Assembly (NCBI GenBank): GCA_024653345.1
Contig: JANLFV010000006.1
Location: 1-64,000, forward strand
Source of the DNA: Candidatus Acetothermia bacterium
GTDB taxonomy: Bacteria; Bipolaricaulota; Bipolaricaulia; RBG-16-55-9; JANLFV01
DNA length: 64,000 nucleotides
Direction of reading: 5' to 3'
The position numbers and the translations under genes are program-made. Shown here piece after piece: positions 1-64,000 of the stretch; positions within the stretch are counted from its first letter, which is position 1; the number at the start of each line of letters is the position of its first letter. The notes under the pieces are model-generated. The model did not search any database. It was not told where the DNA came from and was given only the letters and a program-made list of their open reading frames with translations.

Positions 1-129
1 CCTTGGACCTTACCCCTCCCTAACAGAGGTGTCCAATCCGAGGGGTCCACTACAACGATCGCTCCAATCGGCCTAGATGTTAGGCGACGGCGGTCTCAGA
101 GTCAAGTGGAGCTTCCCTCCATCGCTTAA
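1..129 (+). CDS. Possible 3' end of an unidentified CDS cut by the window edge
   Basis: Frame 1 is open from the first base to a TAA at 127-129 (42 codons) and would encode a polar tail ending LPSIA. I recognise no domain and the piece is too short to show coding bias. It could equally be non-coding DNA upstream of the RNase Z gene. Nothing else is visible in this stretch apart from the -10-like box just after it. Confidence 0.2.
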   Translation, partial: PWTLPLPNRGVQSEGSTTTIAPIGLDVRRRRSQSQVELPSIA

Positions 130-135
130 TATAAT
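130..135 (+). promoter_or_regulatory. -10 box upstream of the RNase Z gene
   Basis: A perfect TATAAT at 130-135 lies 42 nt before the ATG at 178. No convincing -35 hexamer is seen 16-18 nt upstream. Transcription would start near 142. Confidence 0.4.
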
Positions 136-177
136 CTGGCGATCGGCGCCCCGAATCGGGCGACCTTGAGAGCTATC

Positions 178-1023
178 ATGAGACTGATCGCTTACTCCAA
201 GGCCCTCTACTCGACCTGGGTCTACTATAGCCCCGACCGGGCCCTCTTCGATGCCGGGGAGGGGGTGAGCTCTGTCCTGGGGAACAAGTGCTTTGCCATC
301 CGCCATGTCTTCCTCTCCCACGGCCATGCTGACCACATCTCCGGGCTGGTCGGATTAATAAACATAAGGAATAATGCCATGGGGGATACGGAGAAGCCCC
401 TTACCATCTACTACCCCCGGGGGAACTGGCGGGTCTCGGAATTGATGAACTACCTCTGGCGGACGAACCGCCACCTCCGGTATCAACTGGAGTGGGTCCC
501 CTTGAGCGACGGCGAGCGGGTCCAGCTCTTCGGCGGCCGCCTCCCACGGTATGTCGAGGCCTTCAAGACCGTCCACTCCCAGGACGAGCATTCGCTCGGC
601 TACAACATCATCGAAAGGCGGGAGCGGCTGAAGGAGGAATACCGCGCCCTCCCCCAGGAGGAGATCCTCAAGCTGGTCCGCGAGAAGGGCCGGGCGGCGC
701 TGCTCGAGCAATACGATAAGAAGCTCCTGAGCTACGGCGGGGACTCGATCCCCCTCGACCCGCGGAAGGTCGAGGAGACCGATTTGCTCTTGCACGATGT
801 GACCTTCCTCGACGAGGAGGAGCGAAAGGAGTATAAGCACGCCACGCTCGAGGAGGCCCTCGAGGTCGCCCGCCAGGCCCGCGTCCAGCAGGAGCTCTTG
901 GCGATCCACATCTCCTCGAGGTATCAATTCAAGCTCCGCGAGGTCGAGGCCAAGCTGCGGGAGCTGGGCCTCCCCTTCAAGGTCACACTCCTCCCCCCGG
1001 GGAAGGTCCTCAGCCGGGAGTAG
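178..1023 (+). CDS. rnz: Ribonuclease Z-like metallo-beta-lactamase-fold protein
   Basis: Probable tRNA 3'-end processing endonuclease. The binuclear-zinc motif HGHADH lies about residues 48-53 after FLS, as in RNase Z. Further likely ligands are the His in TVHSQDEHS, the Asp in LLHDVTF and the His in AIHISSRY near the C-terminus. The length of 281 residues is close to bacterial RNase Z. I chose the ATG at 178 because GAGAG precedes it; a TTG at 166 is in frame but has no Shine-Dalgarno. Another MBL-fold nuclease is the main alternative. Note that tRNA-Cys in this window lacks an encoded CCA, so an RNase Z substrate exists here. Confidence 0.8.
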   Translation: MRLIAYSKALYSTWVYYSPDRALFDAGEGVSSVLGNKCFAIRHVFLSHGHADHISGLVGLINIRNNAMGDTEKPLTIYYPRGNWRVSELMNYLWRTNRHLRYQLEWVPLSDGERVQLFGGRLPRYVEAFKTVHSQDEHSLGYNIIERRERLKEEYRALPQEEILKLVREKGRAALLEQYDKKLLSYGGDSIPLDPRKVEETDLLLHDVTFLDEEERKEYKHATLEEALEVARQARVQQELLAIHISSRYQFKLREVEAKLRELGLPFKVTLLPPGKVLSRE

Positions 1024-1030
1024 CTCGCGG

Positions 1031-1059
1031 TTGCAGGCTGGTGAACTAGTTAGTAAGAT
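1031..1059 (+). promoter_or_regulatory. Weak candidate promoter for the aminotransferase
   Basis: TTGCAG (1031-1036), a 17-nt spacer, then TAAGAT (1054-1059), 39 nt before the ATG at 1099. Both hexamers are weak (3/6 and 4/6 of consensus), but the spacing matches the stronger promoters in this window. Confidence 0.25.
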
Positions 1060-1098
1060 CAGGCTCCACCTATTCCACTCACGAGGAGGTCTGAATCC

Positions 1099-2397
1099 AT
1101 GAAGGCGGTGAAGACGGCCCTGCCCGGCCCGAGATCGAAGGAATGGATCGCGAAGAAGGAGCGGTATGTCCCTCGAGCTTTCGCCGCGCTGGCCCCATTC
1201 ATCGTGGCCAAGGGCGAGGGAGCGGTGGTCTGGGACCTCGATGGCAACCGCTTCTTGGACTTCACCGGCGGCTGGGGCTGCCTCGCCGTCGGGTATAGCC
1301 ACCCGCGAGTCGTGGCCGCGGTCAAGGAACAAGCCGAGCGGTTCTTGCACACCGACTTCACGGCCATGATGTATGAGCCGTTCATCGCGCTGGCCGAGCG
1401 GCTGAGCGCGCTCGCCCCCGGCCCGACCCCCAAGAAGGCGGCCTTCTTCAACTCCGGCGCCGAGGCGGTGGAGAATGCCGTGAAGATCGCCCGGTTCTAT
1501 ACAAAACGCAAGGCGGTGGTGGTCTTCGAGGGGGCCTTCCACGGCCGGACGCTCCTTGCGATGACCATGACCCACAAGGCCAAGCCCTACAAGGCCGGGT
1601 TCGGGCCGCTCGCCCCGGAGGTCTACCGGATCCCCTTCGTCAATGAGTATCGGTGCGACCTCCCCTTCGCCGAGGTCGAGCGGAAGCTAGTGAGCCTCGT
1701 GGCCCCCGAGGATGTCGCAGCCCTGGTCGTCGAGCCGATCCAGGGCGAGGGCGGGTTCGTCGTCCCCAAGGAGGGCTTCCTCCAGTTCCTGCGCGAGCTG
1801 ACCGAGCGCTATGGGATCGTGCTCGTGGCCGACGAGATCCAGGCCGGGCTCGGCCGGACCGGGCACTCCTTCGCCTGCGAGCACTTCGGGCTCGAGCCGG
1901 ACCTGATCTGCCTGGGGAAGTCGCTCGCCGCCGGGCTCCCCTTGACCGCGGTCGTGGGGAAGGCCGCGATCATGGATAGCGTCCCCGAGGGCGGGATCGG
2001 GGGGACCTTCGCCGGGAACCCCCTCGCCTGCCGCGTGGCCCTCGAGGTCCTGGAGATCATCGAAGAGGAAGGGCTCCTCCAGCGGGCGGAGGAGCTCGGG
2101 CAGCAGATCCTGGACCGGTTCCGCAAGATGCAACAGCGGTTCGACCTGATCGGCGATGTCCGGGGCTTGGGGGCGATGGTGGCGATGGAACTGGTGAAGG
2201 ACCGCGCGACCAAGGAGCCGGCGGCGGCGGAGACGAGCGCGATCATCAGGGAGGCGATCCAGAACGGGCTGGTCCTGGCGAAGGCCGGCCTCTACGGGAA
2301 TGTGATCCGGATGCTCCTCCCACTGGTCACCCCGGAGGAGCAGCTCGAGGAGGGGTTGAACATCTTGGAGAGCGCGATCGCGAGCGTAGTGCGCTAG
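1099..2397 (+). CDS. Class III PLP aminotransferase (4-aminobutyrate / acetylornithine aminotransferase family)
   Basis: PLP-dependent transfer of an omega-amino group to 2-oxoglutarate. Fold-type I class III features are clear: NSGAEAVENAVKIAR (substrate and PLP phosphate loop, about residues 116-130), FHGRT, the VADEIQAGLGRTG segment with the Asp that contacts the PLP ring nitrogen, and the Schiff-base Lys in LGKSLAAGLPL near residue 274. At 432 residues it best resembles GabT-type enzymes, though ornithine or other diamine substrates cannot be excluded. The start is fixed by GAGGAGGT at 1083-1090. The gene converges on the lon-like gene, and the two stop codons share a CTAG. Confidence 0.85.
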   Translation: MKAVKTALPGPRSKEWIAKKERYVPRAFAALAPFIVAKGEGAVVWDLDGNRFLDFTGGWGCLAVGYSHPRVVAAVKEQAERFLHTDFTAMMYEPFIALAERLSALAPGPTPKKAAFFNSGAEAVENAVKIARFYTKRKAVVVFEGAFHGRTLLAMTMTHKAKPYKAGFGPLAPEVYRIPFVNEYRCDLPFAEVERKLVSLVAPEDVAALVVEPIQGEGGFVVPKEGFLQFLRELTERYGIVLVADEIQAGLGRTGHSFACEHFGLEPDLICLGKSLAAGLPLTAVVGKAAIMDSVPEGGIGGTFAGNPLACRVALEVLEIIEEEGLLQRAEELGQQILDRFRKMQQRFDLIGDVRGLGAMVAMELVKDRATKEPAAAETSAIIREAIQNGLVLAKAGLYGNVIRMLLPLVTPEEQLEEGLNILESAIASVVR

Positions 2398-4778
2398 CCG
2401 GGCTTCTCTTCCTTCTCCTCGGCCTTGAGGCTCGCGGCGATCTGGCGGAGCCGCCGCTCGACCTTCGCGTAGACACTCCCCCGCTCGAACTTCCCGTTCT
2501 TCAGCCGCCGCCCGGCCTTCAGCCCGGTGAGGAGCTCGATCCCCTCATCGACGGTCTCGATGGCCCAAATGTGGAACTTCCCCTCTCGGACCGCCTCGAT
2601 CACCTCACCGGAGAGCATCAGGTTCTGCACATTCTTCTCGGGGATGATCACCCCCTGATGGCCGTTCAGTCCCTTCAGCTTGCAGGTCTTGAAGAAGCCC
2701 TCGATCTTCTCGTTCACCCCCCCGATCGGCTGGATCTCGCCCTTCTGGTCGAGCGAGCCGGTGACGGCGATGCTCTGCTTGAGCGGGACGCCGGAGAGGG
2801 CCGAGAGGAGGACGAAGGCCTCGGTGGCCGAGGCGCTATCCCCGTCGATCTCGGAGTAGCTCTGCTCGAAGGTGATCGAGGCCGAGAGGCTGAGGGGCTT
2901 GTGCTGGGCAAAGTGCTCCCCGAGCCAGCCCTTCAAGATTAGCAAGCCCTTGGTGTGGATCTTCCCCGAGAGCTCGGCCTCCCGCTCGATGTTCGTCACC
3001 CCATCCTTCCCGGCGAAGACGTTGGCCGTGATCCGGGTCGGCCGGCCGAAGGAGAAGTCCCCCAGCTCGTAGACCGCTAGGCCGTTCACCTGCCCGACCT
3101 TCGCCCCATCGACCTCCACGACCAGCTCCCCACGGGCGATCATCTCCTGGAGCTTCTCCTCGATGAGGTTGCTCCGGTAGTGCTTCTCCTGGACTGCGCG
3201 CTCGACATGCTCCGCCGTCACATACTTTGCCCCCTCGCGCTCGGCGCAGTAGCTCGCCTCGCGGATGATCGCCATGATGTCGGAGAAGCGCGCGGAGAGC
3301 TTCCGCTGATCCTCCGCCAGCTCCGTAGCATACTCGACGACGCGAGCCACGCCCGTCCGGTCGAAGTCCCGCAGCCCCGGCCGCTCGAGGACCCGCGCGC
3401 GGATGAACGGCCCGAACTTCTTCACATACTTCTCGTCCCAGTCCATCTCGGAGTCGAACTCGCTCTTGATCTTGAAGAACTCCTGGAAGTCCTCGTCGAA
3501 TGCCTGGAGGATGGCGTAGAGCTCGTGGCCGCCGACGATGATCAGCTTCACCTGGAGTGGGATCGGCTCAGGCCGGAGCCCCTCGGTCGCGGTGAAGCCG
3601 AGCACGGTCGCCGGGTCCTCGATCGTGATCATCCCCGACTTGAGCGCCACCTTCAGGGCCTCCCAGGAGAGGGGGTTCCGGAAGAGGTTGTTCGCATTGA
3701 GCACGAGATAGCCCCCGTTGGCCCGGTGGAGCGCGCCGGGCTTGATCATGGTGAAGTCGGTCGTCAGGACGCCGAGCGCCACGCGTCGCTCGACCTTCCC
3801 GAAGAGGTTGGGGTAGGTGGCGTTCTCCTCCACGACCACCGGTGCGCCGGCGAGCTTGGAGTTGTCCACCAGGACATTGACCTCATACCGCCTCAGCTCC
3901 TCGCTCGGACCGGCCCCCTCGGCCTCGCCCCTCTCGGCGATGAACATCCCCAGGTTGGTCAAGATGTCCTCCTGCACTTCCTCGAGGAACTGGGCGACGC
4001 GGGGCTCCTCTCCGTAAGCCTCCTTGAGCGCGGCGATCTTCGGCTCGACGGCGAAGGCCGCCACCTCGCGGTTCAACTCCTCCAGCCGGAAAGCGCGCTC
4101 CTCCTCCAGCGCCCCGGCCCGGCGGATCGTCTCCTCGATCTGGAGGCGGACCTCGTGGTGGCGCTCCTCCAACGCGCGGCGCTCTGCCTCGCTCAATTGC
4201 TTATACTCCTCCTCCGTCATCGGCTTCCCTGCGACGAGGGGGATGCTGTTGATCCCGATCGGGGTCCGCTGCAGGGCGAAGCCGGCCTTCCGCGCCCGCC
4301 GCTCCAGCTCGCCGAAGAGCGCCTCTCTCTTCTCGTTCACCGCCTCGTCGATCCCCCGCTTCCGCTCCTGATACTCCTCGCTCTTGAAGGCCGTGGGGAT
4401 GTCCCGCCGGAGGAGCTCGATCAGCTTGCTCATGTCCGCCCTGAGGCGGCTCCCCTTCTTCGGCGGGAGGAGAAGGTAGCGGGGTGTATAGGGATCGGCG
4501 AAGTTGTGGACATAGCAGATGTCGGGCGGGCGGGGCTCCTTGGCACTCACCCGCTCGAGGAAGGAGCGGACGATCGACATCTTCCCCGTCCCGGGCCCCC
4601 CGGCGACATAGATGTTGTAACGCGGGTCCTTGATCCCGAGGCCCCACTCCAGGGCCCGGACCGCCCGCTGTTGGCCGATCACCTCGCGGAGCGGCTCGAG
4701 CTCCGCCGTGGTCTTGAACTCGAAGAAGGATCTCGCGTCGCACCTGCGGCGCAACTCCTCAGGACGCAGCTCGCGCAT
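2394..4778 (-). CDS. Lon-family (S16) AAA+ protease, LonB/YcbZ type
   Basis: ATP-dependent serine-lysine protease. The N-terminal AAA-type region holds a Walker A-like GGPGTGK near residues 59-65 and the CYVHNF segment typical of the YcbZ-like AAA_32 group. The C-terminal S16 domain has the catalytic Ser in DGDSASATE (about residue 646) and Lys in GGVNEKIEGF (about 689). There is no N-terminal LON substrate domain and no obvious membrane span, so it is not canonical LonA. I place the start at the ATG 4778, preceded by AGGAGGG; the upstream in-frame start at 4838 lies inside the promoter. The protein is 794 residues. Confidence 0.9.
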   Translation of the reverse strand: MRELRPEELRRRCDARSFFEFKTTAELEPLREVIGQQRAVRALEWGLGIKDPRYNIYVAGGPGTGKMSIVRSFLERVSAKEPRPPDICYVHNFADPYTPRYLLLPPKKGSRLRADMSKLIELLRRDIPTAFKSEEYQERKRGIDEAVNEKREALFGELERRARKAGFALQRTPIGINSIPLVAGKPMTEEEYKQLSEAERRALEERHHEVRLQIEETIRRAGALEEERAFRLEELNREVAAFAVEPKIAALKEAYGEEPRVAQFLEEVQEDILTNLGMFIAERGEAEGAGPSEELRRYEVNVLVDNSKLAGAPVVVEENATYPNLFGKVERRVALGVLTTDFTMIKPGALHRANGGYLVLNANNLFRNPLSWEALKVALKSGMITIEDPATVLGFTATEGLRPEPIPLQVKLIIVGGHELYAILQAFDEDFQEFFKIKSEFDSEMDWDEKYVKKFGPFIRARVLERPGLRDFDRTGVARVVEYATELAEDQRKLSARFSDIMAIIREASYCAEREGAKYVTAEHVERAVQEKHYRSNLIEEKLQEMIARGELVVEVDGAKVGQVNGLAVYELGDFSFGRPTRITANVFAGKDGVTNIEREAELSGKIHTKGLLILKGWLGEHFAQHKPLSLSASITFEQSYSEIDGDSASATEAFVLLSALSGVPLKQSIAVTGSLDQKGEIQPIGGVNEKIEGFFKTCKLKGLNGHQGVIIPEKNVQNLMLSGEVIEAVREGKFHIWAIETVDEGIELLTGLKAGRRLKNGKFERGSVYAKVERRLRQIAASLKAEEKEEKPG

Positions 4779-4809
4779 CTCTGCCCTCCTGATCGGGATT
4801 CGTCCCAAG

Positions 4810-4838
4810 AGAATAGCAAACCCGGCCTGGCCGGGCAA
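4810..4838 (-). promoter_or_regulatory. Candidate lon promoter with a palindrome in its spacer
   Basis: On the minus strand: TTGCCC (4838-4833), a 17-nt spacer, then TATTCT (4815-4810) preceded by TGC (extended -10). Predicted start about 4803, 25 nt before the ATG. The perfect inverted repeat CCCGGCC-T-GGCCGGG (4821-4835) overlaps the -35 and fills most of the spacer, so it could be an operator. That role is inferred from position only. Confidence 0.4.
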
Positions 4839-4850
4839 GGTGAAGAAGGA

Positions 4851-4874
4851 GAGGGCCCCCGAAGCAGGGCCCTC
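4851..4874 (-). terminator. Hairpin downstream of the PKD-protein operon
   Basis: GAGGGCCC and GGGCCCTC form an 8-bp stem with an 8-nt loop, about 30 nt past the stop of the last PKD gene. On the minus strand it is followed by pyrimidine-rich TCCTTCTTC, not a clean T-run, so it is a weak intrinsic terminator. Confidence 0.45.
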
Positions 4875-4902
4875 CCCTGTGACTGCGCAGCCACGGTGCA
4901 GG

Positions 4903-5649
4903 CTAGAGGACCTGCACCTCTACATCTTTGGGGATCGGGAGCCTGAAGCGCGGGGAGAAGCTGCTCACGAAGCCCTCGATCTTGTATAGGCCCCGCGGCG
5001 CGCTCCCCGGGACTTCCACTTCATAGACGATCCTCAACCGATCCCCGAAGGAGGCCTCGTTAGCCCAAAGCCATTGATACTCACCCTTCTCGGCGTCGAA
5101 GTGCGGCTCGCTGTTCGTCGCCCCCCCGTTCTCCACGGCCCGCAGCCGCCAGCCGGTCGGGGGCTTGATCGCCAGCCCCGGTCCGCGGACGGTCTCGCGG
5201 AAGACGAGCTCGACCACGACCTTGAGCTGCTGGCCCGGAAGGACGCGGTTGGGGGCGAGCGGCGCGAAAATGGTCTGGCAGACACCAGCCGGAGCCGCGG
5301 GCGAAGCCGCGCTCACCGTGATCTCTCTCGTCCCGACGGCTGTCGCGCCACCGTCGTCCGTTACGCGGAGCGAGACCCTGTAGCTCCCGCCAGCATCGTA
5401 GACCCAGTTGTATCGCGGGAACTCAGAGGCCCGCTCGAAGGCCCCGTCGCCGTTAAAGTCCCACTCATACCGGACGATCCGGCCGTCCGGGTCGCTCGAG
5501 CTCGAGCCGTCGAAGGTCACGATGTCGTTGGCCGTCGGGCTGCCGGGAGCGTAGCTGAAGTCGGCCTGTGGCGAGCTGTTCGAGCCGGCGTAGAGGCTCA
5601 CGGCCCCTAGGGCGCAGACGACCACTGCTAGGCAGAGCCTAAGCTTCAT
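4903..5649 (-). CDS. Secreted PKD-domain protein, 248 aa
   Basis: The N-terminal hydrophobic segment (residues 1-21) is a likely signal peptide. Residues about 27-114 form a PKD domain with the FDGSSSSDPDG...YEWDFNGDG pattern and a VTDDGG strand. Residues about 120-248 form an Ig-like domain (LPGQ, PTGWRL, QWLWAN, YEVEVPG) that matches the first half of a module repeated in the two upstream proteins. It lacks the helical, cysteine-paired second half. It is the last gene of a three-gene run; the previous stop TGA is embedded in the Shine-Dalgarno of this gene (13-nt gap). Function is unknown; a surface or matrix role is inferred. Confidence 0.8.
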   Translation of the reverse strand: MKLRLCLAVVVCALGAVSLYAGSNSSPQADFSYAPGSPTANDIVTFDGSSSSDPDGRIVRYEWDFNGDGAFERASEFPRYNWVYDAGGSYRVSLRVTDDGGATAVGTREITVSAASPAAPAGVCQTIFAPLAPNRVLPGQQLKVVVELVFRETVRGPGLAIKPPTGWRLRAVENGGATNSEPHFDAEKGEYQWLWANEASFGDRLRIVYEVEVPGSAPRGLYKIEGFVSSFSPRFRLPIPKDVEVQVL

Positions 5650-5662
5650 CGGACTCTCCTCA

Positions 5663-7567
5663 TCAGGGCAGCGACTCGTAGACCGGCGTCTCGGTCAGCC
5701 AGTAGGCGATCAACTCCTCCATCGTCTGGAGGTCGATCTTCTTCTCACAGCTGTGAGGGACCTCTTCCCCAGCCAGCCACCAGGCGACGGCCTGCTGGAT
5801 CTGGGGGAAGGTGATCTTGTCCCCGAGCTGGATGTTGAACTCGTCCTTCTCCGTATCCCAGCGGGAGATGACCCAGCTGATGGGGAGGCACTCGCTCACT
5901 TTCACCTGGCTCTCGCCCAGCACCGCCGCCTCGAAACCCGGGGAGGCGCTGCTGATGTTGCCGCTGAGGCTGTAGATGTCGATCGCAGCATCGGCAGGGA
6001 CGGCCACATCGTAGACGATCTTCTTCACCGTCCCGGCAGGGATCTTCCCCACGAGCAGCCACTGCACGGCGCTGGCGTGATAGGTGAACCCGTCGTTCTC
6101 CCGCGGGGTGACCTTCCACCCCTCGGGCAGGTTCTCGTCGAGCCCGAGACCGTTGAGGTCGATGTTGATCGCGATGGTCACCGTGACCTGGAAGGTCTGG
6201 CCGGGGAGTGTCCGGTCGACATGCAGATAGGTATTGATCTCGCGGGTCACGCTCGCCTTGACGGTGAAGACCGTAAGCCGGGCGCAGTAAGGCGCAGAGG
6301 AGGCGCCGTCGTCGTCGGTGACGGTCAGGCAGACTTCATACTCTCCGTCCCGGCCGTAGCGATGGCGCGGATGCTGCTCGTTCGAGCGAGTCCCGTCGCC
6401 GAAGTCCCACCGCCAGGCCACGATCGTCCCATCCGGATCAGATGAGAGGTCCGTGAAGGCCACATCGTCCGCGGCGCTCGGCTCACGGGGCGAGAACTGG
6501 AAGTTCGCCTCTGGCGCGGCGTTCGGTCCGCGGACGGTAATCGTGAGCGGAGGAAGCTCCAGCCGCTGCTGCCGGTGGCGGAAGTCGTTGAACGTCACCT
6601 GCGGAGGCTCAGCGTCGATCTGCATCGCGACCCTCCGCCCGGAGATAGGCCGGGCGTAGGCCACCTCGAAGGAGGCGCACCAGCTCTCCCCGACGGGCAG
6701 CTCCGCCAGGCTCCACTCCAGGACGGTCGTCTCCCCGCGGCGCACCTCGCGGCTCGGCGGATTGGCCAGGGCCCGATAGGTGAACCCCGCGGCCAGCGTC
6801 CGGGTGACGGTGATCTCCGTCCCGACGAGGTCCCGATAGAGGGCCTCGAAGATCTGGTCCAGCGCTTCCTCATCGGGCTTGGCGAAGAAGAGCCCGCCGG
6901 TCAGGCCGACGATCTCGGGGAGGCTCGGCTCGAGGTAGCTCCCGATTCCCAGGGCGTAGATGATGATCCCGTTCCGCGCGGCGATCTCCGCCTGGGGGAG
7001 CGGCTCCCGGCCGGTGTTGCTCCGCCCGTTGATGAGCAGGATCTCGACCAGGACCGCATCGTCGCGGCCGTGCTGGATCAGCTCGAGATTCGCGGCTGCC
7101 AGCCCCTCACCGAGGCCGGTCTTGCCCGCATTCTGCAGCCGGCGCAGTTGGGCCGCGACCGCGCTCTTGTCCGAGGTGAGGGGAACATCGAGGCTGGCCG
7201 TGTCTGCGAACGAGACGAGCGCCACGCGGTCCTCCGGTCCCAGCCGGGCCAGGATCTGGTCCCCCAGCCTCCGGACCGCGGTGATGTCCGAGCTGGCCGA
7301 GCGGTCGGCTACCAGGACCAGATCCAGGGCGAAGAGCTGATCCCGCAAGGCGCGCAGCGTCAGGGTGACGATCGCGCGGTCCGGCTGGCCCGCGCCCTGG
7401 GAGTAGATCGCCTCGGGGCTGATCGCTTGCTCGAACCCGATGAGGGGGGCCGGCCCTTGGGCGTTGAGGCCGAGGCTCAAGCTGAGCAGGACGATGAGCG
7501 CGCCCGCGACCGCAACTCTCCTCAGAACTGCCATCCTCCTTATCTCCATTTTCGCTCTCCCTTCCAT
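5663..7567 (-). CDS. Secreted von Willebrand A + PKD protein with C-terminal repeat module
   Basis: A signal peptide (hydrophobic VAVAGALIVLLSLSL) is followed by a VWA domain at about residues 90-260 of the longest frame. The MIDAS DxSxS reads DRSAS; the usual TDG/SDG segment reads INGRS, so the metal site may be altered. A PKD domain lies at about 358-441 (DFGDGT, VTDDDG). Residues about 446-639 carry the module shared with the 719-aa neighbour: an Ig-like half (GLGLDENLPEGW) and a helical half (CLPI...EVPHSC...MEELIAYWL). I prefer the ATG at 7567, preceded by AAGGAGA; a TTG at 7591 would overlap the upstream stop. Role unknown, possibly adhesion or assembly at the cell surface. Confidence 0.8.
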   Translation of the reverse strand: MEGRAKMEIRRMAVLRRVAVAGALIVLLSLSLGLNAQGPAPLIGFEQAISPEAIYSQGAGQPDRAIVTLTLRALRDQLFALDLVLVADRSASSDITAVRRLGDQILARLGPEDRVALVSFADTASLDVPLTSDKSAVAAQLRRLQNAGKTGLGEGLAAANLELIQHGRDDAVLVEILLINGRSNTGREPLPQAEIAARNGIIIYALGIGSYLEPSLPEIVGLTGGLFFAKPDEEALDQIFEALYRDLVGTEITVTRTLAAGFTYRALANPPSREVRRGETTVLEWSLAELPVGESWCASFEVAYARPISGRRVAMQIDAEPPQVTFNDFRHRQQRLELPPLTITVRGPNAAPEANFQFSPREPSAADDVAFTDLSSDPDGTIVAWRWDFGDGTRSNEQHPRHRYGRDGEYEVCLTVTDDDGASSAPYCARLTVFTVKASVTREINTYLHVDRTLPGQTFQVTVTIAINIDLNGLGLDENLPEGWKVTPRENDGFTYHASAVQWLLVGKIPAGTVKKIVYDVAVPADAAIDIYSLSGNISSASPGFEAAVLGESQVKVSECLPISWVISRWDTEKDEFNIQLGDKITFPQIQQAVAWWLAGEEVPHSCEKKIDLQTMEELIAYWLTETPVYESLP

Positions 7568-7587
7568 CGCTCTCTCCTTATCCCTCA

Positions 7588-9747
7588 TCAAGGATCATCG
7601 GTCACGGTCCCGAGCGGCAGGTCCACGGGGGTCCCGGTGAGCCAGTAGGCCACCAGCAGCTTCATGGTCTCCATGTCGATGGTCTTGCCGCAGGTTCCGG
7701 GGACCGGCTCCTCCTCGAGCCAGAAGGCGATCGCGGCCTGGATCTGGTCGAAGGTGATCCGGCTCGAGAGCGTGGCGTCGATCGTGTTGCTCTCCACATC
7801 GAGATAGGCGATGGCCACGGGGATCGAGAGACACTGGGCGATCACGACTTCCGTGTCGCCGGTCACGCCGAGGTCAAACTGCGGGTTCATGCTGTCCACG
7901 ACGCCGCTCAGAGTGATCACATCGAGCTTGCACTCGCACCCGACGCAGTAGAGGTCAATGGGCACGGTCACCTCATAGCTGATCGTCTTCACCGTCCCGG
8001 CGAGGATCTTCTCGGGGAAGACCCACTGGACCTCCGACTCCTTGAAGACTCCGCCGGCGTTGCCCAGGGCCCTAACCTCCCAGTCGCGGGGGATGTTCTC
8101 GTCCACGCCCAGGCCGTGGAGGTCCTCGTTCGCCGTGATGGTCAGCACCACGCGGAAGATGTTCCCCCGATACCCCTGGAGATAGAGCTGGTGGAAGGGG
8201 AAGGGGGTGATGATCCGGCGCGTGGCGGTGACCGCCCGATTCGAGGGCTCGTCGGGGAGCGGCTCATCGATCTGGATGCACTTGAGGTGGTAGGCGATGA
8301 TCGTCTTGAGCGTCTCGAGGTCGATGAGTGAGCCGCAGGCTGCCGGGACCGGCTCGTCCTCGACCCAGTAGTAGATCGCCTTCTGGAGCTGCGCGGCCGT
8401 GACATCGTTCGCCAGGGTCAGATCGACCTCTTCCGTCTGAGTGTTGAGGTGGGCGATGGCCACGATCACCGGCAGGCAGCGGTCGACCTTGAGGCAGGAG
8501 TCGCCCTGCACATCCTTGTGGAACGCCGGTGAGGCGCTGTCCAGCACCCCGGTGATGCACTCCTTGACCGGGAGGGACCCGAGGACCTGCTCCTCCGGGA
8601 CGGTCACATCGTAGATGACGCGGAGGGTCTCGCCGGCACGGATCGTCCGGGCCCAGATCCACTGGGTCTCCACGCGCTTGAACGCCGCCCCAGCGTTGTC
8701 CAGGGGGTTGACCTCCCAGCCGCCGGGGATGTCCTCATCGAGCCCGAGCCCCTCGATCGCTGTGGAAGTGGAGATCTCGACGATCACGCGGAAGGTCGAG
8801 CCGGGGAGGACCGCGGGGGTGGAGATGATCCGGGTCGCGGTGATCACGGCCTCGGAGACGGTGACCGTCCGCGTGGCCGAATTAGAAGCGCCCTGGTTGT
8901 CGGTGACCGTGAGGGTGACGGTGTAGCTCCCGGCCCTCGTGTAAGTATGGGTCACGGTGATCCCGCTGGCGGTCGTCCCGTCACCAAAGTTCCAGTCGTA
9001 GCGGGCGATCGAGCCGTCCTGATCGCTCGAGCCGGAGGCATCGAAGGTCACCGCCTGGCCGATGCTGATCGCGGTCGCCGGGGAGAAGGTGAAGCTGGCG
9101 ACCGGCGGGATGTTCGTGGTGACGCTGACCGTGATCGGCTGGGTCAGGCTGGCAAGCCTGGTGTAGACGGGGTTGGCGATCGTGCCCGTGACGAGGTCCC
9201 ACTGCGTGATGTTGCTGATGAAGCTGGGGGTGATCGTGATCGAGAACTCCCTTCCCAGCCCGCCGATCACCACGCCGTCGTTGTGGATCGGCTCCCAGCG
9301 CCAGTGGACCCGTGCCGTGGGAGGAGTCCACTCCCAGGTGTCCGGCGAGGGATCATCCCGGACCACGGTCGTCGCGCCCGCGGGGAGCCCGCTGAAGGCG
9401 AACTCCACCTCGCCCCCCACGGTGTTTCCGGGCTTGTCGTGGATGATCACGAGATAGACCTCATTGGTTGTGGTGTCCTTATAGAGGAAGAGGATGCTGT
9501 GCTGCTCCACCTCCAGGCCCGTGTGAGACTCATCGTTCCGGTAGTCATAGAACTGCTGGACCGGAGCGGCCCGCTCCAGTGGGGTGAGAGGATAGACTTC
9601 CGTGCCCTGCTTCACCGAGTAGTAGAGGTTCTGCTGGGCAAGAGCCGGCAGGGTGAAGAGGGCGACAGCCAAGAGAATGAGTAACGGATAGAGGATGAGC
9701 GTCTGCGGCCCACCCTCTAGCTTCGGAACCCGACTAGCAATCTTCAT
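7588..9747 (-). CDS. Secreted PKD-domain protein with two copies of a ~195-residue module
   Basis: Signal peptide at residues 1-38 (cleavage probably after LPALA). An unrecognised N-terminal domain spans about 39-205. A PKD domain follows at about 212-298 (DWNFGDG, VTDNQG). Two related modules lie at about 303-498 and 507-712. Each has an Ig-like half ([14 protein letters not shown] / [14 protein letters not shown]) and a helical half starting CLPV/CLSI with two W/Y-containing helices separated by EPVPxxCG. The Cys pair is conserved in each copy, suggesting a disulfide. The start ATG 9747 has AAAGGAGG upstream. It is the first gene of the three-gene run; function unknown. Confidence 0.8.
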
Positions 9748-9767
9748 CTTTGGCCTCCTTTAGCGCC

Positions 9768-9773
9768 AGTATA
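9768..9773 (-). promoter_or_regulatory. Extended -10 box close to the 719-aa PKD gene
   Basis: TGC-TATACT on the minus strand with predicted start near 9761, 14 nt before the ATG. No good -35 at the right distance, but an extended -10 can function without one. Confidence 0.35.
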
Positions 9774-9830
9774 GCACCGGTGGCCGCAAAAGACCGTAAT
9801 CTAGATAACACTACCCCTTCTGTTGGTCTG

Positions 9831-9860
9831 AATATAGCACACCTTAGCGGCAGGAGTCAA
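9831..9860 (-). promoter_or_regulatory. Candidate promoter for the PKD operon
   Basis: TTGACT (9860-9855), an 18-nt spacer ending in TGC (extended -10), then TATATT (9836-9831). The predicted start near 9824 gives a leader of about 77 nt. Confidence 0.45.
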
Positions 9861-9898
9861 TCCCCTCTCCTGTCGCCAGTGCCAAACGAGGCCAAGAT

Positions 9899-9946
9899 GA
9901 CGGCTTGAGCATAACTCCGCCCGGCGGAGGGGCGAGGACAGCCGTC
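9899..9946 (-). terminator. Nested hairpin downstream of rplM
   Basis: GACGGCT pairs with AGCCGTC as an outer 7-bp stem enclosing CTCCG/CGGAG. It sits 11 nt past the rplM stop. There is no T-run after it on the minus strand, so termination (possibly Rho-assisted) is only suggested by position. Confidence 0.35.
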
Positions 9947-9957
9947 AGGAGCCGCGG

Positions 9958-10410
9958 TTAACCTTGTCCGCTAAGCCGGCCCAGGTCGAGCGGGATCGGG
10001 CTTTGCGCGCTGTGGGGATGGTCCGGGCCGGGGTAGATCTTGAGCCGGCGCAAGGCCCGCCGGCCCTGATCATTCTGGGGGAGCATCCGCTGGACAGCCT
10101 TGCGCAAGGGGAGGTCGGGGCTCTTCTCCAGGACCTCGCGGAGCGGCCTGGACCGGAGCCCCCCCGGGTAGCCGGAGTAGCGATAGTAGATCTTCTGATC
10201 GAGCTTCCTGCCCGTGACCCGGATCGCCGCGGCGTTGACCACGATGACATAGTCACCCGTCCCGACATGGGGCGTGTAGGCCGGCTTATGCTTCCCCTGG
10301 AGGATCTTAGCGATTTGCGCCGCCAGGCGCCCCAAGGTCTGCCCCCGGGCGTCGATCACATACCAGTTGCGCTCCAACTCTTCCTGCTTCACCATCGATG
10401 TCCTCTGCAT
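9958..10410 (-). CDS. rplM: Ribosomal protein L13 (uL13)
   Basis: Large-subunit assembly protein. It shows the family core from WYVIDARGQTLGRLAAQIAKIL through GDYVIVVNAAAIRVTGRK to the RMLPQND segment with downstream basic residues. The length of 150 aa is normal. The ATG at 10410 has AGGAGGA at good spacing; a second ATG at 10395 is possible. The usual partner rpsI (S9) is absent: a PKD-protein gene follows on the same strand. Confidence 0.95.
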   Translation of the reverse strand: MQRTSMVKQEELERNWYVIDARGQTLGRLAAQIAKILQGKHKPAYTPHVGTGDYVIVVNAAAIRVTGRKLDQKIYYRYSGYPGGLRSRPLREVLEKSPDLPLRKAVQRMLPQNDQGRRALRRLKIYPGPDHPHSAQSPIPLDLGRLSGQG

Positions 10411-10438
10411 CAGCGACTCCTCCTAGACTAGAGGCTGG

Positions 10439-10467
10439 ATGATACCAAATCCGTCCCGCCGGTGCAA
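10439..10467 (-). promoter_or_regulatory. Candidate rplM promoter
   Basis: TTGCAC (10467-10462), a 17-nt spacer, then TATCAT (10444-10439). Predicted start about 10432, 22 nt before the rplM ATG. The -35 is weak; the -10 matches 5/6. Confidence 0.4.
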
Positions 10468-10473
10468 CGACCG

Positions 10474-10544
10474 ATCGGCTCAGCCCAAGACGCCCAGGGG
10501 GCTGTTCCGGAGGAAGCCCGTCGGCGCCACGAGCCGATTGTCAA
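10474..10544 (-). other. Structured purA-rplM intergenic segment
   Basis: ATCGGCTC (10474-10481) and GAGCCGAT (10531-10538) are an 8-bp inverted repeat enclosing a smaller AGCCC/GGGCT pair. A TTGACA (10544-10539, minus strand) lies beside it without a matching -10. It may be the 3' end structure of the purA transcript. No gene is seen here. Confidence 0.3.
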
Positions 10545-10555
10545 CCTGGAGCGGC

Positions 10556-11836
10556 TCAACGGCTTCTGGAGAACGCTGAGGCGCGGAGGATGCTCGTCTC
10601 CACTCCCGGCCCGAGGGAGACGATCGAGACCGGCACCCCCAGATGCTCCTCGACGAAGCTGATATAGGCCTGGGCCCGCGCGGGGAGCTCCCCGAGCTGC
10701 CGGCAGCCTCCGATCTCCTCCCTCCAGCCGGGGAGCGTCTGGTAGACCGGCTCGCAGTCGCGGAGCAGTTCGGCCTGGGCGGGGAAATCCGAGACTAGCT
10801 CGCCGCGGCAGCGATAGCTTGTGGCGACCCTCAGCTCGGGAAGGCCGGAGAGGACATCGAGCTTCATCAGGCTCAGCTCGGTGAAGCCGTTCAGCATCTG
10901 CGCATACTTGAGGGCCACGAGGTCGAGCCAGCCGCAGCGGCGCGGGCGGCCGGTGGTGACGCCCCACTCCCTCCCCCGCTCGCGGAGACGGTCCCCCAGA
11001 GCACTCCGCTCCTCGGTCGGGAAGGGGCCCTCCCCGACCCGCGTCGTGTAGGCCTTGACCACCCCGATCACCCGCTCGACGCGGCGGGGCGAGACCCCCG
11101 CACCGGTCCCGACGCCCCCGATCGTGGTGCTCGATGAGGTGACATACGGGTAGGTCCCGAAGTCCACATCGAGCAGGGTCCCCTGAGCCCCCTCGAAGAT
11201 CACCCGCTCACCCCGGTCGAGCGCCCGGTTGAGCAGGGCGGCCGTGTTCGTGATCCGGTCGGCCCAGGGCTCCATTGCCTCCAGGACCTCATCGGCCAGC
11301 CGGCGGGGATCGAGGCTCTTCAACTCCTCACTCCGCCAGAGCTCCTGCTCGCGCCGGAGGTTCCGCTCCAGCCTCTCTCGGAAGAGCACCGGCTCCCGGA
11401 GATCGCCGGCCCGCAGGCCCGTCCGGTCCGCCTTGTCCCGGTAGGCCGGGCCGATCCCCCGCCCGGTCGTCCCGATCCCGGCCTCTGCCCCGGAGAGGCG
11501 CTCGACGAGCCGGTGGTGGGGGAGGACGAGATGGGCCGCGGCGCTGATGTAGACCTCCGGGTTGCAGCCGGCGTTCTTCAGCTCCTCCAACTCCTTGACC
11601 AGCGCCAGGGGGTCGACCACCATCCCATTCCCCAGGACCGCCTTGCAGCCCTCGCGGAGGCTCCCCGCGGGGAGGAGGTGGAACTTAAAGACCCGCCCGC
11701 CCAGGACCACCGTGTGGCCCGCATTCGTCCCGCCGTTGAACCGGACGCACCAGTCGGCCTCCGCGGCCAAGAGATGGGAGACTTTCCCCTTGCTCTCATC
11801 GCCCCACTGCGCGCCGAGCACCGCGATCGCTGGCAT
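10556..11836 (-). CDS. purA: Adenylosuccinate synthetase
   Basis: GTP-dependent ligation of IMP and aspartate, the first step from IMP to AMP. Seen: QWGDESKGK at the N-terminus with the catalytic Asp, NGGTNAGHT with the catalytic His, the IGTTGRGIGPAY loop, EGAQGTLLD and GVGTGAGVSPR. The usual signature QWGDEGKGK has Ser in place of the second Gly. Length 426 aa is normal. It abuts ileS (2-nt gap), and purB lies upstream of ileS, so both IMP-to-AMP enzymes are clustered around ileS. Confidence 0.95.
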   Translation of the reverse strand: MPAIAVLGAQWGDESKGKVSHLLAAEADWCVRFNGGTNAGHTVVLGGRVFKFHLLPAGSLREGCKAVLGNGMVVDPLALVKELEELKNAGCNPEVYISAAAHLVLPHHRLVERLSGAEAGIGTTGRGIGPAYRDKADRTGLRAGDLREPVLFRERLERNLRREQELWRSEELKSLDPRRLADEVLEAMEPWADRITNTAALLNRALDRGERVIFEGAQGTLLDVDFGTYPYVTSSSTTIGGVGTGAGVSPRRVERVIGVVKAYTTRVGEGPFPTEERSALGDRLRERGREWGVTTGRPRRCGWLDLVALKYAQMLNGFTELSLMKLDVLSGLPELRVATSYRCRGELVSDFPAQAELLRDCEPVYQTLPGWREEIGGCRQLGELPARAQAYISFVEEHLGVPVSIVSLGPGVETSILRASAFSRSR

Positions 11837-11838
11837 TC

Positions 11839-14800
11839 TTAGCTCCTCTGCCGCACAAGGCCGAACAAGGCCCGCTGGCCGTTCACCTCGCGCTCGGCTT
11901 GATAGTCCGCCTGGCCGGGCAGTCCCGCGACGAGCGCGGTGGCCAGGACCTCGGCCTTGATCCGCTCGCTGTGGCTGGTGATGGCTGCGGCCAGCTCACC
12001 GCCAGCCTCGTAGTATAGCACGATCCGGTCGGTCACCTCGAACCCGGCCTCCTTGCGCAGGAGCTGGACCTGGTGGATCAGCTCCCGCACATAGCCCTCC
12101 CGTCGCAGTTCCTCATCGATCTCCGTGCAGAGGATGACCGTCAGCTCGCCCTCCGCGGCGAGCTTCCAGCCCTCCTTCAGATCCCAGCTCAGCTCGAGCT
12201 CCTCTGGCCCGAGCTCGACGGTCCTGTCGCCGACGGTGAGAGCGAATTCCTGCCCGCGGCGGAGAGCGCTCGCCACCTCTTCAGGCTCAGCTTCGCTCAG
12301 CGCTGCGGCGATCCTCGGGGCGAGCGGCCCGAACTTCGGCCCGAGCGCGCTCATCCGGGGCGCGACCCTCGGGGTGAAAAGTTCCCCGCGGAGCTCCTCG
12401 AGCTGGACGGCCCGGAGCCGCTTGACATTCAGCTCCTCCTGGACGAGCAGGGCGATCTCCGGCCTGATCGAGCCCGCCCTGGGACCGGAGATCAGCATCT
12501 CCCTCAGCGGCTGGCGGACCTTGACCCCCGCGAGGTTGCGGGCCGCATGGCCGAGGGCCGCCACCTTCCGCGCCAGCTCCATCTCCGCCTCCAGCTCCTG
12601 ATCGACCAGGTCGGCCTCGACCACGGGCCAGTCGCACAGGTGGACCGACTCCGGCAGGTCCTCCTCGCGCAAGCCCTGGTAGATCGACTCCGCGAGGAAC
12701 GGCACGAACGGGGCGAGGAGCTTCGCCAGCTCCAGCAGCACATGGTAGAGCGTGAGGTAGGCCGCGACCTTGTCCTCATCCATCTCTCCGCCCCAGAACC
12801 GCCGGCGCGAGGAGCGGACATACCAGTTCGAGAGATCGTCGACGAACCTCTCCAGAGCCGCGGTCGCCGCCACGGGGTCGAACTCCTCGAGCGCTGAGGT
12901 GACCTCCCCGATCGTGCCCGCCAGCCGGGAGAGGACCCAGCGATCTAGGAGGGGCCGCCGCGCGGGCGGCAGTTGGTGCTCCCGGGGCGCGAACCGGTCG
13001 ATCCCGGCGTAGAGGGCGAAGAAGTTGTAGACATTCTTCACCGTCTCCAGGAAGCCGAGGAGGGCCTCGCCCACGCCCTTGGCCGAGAGCTGGCGGGTCT
13101 TCCACGGCGCGGAGGAGGAGTAGAGATACCATCGGATGGCATCGGCGCCGTAGCGCTCGATCACCGGCCAGGGGTCGATCACATTCCCCCGGCTCTTGCT
13201 CATCGCCCGCCCCTCCTCATCCAGCCCGTAGCCGGTCACGATCACATTCTTGTAGGCCTCCCGGCCGTGCAAGAGCGTGCTCGTGACGAGGAGCGTGTAG
13301 AACCACCCGCGGGTCTGGTCCTGGCCCTCGGAGATGAAGTCCGCCGGGAACTGCTCCCGGAACAGGTCTTGATTCTCGAACGGGTAGTGCCACTGCGCGG
13401 TGTGCATCATCCCCGAATCGAACCAGGCGTCGATCACATAGGGGACGCGGCGCATCTCGTCTCCGCAATCAGGGCAGCGGAGGAGGAGGTCGTCGATGAA
13501 CGGCCGATGGGGCTCGACCCGGGCTGCCCGCTCCTTATCGACTGCCAGCTCCACCAGTTCGGCGCGCGAGCCGACGCAGACCTCCCGACCGCACCCTTCA
13601 CAGACCCAGATCGGAAGAGGCGTCCCCCAGTAGCGATTCCGCGAGAGGGCCCAGTCCTTCATCGTGTTGAGGAACTCCCCGAAGCGGCCGGCCCCCATGT
13701 GCTCAGGGTGCCAGTGGACTCTCTCGTTGCTCTCGATGATCTCCTTCTGCCGGGCGGTCGTCCGGACAAAGTAAGAGTCCAGCGCGTAGTAGAGGAGTGG
13801 GGTGTCGCACCGCCAGCAGAAGGGGTATTCGTGCTCGTAGAGCTGGTCCTTGTGGAGAAGGCCTCGTGCCTTCAGGTCAAGGATGATCTCCCGGTCCGCG
13901 TCCTTGACGAACCGGCCGGCCCCGAGGGGGAAGTCGGCGGTGAACCGCCCGGCTTGGTCGACGGGGCGGAAGAACTCCAGCCCCTCCGCCTGACCGAGCA
14001 GGTAGTCTTCCTCGCCGAACGCTGGGGCGATGTGGACGATCCCGGTCCCCTCCACGAGGTTGACGAAGTCCGCGGCCACGACGCGGTAGGCATTCTCGCT
14101 CTGGAGCAGCTCGTATGGCGGCCGATAGCGGAGGCCGACCAGGGCCTTCCCCTCCAGCTCTGCCAGAACGCGGTAGCGTCCTTTCCCCAAGACCTGGTCA
14201 AGCAGGTCCTTGGCCAGGATGAGCGTCTCTTCGCCCGCGCGGACCTTGGCATAGACGAAGTCCGGGCCGACAGCGAGGGCGGTGTTCCCCGGTAGGGTCC
14301 AGGGCGTGGTGGTCCAGACGAGGAAGGCCGCGCCCTCGCGATCTCGCTCGATCGGCAATTTCACATAGACCGAGGGGTCCCGGACGGTGGCATATCCTTG
14401 AGCGACCTCGTGGCTCGAGAGGGGGGTCCCGCAGCGCGGGCAGTAGGGAAGGACCTTGTAGCCCCGGTAGAGGAGCCCCTCCTCCCAGATCCTCTTCAGT
14501 GCCCACCAGACGGTCTCAATGTATTCGTCGGTGTAGGTCACATAGGCGTTCCCCAGGTCGATCCAGAAGCCCATCCGCGCGATCAGCCTCTCCCATTCGG
14601 CCTTATACCGCCAGACGGACTCCTTGCACTTGGCGATGAACCTTTCGACGCCGAAGCTCTCGATCTCCCCCTTGCTGTTCAGGCCCAGCTCCTTCTCCAC
14701 CTCCAGTTCCACGGGGAGACCGTGGGTGTCCCAGCCGCCCTTCCGGCGGACATAGAAGCCGCGCATCGTCTTGTATCTTGGAAATAGGTCCTTGTAAACG

Positions 14801-14985
14801 CGGGGGAGGAGGTGGCCGAAGTGCGGCCGCCCATTGGCCGTCGGTGGTCCCTCGTAGAAGACCCAGCGGGGCGCGCGCTCCCGGAGCTTGAGGCTCTTCT
14901 CGAAGGCCCCCTGCGCCTCCCACAGATCGAGGATCCCCGCCTCACGCGCGGGGGCCTGACCCTCTAATCTGGCATAAGCAGGCAT
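11839..14985 (-). CDS. ileS: Isoleucyl-tRNA synthetase, type 2
   Basis: Charges tRNA-Ile. Class I signatures are HFGHLLPR (HIGH-like, about residues 56-63) and AMSKSRGNVIDP (KMSKS). GGWDTHGLPVE and the CP1 editing region follow the eukaryote-like IleRS2 pattern, and zinc-type CxxC pairs appear in CPRCGTPL, CWRCDTP and CEGCGREVC. The length of 1048 aa fits IleRS2, a form known to be associated with low mupirocin sensitivity. The start ATG has AGGAGGG upstream and its own promoter. Confidence 0.95.
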   Translation of the reverse strand: MPAYARLEGQAPAREAGILDLWEAQGAFEKSLKLRERAPRWVFYEGPPTANGRPHFGHLLPRVYKDLFPRYKTMRGFYVRRKGGWDTHGLPVELEVEKELGLNSKGEIESFGVERFIAKCKESVWRYKAEWERLIARMGFWIDLGNAYVTYTDEYIETVWWALKRIWEEGLLYRGYKVLPYCPRCGTPLSSHEVAQGYATVRDPSVYVKLPIERDREGAAFLVWTTTPWTLPGNTALAVGPDFVYAKVRAGEETLILAKDLLDQVLGKGRYRVLAELEGKALVGLRYRPPYELLQSENAYRVVAADFVNLVEGTGIVHIAPAFGEEDYLLGQAEGLEFFRPVDQAGRFTADFPLGAGRFVKDADREIILDLKARGLLHKDQLYEHEYPFCWRCDTPLLYYALDSYFVRTTARQKEIIESNERVHWHPEHMGAGRFGEFLNTMKDWALSRNRYWGTPLPIWVCEGCGREVCVGSRAELVELAVDKERAARVEPHRPFIDDLLLRCPDCGDEMRRVPYVIDAWFDSGMMHTAQWHYPFENQDLFREQFPADFISEGQDQTRGWFYTLLVTSTLLHGREAYKNVIVTGYGLDEEGRAMSKSRGNVIDPWPVIERYGADAIRWYLYSSSAPWKTRQLSAKGVGEALLGFLETVKNVYNFFALYAGIDRFAPREHQLPPARRPLLDRWVLSRLAGTIGEVTSALEEFDPVAATAALERFVDDLSNWYVRSSRRRFWGGEMDEDKVAAYLTLYHVLLELAKLLAPFVPFLAESIYQGLREEDLPESVHLCDWPVVEADLVDQELEAEMELARKVAALGHAARNLAGVKVRQPLREMLISGPRAGSIRPEIALLVQEELNVKRLRAVQLEELRGELFTPRVAPRMSALGPKFGPLAPRIAAALSEAEPEEVASALRRGQEFALTVGDRTVELGPEELELSWDLKEGWKLAAEGELTVILCTEIDEELRREGYVRELIHQVQLLRKEAGFEVTDRIVLYYEAGGELAAAITSHSERIKAEVLATALVAGLPGQADYQAEREVNGQRALFGLVRQRS

Positions 14986-15002
14986 GGCAACCCTCCTGAG
15001 GA

Positions 15003-15031
15003 AAGATATGGGATCGTGAAGAAAAAGTCAA
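15003..15031 (-). promoter_or_regulatory. Candidate ileS promoter
   Basis: TTGACT (15031-15026), a 17-nt spacer, then TATCTT (15008-15003). The predicted start near 14996 leaves a leader of only about 11 nt, just enough for the Shine-Dalgarno. There is no room for a T-box between this start and the ATG. Confidence 0.5.
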
Positions 15032-15054
15032 AGCGGGATTAAGATACAGGTCTC

Positions 15055-15078
15055 TTCTGCCCCCCTAGAGGGGCAGAA
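15055..15078 (-). terminator. Hairpin between purB and ileS
   Basis: TTCTGCCCC and GGGGCAGAA form a perfect 9-bp stem with a 6-nt loop, 57 nt past the purB stop and upstream of the ileS promoter. No T-run follows directly, so it may be a weak terminator or a 3'-stabilising hairpin. Confidence 0.45.
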
Positions 15079-15134
15079 TAATGATGCTGGTCGGCCTCGT
15101 CCAAGTAAGCTTGACCCGCATGGCCGACGCGATT

Positions 15135-16454
15135 CTACCGCGCCGCCGGCCGGCTGTCAAGGTCGGGGGTGAACCGGGCGAAGACCTCCTCGACATGCCT
15201 GAGGTAGTGGCCGTGGTCGAAGAGCGCTTCGATCTCCTCAGCCCCCAGCTGGGCACGGACGGTCTCATCTTCCAGGAGCAACTCCTTGAGGCTCCGGCCC
15301 TCCCGCTCAGCCCGCGCTGAGAGCTGCTGCACCAGCTCGTGGGCCCGGCGGCGGGGAAGCCCTTTCTCGACAAGCTTCAAGAGGACCGCCTGGGAGAAGA
15401 TCGCGCCCCTGGTCAGCTCGAGGTTCTCCCGCATCCGCGCCGGATCGACAACTAAGTTCTCGAGAACCTCGCGCATCCGCCGGACCATCCAGTGCGCGGC
15501 CATGAAGGAGTCGGGGATAATGACCCGCTCGACCGAGCTGTGAGAGATGTCGCGCTCGTGCCAGAGAGTGATATTCTCGAGAGCGGCCTGGAGGTTGGCC
15601 CGGAGGAGCCGGGCCAGCCCGGAGACCGTCTCGCTCGCGATCGGGTTCCGCTTGTGGGGCATCGAGGAGGAGCCGTGCGGGAGGCCCTCGTGAACCTCAG
15701 CGATCTCTGTCCGGGAGAGGTTCCTAATCTCGACGGCCAGCCGCTCCAGCCCCGCGCCGAGAAGGGCGAGCGCTGCCAGCGCCTGAGCATGCCGGTCGCG
15801 CGCGATCACCTGGTCCGAGACCTTCGCCGGCTTCAGCCCCAGCCTTCGGCAGATCAGCTCTTCCGCCCGCGGCTCGATGTGAGCGTAGGTTCCCACCGCG
15901 CCGGAGGCCTTCCCGTAGGAGATGGCCTCCCTCGCCTCCTCCAGCCGGGCGAGGTCCCGCTCCAGCTCGTAGTAGAAGTTCAGGAGCTTCAGCCCGAAGG
16001 TCGTCGGCTCGGCATGGACGCCGTGGGTCCGGCCGACCATCAGCGTGGTCTTGTATTCCCTCGCTTTGTCAGCGAGAACTGCCAAGAGGGCCTTCAACTC
16101 GTCGATCAAGACGGCCAGGCCGGCGCGCATCGCCATCGCCAGGGCCGTGTCCTTCACATCGGACGATGTCAGCCCCTTATGCAGGAACCGGCCTTCCGGG
16201 CCCACTCGCTCCTCGAGCGCCCAGATGAAGGCCAACAGGTCGTGGCCGATCTCTCGCTCGATCTGCCTGGATCGCCGGATCAGCTCGGGCTCAAGGCGGG
16301 CCCGCCGGCTGATCGCCTCCGCGGCGCCGGCAGGGATCGCGCCGAGCTCGGCCAGGGCCGCGACGGCCGCCAGCTCGACCTCGAGCCAGCGGCCATACTC
16401 GGCCTCCTCAGTCCACAGCTCCCGCATCGGCGAGAGGGAATAACGCTCGATCAT
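15135..16454 (-). CDS. purB: Adenylosuccinate lyase
   Basis: Cleaves adenylosuccinate to AMP and fumarate and also SAICAR to AICAR. Seen: the superfamily signature GSSSMPHKRNP (about residues 265-275), the TSSDVKDTA segment, GRTHGVHAEPTTFG with the general-acid His, and HERDISHSSVER. Length 439 aa is typical. It overlaps ribD by 4 nt (ATGA), so translation is probably coupled within the Zn-peptidase-rpe-ribD-purB run. Confidence 0.95.
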   Translation of the reverse strand: MIERYSLSPMRELWTEEAEYGRWLEVELAAVAALAELGAIPAGAAEAISRRARLEPELIRRSRQIEREIGHDLLAFIWALEERVGPEGRFLHKGLTSSDVKDTALAMAMRAGLAVLIDELKALLAVLADKAREYKTTLMVGRTHGVHAEPTTFGLKLLNFYYELERDLARLEEAREAISYGKASGAVGTYAHIEPRAEELICRRLGLKPAKVSDQVIARDRHAQALAALALLGAGLERLAVEIRNLSRTEIAEVHEGLPHGSSSMPHKRNPIASETVSGLARLLRANLQAALENITLWHERDISHSSVERVIIPDSFMAAHWMVRRMREVLENLVVDPARMRENLELTRGAIFSQAVLLKLVEKGLPRRRAHELVQQLSARAEREGRSLKELLLEDETVRAQLGAEEIEALFDHGHYLRHVEEVFARFTPDLDSRPAAR

Positions 16455-17530
16455 CCCAGATAACTCTCGTAGACCAGGTCACCGTCGAGCATTCTGACAG
16501 AAATATCTCGCAGTTGCCAGGCCTCGGTCAGCCGCTCGACCCCAGAGCCGGCGATCGCGCTCACCGGCCCGCCGACGATCTTCGGGGCGATGAAGAAGAC
16601 AATCTTGTCGACCAGCCCGGCCTCGAGGAAGCTCGCGGCCACCGTCGGCCCGCCCTCGACGAGGAGGCTGTCGAGGCCCTCCGCGCCCATCCGGGCGAGC
16701 AGGTCCGCCAGGTCGACCCGCCCGGCCCGAGACTTGAGTCGCCAGACCCTCGCACCGCGGCGCAGAAGCTCCTCCTCCTTGGCCGGCGGCATCCCTTGGG
16801 TCGTGGCGACCACCGTCGGGGCAGCGCTCTCGAGGCGCAGGACTTGAGCATCCAGGGGAAGTCGGCCCTCGGAGTCCAGGATGATCCTCCAAGGGTCTCT
16901 AGCCCCCTCCAGGCGGGCGGTCAGCTGGGGATCGTCCTTCAGGACCGTGTTGATCCCGACGAGCACTGCAGCATACCGGCTTCTCATCCAATGGACCAGC
17001 TCGCGAGAGCGCTCGTTCGAGATCCATCTCGACTCGCCGGTCCGGGTCGCGCTCCTCCCGTCGAGGCTCATGGCCAGCTTCAAGATCACGAACGGCCGGC
17101 CGGTCGTGATGAACTTGAAGAACGGCTCGTTGAGCTTCCGCGCCTCCTCCGCCAGAACGCCCTCGACCACCTCGATCCCCGCCTGGCGAAGCCGGGCAAG
17201 CCCTCGGCCGTCCACGAGAGGATTGGGGTCCCGGACCGCCACGATGACCCGCTTGATCCCCGCGCCGATGATCCACTCGACGCACGGCGGGGTCTTCCCC
17301 CAGTGGACGCAGGGCTCTAAGGTCACATACAGGTCCGCGCCGCTCGCCTCCTCGCCCGCGGCCTCCAGAGCGAGGACCTCGGCATGGGGCCCGCCGAACC
17401 GCTGGTGATAGCCTTCGCCGACGATCCGGCCACCCCTGACGATGACCGCCCCGACGAGCGGATTGGGACTTGTCCAGCCCGCGCCGCGCTCGGCCAGCTC
17501 GAGCGCGCGGCGCATCAGCTCCTCAGCCAC
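16451..17530 (-). CDS. ribD: Bifunctional diaminohydroxyphosphoribosylaminopyrimidine deaminase / reductase
   Basis: Two consecutive steps of riboflavin synthesis. The N-terminal deaminase (about 1-145) has the zinc motif HAE (FGGPHAEVLAL) and PCVHWGKTPPC. The C-terminal reductase (about 146-359) has KLAMSLDGRSAT and LLVEGGPTVAASF for NADPH and substrate binding. Length 359 aa is normal. No other rib genes are present. rpe next door acts on ribulose-5-phosphate, a riboflavin precursor, though that may be coincidental. The 3' end of rpe overlaps ribD by 8 nt. Confidence 0.95.
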   Translation of the reverse strand: MAEELMRRALELAERGAGWTSPNPLVGAVIVRGGRIVGEGYHQRFGGPHAEVLALEAAGEEASGADLYVTLEPCVHWGKTPPCVEWIIGAGIKRVIVAVRDPNPLVDGRGLARLRQAGIEVVEGVLAEEARKLNEPFFKFITTGRPFVILKLAMSLDGRSATRTGESRWISNERSRELVHWMRSRYAAVLVGINTVLKDDPQLTARLEGARDPWRIILDSEGRLPLDAQVLRLESAAPTVVATTQGMPPAKEEELLRRGARVWRLKSRAGRVDLADLLARMGAEGLDSLLVEGGPTVAASFLEAGLVDKIVFFIAPKIVGGPVSAIAGSGVERLTEAWQLRDISVRMLDGDLVYESYLG

Positions 17531-18173
17531 CGGCCGCCTGCCTCAGGGCCGCGACCGCCCTCCGCCGGTCCCTCTGCCCGAAGATGGCCGTGCCCGCTAC
17601 GATCACATCCGCGCCCGCGGCCACGATCTCGCGTATGTTGCCCTCGTTCACCCCGCCGTCGACTGCGATCTCCACAGCAAGGGACCGCCGGTCGATCTCC
17701 CGCCGAAGAAGCCTTATCCTCTCCAAGGAATCGGGCAGGAACTCCTGCCCCCCGAAGCCGGGCTCGACGCTCATCACCAGGACCAGATCTGCCTCCGGGA
17801 GAAGGTCGAAGACCGCCTCGACCGGGGTCCGCGGCTTGAGCGAGAGACCGCCCCTTGCGCCGGCCCGCTTGATCTGGGCGATCAGCGGCCGGGGATCGGC
17901 GACGACCTCGATATGGAAGGTGATGGTATCGCCCGGCCTCACCAGGAAACTGTCGATATACCTTGCGGGGTCGGTGATCATGAGGTGGATGTTGAAGGGG
18001 GTCGTGCAGCCGTCGCGGAGGGCGTTGACCACCGGCGGGCCGATGGAGATGTTCGGGACGAAGTGGCCGTCCATGACATCAATGTGGAAGGAGTCGACCA
18101 GGCCGGCGACTTCGGCGATCTCCTCGCGGAGCCGGCCGAGGTCCGCGGCGAGGATCGAGGGGGCGAGCTTCAT
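17523..18173 (-). CDS. rpe: Ribulose-phosphate 3-epimerase
   Basis: Interconverts ribulose-5-P and xylulose-5-P. The TIM-barrel motifs are present: APSILAADL, HIDVMDGHFVPNISIGP (metal-binding His and Asp), NIHLMI, VMSVEPGFGGQEF and VDGGVN followed by VAGTAIFG. Length 216 aa is typical. It lies between a membrane Zn peptidase gene and ribD on the same strand. Confidence 0.95.
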   Translation of the reverse strand: MKLAPSILAADLGRLREEIAEVAGLVDSFHIDVMDGHFVPNISIGPPVVNALRDGCTTPFNIHLMITDPARYIDSFLVRPGDTITFHIEVVADPRPLIAQIKRAGARGGLSLKPRTPVEAVFDLLPEADLVLVMSVEPGFGGQEFLPDSLERIRLLRREIDRRSLAVEIAVDGGVNEGNIREIVAAGADVIVAGTAIFGQRDRRRAVAALRQAAGG

Positions 18174-18179
18174 CGCGAC

Positions 18180-18851
18180 TCAGCGCCTGCGGCTGAGAAG
18201 GTAGAGCAGGGTCAGGACCGCGGTCGCGGCCGCTGCGACGTAGGTGAGGGCCGCCGCGCCGAGGACGCGCTTCACCGCTCCTAGCTCCTGCCCCGAGGTC
18301 ACAAAACCTCCGTCCCGCAGGAGAGCGATCGCCCGCTGGCTGGCGTTGAACTCGACCGGGAGGGTCACGAGCGTGAACAGCACCGCCAGGGAGTAGGCGA
18401 CGATCCCGGCGGTCACAAGCGGCGGCATCTGGAAGAAGAGCCCGAGGAAGAAGAGCGGGAGGGCCAGCTGCGACCCGAAGTTCGCCATGGGGACAATCGC
18501 CGTCCGGAGCTCCAGGGGCCTGTAGGCCCGGGCGTGCTGGATAGCGTGGCCCACCTCGTGGGCTGCCACTCCGAGGGCAGCGAGCGAGCGGCTCTCGGGG
18601 TTGGAGAGCCGGAGCGTCCTCGTCCGCGGATCATAATGGTCGGTCAAGGTGCCCTTGACCTGTTCGATCTTCACGTTCCCCAACCCCGCCCCGTCGAGGA
18701 GCCGACGGGCCAGCCGCTCCGCGGTCGTCCCGGAGGAGGCGTTGACTCGGGAGTATTGCGCGAAGGTGCTCTGGACCCGCCACTGGGCGTAGATGCCCAG
18801 CGCCAGCGCCGGAAGCAACATGATCAGGTAGAGAGGATCAAAGAGCCACAT
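18180..18851 (-). CDS. Membrane zinc metallopeptidase, YugP family
   Basis: The zincin motif HEVGHAIQH (about residues 113-121) follows the NPESRSLAALGVAAHE segment typical of YugP/Zn_peptidase_2. Hydrophobic segments lie at the N-terminus and in the C-terminal half. Substrates are unknown. The ATG at 18851 starts with the family-like MWLFDPLYL; the upstream extension to 18902 would run through the promoter. It is probably the first gene of an operon with rpe, ribD and purB. Confidence 0.85.
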   Translation of the reverse strand: MWLFDPLYLIMLLPALALGIYAQWRVQSTFAQYSRVNASSGTTAERLARRLLDGAGLGNVKIEQVKGTLTDHYDPRTRTLRLSNPESRSLAALGVAAHEVGHAIQHARAYRPLELRTAIVPMANFGSQLALPLFFLGLFFQMPPLVTAGIVAYSLAVLFTLVTLPVEFNASQRAIALLRDGGFVTSGQELGAVKRVLGAAALTYVAAAATAVLTLLYLLSRRR

Positions 18852-18873
18852 AGTAGTCCGATCACCGGGAAGG

Positions 18874-18902
18874 ATTATAGCAAAGGTCCGGGCGCACGGC
18901 AA
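18874..18902 (-). promoter_or_regulatory. Promoter of the Zn-peptidase-rpe-ribD-purB operon
   Basis: TTGCCG (18902-18897), a 17-nt spacer, then a perfect TATAAT (18879-18874). Predicted start about 18867, giving a leader of about 15 nt. Confidence 0.55.
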
Positions 18903-18922
18903 GCACGAGCGGGGGAGGAGAC

Positions 18923-19234
18923 TCAGCCGGGGCAGACTCCTTCCAAGATCGCAATCTCCTCCTCCGTCAAGCCATACAGCCTGTAGCCGACCTGGTCGAT
19001 CAGCCTATCGGTCAGCTCCAGCTTCTTCTTGAGCAGTAGGAGCTCCGCGAGGGCAGCCTCGTAGAATGTCTCTAATCGAGCGCAGAGGCTAGGAAGGGCT
19101 GCCCTGAAACACAATGCGTTATTCGCTTTGGTTTCGGAGTGGCGCAGGAGATGGCGCGAACTAAGAGGATTCGCTTCTGGGTTCGTCCAGCCATCTCCCT
19201 CATGAAGGTCCTTAGGCCTGAACCAGATCGTCAT
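18923..19234 (-). pseudogene. Remnant resembling the C-terminus of a DNA-methyltransferase/restriction protein
   Basis: This 103-codon frame ends in a coiled segment followed by DRLIDQVGYRLYGLTEEEI, which resembles the last residues of Eco57I-like/type IIG and other large N6-adenine methyltransferases. No catalytic motif is present and the N-terminal part matches nothing I know. I read it as the 3' stub of a decayed restriction-modification gene. A small intact unknown protein is the alternative. No Shine-Dalgarno is evident. The 94 nt up to the next gene hold nothing recognisable. Confidence 0.45.
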
Positions 19235-19328
19235 GAATTCACGGCTTCGCCATGCCTGCCCAAGACACCGGTCGGCCGATTGTCAAGGGATGCGCTTGTA
19301 GGAGAGCCAGCAGCCTGAAGAGAGGCTC

Positions 19329-19691
19329 TCAGTTCTCCCGCTCGAGCCTTGCGATCTCCTCGTCGCTCAGGCCGAAGTAGTGGGCGAGCTCGTGGATGAC
19401 CGTTTTCCGGACCTGCTCGCGGACCTCCTCCTCAGTCCGGCAGAGGGCTTCGATGTTCCTCTGATAGATATAGATCTGATCCGGAAAGGGATACCGCGCC
19501 CAGACGGACCGCTGGGTCTGGGGGACCCCGTGGTAGAGGCCGAGGAGGCTCCTCTTCCTGAAGCGCCCTCCCGCCTCGGGGCCGGGATAGTCCTCGACGA
19601 TGATCGCGATGTTCTCCAGCCGGTCGCGAAAGGACTTGGGGAGGCTAGCCACGGCCTCCCCCACCAGCGCCTCGAACCTCGCGCGGTCCAA
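19329..19691 (-). CDS. Small zincin-like metallopeptidase (DUF1025 type)
   Basis: The C-terminal HELAHYFGLSDEEI fits the HExxHxxGxxDxE zincin signature of the small metallopeptidase family PF06262. The N-terminal IIVEDYPGPE and RYPFPDQIYIYQRNIE also match that family, and 120 aa is its usual size. Its start lies 2 nt after the rplQ stop, so it is likely the last gene of the ribosomal run. The substrate is unknown. Confidence 0.85.
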   Translation of the reverse strand: MDRARFEALVGEAVASLPKSFRDRLENIAIIVEDYPGPEAGGRFRKRSLLGLYHGVPQTQRSVWARYPFPDQIYIYQRNIEALCRTEEEVREQVRKTVIHELAHYFGLSDEEIARLEREN

Positions 19692-19693
19692 CC

Positions 19694-20050
19694 CTAGACG
19701 AGCATCAGGCGGGCCATCTCCGCGCCGTCACCCTGACGCGGCCCGAGCTTGATGACCCGCGTATAGCCGCCGCTCTGGTCTCTATACTGCGGGCCGATCT
19801 CCTCGAAGAGGAGCTTCACCACTTCCTTGTCCTGGAGGAACTGGAAGGCCAGCCGCCGGGCATGGGTGTCCTCCGGCCCGCGGCGGGCCAGGGTGATCAG
19901 CCGCTCGATCTCCCTCTGGGCCTCCTTGGCCTTGGCTAGGGTGGTGTCGACCTTGCGGTGCTGGATCAGCCCCTTGGCCAGGCTCACCAGAAGGCTCTCC
20001 CGCTCCTCATGAGGGCGGGAGAGCTTCCGCCCCTGCTTACGATGGCGCAT
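19694..20050 (-). CDS. rplQ: Ribosomal protein L17 (bL17)
   Basis: Bacterial-specific large-subunit protein. The N-terminus MRHRKQGRKLSRPHEERESLL is diagnostic, and the 118-aa length is standard. Its start overlaps the 3' end of rpoA by 14 nt, as expected for coupled translation at the end of the alpha operon. Confidence 0.95.
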   Translation of the reverse strand: MRHRKQGRKLSRPHEERESLLVSLAKGLIQHRKVDTTLAKAKEAQREIERLITLARRGPEDTHARRLAFQFLQDKEVVKLLFEEIGPQYRDQSGGYTRVIKLGPRQGDGAEMARLMLV

Positions 20051-20984
20051 TCTTCTTCCTCTCCTTCTCGCTCCTCAGGGAGTAGCCCAGCTCCTCCAGC
20101 CTTCGCTCGACCTTCTCCAGGGTCTTCTCCCCGAACCCGTGGATGTCGGAGATCTCCTCCCGGCTCTTCTGGAGGAGGTCCTTGAGGGTGATCACGCCCC
20201 GGCTCTCTAGCAGGTTGCAGGCGCGGTGGTCGAAGTCCAGCTTCACCAGGGGCATGGAGAACTCCTCCGGCTCCTCGATCACCACCGGCTTCCCCAGGGG
20301 GTGGAGGGCGAACTCGTGCAGGATCTGGAAGTGCTCGATCAGGATCTGCGAGGCCATGCTGAGGGCCTCCTCGGGCCTCACCCCGCGGTTCGTCTCGATC
20401 TCCAGGATCAGCCGGTCGTAGTCTGTCCGCTCGCCCACGCGGGTCGGCTCGACCTTGAAGTTCGCCAGCTTCACCGGGGAGAAGTCGGAGTCAACGGGGA
20501 TCACACCCAGGGGCATGTCCTTCCGCTTATTCCGCTCCGCGGGGCGGTAGCCGACCCCCGACTCGACCTCCAGCTCGGCCTTCAGCTTCCCCTTCTCGTC
20601 GAGGGTCGCGATGTGCAGCTCGGGGTTGAGGATCTCCACATTCTGGGGCGCGTCGATCTGGCCGGCGGTCACCTCCCCCGGCCCTTCGGCCTCGAGCTGG
20701 AGCCGGGCCTCCTCATCGTTCGGCATCCGGATCGCCAACCCCTTGAGGTTGAGGATGATCTCGAGGAGGTCCTCCTTCACCCCGCTGATCGTGTCATACT
20801 CGTGGTAGTGGCCATCGAACCGGACGCGGACGACCGCCGCGCCGCGGATCGAGGAGAGGAGGACCCGCCGGAGCGGGTTCCCGATCGTCACCCCGTAGCC
20901 CCGCTCCAGTGGCTCGATCACGATCCGCGCCCGGCTGTCGGTCAGCTCTTCAATCTTAATCTCGGGCTTTACTGCCTGCTCCAT
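20037..20984 (-). CDS. rpoA: RNA polymerase alpha subunit
   Basis: Assembles RNA polymerase and contacts upstream promoter DNA. The N-terminal domain contains IEPLERGYGVTIGNPLRRVLLSSI; the C-terminal domain (about residues 245-300) carries two helix-hairpin-helix-like motifs around LLESRGVITLKDLL and DIHGFGEKTLEKVERRL. The ATG at 20984 has AAGGAG upstream; the frame is open to 21125 but that extension overlaps rpsD and is not family-like. Length 315 aa. Confidence 0.95.
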   Translation of the reverse strand: MEQAVKPEIKIEELTDSRARIVIEPLERGYGVTIGNPLRRVLLSSIRGAAVVRVRFDGHYHEYDTISGVKEDLLEIILNLKGLAIRMPNDEEARLQLEAEGPGEVTAGQIDAPQNVEILNPELHIATLDEKGKLKAELEVESGVGYRPAERNKRKDMPLGVIPVDSDFSPVKLANFKVEPTRVGERTDYDRLILEIETNRGVRPEEALSMASQILIEHFQILHEFALHPLGKPVVIEEPEEFSMPLVKLDFDHRACNLLESRGVITLKDLLQKSREEISDIHGFGEKTLEKVERRLEELGYSLRSEKERKKNAPS

Positions 20985-21016
20985 CTCGTTGCTCCTTAGC
21001 GCTGTTGTGGGGAGAC

Positions 21017-21646
21017 CTAGCGCGAGTAGTATTCCACGATCAGGTTCGCCTGAATGGTTTGCTCGACCTCTGCCGGGTCGGGCGCGCTGACCACCCGGAC
21101 CTGGCCGTCCAGCCGCTCCAGCCAAGAGGGGAGCGAGCCCTTCTGTTCGGCCATCGCCGCCAGCAGCTCCTTGATCCCCCGCTTCCCTAGAGAGCCCTCT
21201 TGGAGAGCGATCACATCCCCCTCCTTTGTCAGGTAAGAGGGGATGTCCACCTTCCGGTCATTGACCGAGAAGTGGCCATGGCGGATGAGCTGGCGGGCCT
21301 GGTTCCGGGAGTTCGCGAAGCCCGCGCGGTAGACGACATTGTCGAGCCGCCGCTCCAGGAGCTGGATGAGATAGTCACCGGTTACGCCCTTCTTCTTCTT
21401 GGCCAGCTCGACATACCGGCGGAACTGCTCCTCGCGGAGACGGTAGATCCGGCGGGCCTTCTGCTTCTCCCGGAGGTGGATCGCATACTGCGAGGCCTTC
21501 CCGAACCGACGCCGGCCGCGCATCCCCGGCGGGCCGGAGCGGCGCTCGACGGGGCACTTGTCGGTGTAGCACTTCAGCCCCTTGAGGAAGAGCTTCTCCC
21601 CCTCGCGGCGACAGGCGCGGCACTTGGCCTCAGTATCCCTACCCAT
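21017..21646 (-). CDS. rpsD: Ribosomal protein S4 (uS4), zinc-binding form
   Basis: Primary 16S rRNA-binding protein. The N-terminus has four cysteines (CRAC and C-x4-C in CYTDKC), the C+ zinc form. The S4 RNA-binding domain runs through [27 protein letters not shown]. Length 209 aa is normal. The gene lies between rpsK and rpoA as in the alpha operon. Confidence 0.95.
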
Positions 21647-21681
21647 CGACGGAGACCTCCTTCGCTCTCGCTGCGATCGGC

Positions 21682-22008
21682 CTAGTTATGGGCGACGGGC
21701 GTGACATTCTTCACCTCTTCTACCCTAATCCCCGAGCCGCGGAGGGTCTGGATCACCGAGTTCCGCCCCGCGCCCGAGCCATTGACGAGCACGACGACCG
21801 AGCGGACCCCGAACTCCCGCATCCGCTCGAGCAGCCGTTCCGCGGCCGTCTGGGCCGCGTAGGGCGTCCCCTTCCGCGATCCCTTGAACCCGACCACCCC
21901 GGGGCTGATCCAGGTGAGGACCGCCCCCTCAGTGTCGGTGAGGGTGAGGATCGTGTTGTTGTAGGTGGAGTGGACATAGAGCCGCGCGCGCTCGACCTTT
22001 CTCGCCAT
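21682..22008 (-). CDS. rpsK: Ribosomal protein S11 (uS11), short at both ends
   Basis: Platform protein of the small subunit. The core is clear: [30 protein letters not shown] and [10 protein letters not shown]. At 108 aa it is about 20 residues shorter than usual. The basic N-terminal tail is trimmed and the protein stops at the HN that normally precedes the conserved GCRPxKxRRV tail. The glycine-rich loop reads [11 protein letters not shown] rather than the usual GPGxGRExxI. No frameshift restoring the tail is visible downstream. Confidence 0.9.
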
Positions 22009-22022
22009 AGGCTAGTGCTCCT

Positions 22023-22391
22023 TCACTTCTTCTTCCCGGCCTTCGCCGGCCGCGGGCCCTTCCAGGTCCGGGCGTTCGAGCGGGTCCGCTGCCCGCGGAC
22101 CGGGAGCCCGACCTTGTGCCTCAGCCCGCGGTAGCAGTTGATGTCCTTCAACCGCTGGACATCCCCGCGGACCCTCCGCCGCAGGTCGCCCTCGACCACA
22201 TACTTCCCTTCGATCTCCCGCCGCAGCTCGGCGATCTCGTCCTCGGACAGCTCCCGGACACGCTTGGTGGGGGGAATCCGCGTGGCGCTCAGGATCCGCT
22301 GCGCCAGCGGTCTCCCCACCCCGTAGATGTAGGTCAGGGCAATCTCGACCGGCTTGCTATCCGGCAGATCGGCTCCGGCAATCCGTGCCAT
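22023..22391 (-). CDS. rpsM: Ribosomal protein S13 (uS13)
   Basis: Head protein contacting the P-site tRNA and L5. It starts [21 protein letters not shown], followed by IYGVG, the [18 protein letters not shown] segment and a Lys-rich tail. Length 122 aa is standard. Confidence 0.95.
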
Positions 22392-22397
22392 CCGCGA

Positions 22398-22511
22398 TCA
22401 CCCCTGCCTCTGCTTGTGTTTGCGATTCCGGCAGATCACCATCAGTCTCCCATGCCGCTTGATCAGCTTGCAGTTGTCGCACATCTTCTTCACTGAGCTT
22501 CGCACCTTCAT
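22398..22511 (-). CDS. rpmJ: Ribosomal protein L36 (bL36)
   Basis: A 37-residue gene read directly from the minus strand: it begins [19 protein letters not shown] and ends with C-x-N-rich basic RKHKQRQG. The three Cys and His of the zinc knuckle are intact. It sits between infA and rpsM in the usual spc/alpha order, 6 nt upstream of rpsM. Confidence 0.95.
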
Positions 22512-22526
22512 CCTCGATCACCCGCT

Positions 22527-22709
22527 CTAGCTCTCACGGTAGATGATCCGCCCCTTGGTGAGGTCGTAGGGCGAGAACTCCACAATCACCCTGTCCCCGT
22601 TGAGGATCCGGATGTAGTGCTTCCGCATCCTCCCGGAGATGTGACAGAGGGCCTCCTGGCCATCCTCGAAGCGGACCTTAAACATCGAGCTCGGATAGGC
22701 CTCGATCAC
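22527..22709 (-). CDS. infA: Translation initiation factor IF-1 (start codon problem)
   Basis: OB-fold factor that occupies the A site during initiation. [23 protein letters not shown] and [10 protein letters not shown] are typical. The first standard in-frame start is the GTG at 22709, giving 60 aa and cutting the first OB strand. Twelve codons further up, to 22745, the frame reads [13 protein letters not shown], which aligns without gaps to the normal IF-1 N-terminus and restores the exact 72-aa length. A strong AGGAGGT (22751-22757) sits 5 nt before that codon, yet it reads GTC, not a normal start. The real gene is probably 22527-22745. Confidence 0.9.
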
Positions 22710-23500
22710 CTCGCCGCGCTTGCGAATGAAGCCGCTCTTCGCGACCTGGCACCTCCTCTGGTCAGGATCTCCGGCCCCTCGGCCGTGACCAGGACCATCT
22801 CCTCGAAGTGCGCCGCCAGCCCGCCACGGGGGGTCACCGCAGTCCAGCCGTCCGCGAGGAGCTCGACCTCCCCCTCGTCCTCCTTAACCATCGGCTCCAG
22901 GCAGAGGACCATTCCCGGCCGGAGCCGCGGCCCTCGCCCCGGAAGGCCGAAGTTGGGGATCTCCGGGTCCTCGTGGAGCTGCCGCCCGATCCCGTGACCT
23001 GCATAGCGCCTCACTACCGAATAACCCTGTGACTCCACATAAGAGCAGATGGCGAAGGAAATATCCGAGACATGATTGCCCGCACACGCAGCGGCGATCC
23101 CGCGCTCGAGCGCCTCTTGCGCTACCTCGAGCAGGCGAGCCGCGCGCGGGCTCCCCGGCCCGATGAGCACCGTCGTGGCACCATCGGCGTAGAAGCCCCG
23201 TCGATAGAGACCTAAGTCGAGTGAGAGGAGATCTCCTTCCTGCAATATTCTATCATCTCGGGGGATGCCGTGCACCACCTCGTCGTTGAGCGAGGCACAG
23301 AGCGTCTTCGGATATCCCCGATAGCCCTTGAATGCCGGGACGCCCCCGGCGCGGCGGATCATCCTCTCCGCCAAGCGGTCGAGCTGGGCCGTGGAGAGCC
23401 CGGGCGCGGCTTGCTCCGTCAACTCCTCGAGGATCTCCGCCAAGAGGCGGGCGTTCTCCCGGATGATCCGAATCTCTCGCTCTGACTTGATGCTAATCAT
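22706..23500 (-). CDS. map: Methionine aminopeptidase, type I
   Basis: Removes initiator Met from nascent proteins. The metal ligands are visible: D in LLSLDLG and D in [11 protein letters not shown] in [13 protein letters not shown] in CLEPM and E near EEMVLVT. Length 264 aa. The last ~16 residues (after GPEILTR) run into infA and are unlike the family, so the functional end may be near GPEILT. The start overlaps adk by 4 nt (ATGA). Confidence 0.95.
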
Positions 23501-24156
23501 CTTCCTTCTTCCAGGAGGCGGAGCGCCTCCTGGAAGACCTCCTCGATGGCTCGGCCTCCCTCGACCTCGACGAGCAGGCCTCGCTGGCGGTAGAACTCGC
23601 GGAGCGGCGCGGTCTGGGCCTCGTAGACCCGATACCGGCGGCGGATGACCTCCGGGGTATCATCATCGCGCTGGATCAGCCGCCCGCCGCAGGCGTCACA
23701 GACCCCTGGAACCCGCGGAGGATTGGAGACGAGGTTATAGTTCCGGCCGCAGTCGGCGCAGACCCGTCGCGCGGTGAGCCGCCGGACGGTCTCCTCCTCG
23801 GAGAGACGGATGCTGAGGACCCGCTCCACCTTGGCGATCCTCTCCAGCGCCTCGGCCTGGTTCGTCGTCCTCGGGAAGCCGTCGAGGAGGAACCGGCCAT
23901 CGAGCCGGGAATCGAGCATCTCGATCATCAGTTCGTCCGGGACCAGCTCACCGCGGTCCATATAGGCCCGGGCCTTCTTTCCCAGCTCGGTCCCCTGCTG
24001 GACCTCCTCGCGGAGGATCTCCCCAGTCGAGATGTGCTTCAACCCCAGCCGAGCGGCCAAGAGGGCCGCCTGGGTCCCCTTCCCCGCCCCGGGGGGGCCG
24101 AGAAGGACGATCCCCGAGGGCAGGTCCCGCGAGAGGCGGCGCGCTTCCCGGCTCAT
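23497..24156 (-). CDS. adk: Adenylate kinase with zinc-type LID
   Basis: Interconverts ATP+AMP and 2 ADP. Seen: the P-loop GPPGAGKGTQ, AMP site STGEILREEV, DGFPRTTNQAEAL, and a LID with CADCGRNYN...CDACGG (four Cys, zinc-binding form common in thermophiles and Gram-positives). An N-terminal extension of about 14 residues precedes GIVLLGPPG. Length 219 aa. Lies between secY and map as in many spc operons, with 4-nt overlaps on both sides. Confidence 0.95.
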   Translation of the reverse strand: MSREARRLSRDLPSGIVLLGPPGAGKGTQAALLAARLGLKHISTGEILREEVQQGTELGKKARAYMDRGELVPDELMIEMLDSRLDGRFLLDGFPRTTNQAEALERIAKVERVLSIRLSEEETVRRLTARRVCADCGRNYNLVSNPPRVPGVCDACGGRLIQRDDDTPEVIRRRYRVYEAQTAPLREFYRQRGLLVEVEGGRAIEEVFQEALRLLEEGR

Positions 24157-25463
24157 AGCCTCCTCCCCAGGATCGCGCCCTTCTTGATCAAGCTCTCGTA
24201 TTGCCGCTCGACCATGTGGGCCTCGATCTGCTTCATCATGTCCACCCCGACGCCGACGACGATCAGCAGCGATGTCCCGCCGATCCAGATCCCGCTGATC
24301 CCGCTCGCCCCAATGATCAGGTAGGGGAGGATGGCGATGATCGTGAGGAAGAGAGCGCCGATGAGCAGGACGCGGTTGATGATCCTGGTGATGTAGTCAG
24401 ATGTATAGCGCCCGGGCCTGATCCCGGGGATGAAGCCGCCCCACTTTCGCAGGTTCTCCGAGACATCGCGGGGGTCGAAGATGATCGCGCTGTAGAAGTA
24501 AGTGAAGAAGATGATCAACAGCGCATAGGCGCCGAGATAGGCGGCGCTCCCCTCGCCCACATAGCTCCGCAGCCACTGGATGCCGGGGATGAAGTTGATC
24601 ACCGTGAGCGGGAGGGCCAGGAGGGCCGAGGCGAAGATGATCGGGATGACCCCGCCCTGGTTGATCGCGATCGGGAGGTAGGTCGACTGCCCCCCATAGA
24701 CCCGGCCCTGGACGATCCTCTTGGCATACTGGATCTCGATCTTACGCGCCCCGAGCTGGACGAGGACGATCCCCGCGGTCACCCCGATGAAGACGATGAT
24801 CAGTGCCAGAGCCCAGAAGGGGTTCGTGCCGCTGGTGATCGCCAGATAAGTGGAGGCCACATAGTCGGGGAACTGTGAGATGATCCCGAGCATGATGATC
24901 ATCGAGACGCCGTTCCCGATGCCGTTCTCCGTGATCCGCTCCCCCAGCCACATCAGGAAGATCGTCCCGGCGACCATGGAGATGATGGAGATGATGTAGA
25001 AGGGGATTTTCAGCTCGCCCGCCTTCAGCAGCCCCTGGTTGACGATGATGTAGCTATAGCCGAAGGCCTGAATAAAGGCTAACAGAACGGTGGCGTAGCG
25101 GGTCCAGCGGGTGATGATCTTCCGCCCCTCGTCCCCTTGCTGCTGGAGCTCCTTGAGGCGGGGGATGATTGGGACGAGCAGGCTGAAGATGATCGAGGCG
25201 TTGATGTAGGGGACGACGCCGAGGGCGAAGAGGGAGAATCTCTCCAGTCCCCCGCCGCTGAACATGTTGAGCAGGCCGAAGATCCCCCCGCCCAATCCCT
25301 GGAAGAACCCGGCAAAGGCACTCAGGTCCACCCCCGGGACGGGGATCGCCACCCCGAGGCGGAAGACGACGATCGCGCCCAGGGTGAAGAGCGCGCGCTT
25401 CTTGACCTCGGGGATGCTGAAGGCCTCAAAGACGCTCCGCCACAGGCTTACTCTCTGGGCCAT
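24153..25463 (-). CDS. secY: SecY, protein translocase channel subunit
   Basis: Pore of the Sec translocon in the inner membrane. Ten hydrophobic spans can be counted; the plug/first-helix region GVAIPVPGVDLSAF and the C-terminal RRL are typical. I use the ATG at 25463, with GGAGGA 7 nt upstream; an in-frame GTG at 25469 has no proper spacing. The start lies 2 nt past the rplO stop. Length 436 aa. Confidence 0.95.
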   Translation of the reverse strand: MAQRVSLWRSVFEAFSIPEVKKRALFTLGAIVVFRLGVAIPVPGVDLSAFAGFFQGLGGGIFGLLNMFSGGGLERFSLFALGVVPYINASIIFSLLVPIIPRLKELQQQGDEGRKIITRWTRYATVLLAFIQAFGYSYIIVNQGLLKAGELKIPFYIISIISMVAGTIFLMWLGERITENGIGNGVSMIIMLGIISQFPDYVASTYLAITSGTNPFWALALIIVFIGVTAGIVLVQLGARKIEIQYAKRIVQGRVYGGQSTYLPIAINQGGVIPIIFASALLALPLTVINFIPGIQWLRSYVGEGSAAYLGAYALLIIFFTYFYSAIIFDPRDVSENLRKWGGFIPGIRPGRYTSDYITRIINRVLLIGALFLTIIAILPYLIIGASGISGIWIGGTSLLIVVGVGVDMMKQIEAHMVERQYESLIKKGAILGRRL

Positions 25464-25465
25464 GA

Positions 25466-25930
25466 TCACTCCTCCGTCGCCGCGGGCTCGGCGAGCTGGA
25501 TCGCCTGGCCGCCAGCAGCCTCGATCGCGGCCTTGGCCGCGCGCGAGAAGCGGTGAGCCCGGACAATCAGGCTCTTCGTCAGCCTTCCCCGGCCGAGGAT
25601 CTTGACCTCCTCCCGGCCTTTCACCAGGCCCCGTTCGCGCAGCGTGAGGGGCGTGACCTCAGCGCCGGCGTCGAAGGCCCGCTCAAGCAGGTCGAGGTTG
25701 ACCCAGGCGTAGCTCTTCCGGCTGGGGTTGCGGAAGCCCCGCTTGGGGATGCTCTTCCAGAGGGGCGTCTGGCCCCCGGCGAAGCCGGGGACCATCCGGA
25801 CCCCGGTCCGGGCCTTCTGGCCCTTGGTCCCCCGCCCGGACTGGTTCCCGTGGCCGCTGGCGTTCCCCCGGCCGACTCGCTTGGCCTTCTGCCGCGCGCC
25901 GCGGGCCGGGCGCAGATCTTCCAGTCTCAT
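25466..25930 (-). CDS. rplO: Ribosomal protein L15 (uL15)
   Basis: Large-subunit protein with the Gly/Arg-rich N-terminal extension (RVGRGNASGHGNQSGRGTKGQKAR) and the C-terminal globular GRLTKSLIVRAHRFSRAAKAAIEAAGG. Length 154 aa. It overlaps rpsE by 4 nt; rpmD (L30), normally between them, is missing. Confidence 0.95.
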   Translation of the reverse strand: MRLEDLRPARGARQKAKRVGRGNASGHGNQSGRGTKGQKARTGVRMVPGFAGGQTPLWKSIPKRGFRNPSRKSYAWVNLDLLERAFDAGAEVTPLTLRERGLVKGREEVKILGRGRLTKSLIVRAHRFSRAAKAAIEAAGGQAIQLAEPAATEE

Positions 25931-26415
25931 CCTAGGATCTCCTCCAGCTTCTTATCCCGGAGTCGGGCGACCTCCTCCGGCGTGCGGAGCTGCTGCAGGG
26001 CCGCGAGCGTCGCCCGCGCCAGGGTGAGGGGATTGGTCGAGCCGAGGGACTTGGTGAGAATATCCTGAATCCCGGCGAGCCGGCAGATCGTCCCCACCGT
26101 CGTCCCGGCGATGATCCCCGTCCCCTTGTAGGCCGGCTTGAGGATGACCTTGGCCGCCTTGAACTTCCCCTCGACCTCGTGGGGGATCGTCCCCTCCTTC
26201 AGGGGGATCGAGAGCATGTTCCGCTGGGCATCCCTGATCCCCTGCTGGATCGCGCGCGGGATCTCGCGGGTGTTCCCCTTCCCGATCCCGACACGGCCCG
26301 CGCCGTCGCCGACGACGACCGTGATGCGGAAGCTCAGGTTCTTCCCGCCCTTGGTCACCTTGGCTACGCGCCGGATGTCGATGACCTCGTTCTGCAGCTC
26401 CAGAGTCTCTTTCAC
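25927..26415 (-). CDS. rpsE: Ribosomal protein S5 (uS5)
   Basis: Small-subunit protein involved in decoding fidelity. The N-terminal dsRBD-like part has [20 protein letters not shown] and [13 protein letters not shown]; the C-terminal part has [25 protein letters not shown]. It starts at a GTG (26415) overlapping the rplR stop. Length 162 aa. Confidence 0.95.
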
Positions 26416-26771
26416 AACTTCAATCCTCCCTCTCGCGCCGCATCAGCCAAGGCCCGCACTCGCCCGTGATAGGGGTAGCCCCCGCGGTCGAAGACCACGG
26501 ACTCGATCCCCCGCGCGCGGGCCCGCGCGGCGATCAACCTTCCCACGGCCTTGGCCGACTCGATGTTGCAGCCACGCGCGCCGTTGAGCTGCGGATCGAG
26601 GGTCGAGGCCGCGGCCAGGGTCCGCCCGGTCGTGTCGTCGATCACCTGGGCATAGATATGGCGGAGGCTCTTGTAGACGCAGAGTCGGGGCCGCTCGGCG
26701 GTCCCCCAGATCTTCTTCCGCACGCGGCGGTGGCGGCGCTGGCGCGCTTGCTCTCTTGTCAACCTGGCCAT
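26412..26771 (-). CDS. rplR: Ribosomal protein L18 (uL18)
   Basis: 5S rRNA-binding protein. [35 protein letters not shown] and [26 protein letters not shown] are standard. Length 119 aa; overlaps rpsE by 4 nt. Confidence 0.95.
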
Positions 26772-26773
26772 GG

Positions 26774-27328
26774 CTAAGCTTGGGCAGCCTTTCTCCCGAG
26801 CTTCCCTTCCTTCCGCACGACCTGCTCGTCCTTATACCTGATCCCCTTCCCCTGGTAGGGCTCGGGCTTCCGGAAGGCCCGGATCTTGGCCGCGACCTGG
26901 CCGAGCAGCTGCTTGTCCGGGCTGGAGAGGACGATCTGGTCCTGGGCCGGGAGCTCGACCAGCACGCCCTCGGGGACCTCGTAGCGGACGGGATGGGAGA
27001 AGCCGACCTCTAGCTCCAGTGTCCGGCCGGCCAGACGGGCGCGGAACCCCAGGCCCTTGAGGATCAGGGTCTTGCTGTAGGGCTCGGCCACGCCGCGGAC
27101 CATGTTCGCGATCAACGAGCGGTAGAGCCCGTGCCGGGCGCGAAACTCCGGCGAGTCGCCCTTCCGCTCGACCGCGATCTGGCCGTCGCGCAGCTCAACG
27201 GAGACCTTGTCCGGCTCGTAGCGCTGCTCCAGCCGGCCGTGCTTCCCGGCCACGATCACCCGATCGGGGGTGACCTCGACCTTCACGCCCTCTGGAATAG
27301 GTATCGGCCTCTTCCCGATTCTCGACAT
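26774..27328 (-). CDS. rplF: Ribosomal protein L6 (uL6)
   Basis: Large-subunit protein near the factor-binding site. [15 protein letters not shown] at the start and the C-terminal [21 protein letters not shown] motif are diagnostic. Length 184 aa is standard; 2 nt from rplR. Confidence 0.95.
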
Positions 27329-27334
27329 TCTCGC

Positions 27335-27733
27335 TCACCAGACCTTGCAGAGCGGCTCCCCGCCGATCCCCCGCTTGCGAGCCTCCCGGTCGGCCATGAT
27401 CCCCTGAGAAGTGGAGAGGATGACGATCCCCAATCCGGCGCGGACAGGGGGAATCTCGGCCTGGCCGAGGTAGACCCTGCGGGAGGGCTTGCTCATCCGC
27501 TCCAAGCCGGTGATCACCCGCTCCTTACCCCGCTTCCCCTTATACTTGAGGGAGATGACCAGGCTCCGCTTCACACCGTCCGTCTCGACCTTGTAGCCGC
27601 CGATGTAGCCCTCCTCCTTCAAGACCCGCGCCAGCTCCTCCTTCAGCTGGGAGGAGGGGAGGCGGACTTGGGCCTGGAAGCGCTCGTTCGCATTCCTAAT
27701 CCGCGTCAGCATGTCCGCTATCGGGTCCATCAC
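27335..27733 (-). CDS. rpsH: Ribosomal protein S8 (uS8)
   Basis: 16S central-domain binder. It begins MMDPIADMLTRIRNAN and ends with the conserved GIVILSTSQGIMADREARKRGIGGEPLCKVW. Length 132 aa. Its start abuts the rpsN stop. Confidence 0.95.
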   Translation of the reverse strand: MMDPIADMLTRIRNANERFQAQVRLPSSQLKEELARVLKEEGYIGGYKVETDGVKRSLVISLKYKGKRGKERVITGLERMSKPSRRVYLGQAEIPPVRAGLGIVILSTSQGIMADREARKRGIGGEPLCKVW

Positions 27734-27919
27734 TCACCAGCTCGCCTTCTTCACCCCGGGGATCCGCCCGCGGTGGGCCAACTCGCGGAAGCAGAGCCGA
27801 CAGATGCCGTAGTCCCGGATGTATGCTCCGGGCCGACCGCAGAGGCGGCAGCGATTGTGCTTGCGCACCGCGAACTTCGGCTCCCGCTGTGCCTTGAGGA
27901 TCAACGATTTCTTGGCCAT
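27734..27919 (-). CDS. rpsN: Ribosomal protein S14 (uS14), zinc type
   Basis: Short 61-aa C+ form of S14 with a four-Cys zinc site: [24 protein letters not shown], then the [15 protein letters not shown] end. Zero-nt spacing to rpsH. Confidence 0.95.
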
Positions 27920-27920
27920 C

Positions 27921-28454
27921 TCAGTCCTTGAACGGCAGCCCCAGGTGCTTCAGGAGGTAGTAGCCCTCCCGGTCGCTCCGGGCCGTCGTAACGATGATAA
28001 TGTCCATCCCCTGGATCTTCTCAATCTCGTCATACTTGATCTCGGGGAAGACGAGCTGCTCGTCCAGCCCGAGGCTGTAGTTCCCCCGCCCGTCGAAGGA
28101 GGCCGAGGAGAGGCCGCGGAAGTCGCGGGTCTTGGGGAGGACGAGGTTGAACAGCTTCTCCAAGAAGACATAGGCCCGGACCCCGCGGAGGATCACCATG
28201 CACCCGACCGGCTTCCCCTTGGTGATCTTGAAGTCGGAGATCGAGCGCTTGGCCCGCGTGATCACCGGCCGCTGGCCCGTGATCAGAGAGAGGTCCCGGA
28301 CCACCCCCTCGAGGACCTTGGGGTTGTCCGTCTCCGAGACCCCGCAGTTGATCACGACCTTCTCGATCCGCGGGACCTGCATCACATTCTTGTAGCCCAA
28401 CTCCTTCATCAGCTGGGGAACGATCTCCTCCTTGAACCGCTCGTGGAGCATCAT
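27921..28454 (-). CDS. rplE: Ribosomal protein L5 (uL5)
   Basis: 5S rRNA-binding protein bridging to S13. [37 protein letters not shown] and [20 protein letters not shown] are diagnostic. The ATG at 28454 overlaps the rplX stop as ATGA (a second ATG follows at once); the frame extends to 28541 but that part is shadow of rplX. Length 177 aa. Confidence 0.95.
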
Positions 28455-28765
28455 GGGAATGTCCTCCCGCACTGCTTGCACTTCCTCAGTTTCTCCCCTT
28501 CCGGGGAGAGGGCGAACCCGACCCGCGTGGGGGTATCGCACTCAGGGCAGATGAGCAGGACATTCGAGAGGTGGATCTTCCCCTCCTGCTCGATGATTCC
28601 GCCCTCGCGCTGCCGCGCGGTCGGGCGCTGGTGGCGCTTCACCATGTGGACGCCCTTCACCATGATTCTATCCTCTGCCGGGAAGACCCGCAAGACCTCG
28701 CCCACCTTGCCGCGGTCCCGCCCGGCAATCACCTTCACCAAGTCGCCCTTGCGCACCTTTCTCAT
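28451..28765 (-). CDS. rplX: Ribosomal protein L24 (uL24) with zinc-type cysteines
   Basis: Assembly initiator of the 50S. The KOW motif [19 protein letters not shown] is at the N-terminus. The C-terminal half has CPEC and CKQC, forming a likely zinc ribbon seen in many but not all L24 proteins. Length 104 aa; 4-nt overlaps on both sides. Confidence 0.95.
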
Positions 28766-29130
28766 AAGACCTCCGAGGCGAGGGAGATGATCCGAAGCAT
28801 CCCCTTCTGGCGGAGCTCGCGGGCTACCGGCCCGAAGACCCGCGTCCCGATCGGCTCCAGCTGCTCGTTGACGAGCACGATCGCGTTATCGTCGAACCTG
28901 ATGTAGCTCCCATCCTCGCGGCGGAACTGGTCGTGAGCCCGGACGATCACTCCCCGGACGACCTTCCCCTTCTCCAGCTCGCTGGTGGGAAGGCGCTTCT
29001 GGATCGAGCCGACCACGATGTCCCCGATCTTGCCCCCCTTGGCCCGGCCGCGCTTCAGGATCGCGATGCACCGGACCTCGCGGGCCCCGGAGTTGTCCGC
29101 GACCTTGAGGATCGTCCGCTGCTGGATCAT
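28762..29130 (-). CDS. rplN: Ribosomal protein L14 (uL14)
   Basis: Starts [19 protein letters not shown] and contains [21 protein letters not shown] and [11 protein letters not shown], all typical. Length 122 aa; overlaps rpsQ and rplX by 4 nt each. Confidence 0.95.
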
Positions 29131-29417
29131 GCCGATGAACCTCGCTCCAGGATCTCCACGAGCCGCCAGCGCTTGAGCCGGCTCAAGGGGCGGGTCTCCC
29201 TGATCCGCACCAGGTCGCCCTCCTTGGCCTCGCGGCGCTCATCGTGGGCGTAGAACTTCGACCGCTTCCAGATGAACTTCCGATACAAGGGATGCTGGAC
29301 GCGCCGCTCCACGAGGACGGTGATGGTCTTGTCCATCTTCGCGCTCACGACGCGGCCGACCTGCTCCTTGCGGGATCGCTCCCGGCGGACTGCTTCCGCA
29401 GCCCCTTCAGGCACCAT
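29127..29417 (-). CDS. rpsQ: Ribosomal protein S17 (uS17)
   Basis: OB-fold 16S binder. [26 protein letters not shown] and [24 protein letters not shown] are typical. It has about 15 extra N-terminal residues compared with short S17 proteins, overlapping the end of rpmC by 11 nt. Length 96 aa. Confidence 0.95.
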
Positions 29418-29625
29418 GCTCTTCCTCCCTCTGCCGCGCCAGCTCCCGCTCGCGGATGATCGTCTTGATCCGGGCGATATCGCGCCTCGTCTCGGTGAGC
29501 GCAGCCGTGTTGTCCTGCTTCTTCATCGCCACCTGAAAGCGGAGATTGAGGAGCTTCCGCTTCAGCTCCTTCTCCTTCTCCCACAGCTCCTCCAGGGTCA
29601 GCTCGCGCAGGGCCTCGCTCTTCAT
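29407..29625 (-). CDS. rpmC: Ribosomal protein L29 (uL29)
   Basis: Two-helix protein at the exit tunnel. [21 protein letters not shown] and [31 protein letters not shown] match the family. The ATG at 29625 overlaps the rplP stop as TAATG; the same frame is open to 29775, but that part is rplP shadow. Length 72 aa. Confidence 0.95.
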
Positions 29626-30056
29626 TATTCTTCGCCTCCCAGGGTGAGCCGGCGACGGAGGCGGGTCTTGATCGGGAGCTTGTGGTCGACCATCTCCGCA
29701 ACCTCCTTCGCCCTCCGCTCGTCGACCCCCGCGAGCTCGAACATCACTCGGCCCGGGAGGACGACGGCGACCCAATCCTCCGGGTTCCCCTTCCCGCCGC
29801 CCATCCGCGTCTCCGCCGGGGTCTTCATCACCGGCTTATCGGGGAAGATCCGGATCCAGAGCTTCCCTCCCCGGCCGAGTTGGCGGATCATCGCTGTCCG
29901 GCAGGCCTCGATCTGGTGGGCGGTGATCCAGGCCGGCTCGAGGGCCTGGATCCCCCAGTCCCCGAACGCGACCGAGGAGCCGCTGATCGCCTTTCCTGTC
30001 CGTCGCCCGCGCCGGTCCTTCCGGAACTTCCGGCGGTTAGGAAACAGGAGCGGCAT
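29625..30056 (-). CDS. rplP: Ribosomal protein L16 (uL16)
   Basis: A-site region protein of the 50[30 protein letters not shown] and [21 protein letters not shown] are diagnostic. The ATG at 30056 has GGAGG 8 nt upstream, within the 3' end of rpsC (20-nt overlap); GTG codons at 30065 and 30062 are less likely. Length 143 aa. Confidence 0.95.
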
Positions 30057-30714
30057 CAGCACCACCTCCGCTTGCGGGGGTCGGGACCGGCTGGGCTACG
30101 CCACGGTAGAGCCAGACCTTGATCCCGATCGGGCCGTATTTCGTCTGGGCCTCGGTAAACCCGTAATCGATGTCGGCCCGGATCGTCTGGAGGGGAACGC
30201 GTCCGGCCATCTGCTCGACCCGGCGGGCGATCTCCGCCCCACCGAGTCGGCCAGAGCACTTGATCTTGATCCCCTGCGCCCCGTTGCTCATCACTCGCTC
30301 GATGATCTCCTTCATCGCCCGGACCGGGGGGGTCCGGTTCTCGATGCGGAAGGCGACATCGCGGGCCACGAGCTTGGCCTCCAGATCAGGGTTGTCAATC
30401 TCCTTGATCGCGATGCGCACCCGCCGACCGGTCATCTTCTCCAGCAACGCCTGGAGGTTATTGATCTCCTGGCCGCCGCGACCGATGATGATCCCCGGGC
30501 GGGCCGTCCGGATCATGAGCGAGATCCGATCCTCGGTCGGCCGCTCGATGCTCACCTCGGCGACCCCAGCCCCCTGATACTGCTTCTCGATCAGCTTCCG
30601 GATCTGCTCGTCCTCCCACAGATACTCGGGGGCCTTCTTCTCGCTGAACCAGCTCGACTGCCAGCGCTTGTTGATCCCCAGCCTGAACCCGATCGGATGA
30701 GTCTTCTGGCCCAT
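30037..30714 (-). CDS. rpsC: Ribosomal protein S3 (uS3)
   Basis: mRNA-entry protein with a KH domain ([22 protein letters not shown]) and C-terminal [31 protein letters not shown]. Starts [14 protein letters not shown]. Length 225 aa; overlaps rplV by 1 nt (TGATG). Confidence 0.95.
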
Positions 30715-31064
30715 CAGTCCCCCTCCTCGTCGGAGAGCACCACGGTGATATGGCTCGTCCGGCGGCGAATCATATCGGCCCGCCCGCGCGCACGGGGCTC
30801 GACCCGCTTGAGCGAGGGGCCCTCATCGACATAGGCCGCCTTGACGACGAGCTTGTCCACATCCATCTCATGATTGTTCTCGGCATTGGCGATCGCCGAC
30901 TCCAGGGTCTTCAGGACGAACCGGGCAGCCTTCTTCTTCGAGAGGCGGACGATCTGCAGAGCGGCGTTCACATCCTTGTTCCTGATCTGGTCGATCACCA
31001 GCCGCGCCTTGTGCGGCGAGATCCGGACCATCTTGGAGACCGCCCTCGTTTCCATGTTCATCAC
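30714..31064 (-). CDS. rplV: Ribosomal protein L22 (uL22)
   Basis: Exit-tunnel protein. [24 protein letters not shown] and the tunnel-loop region [25 protein letters not shown] are clear. Start could be GTG 31064, ATG 31061 or ATG 31055. Length up to 116 aa. Confidence 0.95.
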
Positions 31065-31348
31065 TTCGCCGCCGGGGCCTTCTTCTTCTTCACGCCCCCG
31101 TGCTGGCGAAAGGTCCGCGTCGGGGCGAACTCCCCCAGCCGGTGGCCGACCATGTTCTCGGTGATGTAGACGGGGACATGGACCCTGCCGTTGTGGACCT
31201 TGATCGTCAGGCCGACCATCTCGGGGATGACCATCGAGGCCCGGGACCAGGTCTTGATCTCCTGGATCTGGCCCTGCTTGAGCCGCTCGATCTTCTCCAA
31301 GAGGTGGGGCGCGACGAATGGCCCCTTCTTCAGCGACCGCGCCATCAA
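31061..31348 (-). CDS. rpsS: Ribosomal protein S19 (uS19)
   Basis: Head protein. [20 protein letters not shown] and [41 protein letters not shown] (split here only for description) are diagnostic. Length 95 aa; overlaps rplB and rplV by 4 nt. Confidence 0.95.
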
Positions 31349-32184
31349 GTCCTCCTCTCCTCCCGCGCCCGGCGGACGATCAGCTTATCGCTCGGCTTGT
31401 GCTTCTTCCGCGTCCGCGGGCCGTGGGCCAGCTTCCCCGTCGACGAGACCGGCTGGCGCCCGACGCGATGGCGCCCCTCGCCCCCGCCGTGGGGGTGGTC
31501 CACAGGGTTCATCGCCACGCCCCTCACATGGGGCCGCCGCCCGAGGCGCCGGACCCGGCCCGCCTGGCCGTGCTTCACATTCTTGTGGTCGATATTGCTC
31601 AGCTGCCCGATCGTCGCCATGCACTCGCCCGCGAAGAGCCGCATCTCACCCGACGGGAGACGGAGCCTCACCGTCCCGTCCTCAATCCCCATCACCTGGG
31701 CCGCCGTCCCCGCCGCGCGGGCGACCTTGCTCCCGCCGCCCGGCCGGAGCTCGACCCCGTGGACGAAGGTTCCCAGCGGGATCTTCCGGAGCGGGAGGGC
31801 GTTACCCACCTTCGGCTCAGCGTTCTCTCCCGCCTCGACTGTCTCCCCGATCTCCAGCTTGAGGGGGGCGAGGATGTAGCGCTTCTCCCCGTCTGCATAG
31901 TGGAGGAGGGTGATCCAGGCTGAGCGGTTGGGATCATACTCACGCGAGACGACCTTCGCGGGGATCCCGACCTTGTCCCTGTGGAAGTCGATCAGCCGAT
32001 AGAACCGCTTGTTCCCCCCGCCGCGGTGGCGGACCGTGACCTTCCCCTGGTTGTTCCGCCCGCCCTCCTTGCGGAGCGGGACGAGGAGGCTCTCCTCCGG
32101 CTCGTCGGTCGTCAGCTCCGAATAGTCCGGCCACTCCGCATGGCGGAGTCCGGGGGACGTCGGCTTGAACCTCTTCAGCGCCAT
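31345..32184 (-). CDS. rplB: Ribosomal protein L2 (uL2)
   Basis: Core 23S binder near the peptidyl-transferase centre. [19 protein letters not shown], the central [13 protein letters not shown], and the C-terminal [19 protein letters not shown] with the conserved His are present. Length 279 aa. Confidence 0.95.
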
Positions 32185-32205
32185 CTAGCTCATCCTCGCA
32201 AAGCC

Positions 32206-32490
32206 TTACTGGTAGATATCAATCCTGTTCCCCTCAGCCAGGCGGACGACGGCCTTCTTCCAGCGGGGCGTCCGCCCCCGCTGGTAGAACCGTTGCTTCC
32301 GGGGCTTCCCCGGCATGTTCATCGTCCGCACGGCCACCACGCGAACCTTGAAGATCTCCTCCACGGCTTGCTTGATCTGCGACTTGCTGGCCTCCGGGTG
32401 GACTTTGAAAGTATACATGTTGTCCTCCTGGAGGCGCCAGCTCTCCTCACTCACCAAGGGAGCGACCAGAATATCCTCGAGGTGCTCCAT
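32206..32490 (-). CDS. rplW: Ribosomal protein L23 (uL23)
   Basis: Exit-site docking protein for SRP and trigger factor. ILVAPLVSEESWRLQEDNMYTFKVHPEASKSQIKQAVEEIF and VRTMNMPGKPRK are typical of the family, though the usual TEK near the start reads SEE. Length 94 aa; the start shares one base with the rplD stop. Confidence 0.95.
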   Translation of the reverse strand: MEHLEDILVAPLVSEESWRLQEDNMYTFKVHPEASKSQIKQAVEEIFKVRVVAVRTMNMPGKPRKQRFYQRGRTPRWKKAVVRLAEGNRIDIYQ

Positions 32491-33131
32491 CAGCAGAGCC
32501 TCGCTTTCAGCTCGTTGAGGGCCCCTTGGGTCATCAGGAGGCCCTCGTATTTTAGCAGGTCATAGACATTCGCTCCACTGGCGGGGAGGCACTTGACCCA
32601 GGGGATATTGCTGAACGACTTCCGGACAGCAAGCGTGTCCTCCTCAGCGGAGATGAGGATCAGCACCTTCCCCTCCGCCCCGTGGTCATAACCGAGCCCC
32701 TCGAGGAGCCGGAGGGCCTCCTTAGTCTTGGGCTGAGCGAAAGCCAACTCCTCCAGGAGCGCGAGGCGCTTCTCATTGTGCTTGGCGGTGAGGGCCATGC
32801 GCAAGCTCTTCCGGCGCATCTTCTTCGGGAGGGCGAAGGAATACTCCCGCGGCCGCGGGCCGAAGGTCACGCCACCGCCGCGCCAGATCGGTGAGCGGCG
32901 GGAGCCGTGGCGCGCCCGGCCGGTGTGCTTCTGGCGCCAGGGCTTCCTCCCTCCGCCGCGGACCTCGCCGCGGGTCTTCGTCGAGGCCGTCCCCCGCCGG
33001 CGGTTCACCAGCGAATACTGGACTGCGCGGTGGAGCAGGTCGAGATCGACCTCCTCCTCGAGCAGGCAGGAGGGGAACTCGACCTCCCCGGCCTCGGCCC
33101 CGTCACTCTTGTAGAGCTTAACCTTCTCCAT
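32490..33131 (-). CDS. rplD: Ribosomal protein L4 (uL4)
   Basis: Exit-tunnel protein and, in some bacteria, S10 operon regulator. The tunnel loop TASTKTRGEVRGGGRKPWRQKHTGRARHGSRRSPIWRGGG region is intact; the C-terminal ANVYDLLKYEGLLMTQGAL is typical. Length 213 aa; overlaps rplC by 14 nt. Confidence 0.95.
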   Translation of the reverse strand: MEKVKLYKSDGAEAGEVEFPSCLLEEEVDLDLLHRAVQYSLVNRRRGTASTKTRGEVRGGGRKPWRQKHTGRARHGSRRSPIWRGGGVTFGPRPREYSFALPKKMRRKSLRMALTAKHNEKRLALLEELAFAQPKTKEALRLLEGLGYDHGAEGKVLILISAEEDTLAVRKSFSNIPWVKCLPASGANVYDLLKYEGLLMTQGALNELKARLC

Positions 33132-33753
33132 GGGCCTTCCTCAGCTCGAGGACCCCTCCCTTCGCCCCGGGGACCGCGCCCCGAACGACGATGAGGCGTC
33201 GCTCGGGATCGACCTTCAGCACCTTGATCCCCTTGATGGTGATCCGCTCATTCCCGGTCCTACCGGCCATCCTCTGCCCCTTGAAGACTCGCCCCGTCCC
33301 GCGGATCGTCCCGATCGAGCCAGGCCGGCGGCGGAAGTTCGAGCCGTGGGACTTCGGCCCCCCGGCGAACCCGTGGCGCTTCATCACCCCTTGAAAGCCC
33401 TTCCCGCGCGAGCGGCCGCTCACCACGATCTCCTCCCCCGCCGCGAACAGCTCGACTCCCAACTCCTGCCCCGGCTTGAACTGCTCGGGATCTGGGACCC
33501 GGAACTCCCTGAGGACCCGGCGGGGGGCGACCTCGGCCCGCTTGAAGTGGCCGGCGAGCGGCTTGGTCAGGCGGCTCTCCTTCTGCTCCCCCCAGCCGAG
33601 CTGGATCGCGTTGTAGCCGTCCCGCTCGGCGCGCTTCACCTGCACGACGACCGAGGGGGAAGCCTCGATCACCGTGGCCGCGAGGGCCCGTCCCTCCTCG
33701 TCGAAGAACTGGATCATCCCCAGCTTCCGGCCCAGGATCCCCAGCGCGCTCAT
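33118..33753 (-). CDS. rplC: Ribosomal protein L3 (uL3)
   Basis: Early-assembly 23S binder. GILGRKLGMIQFFDEEG, SRGKGFQGVMKRHGFAGGPKSHGS and the GSIGTIRGTGRVFKGQRMAGRTG tip region are diagnostic. Length 211 aa; overlaps rpsJ by 4 nt. Confidence 0.95.
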   Translation of the reverse strand: MSALGILGRKLGMIQFFDEEGRALAATVIEASPSVVVQVKRAERDGYNAIQLGWGEQKESRLTKPLAGHFKRAEVAPRRVLREFRVPDPEQFKPGQELGVELFAAGEEIVVSGRSRGKGFQGVMKRHGFAGGPKSHGSNFRRRPGSIGTIRGTGRVFKGQRMAGRTGNERITIKGIKVLKVDPERRLIVVRGAVPGAKGGVLELRKAHGEG

Positions 33754-34058
33754 AGCTTGACCTCGATATCGATCCCCGTCGGCAGCTCGATGTCCATGAG
33801 CGAGTTGATCGTCTCCGAGGTCGGCTCGCGGATGTCGAGCAGCCGCTTATGGATCCGGCGCTCGAAGTGCTCCATCGACTTCTTGTTCACATGGGGTGAG
33901 CGCAAGACGGTGTAGCGTCTGGTCTCGCTGGGGAGGGGGATCGGGCCGGAGATCTTGGCCCGCGACTCGAGGGCCGTCTTGATGATCCGCCTTATCGCCT
34001 CGTCCACCAGCTCGTGGTCGTAGCCCTTGACTCTGATCCTGATCTTTTCCCGTGCCAT
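33750..34058 (-). CDS. rpsJ: Ribosomal protein S10 (uS10)
   Basis: Head protein and NusB partner in antitermination. IRIRVKGYDHELVDEAIRRI, GPIPLPSETRRYTVLRSPHVNKKSMEHFE and ELPTGIDIEVKL are standard. It lies 2 nt past the fusA stop; the usual tuf gene between them is absent. Length 102 aa. Confidence 0.95.
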   Translation of the reverse strand: MAREKIRIRVKGYDHELVDEAIRRIIKTALESRAKISGPIPLPSETRRYTVLRSPHVNKKSMEHFERRIHKRLLDIREPTSETINSLMDIELPTGIDIEVKL

Positions 34059-34060
34059 CG

Positions 34061-36154
34061 TTATCGCCCCCTCAGAATCTCCTCTTTTCTCGCCGGCGGG
34101 ACGGGCTCGTAGCGGGCGAACTTCAGGGAGTAGACCGCCCGCCCCTGGGTGAGGGAGCGGAGGCGCGTGGCATATCCGAAGGTCTCCGCCAGCGGGACCT
34201 CGGCCCGCAAGATCTGGGTGGAGTTGCGGCTCTCGATCGCCTTGACCTCGCCCCGGCGGACCTTGACATCATCGACCACCTCGCCCAAATACTCGTTGGG
34301 GGAGATGATCTCCACCTCCATGATCGGCTCGAGCAGCGTCGCCCCGCCCCGGCGGAGCGCGGCGTGGAGCGCCCGCGCCCCGGCGGTCTTGAAGGCCAGG
34401 TCGCTCGAGTCGACCGGGTGGAAGGAGCCCCCGACGAGGGTGGCCTTGATGTCGATCACCGGGTAGCCGGCGAGCGGGCCGCTCTGCATCGCCTCCTCGA
34501 TCCCCTGCCGGACGGAGGGGATGAACTCCTGGGGGATCAGGCCGCCCTTGATCTTCTCCTCGAAGATGAATCCCTGGCCCCGCTCGAGCGGGGCGAACTT
34601 GATGATCACATGGGCATACTGCCCTCGCCCGCCGGTCTGCTTCACGAACCGCTCCTCGATCTCCACCGGCTCGAGGAGCGTCTCCTTGTAGGCGACCTCC
34701 GGTCGGCCGACATGGGCCGCGACCTTGAACTCCCGCGTGAGCCGATGGATGAGGATCTCGAGGTGGAGCTCGCCCATCCCGGAGATGATCGTCTGGTTCG
34801 TCTCAGCGTCCACGCGGAACTTGAAGGTCGGGTCCTCCGCCGCCAGCTTGTGGAGGGCCTCGGTCAGCCGCTTCTCCTCCGACTCCATTTGGGGCTCGAT
34901 CGCGGCGGAGAGGACCGGCTCGGGGAACTCGATCTTCTCCAAGATGATCGGGTCGTCGGGGTCGCAGAGGGTCTCGCCGGTGGTCAACTCCCGCGGCCCG
35001 ACCACGGCCACGATGTCCCCGGCCACGGCGGACTCGATCTCGGTCCGATCGTTCGCGTGCATGTGGAAGATCCGGGAGATCCGCTCCTTCAAGCCCCGGG
35101 TGGAGTTGAGGAGGGCCTTTCCCCGCTCGAGCCGCCCGGAGTAGACCCGCAAGAAGACGAGCCGCCCCGTGTATTCGTCGGTCACGACTTTGAAGGCCAG
35201 GGCGGCCAGCGGCTCGTTCGGGTCGGCGTGGCGGACCTTCTCCCCTTGGCGACGGTCGCCATTCTGCCCCTCCCACCAGATCCCGCGAACCGGCGGGACA
35301 TCGAGGGGCGAGGGGAGATAGGCGACGATCGCGTCCAGGAGCGGCTGAATCCCGACGTTCTTCAGCGAGGCCCCCCCTAAGACGGGGACATAGCCGTGGC
35401 CGAGGGTGGCCTGCCGGATGAGCAGGCGGAGCCGCTCCTCCCCGAACTCCCGATTCTCCAGAAAGTCCATCAGTGCCCCCTCATCGACCTCCGCCAGCCG
35501 CTCGAGGAGAGCCTCCCGGAATGCGCGGGCCTCCGCTTCCATCTCCTTGGGAATGGGAAGGTATTCATACCGCTCACCCTGGCTCGCCTCGTCCCAACGG
35601 ATGAGCTTCATCTTCACCAGATCGATCATGCCCCCCAGGTCTGGCCCGCTTCCGTAGGGGATCTGGAGAGGGAGAGGAACAGCGGAGAGGCGCTCGCGGA
35701 TCATCTCCATCGTCTGAGTGAATTGGGCCCCGACGCGGTCGAGCTTGTTGATGAACGCTAACCTGGGAACCCTATACTTATCGGCCTGGCGCCAGACCTT
35801 CTCCGACTGGGACTCGACCATGTCCACCCCGGAGAAGATGACGATCGCCCCGTCGAGCACTCGGAGGGAGCGCTCGACCTCCGCGGTGAAGTCCACATGG
35901 CCGGGGGTGTCGATGATGTTGATCCGGTGATCTCGCCAGAAGCAGGTCGTGGCGGCCGAGGTGATGGTAATCCCCCGCTGGCGCTCCTCCTCCATCCAGT
36001 CCATCTCGGTCGTCCCCTCGTCCACATTCCCCAGCTTGTGGGTCCGCCCGGTGAAATAGAGGATCCGCTCGGTGGTCGTCGTCTTCCCCGCGTCGATATG
36101 GGCGACGAACCCGATGTTCCTGACCCTCTCAATGCGATAGTTTCCCTCTTCCAT
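34061..36154 (-). CDS. fusA: Elongation factor G
   Basis: GTPase driving translocation and ribosome recycling. G1 AHIDAGKTTTTERIL, switch II DTPGHVDF, and NKLDRVGA are present; domains IV-V carry GRGQYAHV and NEYLGEVVDDVKVRRG. Length 697 aa is typical of EF-G1. Sits between rpsG and rpsJ. Confidence 0.95.
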   Translation of the reverse strand: MEEGNYRIERVRNIGFVAHIDAGKTTTTERILYFTGRTHKLGNVDEGTTEMDWMEEERQRGITITSAATTCFWRDHRINIIDTPGHVDFTAEVERSLRVLDGAIVIFSGVDMVESQSEKVWRQADKYRVPRLAFINKLDRVGAQFTQTMEMIRERLSAVPLPLQIPYGSGPDLGGMIDLVKMKLIRWDEASQGERYEYLPIPKEMEAEARAFREALLERLAEVDEGALMDFLENREFGEERLRLLIRQATLGHGYVPVLGGASLKNVGIQPLLDAIVAYLPSPLDVPPVRGIWWEGQNGDRRQGEKVRHADPNEPLAALAFKVVTDEYTGRLVFLRVYSGRLERGKALLNSTRGLKERISRIFHMHANDRTEIESAVAGDIVAVVGPRELTTGETLCDPDDPIILEKIEFPEPVLSAAIEPQMESEEKRLTEALHKLAAEDPTFKFRVDAETNQTIISGMGELHLEILIHRLTREFKVAAHVGRPEVAYKETLLEPVEIEERFVKQTGGRGQYAHVIIKFAPLERGQGFIFEEKIKGGLIPQEFIPSVRQGIEEAMQSGPLAGYPVIDIKATLVGGSFHPVDSSDLAFKTAGARALHAALRRGGATLLEPIMEVEIISPNEYLGEVVDDVKVRRGEVKAIESRNSTQILRAEVPLAETFGYATRLRSLTQGRAVYSLKFARYEPVPPARKEEILRGR

Positions 36155-36177
36155 TGCGCTTCTCCTCGCTCAGGGGT

Positions 36178-36654
36178 TCACCAGCGATAGTGGGCGAAGG
36201 GCCGGCTGGCCTCGGCCATCCGATGGACCTCTAGCTTCTTCTCGTAGGCCTTCCCCTCCTTGTTCGCCGCGGCGATCAGCTCGGCGGCAAGCCGTTCGAA
36301 CATCGTCCGCTCCGTCCGGGCCCGGCTGGCCTGGGCGATCCACTTGAGGGCGAGGGCCCGCTGGCGCTCCGGCGGGACCTCGAAGGGGACCTGGTAGGCC
36401 GCGCCGCCGACGCGCCGCGAGCGGGTCTCGAGCTTGGGGGAGCAGTTCTCCAGGGCCTTATTGAAGACATCGAGCGCGGGCTGGCCGGTCTTCTCCTCCA
36501 CCAGCTCCAGGGCGCGATAGACGATCTTCCGGGCGAGCGACTTCTTCCCCTCCCGCATCACATAGTTGATGAGCTTCTCCACCACCTGGCTGTTGTATCT
36601 CAGGTCCGGGGCAATCTCCCGCCCGGGGAACATCTTCGCCACTGCCTCCATCAC
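36178..36654 (-). CDS. rpsG: Ribosomal protein S7 (uS7)
   Basis: Head-assembly protein. PDLRYNSQVVEKLINYVMREGKKSLA, VGGAAYQVPFEVPPERQRALALKW and the C-terminal MAEASRPFAHYRW are diagnostic. The frame begins at a GTG abutting the rpsL stop; ATGs at 36651 or 36633 are alternatives. Length up to 158 aa. Confidence 0.95.
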   Translation of the reverse strand: MMEAVAKMFPGREIAPDLRYNSQVVEKLINYVMREGKKSLARKIVYRALELVEEKTGQPALDVFNKALENCSPKLETRSRRVGGAAYQVPFEVPPERQRALALKWIAQASRARTERTMFERLAAELIAAANKEGKAYEKKLEVHRMAEASRPFAHYRW

Positions 36655-37026
36655 CTAGCCTCCTCGCTTCGCCCCGTAGAGGGACCGGCCGCGCTTCCGG
36701 CCCTCGACCCCCGCGGCGTCGAGCGTCCCCCGGACAATGTGGTAGCGGACGCCGGGGAGGTCCTTCACCCGCCCGCCGCGGACCAGGACCATCGAGTGCT
36801 CCTGGAGATTGTGCCCCTCGCCCGGGATGTAGGCCGTCACATACTGGCCGTTGGAGAGCCGGACGCGGGCGACCTTGCGCAGGGCGGAGTTCGGCTTCTT
36901 CGGCGTTCGCGTAAATACCTTGGTGCAGACGCCGCGCTTCTGCGGAGCGCCGCTGAGCGCGACCGTCTTGCTCCGCTTCTCCTGCTTCTTCCGCCCCCGC
37001 CGCACTAACTGGTTCGCCGTTGGCAT
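36655..37026 (-). CDS. rpsL: Ribosomal protein S12 (uS12)
   Basis: Decoding-centre protein. [33 protein letters not shown] is standard with the Lys of KKPNS (wild-type with respect to streptomycin). Length 123 aa. First gene of the ribosomal run, with CAGGAGGA upstream. Confidence 0.95.
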
Positions 37027-37092
37027 AAAGATCCTCCTGGATACAACTGAGGTGATCGGGGAAGATACTACTGATTCCCTGCCGTAGGCGGT

Positions 37093-37121
37093 ATTATAGA
37101 GAAAAAGCCCGCCCCTGTCAA
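37093..37121 (-). promoter_or_regulatory. Perfect consensus promoter of the ribosomal super-operon
   Basis: TTGACA (37121-37116), a 17-nt spacer, TATAAT (37098-37093): an exact sigma-70 consensus. The -35 contains the rpoC stop codon. Predicted start about 37086, leaving a leader of about 60 nt before rpsL. All genes from rpsL to the zincin at 19329 follow without a strand change or a gap above about 36 nt. Confidence 0.85.
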
Positions 37122-40100
37122 GGGAGCGCTGCCTGCCGCGAGAAGCCCGTTCCCGCAGGGATCTTCTTCCCGACGATGATGTTCGGCTTCAGCCCCTCGA
37201 GCCAGTCGACCTCGCCGCGGAGCGCGGCCTCAGCGAGGACGGTCGTCGTCCGCTGGAAGGAGGCGGCGGAGAGGAAAGACTTCGTCTCGAGCGCCGCCTT
37301 CGAGATCCGGAGCATCACCCGCTCACCGAGCGGGAGGCGCCACTCCTTGATCCGGACCTGTTCCGCCCCAGCGCCCCGGTCGACGGTGAGCTCGCTCACC
37401 CCGGCCTGAACGAGCTGCTGGAGCAGCTCCTCCGTGAGCACCGTCCCCTTCGTCGCCACCACCCGGTCGCCGAGCTCGACGTCCGCGAGCAGGACCTTCC
37501 CCACGAGGGCCTCGCGGCTCTCCCGCATCTGGCGATTCTCCCGCTGGAGCCGCTCCCGCTCGGCGTTGAACTCCTCGAGGACCACGAGCTGGTTCGGGAA
37601 GAACCGGGAGTCCCCCGGCTCCTCGATCCGGACATTATTCAGCATCTGGTGGATCACTAGCTCGATATGCTTGTCGTTGATGTCGACGCCCTGGCTCTTG
37701 TAGACCTTGTGGATCTCGGTGAGGAGGTATTCCCTCGCCCGCTCTACGCCCGCGACCTTGAGGAGGAAGTGCGGAGAGGTGACGCCCTTGGAGAGGAGGT
37801 CGCCGCGGCGGACCTTGTCCCCGACGCGAACGACGGGCGAACTGGCCGCGGGGAGCTCGACCTTGCTCTCGTAGTGGAAGCTGATCTCCGCTAGTCCATC
37901 TCGCTCGTGGACCTTGTCCACCACAACCCAATCGCGCTCCGGGAGGTTCCGCAGGCGGAAGAGCGGCTCGCCCTTCTCCAGATGGGCCCCCTCGTCCTTG
38001 AGCAGCTCCAGGTCGGGAGTGAGCAGGAGGGCCTTGCCCCCGTTCTGGGGCTGACAGATGATCACCTCATCGTCGCGGAGGTAGACCTGACCGCTCTGCT
38101 CGGCCTTGAGCTTGATGGGGATGGAGCGGGTGGTGAGCTTCTCCCCCTGCTTGACCTTGGCGCCGACCTGGACCTGGCAGCGCGCCCCGCGGGGGATCGG
38201 GTGCTCGATCCGCTGCCCGCGCGTGTCCTTGATGATGATCGCCCGCTTCCCGTTCTGGACGATCTCCTCGACCACCCCGTCGCTCTGGGCCACGGTCGGC
38301 TCCTCATTGTAAGGGGCGACGATCTCGGTTCCCACCTCGACCCACTGGCCGTCCTTCAGCTTCACCTCCGCCCCGGGCGGCAAGCGGTAGCGGAGGCCCC
38401 CTTCCTGGGGGTTGAGGATCAGCAGCCTCTTCCGGCCATTCTGCTGGATGATCCGCAGCTCGCCGCTCGCCGGGCTGGTCCGCGAGATCAGCTCGCCCAG
38501 CGGGAGCTGGTCGCCGGGCTTCACCCGGCAGATGGCCGCGGGGACGGTAATCCTCTTCTCTTCGCCTCGGATCCGGACGAGCTGCGTCCCCTGAGGGGTG
38601 GCCTCGAAGCCGACGATGTTCCCGTTGATATCAGCGATCTTCCCCTCGGCCGAGCGGAGCGCCTTCCGGGCCTCGAAGAGCTCCTCCGCGCGCGGGAGGC
38701 CTTGGGTGATGTCCAGCCCCGCCACCCCGCCGGTGTGGAAGGTCTTCATCGTCAACTGAGTCCCCGGCTCGCCGATCGACTGGGCCGCGATCACCCCCAC
38801 GGCCGTCCCGAGGGCGACGAGCTTGTGGTTCGAGAGGTCGAGCCCGTAGCACTTCTGGCAGACCCCTCGCCGCACCTCGCAGGTCATGGGCGAGCGGATC
38901 ACGATGTTCGGGCGGACGGTCACCTCGCGAACGCCGCTCTCGCGGAGCCGCTCGGCCAGATACTCGTTGATCAGCTCGTCCTGACGGACCAAGACGAAGT
39001 TCTCCCGCGGATCGCGGATGTCGGCCACGCTCTTCATCCCGATCACTCGATCGAGGAACTTCGGGTCGTCCGTCTTGACGGTGAACTGCATCTTGCCCAG
39101 CTTGCTCGCCTTCTCCTTTGTGATCAGCTCGCCCCGCTCGAGGTAGACCTCCCCGTCATAGCGGATCTCCTGGGCCGCAACCCGGCCGTAGATCCGCTCC
39201 TCGATCGTCTCCATCACCTCGCCCCGGCCGTAGTAGAGGGGATCGATCTCGATCCCGTTGGCCGTCCTGCAGTCCTCCTCCTTGACGATCAATTCCTCCG
39301 TGGCATCGACGAGCCGCCGGGTGAGGTAGCCGGAGTCGGCGGTCTTCAGGGCCGTGTCGGCCGTGCCCTTCCGCCCGCCGTGGGTGGAGATGAAGTATTC
39401 GATGACATTCAAGCCCTCGCGGAAATTGGACTTGACCGGCATCTCGATGATCCTCCCGGTCGGGTCGGCCATCGGGCCGCGGATCCCCGCGAGCTGGGTC
39501 ACCTGCGTGGCGCTCCCTCGGGCGCCGGAGCGGACGATTGAGTAGACCGGGTTGAAGCGGGCGCGGGCGAAGTTCCGCATTGTCGCCTCCCGGACGCGGT
39601 CGACGGTCTCGCGCCAGACCTTGATGACCGCCTCCTTCCGCTCCTCTTCCGTGGCGAGGCCTCGCTCGTAGTCCTCATTGATCCTGGCCACCTGCTCCTC
39701 GGCCCGGCGGAGCAACTCCTCCTTCTCCGGCGGGATGAGCGCATCCATGATCGAGATCGTCAGCCCCGACTGGGTGGCGACATGGAAGCCCAGCTCCTTC
39801 AGGTCGTCGAGGAGCTGGACCGTCCGCTCCAGGCCGTGGCGATGGTAGCACTCCATCAAGACCCGCTCGATATCCTTGCCGGTGAACACCATGTTGAAGT
39901 TCCGCAGATCCTGGGGGAAGAGGAGGTTGAGCTTCACCCTGCCGAGGGTGGTCTCGAGGATCTTCCCCTCGAGGCGGACCTTGATCGGGGTGTGGAGGGT
40001 GATCAGCCGCTCCTCGTAGGCCCGCTCAGCCTCGCGGACGCTGGCGAACGCCATCCCCTTCCCCGGAGCCTCGGGGTCCTCCAGGGTGAGGTAGTAGTAG

Positions 40101-42034
40101 GCGAAGATCAGGTCCTGGGCCGGCTCGGAGAGCGGCTCACCCCGGGCCGGAGAGAGGATGTTCTTCGAGGAGAGCATCAGCTCGCGGGCCTCTTGGATCG
40201 CCTCCTTGGTGAGCGGGAGATGGACCGCCATCTGGTCCCCGTCGAAGTCGGCGTTGTAGGGCGGGCAGACGAAGGGGTGGATCTGGATGGCGTCCCCATC
40301 GACTAGGATCGGCTCGAACGCCTGGATCCCCAGGCGATGGAGGGTCGGAGCCCGGTTCAACAGCACGGGATGCTCCTTGATCAGCTCCTCGAGGATGTCC
40401 CAGACCTGGGGCATCTCCCCCGAGAGGGCCTTATTCTTGATCTCGTCATAGTTGCTGATCAGCCTCGTCTCGAGCCGGTTGAGGATGAACGGCTTGAAGA
40501 GCTCGAGGGCCATCTTCTTGGGGATCCCGCACTGGTGGAGCTTGAGCTTCGGGTTGACCACGATCACCGCTCGGCCGGAGTAGTCGACCCGCCTCCCCAA
40601 GAGGTTCCGGCGGAGCCGGCCATGCTTCCCCTGGATCCGCTCGGAGAGGGAGAGCAAGGGCCGGTTATCCCGCCCGAGGATCGCGTTCTCCTTCTTCTCG
40701 TTGTAGATCAGGGCATCGACCGCCTCCTGGAGCATCCTTCGCTCATTTCGCAAGATCACCTGGGGCGCGCCCATCTCCATCAGCTTCTTCAAGCGGTTGT
40801 TCCGGTTGATGATCCGCCGGTAGAGGTCGTTGAGGTCGGTGGTGGCGAACTTTCCCCCCTCGAGCTGGACGATCGGCCTGAGCGAGGGCGGGAGGACGGG
40901 GATGACCTCCAGGACGATGTCCTGGGGGCGATTCCCCGACTTCCTCAGCTGCTCCACGATCTCGAGCCGCTTCTGGAGCCGCGTCCGCTGCGTATCGGCC
41001 GAGGCGGCGGCGATCTCCTCCTTGAGCTGCGCGCTCAGGCTCTCGAGGTCCAGGCTCTCCAGAACACCCTTGACGCCCAGTGCCCCGGTCTGGGCCTCGA
41101 ACTGGCCCCTGTAGGCCAGCTCATAGGCCCGCTTCTCCAGCTCCCAGATCTGGTCCCCCACCTTGAGCGGGATCTCCGGGTTCTTCACCTTGGTCACGAG
41201 GAAGAGGAGGTTGTCGACCTCATCGATGAGCCGCTCGGCCTCCAGGTCGGGATAGATGGTCTTAAAGAGCTTGAACTTCATCTCCGAGATGACCTCGGCC
41301 TTGGTGGGAGCCGCGGCTAGGGCAGTTCCTTCCTCGACCTCCGCTCCATCCTCCACGAGGACCTCCGCCTCGGGCGAGAGCGGATACTCCTCCTCGCCGA
41401 CGCGAAGCAGGACGATCTCCTCGCCGTTCTCCAGCTTCCGCCTTGCCAAGGAGACCCGACCGCTATTGCGCGCGATGACCTCGGGGGCTCGGGAGACCAC
41501 ATAGGCCGGCTCGGCCACCAGTTCCTTCCGCCGGGAGAGGATGTCGAACTCCATCTTCGAGAGCAGCTCTCCGGCCTCGAGCTCGGGCTCAGAGGAGGAA
41601 ATGATGATGAACTGCTCCTGGCGGAGCGGCTCGGTCTCGTAGTAGATGATCCGCCGGAGGATGTTCCGCTTGACCCCCAGGAGGATCGAGAGCGGGGAGG
41701 AGATCCCCTGGATGAACCAGAAGTGGACCACCGGGCTAGCCAGGGTGATGTGGCCCATGTTCACCCGGCGGACGGAGCTGTCCGTGACCAGGACATGGCA
41801 CTTCTCGCAGACGATCCCTTCGAACTTCCGCCCACGATACTTCCCGCAGGCGCACTCATAGTCGTTGATTGGGCCGAAGATCTCCTCGGCGTAGAGCCCG
41901 CCCCGCTCGGGCTTGTGGGTCCGGTAGTTGATCGTCTCCGACTCCGTGACCTCCCCCTTCGACCAACTGCGGATCTCCTCAGGGGAGGCCAGGCCGATCC
42001 TCACTCGGGCAATGTCCTCAGGGCTGGTAATCAT
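37118..42034 (-). CDS. rpoC: RNA polymerase beta' subunit
   Basis: Catalytic subunit of RNA polymerase. The first zinc site is CACG...CEKC (residues 61-79), the metal-binding loop is [12 protein letters not shown] near residue 595-605, and a second four-Cys site lies around CRTANG...[11 protein letters not shown]. The length of 1638 aa exceeds E. coli (1407) because of extra segments in the N-terminal third and before the C-terminal helices, somewhat like Thermus. rpoB is not upstream; rpoC directly follows a Mut7-C gene whose TAG abuts this ATG. The 3' end holds the ribosomal promoter. Confidence 0.95.
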
Positions 42035-42493
42035 CTATTCACCTCTCTTGCTGCTGATCCTCTCTATCTCCGCCAGGGCCTGGGCAAAGTGCGACCCCTT
42101 CCAGTAGACCCGCCCGCACTCGGGGCAGCGGCCGAACTCCTCTTGCGTCGCCAGGATGAAGGGCGAGACCCCATCCTCGACCTCGGCGCGACTCACCCGC
42201 TCCAGCGCGGCGTTGCACTCGAGGCACCTGGTGAAGAGGCCGCTGGAGTCGAGCGGCACGGCCTCCGCCAGCTCGCGGAGCTGCTCGCGCCAATCGTCGG
42301 AGGAGATGAGAATCCCTCGACAGCGCCGGCGCAACTCCTCATCCCTGGTGAGCAAGATCCGTCCCTCAGCGCGGGCAAGGTCGAGCAACTCCTCGTCCCC
42401 CAGATCGCGGTAGTAGAGCACATCATAGCCGAGGATGCGGAGCCACTTCGCCAGCTTGCCCAGCATCGTATCGGCAAGGAATCTCATCTCCAC
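42035..42493 (-). CDS. Mut7-C RNase-domain protein with zinc ribbon
   Basis: PIN-like Mut7-C family. The N-terminus RFLADTMLGKLAKWLRILGYDVLY and the acidic ILLTRDEEL segment are diagnostic; a C-terminal zinc ribbon is formed by CLEC and CPEC. Length 152 aa. A role in RNA degradation is predicted for the family but not well established in bacteria. Zero spacing to rpoC suggests coupled expression with RNA polymerase. Confidence 0.85.
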   Translation of the reverse strand: MEMRFLADTMLGKLAKWLRILGYDVLYYRDLGDEELLDLARAEGRILLTRDEELRRRCRGILISSDDWREQLRELAEAVPLDSSGLFTRCLECNAALERVSRAEVEDGVSPFILATQEEFGRCPECGRVYWKGSHFAQALAEIERISSKRGE

Positions 42494-42520
42494 CCTGCAG
42501 ACCTGGGGGGCAAGGGGCTC

Positions 42521-42766
42521 TCATCCTTCCTGAGCTGCCTTCTCTTCCTCCCTCTCCGGAGCGCGACGATGGTTGCCCCCGCCGTTCCGGCGGTAGTCGG
42601 TTGAGTGGAACCCGCTCCCCTTGTAAACCACCCCGACGCGCGAGATCTCCCGCCGGGCGGCGAGCTTCCCACACCTGGTGCAAATCTTCAAAGAGTCGTT
42701 GTGGAACGGCTCCAGCAATGTAAAGGCATGACCACACTCATCGCAGTGATAGCGATAGAGCGGCAT
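42521..42766 (-). CDS. FmdB-type zinc ribbon protein
   Basis: MPLYRYHCDECGHAF and the CTRCG pair form the small N-terminal zinc ribbon of the FmdB family, followed by a Gly/Glu-rich tail. Length 81 aa. Members are proposed regulators, but function is unproven. It is the first gene before the Mut7-C gene and rpoC; a good Shine-Dalgarno (AGGAGGG) precedes it. Confidence 0.85.
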   Translation of the reverse strand: MPLYRYHCDECGHAFTLLEPFHNDSLKICTRCGKLAARREISRVGVVYKGSGFHSTDYRRNGGGNHRRAPEREEEKAAQEG

Positions 42767-42841
42767 CTTTCCCTCCTGAAGCTCTGTTTGTTCTCACATT
42801 CAAAAGGAAAGTTACCCCGGCCCAGGCCAGGGCTACCTCGA

Positions 42842-44824
42842 CTAGTATAACGAAATCCGGCGGTTTTTCAAGGGGTAGGGCGAAGATTCAGAGCCCAAAA
42901 GGAAATCCCCCTGGGAGGCCCCGATCGCCCCCGCCAAGTCCTCAGCGGGAAGCTCGGCCAGGAAGCGCGAGGGCGGGTTCTCCATCAGCATCCCGCAGAG
43001 AGAGCGCTGCACGGCATAGCAGAGGTATAGCCGGGCCTTGGCTCGCGTCATCCCGACATAGAGCAGGCGGCGCTCCTCCTCCAAGTCCCCGTCATCGAGC
43101 GCCCGGGCGTGCGGGAGGAGGCCCTCCTCCAAGCCGGTGATGAACACCGCCTCGAACTCCAGCCCCTTCGCCGCGTGGAGGGTCATCAAGGCCACCCTTC
43201 CCTCCTCGCCGCTGTAGCCGTCCGCCTCGGAGGCGAGCGCGAGCCACTCCAGGAACTCCTCGAGCCCGCCCTGGGCCTCGAACGCCCGCAGCTGAGCGAC
43301 CAACTCCCGGATGTTCCCCAACCGCTCCTCCGCGCCGCGCTCCTCCTCCAGGAAGCGGAGGTAGCCGGTCCGCTCCAGGACCGCCGTAGCGAGCTCGCTC
43401 GGCCCCAATTCCTCCGCGCGCAAACCCTCGAGCAGCTCGACGAACTCCCGCAGGCGGGCGGTCCGTGCCGGGCCGAGAAGGCCCTCGGCCACAACCCCTT
43501 TCAACCCATCCCAGATTGGGAGCCCTTTCTGCTGCGCATACCCTTTGATCGCGGCGATCGCCCCCTCCCCCAGGCCCCGTCTCGGCCGGTTGAGCACCCG
43601 GAAGAGGCTCAGCTCGTCCCCGGGGTTGAGGACGAGCCGGAGATAGGCAATGAGGTCCTTCACCTCCGCCCGCTCGTAGAAGCGGAGCCCTCGGACGACT
43701 TCGTAGGGGATCCGCCACCGGACGAAGGTCTCCTCCAGGGCGCGGGAGAGGGTGTTCACCCGGTAGAGCACGGCGATCTCGCCCCAGTCCAGGCCCTCGC
43801 TGTGGTGGAGGCGGTCGATCTCCGCGGCGATGTATTCCGCCTCATCCGTCCCGTCGCGCGCTGCATAGAGGTGGAGTGGCAGCCCCTCGCCTTTGACGGT
43901 CAGGAGCTCCTTCTCCTTCCGGATCTCGTTGTTGCGGATGAGGGCCTGAGCAGCCCGGAGGACCCGCCCCGGCGAGCGGTAGTTGAACCGGAGGCGGACG
44001 ACCTTAGCCCGGGGGAAGTCCTCCTCGAAGCGGAGGAGCCAGCTCGGATCGGCCCCCCGCCAGCTGTAGATCGCTTGGTCGTCGTCACCCACCACGCAGA
44101 TGTTCTCATATCGCTCCGCGATCAGCCGGGCGAACAGATACTGAGCATAGTTGATGTCCTGATACTCGTCGATGAGGATGAACCTGAACCGCTCACGATA
44201 CTCGTGCAGGACGGCGTGATTCTCCTGGAAGAGCCTGACTGTCAGCCCGATCAGGTCGGCGAAGTCGAGGGAGTTACTCCGCACCAGAGCCTCCTGGTAG
44301 CGCTTGTAAGCGTTGTAGATGGTCTTGAGGAGGAAGTCATCGAGCCTCTCCGCGTAGCGGCGCAAGAACTCCTCCGGGTCCCAGAGCTCGTCCTTCGCCC
44401 GCTCGATGAAGCTGGCGACCGAGGCGGGACTGAGGTGCTCCACCCCGAGCTCCTTCAGCGAAGAGGCGAGGAGCTCCCGCTGGTCCTGCTCATCGATGAT
44501 GGTGAAGTTCCGTTCGTAGCCGACGAGCTGAGCGCAGTCGCGGAGGATCCGGGCGCAGGTGGAGTGGAAGGTCCTGATCCAGGGGGTCTGCCGCTCGCCC
44601 AGCAGCCGCTCGACCCGCTCGCGCATCTCCTCCGCCGCCTTGTTGGTGAAGGTCACCCCGAGGATCTGCTGGGGCGGGACGCGGTAATGCCGGATGAGGT
44701 AGGCCATCCGCTCGGTGATCACCCGCGTCTTGCCGCTCCCAGCCCCGGCGATGATCAGGAGCGGCCCCTCACCGTGGGTCACCGCCTCGAGCTGATCGGG
44801 GTTCAGATCGTGGAGGCTCTCCAT
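42842..44824 (-). CDS. UvrD/PcrA-type superfamily 1 DNA helicase
   Basis: 3'-5' helicase for repair and for clearing proteins from DNA. Motifs: I (AGAGSGKTRVI, near residue 27), Ia (VTFTNKAAEEMRER), II (LIDEYQDINYAQY), III (VGDDDQAIYSWRGA), IV (FNYRSPGRVL), V (LMTLHAAKGLEFEAVF) and VI (LLYVGMTRAKARL). Length 660 aa; it lacks the long basic C-terminal tail of PcrA. Last gene of hpf-(PP-loop)-helicase; 4-nt gap to the upstream gene. Confidence 0.9.
   Translation of the reverse strand: MESLHDLNPDQLEAVTHGEGPLLIIAGAGSGKTRVITERMAYLIRHYRVPPQQILGVTFTNKAAEEMRERVERLLGERQTPWIRTFHSTCARILRDCAQLVGYERNFTIIDEQDQRELLASSLKELGVEHLSPASVASFIERAKDELWDPEEFLRRYAERLDDFLLKTIYNAYKRYQEALVRSNSLDFADLIGLTVRLFQENHAVLHEYRERFRFILIDEYQDINYAQYLFARLIAERYENICVVGDDDQAIYSWRGADPSWLLRFEEDFPRAKVVRLRFNYRSPGRVLRAAQALIRNNEIRKEKELLTVKGEGLPLHLYAARDGTDEAEYIAAEIDRLHHSEGLDWGEIAVLYRVNTLSRALEETFVRWRIPYEVVRGLRFYERAEVKDLIAYLRLVLNPGDELSLFRVLNRPRRGLGEGAIAAIKGYAQQKGLPIWDGLKGVVAEGLLGPARTARLREFVELLEGLRAEELGPSELATAVLERTGYLRFLEEERGAEERLGNIRELVAQLRAFEAQGGLEEFLEWLALASEADGYSGEEGRVALMTLHAAKGLEFEAVFITGLEEGLLPHARALDDGDLEEERRLLYVGMTRAKARLYLCYAVQRSLCGMLMENPPSRFLAELPAEDLAGAIGASQGDFLLGSESSPYPLKNRRISLY
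42844..42871 (-). promoter_or_regulatory. Promoter of the fmdB-mut7C-rpoC run
   Basis: TTGAAA (42871-42866), 16-nt spacer, TATACT (42849-42844), overlapping the 3' end of the helicase gene. Predicted start about 42837, a leader of about 71 nt. Confidence 0.5.
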
Positions 44825-44828
44825 GAGC

Positions 44829-45833
44829 CTACTTCAGGTAATACTTCCGGAGCTCTTGTGGTAGAAGGGGGGAGACGCTGATCCAGAAGGTCTCGCACTT
44901 ATTCTCGAAGCGGTAGTTCGCCTGGACCCGCTCGACGCGGTCATGGTGCGGGGCATGGGACGCGGTGATCCGCGCGGCCAGCTCGATGATCCCCTCGATG
45001 TCCTGAGGGCTCTTCTCCCTCCAGTCGGCCCGGACCAGGGCCATCGGCCCCTCCTGGACCGGGACATAGACGCGGAGATCCTCGGGGAGGAAGAAGCTTT
45101 GGAGCCGGCGCTTCTCCTCGTCGCTCTTCCCGACGACGATCTTCACATCCGGTGGCTTCTTGTAATAGAGGGGAAACTCAAGAAGCTCGAGGGAGTTCAT
45201 GGTGAACCCCGGCTCGCGGAGCAGATCTCCCAGCCGCTGGCCGAAGTAAGGCTGGGTCAGCTTGCAGCGCTGCTCGGCCGGGAAGCCCTCAGCTCTGATC
45301 CCCAGCTCGCTCGCCAGCGGGCGGAGCCCGTCCTCCCCCTCCTGGAGTGCGAGGAAGTGCTCGCGTCTCACCCAGCCCATCTGCTCAGGGATCGTCGGGG
45401 GGAGGAGGCGGGCAGAGAGCGGCCGGAGGATCAGCCCCTCCGCGCCGACCGCCCGGGGCAGCTCCTCCATCTCCAACAGGCCGAGATTGTGCCGGCCCAG
45501 CACCTCCCCGGTCACGAGGAAGTCCGCCCCGATCCGCTTCATGTATCTCACTCCCTTGTGGAGCATCAGGCGGCGGCAGTTGAAGCAGCTCTGCCGGAGT
45601 TGGTAGGCCCCGTCCGCGAAGGTGGAGAGCTCGTGAAATTCCCGCTTCAGAGCCTGGCTGCGGAACAGGAGCCGCCACAGGCTCTGGGCCAGCTCCTTGA
45701 TCGGCTCGTAGTCGCGGAAGAAGGGTGAGCGGAAGTGGAGGAGCCTGACCTCCTCCACGCCCTCATCGAGCACCAGCTTGGTGGCGATGAGGCTTGCTAA
45801 GCTTCCTGAGAATAGGACTACTGCCCTGGCCAT
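44829..45833 (-). CDS. PP-loop / thiouridylase-like protein with a degenerate PP-loop
   Basis: It resembles the group of ATP-pyrophosphatase-like tRNA thiolation proteins (MnmA/ThiI-like N-domain) that carry TGEVLGQR...RPLSAKLLPPTIPE. Here the same landmarks read LVTGEVLGRHNLG and RPLSARLLPPTIPE. The PP-loop, normally SGGLDS, reads SGSLAS and loses its Asp; the CxxC survives as SCFNC. A C-terminal domain (about 220-334) is probably an RNA-binding type. It may be a non-catalytic paralogue. Lies between hpf and the helicase. Confidence 0.65.
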   Translation of the reverse strand: MARAVVLFSGSLASLIATKLVLDEGVEEVRLLHFRSPFFRDYEPIKELAQSLWRLLFRSQALKREFHELSTFADGAYQLRQSCFNCRRLMLHKGVRYMKRIGADFLVTGEVLGRHNLGLLEMEELPRAVGAEGLILRPLSARLLPPTIPEQMGWVRREHFLALQEGEDGLRPLASELGIRAEGFPAEQRCKLTQPYFGQRLGDLLREPGFTMNSLELLEFPLYYKKPPDVKIVVGKSDEEKRRLQSFFLPEDLRVYVPVQEGPMALVRADWREKSPQDIEGIIELAARITASHAPHHDRVERVQANYRFENKCETFWISVSPLLPQELRKYYLK

Positions 45834-45851
45834 TCCTCCTCAGATCCCCGT

Positions 45852-46373
45852 TCAGTATTGCGGTTCGAGCAGCTCGGCCACCCCGTCTTCACGGCGATGG
45901 AGCACCTTCAGCCCGCCGGTCTCGGCGTCGATGAAGATGAGGAAGTCCTGCTCGAGCGAGCCGAGCTCGACGAGCGCCTCCTCCGGCGTCATCGGCTTGG
46001 GGAGAGCCACCTCGCGTCTAATCAGCTCGACCCTCCTCCCGCGGCGATCCTCGCCCGGACCCTCCACTTCCCGGATCTCCCCGCGGTGCTCCTTGATCCT
46101 GCTCTTGTGCCGCCGGAGTTGGCGCTTCAGCTTGTCCACCGCCAGGTCGATCGAAGTATACATGTCGTTCGACTCCTCCGAGACTTTAGCCACCTTCCGT
46201 CGGACGAGGTGTGCCACCATGTCAACGGTGTTGCGATTCTTCTCCAGCCCGAGGTTGATGTCCACGCTGATGATCCCATCATGGAAGCGCTCCAGACCCT
46301 CAACTTTGGAGAGGATGTAGCTGCGGAGAGTATCAGTCACTTCGACATGCCTGCCTGCTATCGTGATCTTCAT
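45852..46373 (-). CDS. hpf: Ribosome hibernation promoting factor, long form
   Basis: Binds the 30S decoding region and dimerises 70S ribosomes in stationary phase. The N-terminal S30AE domain (about 1-105) starts MKITIAGRHVEVTDTLRSYI and contains DMYTSIDLAVDKLKRQLRRHK. The C-terminal domain (about 120-173, KPMTPEEALVELG...FLIFIDAETG) marks the long form. The ATG at 46373 with AGGAAGG upstream is chosen; the frame to 46409 runs into the -10 box. Length 173 aa. Confidence 0.9.
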   Translation of the reverse strand: MKITIAGRHVEVTDTLRSYILSKVEGLERFHDGIISVDINLGLEKNRNTVDMVAHLVRRKVAKVSEESNDMYTSIDLAVDKLKRQLRRHKSRIKEHRGEIREVEGPGEDRRGRRVELIRREVALPKPMTPEEALVELGSLEQDFLIFIDAETGGLKVLHRREDGVAELLEPQY

Positions 46374-46387
46374 CGCCTTCCTAGGCG

Positions 46388-46416
46388 ATGATAGCACAAA
46401 GGGGCCCATTAGTCAA
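46388..46416 (-). promoter_or_regulatory. hpf promoter
   Basis: TTGACT (46416-46411), 17-nt spacer, TATCAT (46393-46388). Predicted start about 46381, only 8 nt before the ATG. Confidence 0.6.
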
Positions 46417-46487
46417 CCGCGCCCTCTTCTGCCCTCCAGTCGCAGCGATCCGTCATCGCGCCCCTGGTCGTCGGCCACCGAGAGGGC

Positions 46488-46493
46488 TATAAT
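46488..46493 (+). promoter_or_regulatory. -10 box of rimI, divergent from hpf
   Basis: TATAAT at 46488-46493, with only a poor -35 (TGGTCG, 46465-46470) 17 nt upstream. Predicted start about 46500, 10 nt before the chosen ATG. Confidence 0.45.
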
Positions 46494-46509
46494 GGCGCCG
46501 AAGACGGGG

Positions 46510-47022
46510 ATGCAGATCAGGAAGGCTGAGGAACGCGACCTGAAGCGGGTGATGGAGATCGAGCGCTCCTCCTTCACTAGCCCATGGCCGGAGGGGCTGC
46601 TGCGGGGCTACCTCGGCGAGGACGGCTTCCTCGTGGGCGAGGACGGCGAGGAAGTGGTGGGCTACATCCTCGTCGGGCTGAGGATCCCCTCGTTCTTCTC
46701 AAGGCTGGAGAGGCGCACCCGGCTCCTCTTCCAGCGCCGGGACGAGACAGACCCCGAGCTCCACATCGGCCATGTGATGAACCTGGCGGTGGCCGTTGAC
46801 CGGCGCCGCCGCGGGCTGGGGTCCCAGCTCCTCCGCGCCGGGCTCGGTTACCTTAGAGACCTCGGAGCCTGGCGCGTCGAGCTGGAGGTCCGGACGCAAA
46901 ATAGGGAGGCGATCCAGCTCTACCGGAAGTTCGGCTTCTCGATCGAGCGGCTGATCAGCCGTTACTACAGCGACGGGGATGACGCCTACCTCATGGCGCT
47001 CCGGCTGCGCGGAAACCCTTGA
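46510..47022 (+). CDS. rimI: RimI-like ribosomal-protein-alanine N-acetyltransferase (GNAT)
   Basis: GNAT fold with the acetyl-CoA loop RRRRGLGSQLL and the RimI-type start MQIRKAEERDLKRVMEIERSSF plus C-terminal YRKFGFSIERLISRYY. In other bacteria RimI acetylates S18; the target here is not shown. The ATG at 46510 is chosen by homology; the ATG at 46492 overlaps the -10 box. Length 170 aa. The sbcD promoter region begins at its stop codon. Confidence 0.8.
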   Translation: MQIRKAEERDLKRVMEIERSSFTSPWPEGLLRGYLGEDGFLVGEDGEEVVGYILVGLRIPSFFSRLERRTRLLFQRRDETDPELHIGHVMNLAVAVDRRRRGLGSQLLRAGLGYLRDLGAWRVELEVRTQNREAIQLYRKFGFSIERLISRYYSDGDDAYLMALRLRGNP

Positions 47023-47025
47023 CGG

Positions 47026-47054
47026 TTGCGCCTTCACCGCACTTGGGCTACACT
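47026..47054 (+). promoter_or_regulatory. Candidate promoter of the sbcD-sbcC-nurA-herA operon
   Basis: TTGCGC (47026-47031), 17-nt spacer, TACACT (47049-47054). Predicted start about 47061, so the sbcD message would be almost leaderless (ATG 47065). A TTGACG at 47019 is too far from the -10 box. Confidence 0.4.
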
Positions 47055-47064
47055 TCATTTTGAA

Positions 47065-48114
47065 ATGAGCGAGATCCTCCATCTGGCCGATACCCACATC
47101 GGGACGAGGCAATACGGCCTGGCGGAGCGGCGGGCCGACTTCTCCGCGGCCTTCCTCCAGGCGGTCGAGCTGGCCATCGCCGAGCAAGTCCGGGCGGTGG
47201 TCCACGCGGGGGACCTCTTCGACAGCCGGAATCCCTCGACCGAGGACCTCCGCGATGCCCTCTCGGGCTTGCTCCGCCTCCGCGAGGCGGGGGTCCCCTT
47301 CCTCGGCATCGTCGGAAACCATGAGCAGAAGAGAGGTGTCCAGTGGCTCGACCTCTTCGCCGCCCTCGGCCTGGCCGTCCACCTCGGCCCGGAGCCCTAT
47401 CCTCTCGAGGGGACTCGGATCTACGGTCTGGACTACTCCGGGCGGAGGGAACTCGAGCTGCCGCGCCTCTCGGGAGGCGTGCTCGTGGCCCATCAGTTGC
47501 TCGACCGGATCGCCACGGTCTCCGGGGAGCTGAAGTCCGCCCAGCTCCTGGACTGCGGGGCCGAGCTCATCCTCTTGGGAGACTACCACGAGCACCAGAG
47601 CTGGCTCGAGCGGGGGGTCCTCATCACCTATCCCGGCTCGACGGAGCGCTGGCGGGCGAGCGAGCGGTCACCGCGGGGGGTGAGCCTGATCGACCTCGAG
47701 ACGAAGCGGCTGACCCGAAGGAACCTCCAGACGCGGCCGTTCGTCTACATCGAGGCCGATGAAGACCCGCTCCGGCGGCTCAAGGGCGAAGAGGTCCGTG
47801 GCGCCGTAGTCTGCGTCTATCGCGGCGCGGGCTGGAAGCCGGAAGAGATCGAAGAGGAGGCCCGAAGCCGGGGGGCACTCGCGGTCCAATTCCTCGAACC
47901 GGGCCCGGCTGCGCCCTTAGCGGAGGAGGTAGAGCTGAGCGGGGCGCAGCTGGAGTTCCTCGACCTGGAGGAGACGCTCGCCCAGGAGTTGGCCCGTCTG
48001 GGGCTCTCGCGGGAAGGGCAGGAGATCGAGGCGATCATCCGTGATGAGCGGATCCCGGACTCCAATGTGGACGCCGAGGTGACCAGGCTCTTGGAGAGCT
48101 GGCAGGGGCGATGA
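47065..48114 (+). CDS. sbcD: SbcD/Mre11-type DNA double-strand break nuclease subunit
   Basis: Calcineurin-like phosphoesterase that processes DNA ends with SbcC/Rad50. Metal motifs: LADTHIGTRQYG (D9, H11), HAGDLFDSRNP, VGNHEQ, VAHQLL and GDYHEHQ. The last motif is normally GHxHxP; here the first His is Asp. Length 349 aa, between archaeal Mre11 and bacterial SbcD. ATG chosen at MSEILHLADTH; no real Shine-Dalgarno, consistent with a near-leaderless start. Overlaps sbcC by 4 nt. Confidence 0.9.
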   Translation: MSEILHLADTHIGTRQYGLAERRADFSAAFLQAVELAIAEQVRAVVHAGDLFDSRNPSTEDLRDALSGLLRLREAGVPFLGIVGNHEQKRGVQWLDLFAALGLAVHLGPEPYPLEGTRIYGLDYSGRRELELPRLSGGVLVAHQLLDRIATVSGELKSAQLLDCGAELILLGDYHEHQSWLERGVLITYPGSTERWRASERSPRGVSLIDLETKRLTRRNLQTRPFVYIEADEDPLRRLKGEEVRGAVVCVYRGAGWKPEEIEEEARSRGALAVQFLEPGPAAPLAEEVELSGAQLEFLDLEETLAQELARLGLSREGQEIEAIIRDERIPDSNVDAEVTRLLESWQGR

Positions 48115-50876
48115 ACGAGCTAGAGGGCCGACTGCTCGACCTCTGGAGCAAGCAGGCTGCGGAAGAGGAGAGGGCGCTCAGGCCAGCGAGCGGGGGGATC
48201 CAACTCCTCCGGCTCGAGGTGGAGAACGTCTTCTGCTACCAGCGGGCGGAGGTGGAGTTCGAGCCGGGCCTGGCGGTCATCGCGGGGCCGAACGGCTCGG
48301 GGAAGTCCTCCCTGCTTGAGTCGATCTTCTTCGCGCTCTACGGGAGCCGCGCCTGCCCGGCGATGGGCCGCTCCCTGGCCGAGGTGCTGCGCGACGGTGC
48401 GCGGCAGGGCCGGGTCTCGCTCCACTTCCTCTGCTCCGGGCAGCGGTGGAAAAGCGAGATGGGCCTGAAGCGCCAGGGGGAGCGGGTCACGAGCGAGCGC
48501 GAGAGCTGCCGGCTCCTCCGCGAGGACGGGATGGAGTGGCTGGGCGTGGAGGAGGTCACGGCTCAAGTCCAGGAGTTGCTCCACATGGACCGGGACGACT
48601 TCACCAACGCGGTCTATGTCCGGCAGGGGGAGATCGACCGTCTGATCCGGGCCGGGGAGGAGGAGCGGCGGGGGATGCTCGACCGGCTTCTCCGGCTCGA
48701 GCGGCTCGATAGCTATGCCACCCGGGCGAAGGAGGGAGCGGCACGGGCGGTCAACCGCCGGCTGGCAGTCCTCCAAGGCGAGCTGGCCGGCCTGAGGCGA
48801 GAGTTGGCCGCCCTGGAGGAGGAAGGGCTCGCCCGGGCCTGGGCCGCGCTCGAACGGGAGGTCCAGCAGAAGGAGGCAGTGCTGGCGGGCCTGGAGGCGG
48901 AGCGTGGACGCCTTGAGGAGGGCCGTGCCAGCCTCCGCGAGCGCCTTCGTCGGCTTGCCTCGGCGGCCAAGGAACTCCAGGAACTCGAGCTCGAACGGGA
49001 GGAGAAGCTCAGACGGACCAAGGCTCAGGAGGGGGAACTGGAGCGGCTCCGTCTCCTTCTCACCGGCCTCCAGGCCCAAGAGGAGGAGCAACGTGCCCAG
49101 CTTCAGGATTGGCTCAAGGCGTTCCCCGATTATCAGATCTTCCGCCTCCCGGAGCTGGAGGAGCGCCTGGAGCAAGCTCTAACTGAGAGCCGGGGCGAGC
49201 TGGAAAAGCTAAGAGCCGAGGTCCAGGCCCGCCGGGAGCGGCTGGCCCGGCTCGAGGCCGAGCTGGGCCATCTGCAGAAGGAGATGGAAGGCCTTGACTC
49301 CAAGGCTTATGAGCTGCGGACCGAGCTGGCAGCCGCTCGGGAACTAGCTCAGGCGAGCGAGCAGGAGCTGATGCGCTTTCAGAGCGGCCTGACGGAGATC
49401 GAGGCTAAGGCGGAGGCTCTCGCCTCGCGGGTGGGGGTCCAGCCGCTCGCTGGCGAGCCGCTCCACGCCCGGCAGGCAGCCCATCTCGAGCGGCGCGAGC
49501 GGGCCCGCGAGCAAGCAGAGCGGTTGCGCGCGGAGCTGGTCGCGGCCCGGACGCAGCGCGCGGAACTGGAGCGCGAACTGGCGGAGAAGGAGGGGCTGAT
49601 CGAGGCCGGCCGCTGCCCCACCTGCGGCCAGCCGATCGCCGCGGCGACCTTCGCCGATGTCCTTGCCGAACTGCGCCAGGAGCGCCAGCGCCTGGAGGAA
49701 GCCGCTGCCGGGCTCGAAGAAGAGATCGGGAGCGTGGAGAGCCAGCTTCTGGCTCTTGAAGAGGAGCGGAAGGTGCTGGACCGGCTGGCCGTGCTGGCTG
49801 TGGAATTCCAGGCGAAGCGGGAGCAGCTCGAAGACAAGCGCCAGGGCCTCCGCAGATTCGAGGAGCAGTGCCGGGCCCTGGAGGAGCGGCTTGCCCAGGC
49901 AGAAGAGGAGCTCAAGGCGCGCGAGAGGGGCCTCGTGGCGAAGGGCAAGGAGCGCGCAGCCCTGACGGCCGAAGTTGAAGAGCTCTCGCGGCGCCTCAAT
50001 CTCGCGGAGGAGGGGCAGGCCCGCCTGGAGAGGCTGGCGAAGTTGAGCAGTGAGCTGCTGAGGACGCTGGCCAGGCTCGAGGAGGCCGAGGGACGGAAGC
50101 AGGCCCTCCTCGAGAGCCTGGGCAGTCTGCGGGAGGACTTGGCCCGACTCGACCGGAAGGGCTCGCAGCTCCGGCTCGAGCTGGGCGAGCGGGCCAAGCT
50201 CGAGCAGGACGAGGCCCACCTCCTGGCAGCTCTGAAGGAGCTGGAGGCGCGAAGGGCAGCGCTCCAGCGCGAACACGCCGCGCTCCTCGATCGGCGGGGC
50301 CAGCTCGCGGGGAAGCTGGAGCGGTTGAAGCACCTCCAGGCCGAGGAGCAACGGCTGGCCGGGGAGGTCGGGCGGCTGACCGAGCTCGCCGAAGAGGTGG
50401 CCCGCTTGGAGGGGCTCTACCGGCAAGTGAAGGGAGAACTGCGCAAGCGGAATGTGGCCGCGATCGCCCGCCAGTTCGACCATCTCTTCCGCCTCATGGA
50501 TGCCGGGGACAACTACAGCCGCGCGCTCATCGATGAGGGCTACCGGATCGAGATCGAGCTGAAGGATGGCCGCCGGATCGACCCCACTATCATGTCCGGC
50601 GGCGAGCGGGCGTTGATCAACATCGCCTTGAGGTGCGCGATCCACCAGGTCCTGGCGCGCGCGGTCGGACCGCTCCCGCTGATCCTAGATGAGCCGACGA
50701 TCTACCTCGACCGCGAGCGGATTCAGCGGCTCCAGCTCCTGCTGGAAGAGCTGGGAGCCCAGCTCGGCCAGGTGCTCGTCGTCTCCCACGAGGAGAGCCT
50801 GGTCGAGGGCGCCGACCACGAGTATCGGACGGAGAAGGGGCCGGCCAACATCTCGACCGTGAGGAGGGTGAGGTAG
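48111..50876 (+). CDS. sbcC: SbcC/Rad50-type SMC-like ATPase
   Basis: ATPase partner of SbcD/Mre11. Walker A GPNGSGKSSLLE is at about residue 58-69; the ABC signature MSGGERALINIALR is near 829; Walker B LILDEPTIYLD near 857. Two long coiled-coil arms (about 190-480 and 520-790, rich in E/L/R/A) flank the zinc hook CPTCG near residue 501. The short size (921 aa) and the NurA/HerA neighbours resemble archaeal Rad50. An unusual ~28-residue N-terminal extension precedes the first strand. Confidence 0.9.
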   Translation: MNELEGRLLDLWSKQAAEEERALRPASGGIQLLRLEVENVFCYQRAEVEFEPGLAVIAGPNGSGKSSLLESIFFALYGSRACPAMGRSLAEVLRDGARQGRVSLHFLCSGQRWKSEMGLKRQGERVTSERESCRLLREDGMEWLGVEEVTAQVQELLHMDRDDFTNAVYVRQGEIDRLIRAGEEERRGMLDRLLRLERLDSYATRAKEGAARAVNRRLAVLQGELAGLRRELAALEEEGLARAWAALEREVQQKEAVLAGLEAERGRLEEGRASLRERLRRLASAAKELQELELEREEKLRRTKAQEGELERLRLLLTGLQAQEEEQRAQLQDWLKAFPDYQIFRLPELEERLEQALTESRGELEKLRAEVQARRERLARLEAELGHLQKEMEGLDSKAYELRTELAAARELAQASEQELMRFQSGLTEIEAKAEALASRVGVQPLAGEPLHARQAAHLERRERAREQAERLRAELVAARTQRAELERELAEKEGLIEAGRCPTCGQPIAAATFADVLAELRQERQRLEEAAAGLEEEIGSVESQLLALEEERKVLDRLAVLAVEFQAKREQLEDKRQGLRRFEEQCRALEERLAQAEEELKARERGLVAKGKERAALTAEVEELSRRLNLAEEGQARLERLAKLSSELLRTLARLEEAEGRKQALLESLGSLREDLARLDRKGSQLRLELGERAKLEQDEAHLLAALKELEARRAALQREHAALLDRRGQLAGKLERLKHLQAEEQRLAGEVGRLTELAEEVARLEGLYRQVKGELRKRNVAAIARQFDHLFRLMDAGDNYSRALIDEGYRIEIELKDGRRIDPTIMSGGERALINIALRCAIHQVLARAVGPLPLILDEPTIYLDRERIQRLQLLLEELGAQLGQVLVVSHEESLVEGADHEYRTEKGPANISTVRRVR

Positions 50877-50878
50877 AT

Positions 50879-52108
50879 TTGCTCTCCCCGGATGTCAAGC
50901 AGAGGTTAAGAGAAGGGATCGAGGAGTTCGCCCTCCCGTTCGACCTGGGGAGGTGGGGTGAACAGGCGCGGGAGGCGTTTACCAATCTCGAGCCTGACGG
51001 GGCCGTCCAGGCCCTCACCCCGCCGAGCTACGCCAGCCGCTCGATCGTCGAGCTCGCCTCATGCGAGAGCCCGTTCAAGCGGACCTTCGGGCTCGACGGG
51101 GGCTCGACCCGGCCGATCCACTTCGCGAATGGGACGACACTGTGCGCCAATCAGGCCGTGATGGTGAGCGAGCCGCCGCTAGAGTTGGAGGGGCTTCCGC
51201 TCGAGGCGTTCCGAACTGTGGCCCTGGTCACCCAGTCCTTCGCCCCGAGCGGCGGCCCGCGGGCCGCTTACCTCGAGGAGGGTCTTCTGGGGATCTGGCG
51301 AATCCACCTCACCAGGGACTACCTCCGGGGCGAGATCGACCATGTCCTGAAGGGCCTGGCCGACGCCGCTAGCGAGGCCCGCCACGCCCTCCGGCTGGCC
51401 GAGCATCTGAACTTGGGCCGGGATGACATGCTGTTCCTCGACGGGAATGTCTTCCCGATCGGCCTCTACTATCTAGTAGGCGCACGCCGCTCGCCGGAGG
51501 TTGACCTCACGGCCTTCCCTGGCGCGACGCGGGCCCTGGCCCAGCACCTCCGCCTCGCGGAAACCATGGTCGAGCGCGGGGCGACCTATGCCGGGATCAA
51601 CAAGACCCCTCAGACAAGCTACCTCCTCGGCTGCCTCCCCGAGGAGGGGCCCTGGGCCGACGATCGCCAGCTGATCCGGGCCGTCTTCCACGACCTCCCC
51701 AAGGCCGAGCTCGGCTGGACTAACTGGTTCCTCCAGGTCCGGTATCGCCTCCCTGCCCCAGACCGCGGGGCGAGCGACCTCTTCCGCCAGGTCCCCTTCT
51801 TCAAGCTGGAGCTTCCCCCAGAGGACTACGCTATCGCTTACTTCTTCGTCTCCGATCCGCGGACGGCCGGCGGAGCGGGAAGCGTCCTCAAAGTCGAGGT
51901 CCCGTGGGCGATCCTCGAGAGGCATGAGCCAGAGAAGCTGCAGCGGGTGATCCTAGCCGAGATCGCGCGAGGCGCGGCTGTCCCGAATGTGATCCGGCGG
52001 GCCGACAGCCGGGCCAGAATCACCCAAGAGGAGCGGGAGGCTTTCATCAGGGGGAGCGGCCTCCCGCCGGACCTGGGGTATAATCAGGGCCGTGGCGAGC
52101 CGTGGTGA
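50879..52108 (+). CDS. nurA: NurA 5'-3' nuclease
   Basis: End-resection nuclease that works with HerA. RNase H-like motifs: GLDGGSTRPI (Asp near residue 73) and LFLDGNVFPIGLY (Asp near 185), with a C-terminal basic region before PNVIRRADSRARI, which resembles the NurA end. The start is a TTG at 50879 with GGAGGG upstream, 2 nt past sbcC. Length 409 aa; 7-nt overlap with the longest herA frame. Confidence 0.85.
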   Translation: MLSPDVKQRLREGIEEFALPFDLGRWGEQAREAFTNLEPDGAVQALTPPSYASRSIVELASCESPFKRTFGLDGGSTRPIHFANGTTLCANQAVMVSEPPLELEGLPLEAFRTVALVTQSFAPSGGPRAAYLEEGLLGIWRIHLTRDYLRGEIDHVLKGLADAASEARHALRLAEHLNLGRDDMLFLDGNVFPIGLYYLVGARRSPEVDLTAFPGATRALAQHLRLAETMVERGATYAGINKTPQTSYLLGCLPEEGPWADDRQLIRAVFHDLPKAELGWTNWFLQVRYRLPAPDRGASDLFRQVPFFKLELPPEDYAIAYFFVSDPRTAGGAGSVLKVEVPWAILERHEPEKLQRVILAEIARGAAVPNVIRRADSRARITQEEREAFIRGSGLPPDLGYNQGRGEPW

Positions 52109-53832
52109 ACGGTGAGATGAGCGAGAGCGAGTTCGACCTGGAGAAGGAGCTGGGGCTGGAGTTGGGGCGGCCGGCCAAGCCCGAGCTCGGACTGGGAGAG
52201 GACGAGCTCGGGCGGATCGCCATCTCGAGCGAGCTCTCCCTCAGCCTCACCGAGGCCAAGATCGAGATGTATGTCCCCGAGAGCCGGCGGGACCGCGTGG
52301 CCGTGGGGGAGTATGTGGTCATCCCTTGCGATTATGCCGGGGGTAAGATCTTCGCCCGAATCAAGCGCCTCTCCTACAGGAAGAGGGACGCGCTCGACGA
52401 CATGAGCGAGGTCCACCTCCTGGTCGGGGCGGAGCGGGTCGGGGAAGAGGAGTATATCGAGCTGGCGGAGCTCGAGCCGCTCTCGATGATCGTCCAGGGC
52501 AAGGCCCTCGAGGTCCGCCACATCCCCAAGCCGAACACGCTCGTCCGCCGGGTCGCGAGCGAGGACGAGGTCAAGGTCGGACTCGACCTCCCGGAGGACG
52601 GCCTCTTCCTCGGCTATGTGGCGGTCAACGGCGAGCCGATCAGGCTCGCAAGCGGCCTCCCGATCCCTTACTACCTCCGGAACGACCCGGAGAGGATCGG
52701 GGATCCCCTGATCTTCACCCACACCCTGATCGCGGGGATGAGCGGCCGGGGGAAGACCCATGTGGCCAAGAACTTCTTGAGACAGGTCGTCGGCTCGCGC
52801 TACCGGATGGAGCGGCGGGGCGGGGAGGAGCGCGAGGTGAACCTCGTGATCCTCGACCCGCACAACGAATACTGGCAGATGATGGAAGATAACCCGGTCC
52901 TGGCGAGCCTCCCCGCTAAGGAGCTGGACACCCTCCGCGGCCAGGGGGTGAAGTTCGGAGGAGTCAAGACGGTGAGGGTCTTCGTGGCCAAGGAGGAGGG
53001 GAGGCGCTACCAGGGCGCCCCGAAGTATCTGGAGTTCACGATCCCCTTCGCGCTCGTTCGCCAGTTCCCCTACCTGATCGCCGGCGGGGAGGTGAATGAG
53101 GAGCAGTTCGGGGCCCTCGTCCTCTTGGTCCGGGACTTCTTCGCTGCCGGAGGCGAGCGCTACCAGGAGTTCAAGGAGTTCCTCGAGGCCGCGACTGCCG
53201 AGGAGCGCTACAAGGCCGGGCTGATCCACTCTGAGACCCTCAAGGCCCTGAAGCGGCGGGTCCTCCGGCCCTACTTTGAGAAGGTCTTCGACCAGGGGGC
53301 CAACCCGCTCGACCAGCTCTATGAGGAGATCTTCGCCGAGGGGGCGGTGAGCGTCTTCCCTACGGAGCACCTGAGCCCGGAGGCCGAGCGGGTCGTGGTC
53401 CTCGCGATCATGTCGATGGTCGCGGACGCCAAGACCGAGGCGGTCGAGTCCGAATGGGCCAAGCGGATCGCCCGGTTCCCCGTGGTCCTGGTGGTCGATG
53501 AGGCCCACAACTACCTCACGAACGCCGCGACCCAGCAGGACCGGATCATCGTGGAGAAGTTCGTGGCCGCGGCCAAGCAGGGGCGGAAGAACCGGCTCGG
53601 GCTGGTCCTGATCACCCAGAACCCCCAGGATGTGAACGAGGCCGTCCTCTCTCAGGTGAGCACGAGGCTCCTCTTGGGGATGGAGGCGGGATTGGCCGAG
53701 CGGGCCGGCGCGCCGAAGGAGTATCAGAAGGCCCTGCCATACTTCGAGCGGGGAAGGATGGTTGTCCACTCCCCGGAGAACAGCCACCCCCTGGAGCTCC
53801 GCGGGCTGGACTCCTGCCTCGTCCAGCACTGA
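52102..53832 (+). CDS. herA: HerA-type DNA translocase/helicase
   Basis: Hexameric FtsK-HerA family ATPase that drives NurA resection. An N-terminal HAS-barrel-like region lies at about 40-195. Walker A is IAGMSGRGKTHVAKNF (about residue 212), with LDPHNEYW; Walker B is VVLVVDEAHNYL (about 461); LVLITQNPQDVNEAVLSQ and the end region typical of HerA follow. The longest frame starts at GTG 52102 inside the end of nurA; an ATG at 52117 is as plausible. Length up to 576 aa. Confidence 0.9.
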   Translation: MVNGEMSESEFDLEKELGLELGRPAKPELGLGEDELGRIAISSELSLSLTEAKIEMYVPESRRDRVAVGEYVVIPCDYAGGKIFARIKRLSYRKRDALDDMSEVHLLVGAERVGEEEYIELAELEPLSMIVQGKALEVRHIPKPNTLVRRVASEDEVKVGLDLPEDGLFLGYVAVNGEPIRLASGLPIPYYLRNDPERIGDPLIFTHTLIAGMSGRGKTHVAKNFLRQVVGSRYRMERRGGEEREVNLVILDPHNEYWQMMEDNPVLASLPAKELDTLRGQGVKFGGVKTVRVFVAKEEGRRYQGAPKYLEFTIPFALVRQFPYLIAGGEVNEEQFGALVLLVRDFFAAGGERYQEFKEFLEAATAEERYKAGLIHSETLKALKRRVLRPYFEKVFDQGANPLDQLYEEIFAEGAVSVFPTEHLSPEAERVVVLAIMSMVADAKTEAVESEWAKRIARFPVVLVVDEAHNYLTNAATQQDRIIVEKFVAAAKQGRKNRLGLVLITQNPQDVNEAVLSQVSTRLLLGMEAGLAERAGAPKEYQKALPYFERGRMVVHSPENSHPLELRGLDSCLVQH

Positions 53833-53835
53833 GGA

Positions 53836-53864
53836 TTGACTCCGGCCAAGTTCCGTGCTATAGT
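53836..53864 (+). promoter_or_regulatory. Promoter of the S55 protein gene
   Basis: TTGACT (53836-53841), 17-nt spacer, TATAGT (53859-53864). Predicted start about 53871; leader about 73 nt. Strong by local standards. Confidence 0.65.
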
Positions 53865-53899
53865 ATCGACAGATCTCGCTCGACGAAGGGAGGTGGTGG

Positions 53900-53923
53900 T
53901 TGGCAAGCAAAGCTAGCTCCTAA
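53900..53923 (+). other. Possible seven-codon leader ORF
   Basis: TTG at 53900 preceded 5 nt earlier by GGGAGGT would give MASKASS and a TAA, 20 nt before the S55 gene start. This may be chance; only the extra Shine-Dalgarno makes it notable. Confidence 0.2.
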
Positions 53924-53943
53924 CTACTCTCAAGGAGGTCAAG

Positions 53944-55857
53944 ATGAGCAGAAGGAAGCTCATTTTCCGGTTAGGTCTAGTCGCTCTAGTTGCGGTTATC
54001 CTCACCACGGCCCTCACCGGCGGCGGGCGCGATCGCGGGCAGTTCATGTTCTCGGAAGAACTCCAGCCGGGGATGACGGGGTTCTGCAAGACCGCGGTGA
54101 ACGGGAATCAAATCGTGACTTTCAACTTCACGATCGTCGACATTCTGAGGACGGCCTATGTGGGGCTCGACCCGCGGGCGGAGGAATACAAGATCACGAT
54201 CCTGGCCCGCGCGGAAGAGGGCTTCTGGACTGCAGCGGGGATGAGCGGGAGCCCCTGCTACATCGATGACAAGCTGATTGGCGCTTTATTCGCCAGCTAC
54301 TCCTGGGACACACCGCTCACCGAGCCGGGGAAGCCCTTCCTAATCCAGCCGATCGAGGCGATGCTCCCGGTCCTCGACGCCTGCCTGAGCAGGGTGAGCG
54401 CGCCGGCCAGTGGCTCAAGCAGCGCCTCAGCGCAGTTGGGTCCTGTGGGTCGAACCATTCAGGCGGTCAGCCTGACGGGGAAGACCGAGATTGAGCGGAT
54501 CAAGGTCGTCGCTCGCCCTCCTGCCCCCGAGGAACTGGAAGCCCACCCGCGCACGCTCTTCGTCCAGTATCTCGCGACACCGGTCGCGGTGAGCGGCCTC
54601 TCGGGCAGGGCCTACCGCTGGTTGAAGGAGGGCATGGACGCCGAAGTCGGCGGGAGCGTGCTTCGCTACCTCCGCGGTGAGCGGGCCTTCCAGAGCTTCC
54701 TCTCCTCCCTTAGACAGGGCCTGGAAGAGCGGTATGATGTCGAGCTCTACAACTTCAGAGCGGGCGGGCAGGTCCAGGGGGTCGATCCCGGTCCGCTCGT
54801 CCCCGGCGCACCCGTGGGAAGCGCGATCATGCTCGGCGACTTCACCTACGGCGGCTACGGGACAGTCACCTACGTCGAGGACCAGTGCCTCATCGCCTAT
54901 GGGCACCCCGACTTCTTCCTCGGGGAGACTGATCTATTCATGACCTCCATCTACATCACTGACTTGGTCCGCAGCATTCAGCGCCCCTTCAAGGAGGGCT
55001 ACATTGTGGGCGAGGTTGGGAGCCTCCTCGAGGACAGACTGCACGCGATCGCCGGTGCGATCGGCAGACCGACTACAGCGATCCAGCTCAATCTCACCGT
55101 CACAGACAGGGACTCCGGGATCACGAACACTTTCACGACCAAGTCGGTGGCCCTGCCAGAGTGGTATCCCGACAACCTCCTCTGGGCTGGCCTGGAGGCG
55201 GTGGACCGGACGTTGAACCGGGTGGGGCGAGGGACCTTGAACATGCATCTGACCATCAGGGGAGCCGCGGGCGAGAAGCTCCTGGAGCGGCGCGATATCT
55301 ATGTGAGCAACTACGACATCTCCGAGGCGGGAACCTTCGATCCGGCCTGGATCTCTTATCTCCTGGCCTGGAACGAGTTCGCCGACCCTCAGATCAGCGC
55401 GATCGACCTCGAGATGACCGTCGAGAGGAACCTCCGCGTCAAGGTGATCGAGTCGGTCGAGCCGGCGAGCCAGTCCGTGAGCCGCGGCGGGACCCTCCGC
55501 TATAACCTCAAGCTCCAGCCCTATCGCGGGGCCCAGGAGACGATCACCGGCTCGCTCAAGATACCTGACTGGGCAAACCAGGATGACGTGGTCTACCTCG
55601 AGGCCTTTCCCGCGAACTGGGCCTTCTGGAAGTTCGAGATGCAGGCCCCCTGGGCTCGGCCTTACTTCCTCTGGGACACGATCCTGGACCTCGACGGCCT
55701 GATCGAGGCGATCCAAGGGGCCTGGACGAATGACGCCGTGCTGGTCGTGGCCTGGTCCTCCACAACGGGAAGGGCATACGCCATCGACATCAAGTCCGTC
55801 GGCGACTTCTTCGTCGACGGCGATCGGGAGTCGGAGAAGGTCGCTCAGGTCCGGTAG
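53944..55857 (+). CDS. SpoIVB-type peptidase S55 domain protein, exported
   Basis: A hydrophobic N-terminal segment (about 8-26) is a signal peptide or anchor. TAAGMSGSPCYIDDKLIGALFASY (Ser near residue 101) is the S55 nucleophile region; later (about 300-370) come GTVTYVEDQCLIAYGHPDFFLGE, ITDLVRSIQRPFKEG and VGEVGSLLEDRLHAIAGAIG. This order (GMSGSP first, GHP later) is that of the S55-domain proteins of non-sporulating bacteria; in SpoIVB the GH motif precedes GMSGSP. The C-terminal third is unassigned. AAGGAGGT precedes the ATG. Length 637 aa; substrate unknown. Confidence 0.8.
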   Translation: MSRRKLIFRLGLVALVAVILTTALTGGGRDRGQFMFSEELQPGMTGFCKTAVNGNQIVTFNFTIVDILRTAYVGLDPRAEEYKITILARAEEGFWTAAGMSGSPCYIDDKLIGALFASYSWDTPLTEPGKPFLIQPIEAMLPVLDACLSRVSAPASGSSSASAQLGPVGRTIQAVSLTGKTEIERIKVVARPPAPEELEAHPRTLFVQYLATPVAVSGLSGRAYRWLKEGMDAEVGGSVLRYLRGERAFQSFLSSLRQGLEERYDVELYNFRAGGQVQGVDPGPLVPGAPVGSAIMLGDFTYGGYGTVTYVEDQCLIAYGHPDFFLGETDLFMTSIYITDLVRSIQRPFKEGYIVGEVGSLLEDRLHAIAGAIGRPTTAIQLNLTVTDRDSGITNTFTTKSVALPEWYPDNLLWAGLEAVDRTLNRVGRGTLNMHLTIRGAAGEKLLERRDIYVSNYDISEAGTFDPAWISYLLAWNEFADPQISAIDLEMTVERNLRVKVIESVEPASQSVSRGGTLRYNLKLQPYRGAQETITGSLKIPDWANQDDVVYLEAFPANWAFWKFEMQAPWARPYFLWDTILDLDGLIEAIQGAWTNDAVLVVAWSSTTGRAYAIDIKSVGDFFVDGDRESEKVAQVR

Positions 55858-55911
55858 GACGGACACATATTCTCGCAGCACCACGTCGACATCTGCTGAC
55901 TGGAAAGGAAT

Positions 55912-55939
55912 GGGGCCGTCGGTCGAGCCCGACGGCCCC
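55912..55939. terminator. Bidirectional hairpin between the S55 gene and tmRNA
   Basis: GGGGCCGTCGG and CCGACGGCCCC form an 11-bp perfect stem with a 6-nt loop, placed between the two converging transcripts. Neither side has a long T-run; ATTCCTTTCC follows on the minus strand. Confidence 0.65.
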
Positions 55940-55946
55940 AAGCTCT

Positions 55947-56305
55947 TGGTGGAGGTGCGGGGAATCGAACCCCGGTCCGAAAATGCTTCCACCCGACTTC
56001 TACAAGCTTAGTCCCATGCTCTATTCTGAGGCCGAAAGCTCCCATGGGACAGGATCTTCCGGCCCGAGCCCTTCAGTTTCGTCCCCCATCCCTTCCGGGC
56101 TGAAGGGAAGAGGCCAGCCCGTTTCAGTCGACGCCCCTAAGGCCCCACGGGCGAGGGCCTCAGGGACGGCCCCTCAGTTAGTTATAAGAGGGGACAGCGA
56201 ATGCCAGATTGTCGGCATTTATTGGTAGATCTGCCATTTGCAGGAGATGGCAGAAACTCCGCTTGCCGCCGGACTTCCGCATTCCCGTCGAGACCGTTCA
56301 CCCCC
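55947..56305 (-). ncRNA. ssrA: tmRNA (transfer-messenger RNA)
   Basis: Rescues stalled ribosomes. The tRNA-like ends pair: 5' GGGGGTG with 3' CACCTCC, followed by encoded A-CCA; the T-arm reads GACCGGGGTTCGATTCCCC. A TCTGCCAT/ATGGCAGA hairpin fits PK1. The tag frame starting GCC at 56216 reads ADNLAFAVPSYN then TAA, with the stop codons in the loop of a CCCCTC/GAGGGG hairpin (H5), as expected. The tag does not end in the usual Ala-Ala type tail. Length 359 nt. Confidence 0.92.
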
Positions 56306-56325
56306 ATCTCAAAGATCGCAGTGTT

Positions 56326-56353
56326 ATTATACAACAGAGAGCCCGAAATGCAA
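56326..56353 (-). promoter_or_regulatory. ssrA promoter
   Basis: TTGCAT (56353-56348), 16-nt spacer, TATAAT (56331-56326). Predicted start about 56319, giving a 14-nt 5' extension that RNase P would remove. Confidence 0.55.
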
Positions 56354-56354
56354 G

Positions 56355-56717
56355 CTACAACCTCCGGCCGAGGAGCAGCCCGCCGAGCGCTCCGAGCGAG
56401 TCGGCGCCCCAGTCGAGGATCGAGGCCGAGCGCGTGGGGACGAAGAGCTGGTGGAGCTCATCGGAGCCGGCGTAGGCCAAAGCGATGATCAGGGCCAGGC
56501 CGAGCCCGCGGGCGTCCCGCGGATTGAAGGCCTTCCAGGCCAGGAGGCCGAAGAGGAGATACTCGAGGAAGTGCCAGAGCTTATCCCCGTGGGCGAAGGG
56601 GAAGACGGGCGAACCCTCGGGGAGTGGGAGGCTCGAGAGCCAGAAGATCAGGCCGGAATAGAGGAGCAGCGTCAAGCCCCACAGCAGGCGTTTGTTCAAT
56701 TCAGAGACATCTCCCAT
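56355..56717 (-). CDS. VanZ-like membrane protein
   Basis: Four hydrophobic helices with the VanZ-family landmarks HGDKLWHFLEYLLFGLLAW and GSDELHQLFVPTRSASILDWGADSLGALGG. Despite the name, most members have no link to glycopeptide resistance. Length 120 aa. It starts 6 nt past the RNase P RNA end and ends just at the ssrA promoter. Confidence 0.85.
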   Translation of the reverse strand: MGDVSELNKRLLWGLTLLLYSGLIFWLSSLPLPEGSPVFPFAHGDKLWHFLEYLLFGLLAWKAFNPRDARGLGLALIIALAYAGSDELHQLFVPTRSASILDWGADSLGALGGLLLGRRL

Positions 56718-56723
56718 CAGAGC

Positions 56724-57073
56724 GCAGAGAGGGCCGTAAGCCGGATTCTGTGTTTAAGAGGGCCATCCATCTTGGCGGTCCACCCGGAGGCGAGAGGGCG
56801 GGCCGCCCTCGTCTTCCTCCCTACTCGACCTTGCTCCGGCCGGGGGGCTGCCAGCCCGGCCCGGTCGCCCGGGCCGGCGGTGGGCTCTTACCCCTTGAAG
56901 CCGCCTCTAGCGGCACCCTTTCACCCTTGCCCCAAGCGAGGCGGTCTGGTCTCTGTGGCCTTACCCGAGGGTCGCCCCTCCTGGGCTTGCGCCCAGCGGC
57001 CTGCCCTGTGGAGTCCGGACTTTCCTCGACCGAGCGGCAAGGCGCTCGGCCGCGGCCCTCCGGCCCTCTCTGC
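56724..57073 (-). ncRNA. rnpB: RNase P RNA, bacterial type A
   Basis: Catalytic RNA for tRNA 5' maturation. The conserved GAGGAAAGTCCGGACTCC lies near the 5' end and ACAGAATCCGGCTTA near the 3' end; the terminal GCAGAGAGGGCCG and CGGCCCTCTCTGC pair as P1. Length about 350 nt; ends are set from P1 and are accurate to a few nt. The type-A assignment is from size and general layout. Confidence 0.93.
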
Positions 57074-57078
57074 TCACC

Positions 57079-57084
57079 ATTATA
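57079..57084 (-). promoter_or_regulatory. -10 box of rnpB
   Basis: TATAAT 6 nt upstream of the P1-defined 5' end, so transcription starts right at the mature end. The -35 (TACTCT) is poor and lies inside the upstream gene's 3' end. Confidence 0.55.
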
Positions 57085-57090
57085 CCGGAT

Positions 57091-57801
57091 TCATTCCCAG
57101 TAGAGTATCCGGTGGCAGTTCTCGCAGACCACCAGCTCCCGCCCCTCGCGCACTCGGTCGCGCGTGTTCTCCGAGAGCCACATCTTGCAGCCGGAGCAGG
57201 AATCGCCCTCGACTCTCGCGATCGGCTCGTCGTAGCGGTAGTCGCGCATCAGCCGCTCATACTGCTCGAGGAGGTGGCGTTCGACCTGCGCGGCCAGCTC
57301 GGCGCGGCGCTCGCGAGCTCGCTCCAGCTCGGCCTGGCGGGCGGCGGTCTCCTGAGCCACCCGGTCGATCTCCTCGCGCATCCCGCGCTCCCATGCGCTG
57401 AGCGCCTCGGCCTCCCCGGCCAGTTGCTTCTCTTTGGCCTCGATCTCGTTCATCAGCCCGATCGCCCCGTCCGCCAGCTCTTCCATCCGCCGCCTGGTCC
57501 AGTCGAGCTTCTCCTTGAGCGCCTCCATCTCCCGGTAGCTCATGATGCTCTCGCGCAGCTGCTTTTCGTAGTTCCGCATCTGGTAGTCGAGGGAGTCGAC
57601 CTCGTCGTTCCGGCGGTGGCTCTCGCGGCGGAGATCGTCCAGCGCCCTCCGCTTCTCCGCCAGCTCCGCACGCCTCTGGTCGATTCTCTCCTCCAGCTCC
57701 CTCCGCCGCGCCGCGAGCCGCTCGAGGCGGGCGGAGAGCTCGCTGATAGCCCGGTCCTGCCGCTGCACTTGGAATAGGAGTGCCAGCCTCTCGCGCATCA
57801 T
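57091..57801 (-). CDS. Coiled-coil protein with C-terminal C4 zinc ribbon (CT398/zf-RING_7 type)
   Basis: Residues about 10-185 are a long charged coiled coil (E/R/L heptads). The C-terminus has CSGCKMWL and CENCHRILYW, the four-Cys ribbon of the CT398-like family. Length 236 aa. Location immediately before rnpB is common for this family in other bacteria. A nucleic-acid or secretion-related role has been proposed; function is not established. Confidence 0.85.
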   Translation of the reverse strand: MMRERLALLFQVQRQDRAISELSARLERLAARRRELEERIDQRRAELAEKRRALDDLRRESHRRNDEVDSLDYQMRNYEKQLRESIMSYREMEALKEKLDWTRRRMEELADGAIGLMNEIEAKEKQLAGEAEALSAWERGMREEIDRVAQETAARQAELERARERRAELAAQVERHLLEQYERLMRDYRYDEPIARVEGDSCSGCKMWLSENTRDRVREGRELVVCENCHRILYWE

Positions 57802-57827
57802 CTCGCCCTCTCACTGTCTGAGGTATC

Positions 57828-57857
57828 AGTGTAGCCGGAGCTTCAGGAGGGAGGCAA
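57828..57857 (-). promoter_or_regulatory. Candidate promoter of the Zn-ribbon gene
   Basis: TTGCCT (57857-57852), 18-nt spacer, TACACT (57833-57828). Predicted start about 57821, 20 nt before the ATG. Confidence 0.35.
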
Positions 57858-57870
57858 ACTCGCGGCTCGC

Positions 57871-57899
57871 TTGACTAGCGGCCCCAGGGATGTTAACAT
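57871..57899 (+). promoter_or_regulatory. Promoter of tRNA-Ala
   Basis: TTGACT (57871-57876), 17-nt spacer ending TGT (extended -10), TAACAT (57894-57899). Predicted start about 57906, 3 nt before the mature tRNA. Confidence 0.6.
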
Positions 57900-57908
57900 A
57901 CCCCCGCG

Positions 57909-57984
57909 GGGGCCGTAGCTCAGTTGGGAGAGCGCCTGTATGGCATGCAGGAGGTCAGGGGTTCGACTCCCCTCGGCTCCACCA
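57909..57984 (+). tRNA. tRNA-Ala (anticodon GGC)
   Basis: Acceptor GGGGCCG/CGGCTCC (one G-U), D-arm GCTC...GAGC, anticodon loop ATGGCAT with GGC at 57942-57944, T-arm AGGGG-TTCGACT-CCCCT, discriminator A and encoded CCA. Acceptor position 3-70 is G-U, the classic alanine identity element. Confidence 0.96.
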
Positions 57985-58006
57985 GCTCCTAGGCGGGGGG
58001 CGGCAG

Positions 58007-59437
58007 TTAGATTACGCCCTCCGCTTCCAGAAAGGCCCGATCGTTGAACTCCTCCTCGTGGTCAGCAAAGATCTGCGTCCGCTCGTGGCCCTTCCCGGCG
58101 ATGAGAACCACATCTCCCGGCTCAGCGAGAGCGAGGGCCCGTCGGATCGCCTCCCGCCGGTCGACGATCGCCTCGTAGCTTGCGAGGGTTTGTCTTATCC
58201 CGACCTCGATCTCGGCGATGATCCCCTCAGGCGGCTCGGACTTGGGGTTGTCGCTGGTGATGATCGTGTAGTCGCTCAGCCGGCCGCTGATCTGGCCCAT
58301 CACCGGTCGCTTCAGGCGATCGGATTCGCCCCCGCAGCCGAAGACGGTGATGAGCCGCCGGTAGCGCGGTCGGAGCGCTGAGAGCACCTTCTCGAGGGCA
58401 TCGGGGGAGTGGGCGAAATCGATCACGATCTCGAAGCCCCCTCGGGCAGGGAACCGCTCGAACCGCCCCTCGACCCGCCTGACGCGCTCGACCCCCTGCT
58501 TGATCGCTGACAGTGGCAGGCCCCGGGCCAGCCCCACGCCGATCGCGGCGAGGATGTTGTAGACATTGAACTCCCCCGGGAGGGCCGTCTCGATGGCCAT
58601 CTCTCCCCTCGGGGTCCGGACGAGGAACCGCGAGCTGGCCAGGCCGAGCTCGAGATCTCGAGCGCGGATCGTCGCTCCCTCGCTGAGGCCGTAGGTGAGG
58701 ACTTCCGCCCTCGTGGCCTCGATGCAGTCCTGACCGTGAGGATCGTCGAGGTTCACAACGGCTGTGCCCGAAGGCTGGAGCATGGCGAACAGCCGGAGCT
58801 TGGCCCTGAGGTAGTCCTCCGCCGTGCTGTAGTAGTCGAGGTGATCGTGGGACAGGTTCGTCCAGACCGCCGCGCCGAAATCGACCCCCAGCACCCGCTC
58901 CTGCGACAGGCCGTGGGCCGAGACCTCCAGGACCAGGTTCCTCATGCCAGCCAAGACGGCCGCGCGGGCAATCCTCTGAATGGCCAGCGGATCAGGGGTT
59001 GTGTTGGCCAGGCCGCGCTCGAGGTTGTTGCTGATCGTGCTGATTATCTCAGTCTGAGCTTCACCGAGGACGCTCTGCGCCAGATGCGCCACGGTGGTCT
59101 TCCCCTTCGTGCCCGTGACGCCGACCGTGAAGAGCTCGCGAGTGGGATGGCCATAGAAGGCCGCAGCGAGGAGGGCAAGCGCCCTCCGGCTGTTGGCAAC
59201 CCGGACATAGGTTATCCCGCTTGGGGCGAGGTCTTTCTCCCCGACGACGGCGACCGCGCCACCGGCGACCGCCTCCTCGATGTGGGCATGGCCGTCGTGC
59301 TTCTGCCCTCTGACCGCCACGAAGACGCTCCCCGGCCCGACGGAGCGGGAGTCGCAACTGATTGCGGAGATCTCGACCTCGGGCTCGCCGGACAGGGCGA
59401 GGGGCTCGACCTCTTCGAGCAGGGAGGCCAATTTCAT
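58007..59437 (-). CDS. murE: UDP-MurNAc-tripeptide synthetase
   Basis: Adds the third amino acid to the peptidoglycan stem. ATP loop GVTGTKGKTT; NTTPDP and HDHLDYY segments typical of Mur ligases; GKGHE near the C-terminus. The specificity motif, DNPR in meso-diaminopimelate enzymes, reads DNPKSEPP here, so the third residue is uncertain. I chose the ATG at 59437 (MKLASLL resembles other MurE starts); ATG 59458 and TTG 59464 are in frame. Length about 476 aa. Alone, not in a dcw cluster. Confidence 0.9.
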   Translation of the reverse strand: MKLASLLEEVEPLALSGEPEVEISAISCDSRSVGPGSVFVAVRGQKHDGHAHIEEAVAGGAVAVVGEKDLAPSGITYVRVANSRRALALLAAAFYGHPTRELFTVGVTGTKGKTTVAHLAQSVLGEAQTEIISTISNNLERGLANTTPDPLAIQRIARAAVLAGMRNLVLEVSAHGLSQERVLGVDFGAAVWTNLSHDHLDYYSTAEDYLRAKLRLFAMLQPSGTAVVNLDDPHGQDCIEATRAEVLTYGLSEGATIRARDLELGLASSRFLVRTPRGEMAIETALPGEFNVYNILAAIGVGLARGLPLSAIKQGVERVRRVEGRFERFPARGGFEIVIDFAHSPDALEKVLSALRPRYRRLITVFGCGGESDRLKRPVMGQISGRLSDYTIITSDNPKSEPPEGIIAEIEVGIRQTLASYEAIVDRREAIRRALALAEPGDVVLIAGKGHERTQIFADHEEEFNDRAFLEAEGVI

Positions 59438-59490
59438 CTTCGTCTGCGGGTTAGCCATTTGCAACTGTGCGCGTTGCCGGCGCTGCCGAA

Positions 59491-59519
59491 ACTATCTGTC
59501 ATCCCCCCGCACTTGCCAA
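59491..59519 (-). promoter_or_regulatory. Candidate murE promoter
   Basis: TTGGCA (59519-59514), 17-nt spacer, GATAGT (59496-59491). Predicted start about 59484. The -35 matches 5/6; the -10 is weaker. Confidence 0.4.
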
Positions 59520-59537
59520 CTGGGCAACTTGCGCAGC

Positions 59538-61448
<1,911 letters not shown>

Positions 61449-61452
61449 CTAA

Positions 61453-61481
61453 ATTGTAGCACATCCTGATCAGTCTAGCAA
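61453..61481 (-). promoter_or_regulatory. gyrB promoter
   Basis: TTGCTA (61481-61476), 17-nt spacer, TACAAT (61458-61453). Predicted start about 61446, 10 nt before the ATG; AGGAGA lies in between. Confidence 0.55.
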
Positions 61482-61568
61482 AATCCCCGGCCACAGCCCC
61501 CTCAATGTGGTCGGGATTACAGTCCGAGGCAAGGTCAGGGGACGGCCCGCGCGGGGAAGGCTGTCCCC

Positions 61569-61597
61569 TTGTCCGCTTTGGGGGCGTGGGCTAGAAT
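61569..61597 (+). promoter_or_regulatory. Promoter placed at the start of the lipoyl-transfer gene
   Basis: TTGTCC (61569-61574), 17-nt spacer, TAGAAT (61592-61597). The predicted start (about 61604) falls one base before the ATG at 61605, implying a leaderless message. Confidence 0.5.
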
Positions 61598-61604
61598 GAG
61601 CCCG

Positions 61605-62393
61605 ATGGAATGGCGGCTGCTGCGGAGCGGTCCCGGAGGTGCCGCGTGGAACATGGCCCTCGATGAGGCGCTCTGGCGCTCCTTCCCCAAGACCGGGAGG
61701 CCGATCCTCAGGCTCTACGCCTGGAGCGAGCCGGCGGTCTCCATCGGCTACGCCCAACGCGCTGCCGAGCTCGACCTTCGGGAGTGCTCACGACTGGAAC
61801 TTTCGCTTGTCCGCCGGCCCACGGGGGGAAGGGCTGTCCTCCACGATCGTGAAGTGACCTGTGGCCTTATCCACCCTCTGGAAGGGCTCGGGGGCGTGGA
61901 GGCCTCCCACCGGTCGATCGCCACGGCCCTAGCCTTGGGCTTGCAGACGCTTGGCCTTGCAGCGGAGGTGGGCGAGGGAGGAAAGCGCGTGGGCGCCTGC
62001 GGTTCCGGCGCGTGCTTTGAGGCCCCCTCGCATTCCGAGCTGACCGTTCAGGGGAGGAAGGTCGCGGGCATGGCCCAGGTCCGGGATCAGTCGGCGCTCC
62101 TCGAGCAGTGCTCGTTCCCTCTGGAGCTGGATTACGAGGTGCTAGCCGCGGTCATGAGGCCGGATGGCCTCGAGGGCGAGGAGTTCATCAGCCTCCTCCA
62201 GGAGCGGGCGGCGGGGCTCCGCGAGTTCGGGCCGCTCGAAGTCGCTGATCTGGAGAGGGCACTGATAGCCGGGTTCATCTTGCACTTCGGGGCTGAGCTC
62301 GAGGAGTCCGGCCCGACGGCTGAGGAGCTGGCCTTGGCCGGGGAACTGGCGAGCGAGAAATATGGCGATCCTCGCTGGAACTTCAGGCGGTAA
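61605..62393 (+). CDS. Lipoate-protein ligase / octanoyltransferase family (LipM- or LplA-like)
   Basis: BPL/LplA/LipB fold for lipoylation of 2-oxoacid dehydrogenases or the glycine cleavage H protein. RRPTGGRAVLHD (substrate loop) and GRKVAGMAQ with the conserved Lys are seen. ACFEAPSHSELTV has the Cys-Phe-x-x-Pro-Ser layout of LipM, whose Cys is the acyl carrier, so octanoyl transfer is possible. The ATG at 61596 overlaps the -10 box, hence the start at 61605. Length 262 aa. Confidence 0.8.
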   Translation: MEWRLLRSGPGGAAWNMALDEALWRSFPKTGRPILRLYAWSEPAVSIGYAQRAAELDLRECSRLELSLVRRPTGGRAVLHDREVTCGLIHPLEGLGGVEASHRSIATALALGLQTLGLAAEVGEGGKRVGACGSGACFEAPSHSELTVQGRKVAGMAQVRDQSALLEQCSFPLELDYEVLAAVMRPDGLEGEEFISLLQERAAGLREFGPLEVADLERALIAGFILHFGAELEESGPTAEELALAGELASEKYGDPRWNFRR

Positions 62394-62424
62394 CTTAACT
62401 TCCGCGGGCATTTCGGCGGAGCCC

Positions 62425-62453
62425 TTGACAAAGCGTCCCGCGGCTGGTATACT
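62425..62453 (+). promoter_or_regulatory. Strong cold-shock gene promoter
   Basis: TTGACA (62425-62430), 17-nt spacer, TATACT (62448-62453). Only one base from consensus. Predicted start about 62460. Confidence 0.75.
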
Positions 62454-62459
62454 GCAGCG

Positions 62460-62628
62460 TCTGTAGCAGGCACTAGGATGTGGCTAAGTTTCGTGGCATT
62501 GAGACATAGCACCGATTGCCCTATGACTGGCTCTAGATGCTCCAACCTCACCAGAGGATCCTTAGCGGACCTTCCTGGGCAGTGGGCAGCATGAGAACAG
62601 TCAAATCTAGACAGACAGGGAGGTCGCG
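62460..62628 (+). promoter_or_regulatory. Long 5' leader of the cold-shock gene
   Basis: About 169 nt without a credible ORF separate promoter and gene, close to the ~160-nt leader of E. coli cspA, which acts as an RNA thermosensor. A strong GGGAGGT (62618-62624) ends it. Thermosensing here is inferred from length and gene type only. Confidence 0.45.
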
Positions 62629-62832
62629 ATGGCTAAGGGAACCGTCAAGTGGTTCAACAACTCCAAGGGCTACGGTTTCATCACGCAGGACAACGGCGAT
62701 GAGCTGTTCGTCCACTTCAGCGGGATCAAGGCCCAGGGGTTCAAGTCCCTGCGGGAAGGCCAGGCCGTGCAGTTCGACGTCGAGTCGGACGCCAAGGGCC
62801 CGCGGGCAGTCAACGTCACGGCGCTAGACTAG
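62629..62832 (+). CDS. Cold-shock domain protein
   Basis: Single-stranded nucleic-acid binding OB-fold. RNP-1 KGYGFIT and RNP-2 LFVHFSGI are intact; 67 aa is typical of CspA. It starts [14 protein letters not shown]. Monocistronic, between its own promoter and a strong terminator. Confidence 0.95.
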
Positions 62833-62853
62833 TCTCGAAAGAGCCAACGACCG

Positions 62854-62889
62854 GAGGCCCCATGAGCGATCATGGGGCCTCTGCTTTTT
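62854..62889 (+). terminator. Rho-independent terminator of the cold-shock gene
   Basis: GAGGCCCCATGA and TCATGGGGCCTC form a perfect 12-bp stem with a GCGA (GNRA) loop, followed by TGCTTTTT. The clearest intrinsic terminator in the window. Confidence 0.9.
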
Positions 62890-62941
62890 CTGGTTGTCCT
62901 CTCCCAGGCTCCGTTCCGTCGCCGGAGGAGGCTCCCCGGAC

Positions 62942-62972
62942 TTGACTTCACAGGAGTTGACAGTGCTATGAT
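62942..62972 (+). promoter_or_regulatory. Orphan promoter
   Basis: TTGACT (62942-62947), 19-nt spacer ending TGC (extended -10), TATGAT (62967-62972). Predicted start about 62979. No ORF of note follows on this strand before the antisense tRNAs. Confidence 0.45.
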
Positions 62973-62978
62973 CGGCCC

Positions 62979-63090
62979 AAGGAGTGGGGGCGAGCAGCCT
63001 CTTGATCTGAGGGTGAGAGGTGAAGCTAGCAATCGAGATGCGTGCTCGCCCCTAGCACGATGATATACAACCCTCACCGGGGTTAGCTGT
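62979..63090 (+). ncRNA. Candidate structured RNA after the orphan promoter
   Basis: GGGGCGAGCA (62987-62996) is complementary to TGCTCGCCCC (63043-63052). The latter overlaps a competing local hairpin GTGCT/AGCAC (63042-63058). TGAGGGT (63008-63014) can pair with ACCCTCA (63070-63076), which also overlaps a local AACCC/GGGTT hairpin (63069-63084). Alternative pairings suggest a switch or an RNA with tertiary folding. No known RNA family is recognised. The remaining bases up to 63189 hold one 8-bp hairpin (63113-63131) and nothing else I can name. Confidence 0.35.
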
Positions 63091-63189
63091 CACGGACATC
63101 ACTATCCAGAAGGACTTGAGCCCAAGGCTTAAGAGAAAGCCGCACTCACTGGGGGAGAGGATAAATCCGCCTCGGGCTGCAAAGAGCCC

Positions 63190-63265
63190 TGGTGGGTGGT
63201 GCAGGACTTGAACCTGCGGCCTCCTGCACGTCAAGCAGACGCTCTTCCAACTGAGCTAACCACCC
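63190..63265 (-). tRNA. tRNA-Val (anticodon GAC)
   Basis: Acceptor GGGTGGT/ACCACCC, D-arm GCTC...GAGC, anticodon loop TTGACGT, T-arm GCAGG-TTCAAGT-CCTGC, discriminator A, encoded CCA. It follows tRNA-Cys after 5 nt on the same strand, so both are probably co-transcribed. Confidence 0.95.
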
Positions 63266-63270
63266 TCGGG

Positions 63271-63342
63271 AGGCGGCGGCCGGACTCGAACCGGCGTATG
63301 AGGGTTTTGCAGACCCTGGCCTTACCTCTTGGCTACGCCGCC
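63271..63342 (-). tRNA. tRNA-Cys (anticodon GCA)
   Basis: Acceptor GGCGGCG/CGCCGCC, anticodon loop CTGCAAA, T-arm GCCGG-TTCGAGT-CCGGC, discriminator T (U73, the cysteine identity base). CCA is not encoded (CCC follows), unlike the Ala and Val tRNAs here, so it needs 3' trimming and CCA addition. Confidence 0.95.
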
Positions 63343-63351
63343 ATCGTTGAG

Positions 63352-63380
63352 ATTCTAGCGCCCGCCGGAGCCGTTGTCAA
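63352..63380 (-). promoter_or_regulatory. Promoter of the tRNA-Cys/tRNA-Val pair
   Basis: TTGACA (63380-63375), 17-nt spacer, TAGAAT (63357-63352). Predicted start about 63345, 3 nt before tRNA-Cys. Confidence 0.75.
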
Positions 63381-63389
63381 CACCCCCGC

Positions 63390-63419
63390 TTGAAAAGGGC
63401 CCCCAGATTCGTCTATGAT
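63390..63419 (+). promoter_or_regulatory. Promoter of the DUF4139 gene, divergent from the tRNA pair
   Basis: TTGAAA (63390-63395), 18-nt spacer, TATGAT (63414-63419). Predicted start about 63426, 14 nt before the ATG. Confidence 0.55.
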
Positions 63420-63439
63420 CGGCGACGGAGGTGGTAAAG

Positions 63440-64000
63440 ATGCGTAAGATCCTGCTCGTCCTGCCCCTGGCCCTCATCCTCTTGGGCCTCGGCACGATCT
63501 CACTGGGAGGAGCAGACCGGGCAATCACCCTGACCATCTACGGCAATGACCTCGCGCTGGTGACCGAGCTGGTGACCCTCAGGCTCGAACTGGAACAGAC
63601 CAGGGTGAGCCTCACCGGCCTGCCGAACAGACTGATCACCGATTCCGTCTCGCTGGAGGTCCTCAGCGGCGAACTGCAGGTCCTCGAACAGCAGTTCCTC
63701 TACGAGCCCCTGAGCCAGGCGACCTTGCTCCGAAAGTTCCTCGGCCGGGAGATCGAGGTCCGCGAGGGAGTGAACATCTATCGGGGGACGCTCCTCGGCT
63801 TGGACGGAGCGGTGATTATCCAGGAGCGCACCGGCGAGGTCCAGATAGTTAAGGACCCGACCGGCTTCACGCTCCCCGGCCTGCCCGAACTGACGAGCGA
63901 GCCGACCCTCTCCTGGCTGGTCGCGACCGATCTTGTCGGGCCGCAGCCGGCAAGACTGGACTACCTCACCACCGGGCTGAGCTGGGAGGCAACCTACCTG
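63440..64000 (+). CDS. DUF4139-type exported protein, 5' part only
   Basis: Runs off the window after 187 codons. A signal peptide (MRKILLVLPLALILLGLG) is followed by TIYGNDLALVTELVTLRLE and a TGLPNRL segment, then LDYLTTGLSWEATYL, which matches the start of the DUF4139 domain in mucoidy-inhibitor-A-like proteins. GGAGGTGG precedes the ATG. Function unknown. Confidence 0.75.
   Translation, partial: MRKILLVLPLALILLGLGTISLGGADRAITLTIYGNDLALVTELVTLRLELEQTRVSLTGLPNRLITDSVSLEVLSGELQVLEQQFLYEPLSQATLLRKFLGREIEVREGVNIYRGTLLGLDGAVIIQERTGEVQIVKDPTGFTLPGLPELTSEPTLSWLVATDLVGPQPARLDYLTTGLSWEATYL

Follow-up and report, generated by a model that had tools for sequence, protein, structure and literature searches.

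Three adjoining genes on the minus strand of the window (the whole 64,000-nucleotide stretch analysed here, from a Candidatus Acetothermia bacterium) encode putatively secreted proteins built on a shared module of ~200 residues, in which an Ig-like half is followed by a helical half. Judged from sequence, the helical half belongs with EF-hand/dockerin-like domains but is calcium-dead and in many copies Cys-paired; joined to the Ig-like domain, it is fixed in an operon core to the phylum Candidatus Bipolaricaulota (Acetothermia). The reading that we prefer, at a probability of about 0.4, is that this phylum-core operon encodes a secreted envelope or surface assembly whose scaffold would be made of Ig-helix dyads.

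Gene organization and domain content

The genes for the 719-aa protein (BIG), the VWA protein and the 248-aa protein lie where the earlier note had placed its secreted protein cluster (Table 1). By ORF coordinates, BIG shares 4 nt with the VWA-protein gene, which is in turn separated from the 248-aa gene by 13 nt, and we read the three as a single operon. The signal peptides were read by eye, and all three products are predicted to be exported.

Table 1. Features of the BIG operon and its flanks in the window (coordinates are window positions).
Feature	Position	Strand	Description or basis
BIG, 719-aa ORF	7588..9747	-	Signal peptide, N-terminal beta domain, PKD, (Ig+helix) x2
BIG N-terminal beta domain, residues 42-212	9112..9624	-	BIG-specific; no Pfam match
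BIG PKD domain, residues 214-297	8857..9108	-	Pfam, E 2e-27
BIG module 1 Ig-like half, residues 303-421	8485..8841	-	Profile search, AlphaFold model
BIG module 1 calcium-dead paired-helix half, residues 424-498	8254..8478	-	Profile, model, loop ligands
BIG module 2 Ig-like half, residues 510-636	7840..8220	-	Profile search, AlphaFold model
BIG module 2 calcium-dead paired-helix half, residues 639-713	7609..7833	-	Profile, model, loop ligands
VWA protein, 642-aa ORF	5663..7591	-	Signal peptide, VWA, Ig-like linker (by eye), PKD, Ig+helix
VWA domain, VWA-protein residues 90-249	6845..7324	-	Pfam PF00092, E 6e-17
VWA-protein PKD domain, residues 357-433	6293..6523	-	Pfam
VWA-protein module Ig-like half, residues 450-565	5897..6244	-	Profile search
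VWA-protein calcium-dead paired-helix half, residues 568-642	5666..5890	-	Loop NIQLGDKITFPQ; profile, loop ligands
248-aa protein ORF	4903..5649	-	Signal peptide, PKD (24-112), Ig-like half only (125-247)
Promoter-like site, sigma-70 type, TTGACT-18-TATATT, TG before -10	9831..9860	-	Upstream of BIG; consensus match only
Possible terminator hairpin, GAGGGCCC-loop-GGGCCCTC + T-rich tail	4842..4874	-	3' of third gene, by eye

Conservation of the promoter-like site 5' of BIG orthologues was unconvincing, the site being weaker or absent in most, and the possible terminator, a GC hairpin, was not among the sites reported by the scanner used. Codon usage was also tried as a proxy for expression; BIG ranked high but the spread was small, which leaves a weak hint of high expression. 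The gene directly preceding BIG is rplM, and rpsI, the usual partner of rplM, would be too large for the 210-base gap at window 9748-9957. Elsewhere in the window, an ORF beside the tmRNA gene (56238-57401, plus strand) has outlying codon usage, with a GC3 of 0.60 compared with 0.78-0.92; it overlaps the tmRNA call (55947-56305) and may be a foreign gene or not a real gene.

A PKD domain, absent from the earlier note, was found by Pfam in all three proteins, and the closest genome-contig matches mostly concerned this domain only. The VWA domain belongs to PF00092 by its domain match and by its MIDAS motif (DxSxS...T...D), of which the window copy has DRSAS and T; its last Asp is replaced by Asn, a position at which 17 of the 18 VWA-protein relatives keep the Asp. 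The Ig half was matched by DUF11 in 16 of 26 BIG orthologues (best 7e-8), with weak NEW3 (NPCBM_assoc) matches across it, whereas the matches of the window proteins fell below the curated cut-offs and the Ig domain here is coupled to a helical domain. The Pfam scan of the three proteins recognised no domain in the helical half and gave no SLH or other anchor, and no cohesin match (PF00963) was obtained in any of them, Ig half included, at E<=1. The BIG N-terminal domain had no significant match outside the phylum in named loci. With PKD-rich and VWA surface proteins (PF18911 and PF00092, respectively) the operon proteins have PKD in common, and one of them VWA with a MIDAS motif; neither the Ig-helix module nor the N-terminal domain of BIG belongs to those families.

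This domain content raises the alternative that the operon encodes a secreted adhesin or substrate-binding set, in which the helical half would only stabilise the Ig domain as a cap, with no role in assembly. PKD, DUF11-type Ig domains and VWA domains are frequent components of adhesins, the MIDAS is conserved, and the 248-aa protein carries an Ig half without a helical half. On the other hand, a near-universal, single conserved locus is unusual for adhesins, which vary fast, and the helical domain exists on its own as well, in proteins of ~90 aa that have a signal peptide, which indicates that it is not just a cap for Ig. We regard the adhesin set as somewhat unlikely, though a serious rival of the preferred reading.

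A shared Ig-helix module with a duplicated helical half

Profiles built from the window copies and then iterated on fetched loci recovered the module twice in BIG and once in the VWA protein, and found its Ig half without a helical half in the 248-aa protein (E 1e-29 to 1e-42), in agreement with the copies described from the sequence before. Protein search matched module 1 to module 2 at E 4e-43, to the VWA-protein module at E 3e-38 and to the Ig-only copy at E 2e-11. The AlphaFold2 model of BIG had a pLDDT of mostly 90-97 over both modules, remained high across the Ig-helix linker, and showed the same order of secondary-structure elements in both modules rather than unrelated folds. The linker is ~3 residues long in most copies. 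In a tree of the modules, modules 1, modules 2 and the VWA modules grouped by position and not by genome, which points to old duplications, although the deep branches were poorly resolved.

The helical half contains a true internal duplication, as had been proposed. Its two halves aligned to each other with an hhalign probability of 97%, and their mean BLOSUM score was 22.4 compared with -16.2 +/- 5.5 for column shuffles, none of 5000 of which scored as high. Modelled alone, the helical domain had a pLDDT of 96 and comprised a short helix followed by two 13-residue helices with a loop before each; by the alignment of its halves and the shuffles, it has the tandem duplicated loop-helix (F-hand) unit that is a feature of dockerins. 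No one well-described domain accounted for this half. Foldseek of the helical-domain model against the PDB gave no match, in a search that is weak for 78-residue domains and had no dockerin control. The whole 719-aa chain returned generic Ig-string matches only, which were uninformative, and a PDB sequence search with the helical profile returned chance matches only.

The conserved Cys pair was also borne out: among 79 scorable copies, 40 had both cysteines, 39 had neither and none had a single one. This perfect co-occurrence points to a disulfide, which the pair probably forms in the many copies that carry it; as the copies are related by descent, the Fisher p-value overstates the case, and the pattern is strong but not independent evidence.

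Beyond the operon, the genome of the window carries further helical-domain copies unmentioned in the earlier note (11 in all). In this genome, a CAP/SCP-like domain protein (by eye; L167 on contig C22) opens with a calcium-loop helical domain. Separately, four loci (L141:8366-11134(-), L165, L168 and L142) encode secreted proteins that carry a helical or an Ig domain and whose terminal segment, ANGVYLYxVxVRG, is reminiscent of sorting tails of the FlgD-Ig/type IX-like kind; a subtilase-like domain was seen by eye in L141 as well.

Loss of the calcium loop in the operon copies

Repeat 1 of helical-domain homologues elsewhere in the phylum carries a calcium loop of the EF-hand/dockerin kind (for instance DTNGNGRIDDDE; canonical form D-x-N-x-N-G-x-I-x-D-x-E). 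The genome of the window itself encodes further secreted proteins whose helical domain opens with such EF-hand-like loops (DTNGNGTLEDSE, DADGDGRISDGE and DRNGSCVIDDAE). The calcium-loop and window forms aligned to each other with an hhalign probability of 99.4%. The four loop ligands (positions 1, 3, 5 and 12) were kept in 0 of 70 Ig-fused copies, compared with 13 of 15 loop-bearing others, a contrast that describes two forms and not a random sample, the 15 having been chosen as that type. These 13 homologues also have the hydrophobic residue at position 8 of an EF-hand loop, and their EF-hand matches are below cut-off (E down to 1.6e-4). Among the 70 Ig-fused copies, position 8, which is buried, is hydrophobic in 100% and position 1 is Asp in 80%, while position 3 is Asp or Asn in 4% and position 12 is Glu in 3%; in 39 of the first 40 Ig-fused copies listed, position 12 is Gln.

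One relative (G005, 4.1 Mb) has undergone a large expansion, with 58 helical domains compared with 11 or fewer in relatives. Most of the twelve of its 58 copies that were read, from about 0.8 Mb, carry the calcium loop, always in repeat 1, and the loop of repeat 2 is of the VPGTG type. We infer that the helical domain derives from a one-calcium EF-hand/dockerin-like ancestor, a direction suggested by the two forms and not rooted by a tree.

Comparison with dockerins

The description of the helices as a calcium-less dockerin-like duplication held at the level of motif and failed at the level of formal dockerin membership. As in type I dockerins (PF00404), an F-hand is duplicated, each consisting of a loop and then a helix ending in W/Y, and the D-x-N-x-N-G-x-I-x-x-x-E loop, lost from the window copies, persists in repeat 1 of their homologues. 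Unlike in dockerins, the repeat 2 loop is VPGTGG-like and without ligands, so that the two D-x-[DN]-x-[DN]-G calcium loops of a dockerin do not occur together even in the homologues, which keep loop 1 only. Neither the window copies nor the calcium-loop copies matched Dockerin_1 at E<=10, and hhalign probabilities against dockerins were 9-26% over the whole domain and 81% for F-hand 1 alone. Since both the Pfam match and the two calcium loops are missing, we do not file the helical domain as a dockerin.

The arrangement of the module resembles the X-module-dockerin (XDoc) dyads of Clostridium thermocellum / Acetivibrio scaffoldins, in which an Ig-like fold packs on the dockerin through a hydrophobic interface (PMC5141474). 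In both, an Ig-like domain is directly followed by a duplicated loop-helix unit, and a secreted protein of several domains ends with this dyad. XDoc dockerins, however, bind two calcium ions and a cohesin, whereas the loops in the window are calcium-dead, many copies carry a Cys pair, and co-occurrence requires no cohesin here; the likeness is one of architecture, without established sequence homology.

Distribution and gene neighbourhood in the phylum

Of 100 phylum genomes, 96 were positive with the module profile, including all 38 of good quality, and protein search found the module in 37 of 40 relatives. Outside the phylum it was found in 1 of 50 genomes, a Methanococcoides with the Ig half only, these 50 having been picked by PKD similarity as a control and not as a census. 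Full-length BIG (~694 residues at 42-44% identity) was present in five genomes named Candidatus Bipolaricaulota/Acetothermia, and on these matches we provisionally assign the window to the phylum. The presence of BIG in nearly all members of the phylum and hardly elsewhere suggests that it is probably a core part of the cell surface.

In relatives, BIG is flanked, in whole or part, by rplM, purA and ileS upstream and lon downstream. Five families other than f1 show, completely or partially, the order ileS-purA-rplM-BIG-(VWA)-(PKD-Ig)-lon. It reads ileS-purA-rplM-BIG-small Ig protein-lon in f7, ileS-purA-rplM-BIG-VWA-Ig in f6 and BIG-VWA-PKD-Ig-lon in f4. These recurring neighbours support vertical inheritance of an old locus, and we take the BIG operon to be, as far as gene content and order indicate, a core and vertically inherited trait of the phylum. 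In f7, a count at the chosen threshold gave exactly two helical domains in 35 of 40 genomes, the number that the two copies in BIG would account for, and no VWA-protein neighbour stood in those f7 loci that were read; the three-gene set is therefore not required everywhere. Just past lon, beside the operon, family f4 also encodes ~90-aa proteins consisting of a signal peptide and a helical domain (L123:4715-4987(-), L124, L126, L127 and L132).

The housekeeping neighbourhood by rplM and lon, which is conserved, and the count of about one BIG locus per f7 genome would also fit a periplasmic or envelope maintenance factor, such as a chaperone or an outer-membrane tether, in place of a surface polymer. 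PKD and tandem Ig chains are, however, typical of extracellular proteins, and the paralogues present in families f3 and f5 suggest adaptive surface variation, so we consider a maintenance factor unlikely, though it too is a serious rival.

Cohesins and the possible partner of the module

Clustering with cohesin-like partners had been put forward as a check on the module. The genome of the window has Pfam cohesins above cut-off, three on contig C9 together with one Pfam dockerin (C9:4680-9047) and a further one on contig C30 (C30:55317-55694). Among 40 relatives, 18 have cohesins above cut-off, confined to the window's order except for one weak match in f8. All 14 f6 and f7 genomes searched for both carry BIG and lack a Pfam cohesin, which weakens the idea of a cohesin-like partner; a cohesin is not required, and co-occurrence rejects a Pfam cohesin as an obligate partner. 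As the f6 and f7 genomes searched lack Pfam cohesins and most f7 genomes have two helical domains only, any essential contact would be homotypic or with a non-helical partner.

A non-cellulosomal cohesin-dockerin system, in which the operon proteins would dock by their dockerin-like halves on cohesin-like scaffoldins, would draw on these same cohesins and the one dockerin. It is quite improbable, given that cohesins are nearly confined to one order while the 14 f6 and f7 genomes carry BIG without any Pfam cohesin, that the loops have lost the calcium ligands needed by dockerins for folding and support, and that the sequence match to dockerins is not significant.

Proposed role of the operon

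Under the preferred reading of a secreted envelope or surface assembly, the loss of the calcium-loop ligands (the Glu at position 12 being mostly Gln) and the Cys pair in many copies would have produced a permanently folded, calcium-independent interaction dyad, a binding role proposed by analogy with X-module-dockerin pairs. BIG would be the main, chain-like structural subunit, with its two Ig-helix dyads making the contacts to BIG itself or to a partner, and the VWA protein, with its MIDAS in relatives, and the short PKD-Ig protein may be accessory binding and capping subunits. A bolder version, which we consider very doubtful, is a phylum-defining extracellular lattice or sheath polymerised homotypically by the converted dockerin-like dyad, with a disulfide in place of calcium. 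Such a lattice might perhaps be tied to the unusual flexible envelope and polar prosthecae of Bipolaricaulota (PMC6092417); the prosthecae of Candidatus Bipolaricaulis anaerobius lend interest to an envelope role, but nothing links BIG to them.

Our literature searches on Acetothermia S-layers, Bipolaricaulota PKD proteins and calcium-free dockerin-like domains found nothing relevant and no description of BIG. As a putatively secreted protein retained across almost the whole of a deep, uncultured phylum and scarcely outside it, BIG is a prime suspect for whatever sets the envelope of the phylum apart. The series from a calcium loop through a calcium-dead form with Gln at position 12 to a Cys-paired form would exemplify the replacement of a metal by a disulfide in an interaction module, and BIG may serve as a marker gene and as a target for antibodies against, or imaging of, Bipolaricaulota cells.
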